Source: Streptosporangiaceae bacterium
GTDB lineage: Bacteria > Actinomycetota > Actinomycetes > Streptosporangiales > Streptosporangiaceae
DNA length: 7,386 nucleotides
Direction of reading: 5' to 3'
NCBI GenBank assembly: GCA_030039095.1
Contig: JASHQP010000483.1
Location: 1 to 7,386, forward strand
How positions within the stretch are numbered: the first letter of the stretch is position 1; every line of letters starts with the position of its first letter. The translations under genes were made by a program, and so were the position numbers. Shown one piece after another: positions 1 to 7,386 of this stretch. A model generated the notes under the pieces. That model saw only the letters and a list, made by a program, of their open reading frames with translations, made no database searches and was not told the origin of the DNA.

Positions 1-1
1 C

Positions 2-500
2 GCGGGTTCGGGTTCAAGTCCCTGGCGGCGCACCCGTGAGGTCTTCATCCTGGCCAACATCATCTGCGGCCGTACCTGTACCCCGGACCGGATCGCCACG
101 ATCAAGGCGCTGCTCGGCATCAACCGCCCGTTCTTCGCCCAGTTCTGGGACTTCGTCCAGGGTATCGTCGCCGACCGGACCTACGGGACCGGCACCAGCG
201 CCATCCCGTGCCCGGCGCTCTGCCTTGGCTACTCGTTCCAGCAGAACGAAGGCGTCTGGCAGCTCATCGCCGGCCGACTCCCCGTCACGATCACCCTCGC
301 CGTCGGCGCAGCTGTGCTCTGGCTGCTGGTCAGCATCGTCGCCGGCCTGGTCAGCGGGCTGAAGGAGGGTACCTGGTGGGATCACGGCACGGCGCTGATC
401 ACGCTCGGCGCCTCCGCCGTCCCCAACTTCGTGCTGGCGCTCGCGCTGCAGTACCTGTTCGTCGTGGTCTGGCATGTGCTGCCATTTCCCCAGGTGACCT
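2..500 (+). pseudogene. ABC transporter permease (DppB/OppB type), 5'-partial and truncated
   Basis: The plus-strand frame entered at base 2 reads a fragment of a binding-protein-dependent permease of the peptide/nickel (DppB) family, which forms the membrane channel of an uptake system. It shows the extracytoplasmic stretch after TM1 (CGRTCTPDRIATIKALLGI, then RPFFAQFWDF), the run RLPVTITLAVG leading into a membrane segment at about 290-361, and a second membrane segment at about 392-472 ending VVVWHVLPFPQ. The start and TM1 would lie left of the window. The downstream half of the family (TM4-6 and the cytoplasmic EAA loop that contacts the ATPase) is absent: somewhere between about 485 and 518 the sequence passes into an unrelated neprosin-like fragment. 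A channel could not form, so this is most likely a pseudogene. No other transporter subunit is visible. The family call is firm; the exact right boundary is not. Confidence 0.7.
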
Positions 501-517
501 GCTTCCTGCCGAACCCG

Positions 518-843
518 TGGACGTGGTTCGAGGCGTACCTGACGGCCTGCCCATCGGCTACTTCCCCGGTTCGCTGTGGGACGGCGGCTATCCGTCTGCG
601 GGGTGGCTCGAGGCGTTCGGTGAAGTGGAAGGGCACAACGGCGCCTGCCTGCACGCAGATGGGCGACGGCCTTTATGGTCAGAGCCCCCTGTCGTCATGG
701 ATGGCGGCCTACCAGCTCCGCGGGGCGGACACCGCACCAGATCTGTCCGGCCCGTACGAGACCAGCCCCAGCTACTACAACTACGGCTTCGCGACGACGG
801 ACTCCTTCCACCTCGGTGGCCCGGGTGACTGCACCTCGTCCTG
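518..843 (+). pseudogene. Neprosin-like (DUF239) C-terminal fragment with two frame changes
   Basis: This stretch reads as the C-terminal end of a neprosin/DUF239 domain, a family of secreted proteins that includes the plant glutamic peptidase neprosin. Family-like signatures occur in order: WFEAY (527-538 with preceding WT), then DGLPIGYFPGSLW from 541, WLEAFGEV to 627, CTQMGDGLYG from 650, and a terminal FHLGGPGDC before the TGA at 841-843. To read all of them the frame must skip two bases at 539-540 and one at about 628, returning to the original frame. Codon-position composition supports this: between 541 and 627 the shifted frame has the GC pattern of real coding sequence, and the original frame does not. 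The N-terminal part, signal peptide included, is missing and replaced by the permease fragment. The family call rests on remembered motifs, not on a search. Confidence 0.6.
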
Positions 844-898
844 AAACGCTCGAGCCGGGCAACCGCCGGTCCGGCATCCAGGGAAGTACCCTTGACCG

Positions 899-1618
899 GT
901 GTTCTCGCCCGAAGGCCCGTCAGTGGCCGAACTGGCGAAGCAGGCGCTGTCCTCGGTGGAAGGCGGCTACGACCTGCTTGCCCCGAAGTTCGACCACACG
1001 CCGTTCCGCACCGCCGAAGGCATTCTCGACGCGACCGCCGCAGCGTTGCGCCCGCTCGGCCCGTTCGGCCGGGCACTGGACGTGTGCTGCGGCACCGGCG
1101 CGGGCGCGGGCGTCCTGGAATCTGTGTGCCACGGACCGGTCATCGGCGTCGACTTCAGCAACGGGATGCTCGCGCAGGCGCGCCGCGCTCGCCCGGACGC
1201 CACGTGGGTACGGGCGGATGCCCGGGCCTTGCCCTTCGCCGCGGCGTTCGACCTGGCGGTCAGTTTCGGGGCACTGGGGCACTTCCTGCCCGCGGAGCGC
1301 CCGGCACTGTTCGCCGGCGTGTACCGCGCGCTGCGGCCGGGCGGGGTTTTCGCCCTCCCGATCGGCGCGCCGCCGCCCGTCGGCTCACGCTGGTATCTGG
1401 CGCTGCTCGGGTACGACCTGGCCATGCGGGCCCGCAACGCCGTGTGGCGTCCCCCGTTCGTCATGTACTACCGCACCTGCCCGCTGCACGCGGTTCGCGA
1501 CGACCTGACGGCAGCCGGATTCTCCGTGACGACCGTCCCCCTGGCGGAACTGGGCCGGCGCGAGGATGGCAGCCCGCGGTTCCGGCTCGTCCTCGCGCGC
1601 AGGCGCAGCAAGACCTGA
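899..1618 (+). CDS. Class I SAM-dependent methyltransferase
   Basis: This is a complete 239-residue cytoplasmic methyltransferase with a Rossmann-like SAM fold of the Methyltransf_11/25 type. Motif I, which binds the methionine part of SAM, is ALDVCCGTGAGAG at residues 59-71. The acidic residue ending strand 2 that binds the ribose is D85 in VIGVDFS, motif II is ADARALPF at 106-113, and the post-motif ALRPGGVFAL is at 144-153. The C-terminal third (RWYLALLGYDLAMRARNAVW and following) is where the substrate cap would lie and shows no family-specific signature, so the acceptor is unknown. The GTG at 899 has only a distant AGGGA upstream. An in-frame GTG at 923 sits 7 bp after GAAGG and may be the true start, giving 231 residues. 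It lies 55 bp after the permease/neprosin remnant and converges on the minus-strand gene, with 15 bp between the two stops. Confidence 0.88.
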   Translation: MFSPEGPSVAELAKQALSSVEGGYDLLAPKFDHTPFRTAEGILDATAAALRPLGPFGRALDVCCGTGAGAGVLESVCHGPVIGVDFSNGMLAQARRARPDATWVRADARALPFAAAFDLAVSFGALGHFLPAERPALFAGVYRALRPGGVFALPIGAPPPVGSRWYLALLGYDLAMRARNAVWRPPFVMYYRTCPLHAVRDDLTAAGFSVTTVPLAELGRREDGSPRFRLVLARRRSKT

Positions 1619-1633
1619 CGCCGCCGGCGACCC

Positions 1634-2092
1634 CTACCGGGACGGGAGGTCCAGGCCGGCCGTCTTCGCACTGGCCTCGGTCAGCGCCGCCGCCATCATG
1701 TCCGCGGCGCGCCCGGCCGCGGCGAGCGCCTCGGAAACCTCGAGCAGCAGGCCGTCAGCGCTGCCGCCCGTGCCGCTCACTATCCGGCCGTCCTCGCACT
1801 GGGCGACCAGGAACCGGGCGAGCTGCTCGCACAGCTGCGGCAACTCGTGCCCCATCAGCGCCAGCCGGCCCACGACCTCGCAGGCCTCGCCCGGACCGGT
1901 CAGCTCCCCGGCATCCCCCGTCAGGTGGTTGAGCGCCCGGGCAGCCTCGACCGCCGACGCGGCGAGCTCCCGGACGGTCATCGTGGCGGCCAGCTCGTTC
2001 ACGTAACCGGGTGCGGCATCCACCTGGGACCGGGCGAGCGCGGCGGCCTCGGTGTCATCCCCGGAGCCGTAAGGCTGAACTTTCCTGGGCAT
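1634..2092 (-). CDS. Hypothetical alanine-rich helical protein, 152 aa
   Basis: I do not recognise this protein. The reading is real: third positions are almost all G or C on the minus strand, it starts with ATG, and a GGAGA sits 3 bp upstream (2096-2100 on the plus strand). After a polar N-terminus (MPRKVQPYGSGDD) it is predicted by eye to be mostly amphipathic helix, with segments MTVRELAASAVEAARALNHL, LPQLCEQLARFLVAQCEDG and LLLEVSEALAAAGRAADMM. There is no signal peptide, membrane segment, DNA-binding helix-turn-helix or catalytic motif that I can see. Two cysteines in the middle and a glycine/serine loop (VSGTGGSADG) separate the helices. A helical-bundle accessory or scaffold role would fit but is only a guess. 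It is divergent from the decarboxylase operon and shares a 414 bp intergenic region with it. Confidence 0.75.
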   Translation of the reverse strand: MPRKVQPYGSGDDTEAAALARSQVDAAPGYVNELAATMTVRELAASAVEAARALNHLTGDAGELTGPGEACEVVGRLALMGHELPQLCEQLARFLVAQCEDGRIVSGTGGSADGLLLEVSEALAAAGRAADMMAAALTEASAKTAGLDLPSR

Positions 2093-2313
2093 CTTTCTCC
2101 ACGGTCATCGAGGGCAGAGGGCGCGGGCCTGCCACGGCGGGCGAGCGAACCCGTCCATCGGCGCGTCGGCCGCTGCCGTGCCGGGTCCTGGTCATGCCAC
2201 CCTACGATCTCCGGGTTCCCTCCTCGAACGGGATAGCCGCCCGGTGGCCCGCCACCACGGCACCCGGCTTCGGGGTCGTCGCGGCCGAGCTGATGCCCCG
2301 CTGCCGCCGATGA

Positions 2314-2357
2314 CCATTGCGCAGGCCATATCGCCACGCCGGAAGGCCTGCCAATGG
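2314..2357. repeat. Inverted repeat, 13 bp arms with one bulge
   Basis: The left arm CCATTGcGCAGGCC (2314-2327) is complementary to the right arm GGCCTGCCAATGG (2345-2357) over 13 pairs, with a single unpaired C at 2320 and a 17-base loop. It lies 150 bp upstream of the decarboxylase start, in the less GC-rich half of the intergenic region. In RNA it would form a strong stem. The right arm also starts a second, smaller inverted repeat, AATGG-GG-CCATT (2353-2364), which would compete for the same bases. It could be a leader hairpin, an operator or a transcription-stop structure without a U-tract. The base pairing is seen directly; the function is not known. Confidence 0.6.
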
Positions 2358-2369
2358 GGCCATTCATTA

Positions 2370-2424
2370 GCCGTTCATTACTGGCATTTTCTATAGCCGT
2401 TAGCGGCTCGTGCCGTTTACTGGC
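2370..2424 (+). repeat. Three GCCGTT elements, two followed by ACTGGC, with a palindrome
   Basis: GCCGTT occurs at 2370, 2396 and 2412. The first and third copies are each followed closely by ACTGGC (ending at 2385 and 2424), and the first two share the longer TAGCCGTT. The middle copy is part of a perfect palindrome AGCCG-TTAG-CGGCT (2395-2408). A cluster like this 80-140 bp upstream of a start codon resembles a multi-site operator for a regulator, but it matches no binding-site consensus that I can name. Confidence 0.4.
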
Positions 2425-2456
2425 CGCGGGGTGCGGGAATGGCCGCTTCCACACGG

Positions 2457-2480
2457 ATACAGTGCTCTGAGGAACTGTAT
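2457..2480. promoter_or_regulatory. Palindrome ATACAGT-N10-ACTGTAT upstream of the decarboxylase
   Basis: Perfect 7 bp arms separated by 10 bases end 10 bp before the ribosome site. A 24 bp palindrome of this size and placement is typical of an operator for a dimeric repressor, and the left arm contains a -10-like TACAGT that binding would cover. As RNA it could also fold. An alternative pairing of GGAACT (2471-2476) with AGTTCC (2496-2501) would hide the end of the ribosome site and excludes the first pairing. The symmetry is seen; the regulatory role is inferred. Confidence 0.45.
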
Positions 2481-2490
2481 TCCTGGACCG

Positions 2491-2497
2491 AAGGGAG
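2491..2497 (+). promoter_or_regulatory. Ribosome binding site of the decarboxylase (AAGGGAG)
   Basis: AAGGGAG sits 9 bases before the ATG at 2507. It decides this start over the in-frame ATG at 2576 (MDDMTFRDLG), where the conserved part of the family begins but no purine-rich site precedes it. Confidence 0.7.
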
Positions 2498-2506
2498 TTC
2501 CCATCC

Positions 2507-4096
2507 ATGGGATCGCCTACCCCTCCTGGCGCCCGTAGCCCCGGGGGTTACGCCACAGTTCCCTCGCCGCTGGCAATGGACGACATGACCTTCCGCGACC
2601 TGGGCCATCGGCTCGTGGACACGCTGGCCGTCTACCTGGACAAGCTTCCGCAAGAGCCGGTTTACCAGCCCTTGCCCATGGAAGTGCGGCGAGAGCTAGA
2701 GAAAATGGAAATCCCCGCCGATGGATCGGCGGCCGAAGATGTCATCGAGGACTTTCTCCGGCTCGTGCTGCCGTACGGGCGAGGCCAGAATCATCCGTGT
2801 TTCGCCGCGTTCGTTGATCCCGCAGCGTCCCGGCTGAGCATGCTGGCGGCATTTGCCTCTGCGGCGACCAATACGAGTGGTTCCGGCGGTAATTACGCGG
2901 CCATCTACGTTGAGCAGGCTGCCATTCGCTGGCTGATGGAGCTCATCGGTTTCCCGACCGACGGAAGCGACGGCGTCCTCCTCGGCGGCGGATCCGACGC
3001 GAACCGGCACTGCCTGGAGGTCGCGCGGTACTGGGGCGCCAAGGTCAACGGCTGGGACGTCAGGGAAGAGGGCCTGCACGGCCACCCGAGGCTGACCATG
3101 TACATGTCGGCCGAGGGCCATTCCTGCCTGGACAAGGCCGCGTTCACGCTCGGGCTCGGCGCTCCCCGCAAGGTGGGGACCGACGCGGGCTTCCGCATGG
3201 ACGTCGCGGACCTGCGGGAGGCGGTCGCTGCCGACCGGCGGGCCGGCCACCGGCCGTTCCTGGTCGCGGCGAACGCCGGGAGCGTGACGACCGGAGCGAT
3301 CGACCCGCTCGCCGAGCTCGCGGATTTCTGCCGCGACGAGGAACTATGGCTGCACGTGGATGGCGCGTTCGGCGGCTTCGGGGTCCTCGATCCGCGCCTC
3401 GCCCCGCTGTACCAGGGCCTGGAGCGCGCCGACTCGGTCGCCCTCGACCCGCACAAGTGGCTGGCCGTGGCCATCGGCTGCAGCTGCGCGATGGTGCGCC
3501 AGGGCTCGCTGCTGCAGGACACGTACAAGCTCATCCCGTCCTATCTCAGGCTGCCGCCGGGGCGGGGGTTCGCCGGTGACGTCTGGTACTCGCATCGCAG
3601 CGCCGAGCAGACCAGGGATTCGGGGCGCGCGCTGAAGACGCTCTGGAACATCCAGCAGGCCGGGAAGGCCGGGCTGGTGGATCACGTCCGGCGGCACGTC
3701 GACCTGGCGCGCCACCTGGAACGCCTGGTCGAGGCCGACCCGGAGCTGGAGCTGATGGCGGCCGGCCCGCTGGCCGCGGTGTGCTTCCGCTACGCGCCGG
3801 AAGGCATGCGCGGCGACGAGACGGCCCTGGACCTGCTGAACCAGGCGGTCATGGAAGACGTCCAGGTCGGCGGGCAGGCGTTCCTGGCCGGGGTCAACAT
3901 CCGCGGCCGCTTCGCGCTGCGCTCGTGTGCGCTGCACTACGCGCTCGACGAGGGGCACGTGCAGGCGATCGTGGACGCCGTCCGGGATGCCGGCCACCAC
4001 CGCGCCCGCTCGGACGCGCGCTGGGCCGAGGGCGAGACCACGGCCCCGATGCCGCGCTGCGACTCGCTGGAGGAGGACGCGACGTGCGCACCGTAA
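2507..4096 (+). CDS. PLP-dependent group II amino-acid decarboxylase
   Basis: This 529-residue fold-type I PLP enzyme belongs to the group II decarboxylases (aromatic-amino-acid, glutamate, histidine and diaminobutyrate decarboxylases). These remove the alpha-carboxylate of an amino acid to give an amine. Signatures in order are GVLLGGGSDAN at 156-166 (phosphate-binding loop), H205 in the SAEGHSCLDKA run (the histidine stacking on the cofactor), NAGSVTTGAIDPL at 256-268, HVDGAFGGF at 283-291 with D285 for the pyridine nitrogen, and DPHKW at 314-318 with K317 as the Schiff-base lysine. PSYLRL at 344-349 supplies a tyrosine where the mobile catalytic loop of decarboxylases has one. The first 24 residues and the last 30 or so, an acidic tail with RWAEGETT, extend beyond the usual core. 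The substrate cannot be read from the sequence. It opens the operon and overlaps murT by 13 bp. The 5' third has clearly more A/T in third positions than the rest. Confidence 0.9.
   Translation: MGSPTPPGARSPGGYATVPSPLAMDDMTFRDLGHRLVDTLAVYLDKLPQEPVYQPLPMEVRRELEKMEIPADGSAAEDVIEDFLRLVLPYGRGQNHPCFAAFVDPAASRLSMLAAFASAATNTSGSGGNYAAIYVEQAAIRWLMELIGFPTDGSDGVLLGGGSDANRHCLEVARYWGAKVNGWDVREEGLHGHPRLTMYMSAEGHSCLDKAAFTLGLGAPRKVGTDAGFRMDVADLREAVAADRRAGHRPFLVAANAGSVTTGAIDPLAELADFCRDEELWLHVDGAFGGFGVLDPRLAPLYQGLERADSVALDPHKWLAVAIGCSCAMVRQGSLLQDTYKLIPSYLRLPPGRGFAGDVWYSHRSAEQTRDSGRALKTLWNIQQAGKAGLVDHVRRHVDLARHLERLVEADPELELMAAGPLAAVCFRYAPEGMRGDETALDLLNQAVMEDVQVGGQAFLAGVNIRGRFALRSCALHYALDEGHVQAIVDAVRDAGHHRARSDARWAEGETTAPMPRCDSLEEDATCAP
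4069..4076 (+). promoter_or_regulatory. Ribosome binding site of murT (GGAGGAGG)
   Basis: A near-perfect Shine-Dalgarno sequence lies inside the decarboxylase C-terminus, 7 bases before the GTG at 4084. It fixes the murT start there, even though the same frame is open far upstream. Confidence 0.75.
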
Positions 4097-5550
4097 CCAG
4101 CCGTCCTCCGGCCAGGCACGCGGCGGCCAAGGTATCCGTCCCGCCCTCGGCGCAGGCGCGCTTCACGCTCGCGCTGGCGGGGGGCAAGGCAGCGGGGACC
4201 GCGTCGCGGGTGCTGCGGACCGGCGGGGGCACCAGCTTCCCCGGCATGGTCGCCCGCCGGATCGATCCGCGCATCCTGCAGAAGACCGCGGCCGTGAACA
4301 ACGCCAGCACCGTGGTCGTCACCGGGAGCAACGGCAAGACGACGACCTGCCGGATGCTCGCCGCGCTGGCCCGGGCCGGTGGCCTGTCGGTCACCCAGAA
4401 CCGGTCGGGTTCCAACCTGCTGCAGGGAGTGATCTCGGCCGCCGTGCGGGGGACCGACCTCCGCGGCCGGATGGGCGCGCAGATGTTCCTGCTGGAAGTC
4501 GACGAGGCAACGGTCCGCCTGGTGGCACCGGAGGTGCTGCCGGACGCGCTGCTGATCACGAACATCTTCCGCGACCAGCTGGATCGCTTCGGCGAGCTGT
4601 ACACGATGGCGAAGGGGCTCGAAGGTGTGATCGAGGCGCTGCCCGAGTCCGCCACCGTGGCGCTCAACGCCGACGATCCCCTGGTCGCCAGCCTCGCGCC
4701 GGATGCGCGCGCCCGCCGGCTGTACTACGGCATCGCCGACGACGGCTCCGGCACCCGGGAGCCGGAGCACTCCGCGGACACGATCCGCTGCGTGCGCTGC
4801 CAGCACATGCTGAGCTACCGCGCCGTGCACTTGTCTCACCTGGGCGACTACGAGTGCCCGGAGTGCGGCAACGCCCGCCCGGGCCTGGACGTCGCGGTGA
4901 CCGCGATCCGGCCCTCGAAGGAGACAGGCACGGAGATTACCGTCGAGACTCCGGCGGGGGTCTTTGCGCTCCAGGTGCCGTTGTCCGGGATGCACAACGT
5001 CTACAACGCTGCGGCCGCGCTGGCCGGCGCGATGGCGCTGTCGCCGTCACGGCCGCTGGACCCTGCCGAGGCGCGGCACGCGATCGCCGACCTGCGCCCG
5101 GCGTTCGGCCGGCTGGAGGAGATTCAGGCGGGCGACCGGCAGATCGTGCTGTCCTTCGTCAAGAACCCGACGTCCTACAACGCCACGCTGCGCGAGGTGC
5201 TTCAGCGGCCCGGGCCGAAACACGTCCTGGCCGCGCACAGCAACACCGTGGTGGACGGCGAGGACTTCGCCTGGCTCTGGGACACCGAGCTCGAGCGGCT
5301 CGTGCCGCAGCTGGCGAGCCTCACCGTCAGCGGGACCAGGGCCGAGGAGGTCGCGCTGCGGTTCAAGTACGCCGGCGCGAGCCCCGACATCACCACCATC
5401 CTGCCCGGCCGCTCGGCCGCCCTCTCGAGGGCCCTGAACGCGACGCCGCCGGGCGGGTCCCTGTACATCTTCGCTGGCTACACCCCCATGCGCGAGCTGC
5501 GCAGCGTCATGCAGCGACGCGGCTGGGTGCGGCCGACCTGGGAGGAATAA
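4084..5550 (+). CDS. murT: MurT-like Mur ligase (lipid II amidation subunit or paralogue)
   Basis: This 488-residue protein is a member of the MurT family (Mur ligase middle domain plus DUF1727). With GatD, MurT uses ATP to activate the alpha-carboxyl of D-isoglutamate in lipid II and adds ammonia to give D-isoglutamine. The ATP loop TGSNGKTTT is at 80-88, FLLEVDEA at 135-142 and ITNIFRDQLDRFGE at 158-171. A four-cysteine zinc ribbon typical of MurT is inserted in the middle domain (C236, C239, C258, C261). The DUF1727 part shows KNPTSYN at 360-366, DGEDFAWLWD at 391-400, SGTRAEEVALRFKYAG at 416-431 and a terminal helix with MRELRSVMQRRG. In known complexes MurT lends an aspartate to the GatD active site; D391 or D394 is the likely equivalent. 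It is longer than usual (about 410-450) because of a basic, proline-containing N-terminus of some 20 residues. It may be the housekeeping enzyme or a dedicated paralogue; the neighbours favour the latter. Confidence 0.88.
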   Translation: MRTVTSRPPARHAAAKVSVPPSAQARFTLALAGGKAAGTASRVLRTGGGTSFPGMVARRIDPRILQKTAAVNNASTVVVTGSNGKTTTCRMLAALARAGGLSVTQNRSGSNLLQGVISAAVRGTDLRGRMGAQMFLLEVDEATVRLVAPEVLPDALLITNIFRDQLDRFGELYTMAKGLEGVIEALPESATVALNADDPLVASLAPDARARRLYYGIADDGSGTREPEHSADTIRCVRCQHMLSYRAVHLSHLGDYECPECGNARPGLDVAVTAIRPSKETGTEITVETPAGVFALQVPLSGMHNVYNAAAALAGAMALSPSRPLDPAEARHAIADLRPAFGRLEEIQAGDRQIVLSFVKNPTSYNATLREVLQRPGPKHVLAAHSNTVVDGEDFAWLWDTELERLVPQLASLTVSGTRAEEVALRFKYAGASPDITTILPGRSAALSRALNATPPGGSLYIFAGYTPMRELRSVMQRRGWVRPTWEE

Positions 5551-5555
5551 CCGAC

Positions 5556-6431
5556 ATGACAACCGCTGGCAAAACGGTCCGCATCTGCCACCTCTACCCG
5601 AGGCTGCTCAGCGTGGCCGGCGACCGGGGGAACCTGTTCGCCCTCATGCAGCGCTGCGCCTGGCGGGGAATCCGCTTCGACGTGACCGAGGCCGACGTGG
5701 GCGACGTCCCCGACTTCACCGAGTCGGACCTGATCCTGCTGCACGGCGGGCAGGACCGCGAGATGACCGCGGCCGCGCGCGACCTGGCGCAGAAGGCCGG
5801 GCCGCTGACCGACGCGATCGAGGGCGACGCCGTCGTGCTCGCCGTGTGCGCCGGATATCAGCTGCTCGGACAGTACTATGCCCCGTCGCAGGGCCCGCGG
5901 ATCGAGGGCATCGGCGCGCTGGACGTGGTCACCGAGGCCGGGCCGACGCGCTTCATCGGGCACGTGGCGGTGGACTGCGACTTCGGCTCCGGCGACCGCG
6001 GACAGCTCACCGGGTTCGAGAACCACAGCGGCCGCACCCTCCTGGGCGCCGGCGCGCAGCCGCTCGGGCGCGTGATCGCCGGCGGCGGCAACAACGGCGA
6101 CGACGGCACCGAAGGCGCCCGGTACCGGGAGGTCTACGCGACCTACCTGCACGGGCCGGTGCTGCCGAAGAACCCGTGGCTGGCCGATCACCTCATCTCC
6201 CGCGCGCTGGAGCACCGCTACAGCGACGTTGGCCCGCTCACACCGCTCACGGACCAGGCGGAGGCGCAGGCGCACGCCGCGTCGCTCCGCCTCGCCCGGC
6301 GGCCGGCCCGCAGATGGCGGGCGGCCTCGGTGGCCGGCAAGCGGATGCGGCGGCGGCCACTGCGGTCCCCGGCGCGCGCCCGCGCGAAGACCAGGCCCGC
6401 GACCAAGGAGACACGGTGGACTTCTCACTGA
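5556..6431 (+). CDS. gatD: GatD-like glutamine amidotransferase with arginine-rich tail
   Basis: This 291-residue class I (triad) glutaminase of the CobB/CobQ-like GatD family releases ammonia from glutamine for its MurT partner. The nucleophile is C98 in VLAVCAGYQLLG (94-105) and the catalytic histidine is H199 in ATYLHGPVLPKNP (195-207). LLHGGQDRE (61-69), GFENHSGRT (153-161) and GGGNNGDDGTEG (176-187) are family hallmarks. ATG at 5556 follows GGAGGA (5541-5546) and lies 5 bp after the murT stop, as expected for subunits made together. Family members usually end near residue 245. Here about 45 further residues follow, dense in arginine and lysine (RLARRPARRWR, then GKRMRRRPLR), in a frame with normal third-position GC and thus apparently translated. 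The tail overlaps the next gene by 16 bp. It could bind the anionic membrane or a nucleic acid, or be a by-product of translational coupling. Confidence 0.88.
   Translation: MTTAGKTVRICHLYPRLLSVAGDRGNLFALMQRCAWRGIRFDVTEADVGDVPDFTESDLILLHGGQDREMTAAARDLAQKAGPLTDAIEGDAVVLAVCAGYQLLGQYYAPSQGPRIEGIGALDVVTEAGPTRFIGHVAVDCDFGSGDRGQLTGFENHSGRTLLGAGAQPLGRVIAGGGNNGDDGTEGARYREVYATYLHGPVLPKNPWLADHLISRALEHRYSDVGPLTPLTDQAEAQAHAASLRLARRPARRWRAASVAGKRMRRRPLRSPARARAKTRPATKETRWTSH
6405..6410 (+). promoter_or_regulatory. Ribosome binding site of the acyl-CoA dehydrogenase (AAGGAG)
   Basis: AAGGAG lies within the end of gatD, 5 bases before a GTG at 6416. It decides this start: the protein from here begins VDFSLNAEQREL, the normal N-terminus of the family. 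Confidence 0.75.
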
Positions 6432-7386
6432 ACGCCGAGCAGCGTGAGCTGACCGAGGCGGCCGCCGACTTCGCCCGCCGGGAGCTCAACCACGACCTCG
6501 CGAAGCGCGAGGACGCGGGCGAGTTCCCGCGGGACGCGTGGCGGGCGTGCGCCAAGTTCGGGGTCCTCGGCCTGCCGGTCCCCACCGACCTGGGCGGCAC
6601 CGACAGCGACGTGCTGACGACCGCCCTGGTCATGGAGGCCCTGGGGTACGGCTGCCAGGACAACGGCCTGCTGTTCTCACTGAACGCGCAGATGTGGAGC
6701 GTGGAGCTGCCCCTGGTTGCGTTCGGCACCGAGGCGCAGCAGCACAGGTACCTGCCGCCGATGGTGTCCGGCGACATCCTCGGCGGGCACGCGATGACCG
6801 AGCCGGAGAACGGCTCGGACGCGCTGCACATGCGCACCCGCGCCGAGCGGCGTGGTGACCACTACGTCCTGAACGGCGCCAAGCAGTACATCACCAACGC
6901 GCCGGTCGCCGACGTGTTCCTGGTGTACGCCTCGGTCACCGACCGCCCTGGCCTGGCCGGCCTGTCCGCGTTCCTCGTGGACGCCGCGACGCCCGGGCTG
7001 ATGGTGAGCAGTGGCTTCGAGAAGATGGGCCTGCGCACCTCGCCGATCGGCGAGATCGCGCTGGACGACTGCACGGTACCCGTGGAGAGCCGGCTGGGGC
7101 CGGAAGGCGCCGGCATGGCCATCTTCAACTCGTCCATGGAGTGGGAGCGCAGCTGCATCTTCGCCAGCGTCGTCGGGGCGATGCGGCGGCAACTCGACGC
7201 GTGCGTCGCGTACGCGCGCTCGCGCGAGCAGTTCGGCCAGCCGATCGGGAAGTTCCAGGGCGTGTCGAACAAGCTGGCCGACATGTACGTCCGGCTGGAG
7301 GCGGCGCGGCTGATGATCTACCGGGTCGCCTGGCTGAAGCAGCAGGGCAGGTCGGCGCCGGCCGAGGCGGCCGCCGCGAAGCTGTT
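6416..7386 (+). CDS. Acyl-CoA (or acyl-carrier-protein) dehydrogenase, 3'-partial
   Basis: An open frame begins at GTG 6416 and runs off the window; 323 residues are visible of about 380 expected. It is an FAD flavoenzyme that introduces a double bond alpha-beta to a thioester. The N-terminal helical domain starts DFSLNAEQRELTEAAADFAR. The FAD/substrate signature is AMTEPENGSD at 126-135, the middle beta domain has YVLNGAKQYITNA at 150-162, and the C-terminal helical domain has YARSREQFGQPIGKFQGV at 266-283. The catalytic glutamate and the last helices are outside the window. It overlaps gatD by 16 bp and has its own AAGGAG, so it is part of the same operon. Homologues in natural-product clusters act on carrier-protein-bound acyl or aminoacyl groups; here the substrate is unknown. 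Pairing with an amino-acid decarboxylase and an amidating ligase hints at a biosynthetic rather than a fatty-acid-degradation role. Confidence 0.9.
   Translation, partial: MDFSLNAEQRELTEAAADFARRELNHDLAKREDAGEFPRDAWRACAKFGVLGLPVPTDLGGTDSDVLTTALVMEALGYGCQDNGLLFSLNAQMWSVELPLVAFGTEAQQHRYLPPMVSGDILGGHAMTEPENGSDALHMRTRAERRGDHYVLNGAKQYITNAPVADVFLVYASVTDRPGLAGLSAFLVDAATPGLMVSSGFEKMGLRTSPIGEIALDDCTVPVESRLGPEGAGMAIFNSSMEWERSCIFASVVGAMRRQLDACVAYARSREQFGQPIGKFQGVSNKLADMYVRLEAARLMIYRVAWLKQQGRSAPAEAAAAKL

What the first reader, a model, noticed from the sequence alone, without database searches (positions are those of the whole stretch)
2507..7386. MurT/GatD pair locked in an operon with an amino-acid decarboxylase and an acyl-CoA dehydrogenase
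Four genes overlap or nearly touch (13 bp overlap, 5 bp gap, 16 bp overlap), each with a strong internal ribosome site. MurT/GatD is known for amidating lipid II, and neither partner here is a cell-wall enzyme. Three readings are possible. First, a recruited MurT/GatD that amidates a small-molecule carboxylate, with the decarboxylase and dehydrogenase shaping the same molecule. Second, an extra copy protecting a producer of a lipid II-binding compound. Third, the housekeeping pair with acquired neighbours. The first would be a little-described use of this ligase-amidotransferase machine.
Basis: partly seen in the sequence, partly recalled or inferred. Interest (0 to 1): 0.7.

Follow-up and report, generated by a model that had tools for sequence, protein, structure and literature searches.

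The report
Cell-wall amidating enzyme inside pyrrole-making operon
In some uncultured soil actinobacteria, a second copy of an enzyme pair normally known for amidating the cell wall is built into a conserved gene cluster that looks set up to turn proline into a pyrrole group and attach it to something, so the pair probably helps make or tolerate an unknown compound.

Summary
The four genes and their 13-bp overlap, 5-bp gap and 16-bp overlap are real. In 7 relative loci the GatD/dehydrogenase overlap is 16 bp in 7 of 7 and the decarboxylase/MurT overlap 13 bp in 5 of 7. Seven of 8 relative genomes also carry the ordinary actinobacterial MurT-GatD, about 30% identical, in a separate clade. The window MurT falls in a subfamily shared, in what I searched, with Chloroflexota. 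The "acyl-CoA dehydrogenase" resembles prolyl-carrier-protein dehydrogenases. In relatives the operon continues with a proline-type adenylation enzyme, a carrier protein and an LpxL-like acyltransferase. So this is a specialised operon with an embedded second MurT-GatD. Most likely the pair amidates a carboxylate of that pathway (0.45); wall amidation for self-protection is the main rival (0.35). Against small-molecule use: its motifs match Chloroflexota copies, some near peptidoglycan genes, and it scores better against lipid II-synthase profiles than the ordinary copies do. Substrate and product unknown. New variant of a known kind.

The parts
2507..4096 (+). PLP-dependent group II amino-acid decarboxylase (PF00282); ATG 2507 or 2576
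   Evidence: First in-frame start lies 66-72 nt upstream of the 2576-equivalent in 4 of 7 relatives, further upstream in 3, which mildly favours 2507. DPHKW and the Tyr of WYSHRS (recalled as PLP-lysine and catalytic-loop positions) conserved in 9 of 9
4084..5550 (+). MurT-like ATP-dependent ligase subunit of a subfamily shared with Chloroflexota
   Evidence: P-loop GSNGKT, Glu138 (=E108), Asp394 (=D349 of S. aureus), Cys4 ribbon present
5556..6431 (+). GatD-like glutamine amidotransferase subunit, with an Arg/Ala-rich C-terminal tail of about 60 residues
   Evidence: Cys98 (=C94) and His199 in LHGP (=H189); tail
6416..7386 (+). prolyl-carrier-protein dehydrogenase-like flavoenzyme, cut by the window end
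   Evidence: searches (RedW 382 bits, PigA 368 bits on the partial protein, both below cut-off; best solved relative 4irn, prolyl-ACP dehydrogenase, 348 bits), SMEWER at residue 240

Best explanation
The window holds the first half of a specialised biosynthetic operon of an uncultured Streptosporangiaceae-type actinobacterium. In relatives the operon continues so that L-proline is (1) activated by a stand-alone adenylation enzyme, (2) loaded on a carrier protein, (3) oxidised by the dehydrogenase to a pyrrole- or pyrroline-2-carboxyl thioester, and (4) transferred by an LpxL-like acyltransferase to an acceptor. The PLP decarboxylase makes an amine, perhaps the acceptor. The MurT-GatD pair, a second copy of a subfamily otherwise found in Chloroflexota, uses ATP and glutamine-derived ammonia to turn a carboxylate of this pathway's intermediate or product into a primary amide. 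Shown: gene content, order, spacing, catalytic residues, a separate ordinary pair in 7 of 8 relative genomes, separate clade. Inferred from families: steps 1-4 and ATP/glutamine amidation. Not shown: the acceptor, the amine and the carboxylate.
For: Order decarboxylase-MurT-GatD-dehydrogenase-A enzyme-carrier-acyltransferase on one contig in 6 of 7 loci (the acyltransferase of L003 is cut by its contig end); the seventh (L001) runs off its contig inside the A gene, and another contig of the same genome (L157) holds the rest. Spacing conserved. Among 200 genomes of the family, which include the eight I started from, the window-type MurT and the decarboxylase at 72% or more occur in the same 8 and in none of the other 192; the B12-radical-SAM gene in 7 of those 8 (broken in G007, not found in G003) and no other. 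A enzyme: best single-domain solved relative is the L-proline--carrier-protein ligase 6o6e, 346 bits, then another such ligase (7thn, 261), against 236 for 1amu. Ordinary MurT-GatD separate in 7 of 8 genomes. In G007 decarboxylase, MurT and GatD are open frames while the radical-SAM gene is internally deleted and the best dehydrogenase is 38%: the three seem to hold together as a unit.
Against: Between the 8 window-type sequences and the two nearest Chloroflexota groups only 10 columns are fixed differently; two are insertions, two (117, 119) lie just after the GSN loop, none is in the ATP, GSN, KNP or DGED motifs. So the recruited enzyme may still use the ancestral, possibly cell-wall, substrate. 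In Ktedonobacteria that copy sits near a D-Ala-D-Ala carboxypeptidase and a phosphodiester glycosidase. The window MurT and GatD score higher against the lipid II-synthase profiles (219, 178 bits) than the ordinary copies of G004 and G005 (156-157, 115-117 bits), and in the midpoint-rooted tree the S. aureus and S. pneumoniae MurT fall on the window's side of the deepest split. The pyrrole genes also occur in G140 and G068, where no window-type MurT and no close decarboxylase was found. No product is known. In the window itself the genes after the dehydrogenase lie outside the sequence.
Confidence: 0.45

Rival explanations
1. Self-protection or wall remodelling: the extra pair still amidates lipid II (or a peptidoglycan precursor) and guards the producer against its own product, or fits the wall for it.
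For: Same subfamily near peptidoglycan genes in Ktedonobacteria; motifs unchanged against Chloroflexota copies; higher score against lipid II-synthase profiles than the ordinary copies; another MurT-GatD paralogue of genome G001 lies near a penicillin-binding protein (L130).
Against: Relatives already have an ordinary pair (7 of 8). The pair lies between two biosynthetic genes, overlapping the dehydrogenase gene in 7 of 7 loci. No transporter or other resistance gene was recognised among the operon genes scanned. In G007 it is still found with the decarboxylase although the pyrrole genes were not found.
Confidence: 0.35
2. Cell-envelope decoration: all enzymes work on a lipid-linked precursor at the membrane. 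The LpxL-like enzyme puts the pyrrole group on a glycolipid or lipid-linked glycan and MurT-GatD amidates a carboxylate of it.
For: LpxL/PIM-acyltransferase family (PF03279) with HX4D motif in 4 of 4; in G140 the pyrrole genes lie beside four glycosyltransferases and a possible polysaccharide flippase (flippase match below cut-off); known MurT-GatD substrate is lipid II (PMC6085368, PMC6113224, passages).
Against: The flanking sugar genes are not conserved (L150 has other neighbours); a crude hydropathy scan of 4 acyltransferases showed no clear transmembrane helix; the decarboxylase and P450 are not explained.
Confidence: 0.15
3. Housekeeping pair with neighbours acquired by chance.
For: None beyond the MurT and GatD family assignment; G003 showed no ordinary copy, and the window's own genome is unseen.
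Against: Second ordinary pair in 7 of 8 genomes, separate clade (100/100), conserved operon.
Confidence: 0.03

Closest known systems
MurT/GatD lipid II isoglutaminyl synthase (S. aureus 6gs2/7q8e, S. pneumoniae 6fqb)
   Same: Two subunits in the same gene order, ATP site, Cys4 ribbon, GatD Cys/His and MurT Asp of the catalytic triad
   Different: About 30% identical to the ordinary actinobacterial copy; GAN loop reads GSN; DNAAD region reads NTVVD; 219 and 178 bits against curated cut-offs of 800 and 400, though ordinary actinobacterial copies score lower still
Prolyl-carrier-protein dehydrogenases (4irn, RedW, PigA) with their L-proline ligases (6o6e) and carrier proteins
   Same: Sequence, SMEWER stretch, adjacent A enzyme and carrier protein in relatives
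   Different: Below the curated RedW and PigA cut-offs even at full length in L005 (426 of 650, 431 of 500); the partners include an LpxL-like acyltransferase, MurT-GatD and a decarboxylase
LpxL / PIM acyltransferases (PF03279)
   Same: Pfam family and HX4D motif
   Different: 72 bits against a PIM-acyltransferase cut-off of 209; sits behind a carrier protein next to a proline-type adenylation enzyme

Membership tests
Lipid II isoglutaminyl synthase MurT/GatD | GatD Cys94/His189 and MurT Asp349, Glu108, P-loop (S. aureus numbering) | tested here: met
   Cys98, His199; Asp394, Glu138, GSNGKT
Lipid II isoglutaminyl synthase MurT/GatD | NCBIfam equivalog cut-offs | tested here: inconclusive
   NF045635 218.8 of 800, NF045636 178.3 of 400. 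Control: the ordinary copies of G004 and G005 fall further below (156.8, 155.7; 117.2, 114.5), and a Thermogemmatispora pair of each type also fails (219, 179; 230, 203), so the cut-offs do not discriminate here.
Lipid II isoglutaminyl synthase MurT/GatD | DNAAD motif implicated in stem-peptide contact and GAN substrate loop | tested here: not met
   NTVVD and GSN. The DNAAD letters also differ in the ordinary actinobacterial and pneumococcal MurT shown, so this is weak.
Lipid II isoglutaminyl synthase MurT/GatD | Amidates lipid II | not testable with these tools
   Needs enzyme assay
Housekeeping actinobacterial MurT clade | Groups with the copies found across the family | tested here: not met
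   Window in a 35-row clade apart from 28 housekeeping rows, split 100/100
Prolyl-carrier-protein dehydrogenase | Closest characterised relatives, SMEWER stretch, adjacent proline ligase and carrier protein | tested here: met
   (ligase and carrier seen in relatives, not in the window)
Prolyl-carrier-protein dehydrogenase | Curated RedW or PigA score | tested here: not met
   426.1 of 650 and 430.7 of 500 for full-length L005
Prolyl-carrier-protein dehydrogenase | Oxidises prolyl-S-carrier protein | not testable with these tools
   Needs enzyme assay

The most novel reading that the evidence does not exclude
A MurT-GatD machine recruited from a Chloroflexota-type subfamily amidates a small molecule (for example the carboxylate of a pyrrole-2-carboxamide conjugate), a use for this ligase-amidotransferase outside peptidoglycan.
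Probability: 0.42. Interest if true: 0.78.

Novelty: new variant of a known kind. Interest (0 to 1): 0.6.

Why it matters
MurT-GatD is treated as a cell-wall enzyme and how it binds its acceptor is not settled (PMC6113224, PMC6085368, passages). A natural second copy, coupled to a defined pathway and separable from the ordinary copy, would give a comparison for what the acceptor site reads, and points to an uncharacterised, probably pyrrole-containing compound in uncultured soil actinobacteria. If the pair turns out to protect the wall, it would suggest lipid II as the target of the product.

Tried and rejected
Own-genome search: not possible, no genome held; relatives were used instead. 'Housekeeping with acquired neighbours': rejected for the relatives. 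Decarboxylase specificity from family scores: inconclusive (DABA decarboxylase 144 bits of 900, aspartate decarboxylase PanP 109 of 606, best PDB chain 4obu at 196 bits, titled only 'Pyridoxal-dependent decarboxylase domain protein'). The Asp in FVDPAAS is conserved in 9 of 9 but its meaning is guesswork. Adenylation code read by pattern against recalled GrsA positions: full DLF-Y-IA-W-V in 2 of 8 (L005, L019); L149 reads DLF-Y-IA-W-A; 5 of 8 only partly read because my patterns missed, so I rest instead. Chloroflexota loci as bearers of the operon: 0 of 27 showed the decarboxylase or dehydrogenase (some loci are short). Curated family cut-offs as proof of a non-lipid-II role: dropped after the control showed that ordinary copies score lower; because of this control I lowered the best explanation from 0.5 to 0.45, raised self-protection from 0.3 to 0.35 and lowered the novel case from 0.45 to 0.42 in this final version.

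Literature: ten searches of the open-licence PMC library; I recognised no report of MurT-GatD in a biosynthetic cluster in the listings. One search matched many unrelated words beginning 'murt'. Subscription papers are mostly not held. Read: PMC6113224 (passages, section 11, part 1 of section 12) and PMC6085368 (passages); all others seen as listings only. Not used: structure prediction, fold search, RNA tools, viral, phage, plasmid and E. coli collections.

Full report
WHAT IS THERE. Four genes on +: decarboxylase 2507 (or 2576)-4096, MurT-like 4084-5550, GatD-like 5556-6431 and a flavin dehydrogenase from 6416 past the window end. Spacing is -13, +5 and -16 bp. The MurT-like protein keeps the P-loop, the metal-binding Glu (138), the Cys4 ribbon and the Asp (394) aligned with S. 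aureus Asp349; GatD keeps Cys98 and His199. The roles of those residues come from PMC6113224 (passages, section 11 and part 1 of section 12 read) and PMC6085368 (passages read).

THE DEHYDROGENASE IS A CLUE. Its best families are the L-prolyl-carrier-protein dehydrogenase RedW and prodigiosin PigA, and the best solved relative is prolyl-ACP dehydrogenase 4irn at 348 bits, sharing the SMEWER stretch. It stays under both curated cut-offs even at full length in a relative. Such enzymes make pyrrole or pyrroline carboxyl thioesters (knowledge of the family, recalled).

RELATIVES. The window's genome is not held. The protein search listed 120 of 1694 relatives, 72-93% identical to the MurT, the few informative names being Streptosporangiaceae. 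A scan of 84,980 species genomes with a MurT alignment gave 79 loci; L036-L079 match weakly (34% identity or less over long stretches; a few short matches up to 50%) and were left aside. Of the first 35, 8 are actinobacterial MAGs (68-78% identity; titles Streptosporangiaceae, Nocardiopsaceae or unspecified) and 27 are Chloroflexota. Decarboxylase, MurT, GatD and dehydrogenase stand together in 7 of the 8 actinobacterial loci and in 0 of 27 Chloroflexota loci. The eighth (L007) starts at MurT and shows no dehydrogenase after GatD. Downstream the operon continues with an amino-acid adenylation enzyme, a carrier protein of about 86 residues and an LpxL-like acyltransferase: all three in 6 of 7 (acyltransferase of L003 cut by its contig end); L001 is cut inside the adenylation gene, and L157, another contig of the same genome, holds the rest. 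Upstream, on the other strand, lie P450 and ferredoxin, and beyond them a B12-radical-SAM gene, in 4 loci (L002, L004, L006, L019); L003 and L005 are cut there but show P450/ferredoxin or ferredoxin; L001 and the window lack them next to the operon, though G001 and G005 have the radical-SAM gene on another contig. The adenylation enzyme's best single-domain solved relative is an L-proline carrier-protein ligase, 346 bits against 236 for GrsA.

SECOND COPY OR ONLY COPY. In 200 genomes of the family (which include the eight, so this is not a frequency estimate) 199 have a match to the MurT (weak Mur-ligase matches count here). The window type is in 8 of 200. Seven of those 8 also hold the ordinary actinobacterial MurT with GatD beside it (7 of 7); G003 showed none. 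The decarboxylase at 72-81% is in the same 8; 18 other genomes have a 40-45% relative at E below 1e-90. The radical-SAM gene is in 7 of the 8, broken in G007, and in no other. The dehydrogenase at 74% or more is in 7 of the 8 plus G140 and G068 (query from L005).

TREE. 78 MurT rows: 28 ordinary actinobacterial rows fall apart from the rest (100/100). The 9 window-type rows form one clade (100/100) inside a 35-row clade with Chloroflexota (100/100; 23-row subclade 100/99). S. aureus and S. pneumoniae MurT fall, on long branches, among the 50 rows on the window's side. Several long branches meet, so deep joins are uncertain; the root is only a midpoint. Within Chloroflexota (151 genomes, including five I already had) this type (50% identity or more) is in 14, of which 11 also have a 39-44% copy; for G018, G218 and G267 none was listed (counted from a list cut at its weak end). 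So it is mostly an extra copy there too. The nesting suggests transfer from Chloroflexota to the actinobacteria, but the direction is inferred. In the six Ktedonobacteria-type loci annotated the pair lies near a gene of the D-Ala-D-Ala carboxypeptidase group (6 of 6) and a phosphodiester glycosidase group (5 of 6; the sixth contig ends first); one protein of each group was scanned, both from L011.

CONTROL AGAINST MY READING. The window MurT and GatD score 219 and 178 bits against the lipid II-synthase profiles. The ordinary copies of G004 and G005 score 156-157 and 115-117. So by profile the window pair is nearer to the lipid II-synthase models than the ordinary actinobacterial pair is; failing the curated cut-off says nothing here.

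TWO NATURAL EXPERIMENTS. G068 has dehydrogenase, A enzyme, carrier and acyltransferase (cut by the contig end), and G140 the first two up to its contig end, in loci without MurT-GatD and decarboxylase; G180 has decayed pieces. G007 has decarboxylase at the end of one contig and MurT-GatD at the start of another, both contig ends carrying a GC-rich repeat; its radical-SAM gene is internally deleted, the best dehydrogenase is 38% and only a 56-residue scrap of the acyltransferase was found. MAG incompleteness could explain absences. Read together, decarboxylase-MurT-GatD and the pyrrole genes look like two units that were combined.

WHAT THE ENZYME SEES. Against the two nearest Chloroflexota groups, 10 columns are fixed differently in the 8 window-type sequences: two are insertions, the rest mostly conservative, two (117, 119) just after the GSN loop, none in the ATP, GSN, KNP or DGED motifs. 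This speaks against a change of substrate at recruitment. The subfamily differs from ordinary MurT at the GAN loop (GSN in the nearest groups; the one farther-group sequence shown keeps GAN) and in the DNAAD region, but the latter varies in ordinary MurT as well.

JUDGEMENT. A specialised operon with an embedded, non-housekeeping MurT-GatD: about 0.9. A pathway amidation as its role: 0.45. Wall amidation for self-protection: 0.35. Envelope decoration: 0.15. The second and third were 0.5 and 0.3 before the control. I recognised no description of such a cluster in the listings of ten searches; the library lacks most subscription papers.

Noticed in passing
window 2-844: OppB-like permease start: family matches end near residue 100-162 of a 280-residue frame, so the gene looks truncated or frame-shifted.
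   Followed up: no
window 899-1618 (+) and 1634-2092 (-): A class I methyltransferase and a 152-residue protein without family match; neither has a relative among the frames picked in the 8 actinobacterial loci.
   Followed up: partly
L130 2722-4221 and 1919-2809: A further MurT-GatD paralogue of G001 (about 41% to the window), two small frames away from a penicillin-binding protein with dimerisation and transpeptidase domains.
   Followed up: partly
L131, L132, L136, L140, L108, L142: More MurT-GatD paralogues or fragments in G001, G005, G008, G140, G180; L131 lies near two nitroreductase-family proteins. MurT-GatD seems to have multiplied in this lineage.
   Followed up: partly
L149: Dehydrogenase and proline-type adenylation gene beside four glycosyltransferases and a possible flippase (below cut-off).
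   Followed up: partly
L156 9460-11786: Decayed copy of the pyrrole genes: adenylation gene lacks its middle, dehydrogenase in scraps.
   Followed up: no
L002 13312-15921: AbiV-type HEPN protein and an HTH/M78 peptidase protein just beyond the operon, a possible defence locus.
   Followed up: no
L159 7920-9422, L160 8070-9572: Thermogemmatispora carry a 43-44% relative of the decarboxylase far from their MurT-GatD of this type.
   Followed up: no
L135, L137: The family's ordinary MurT and GatD score below 160 and 130 bits against NCBIfam lipid II-synthase models whose cut-offs are 400-800, so those models would not name them.
   Followed up: yes
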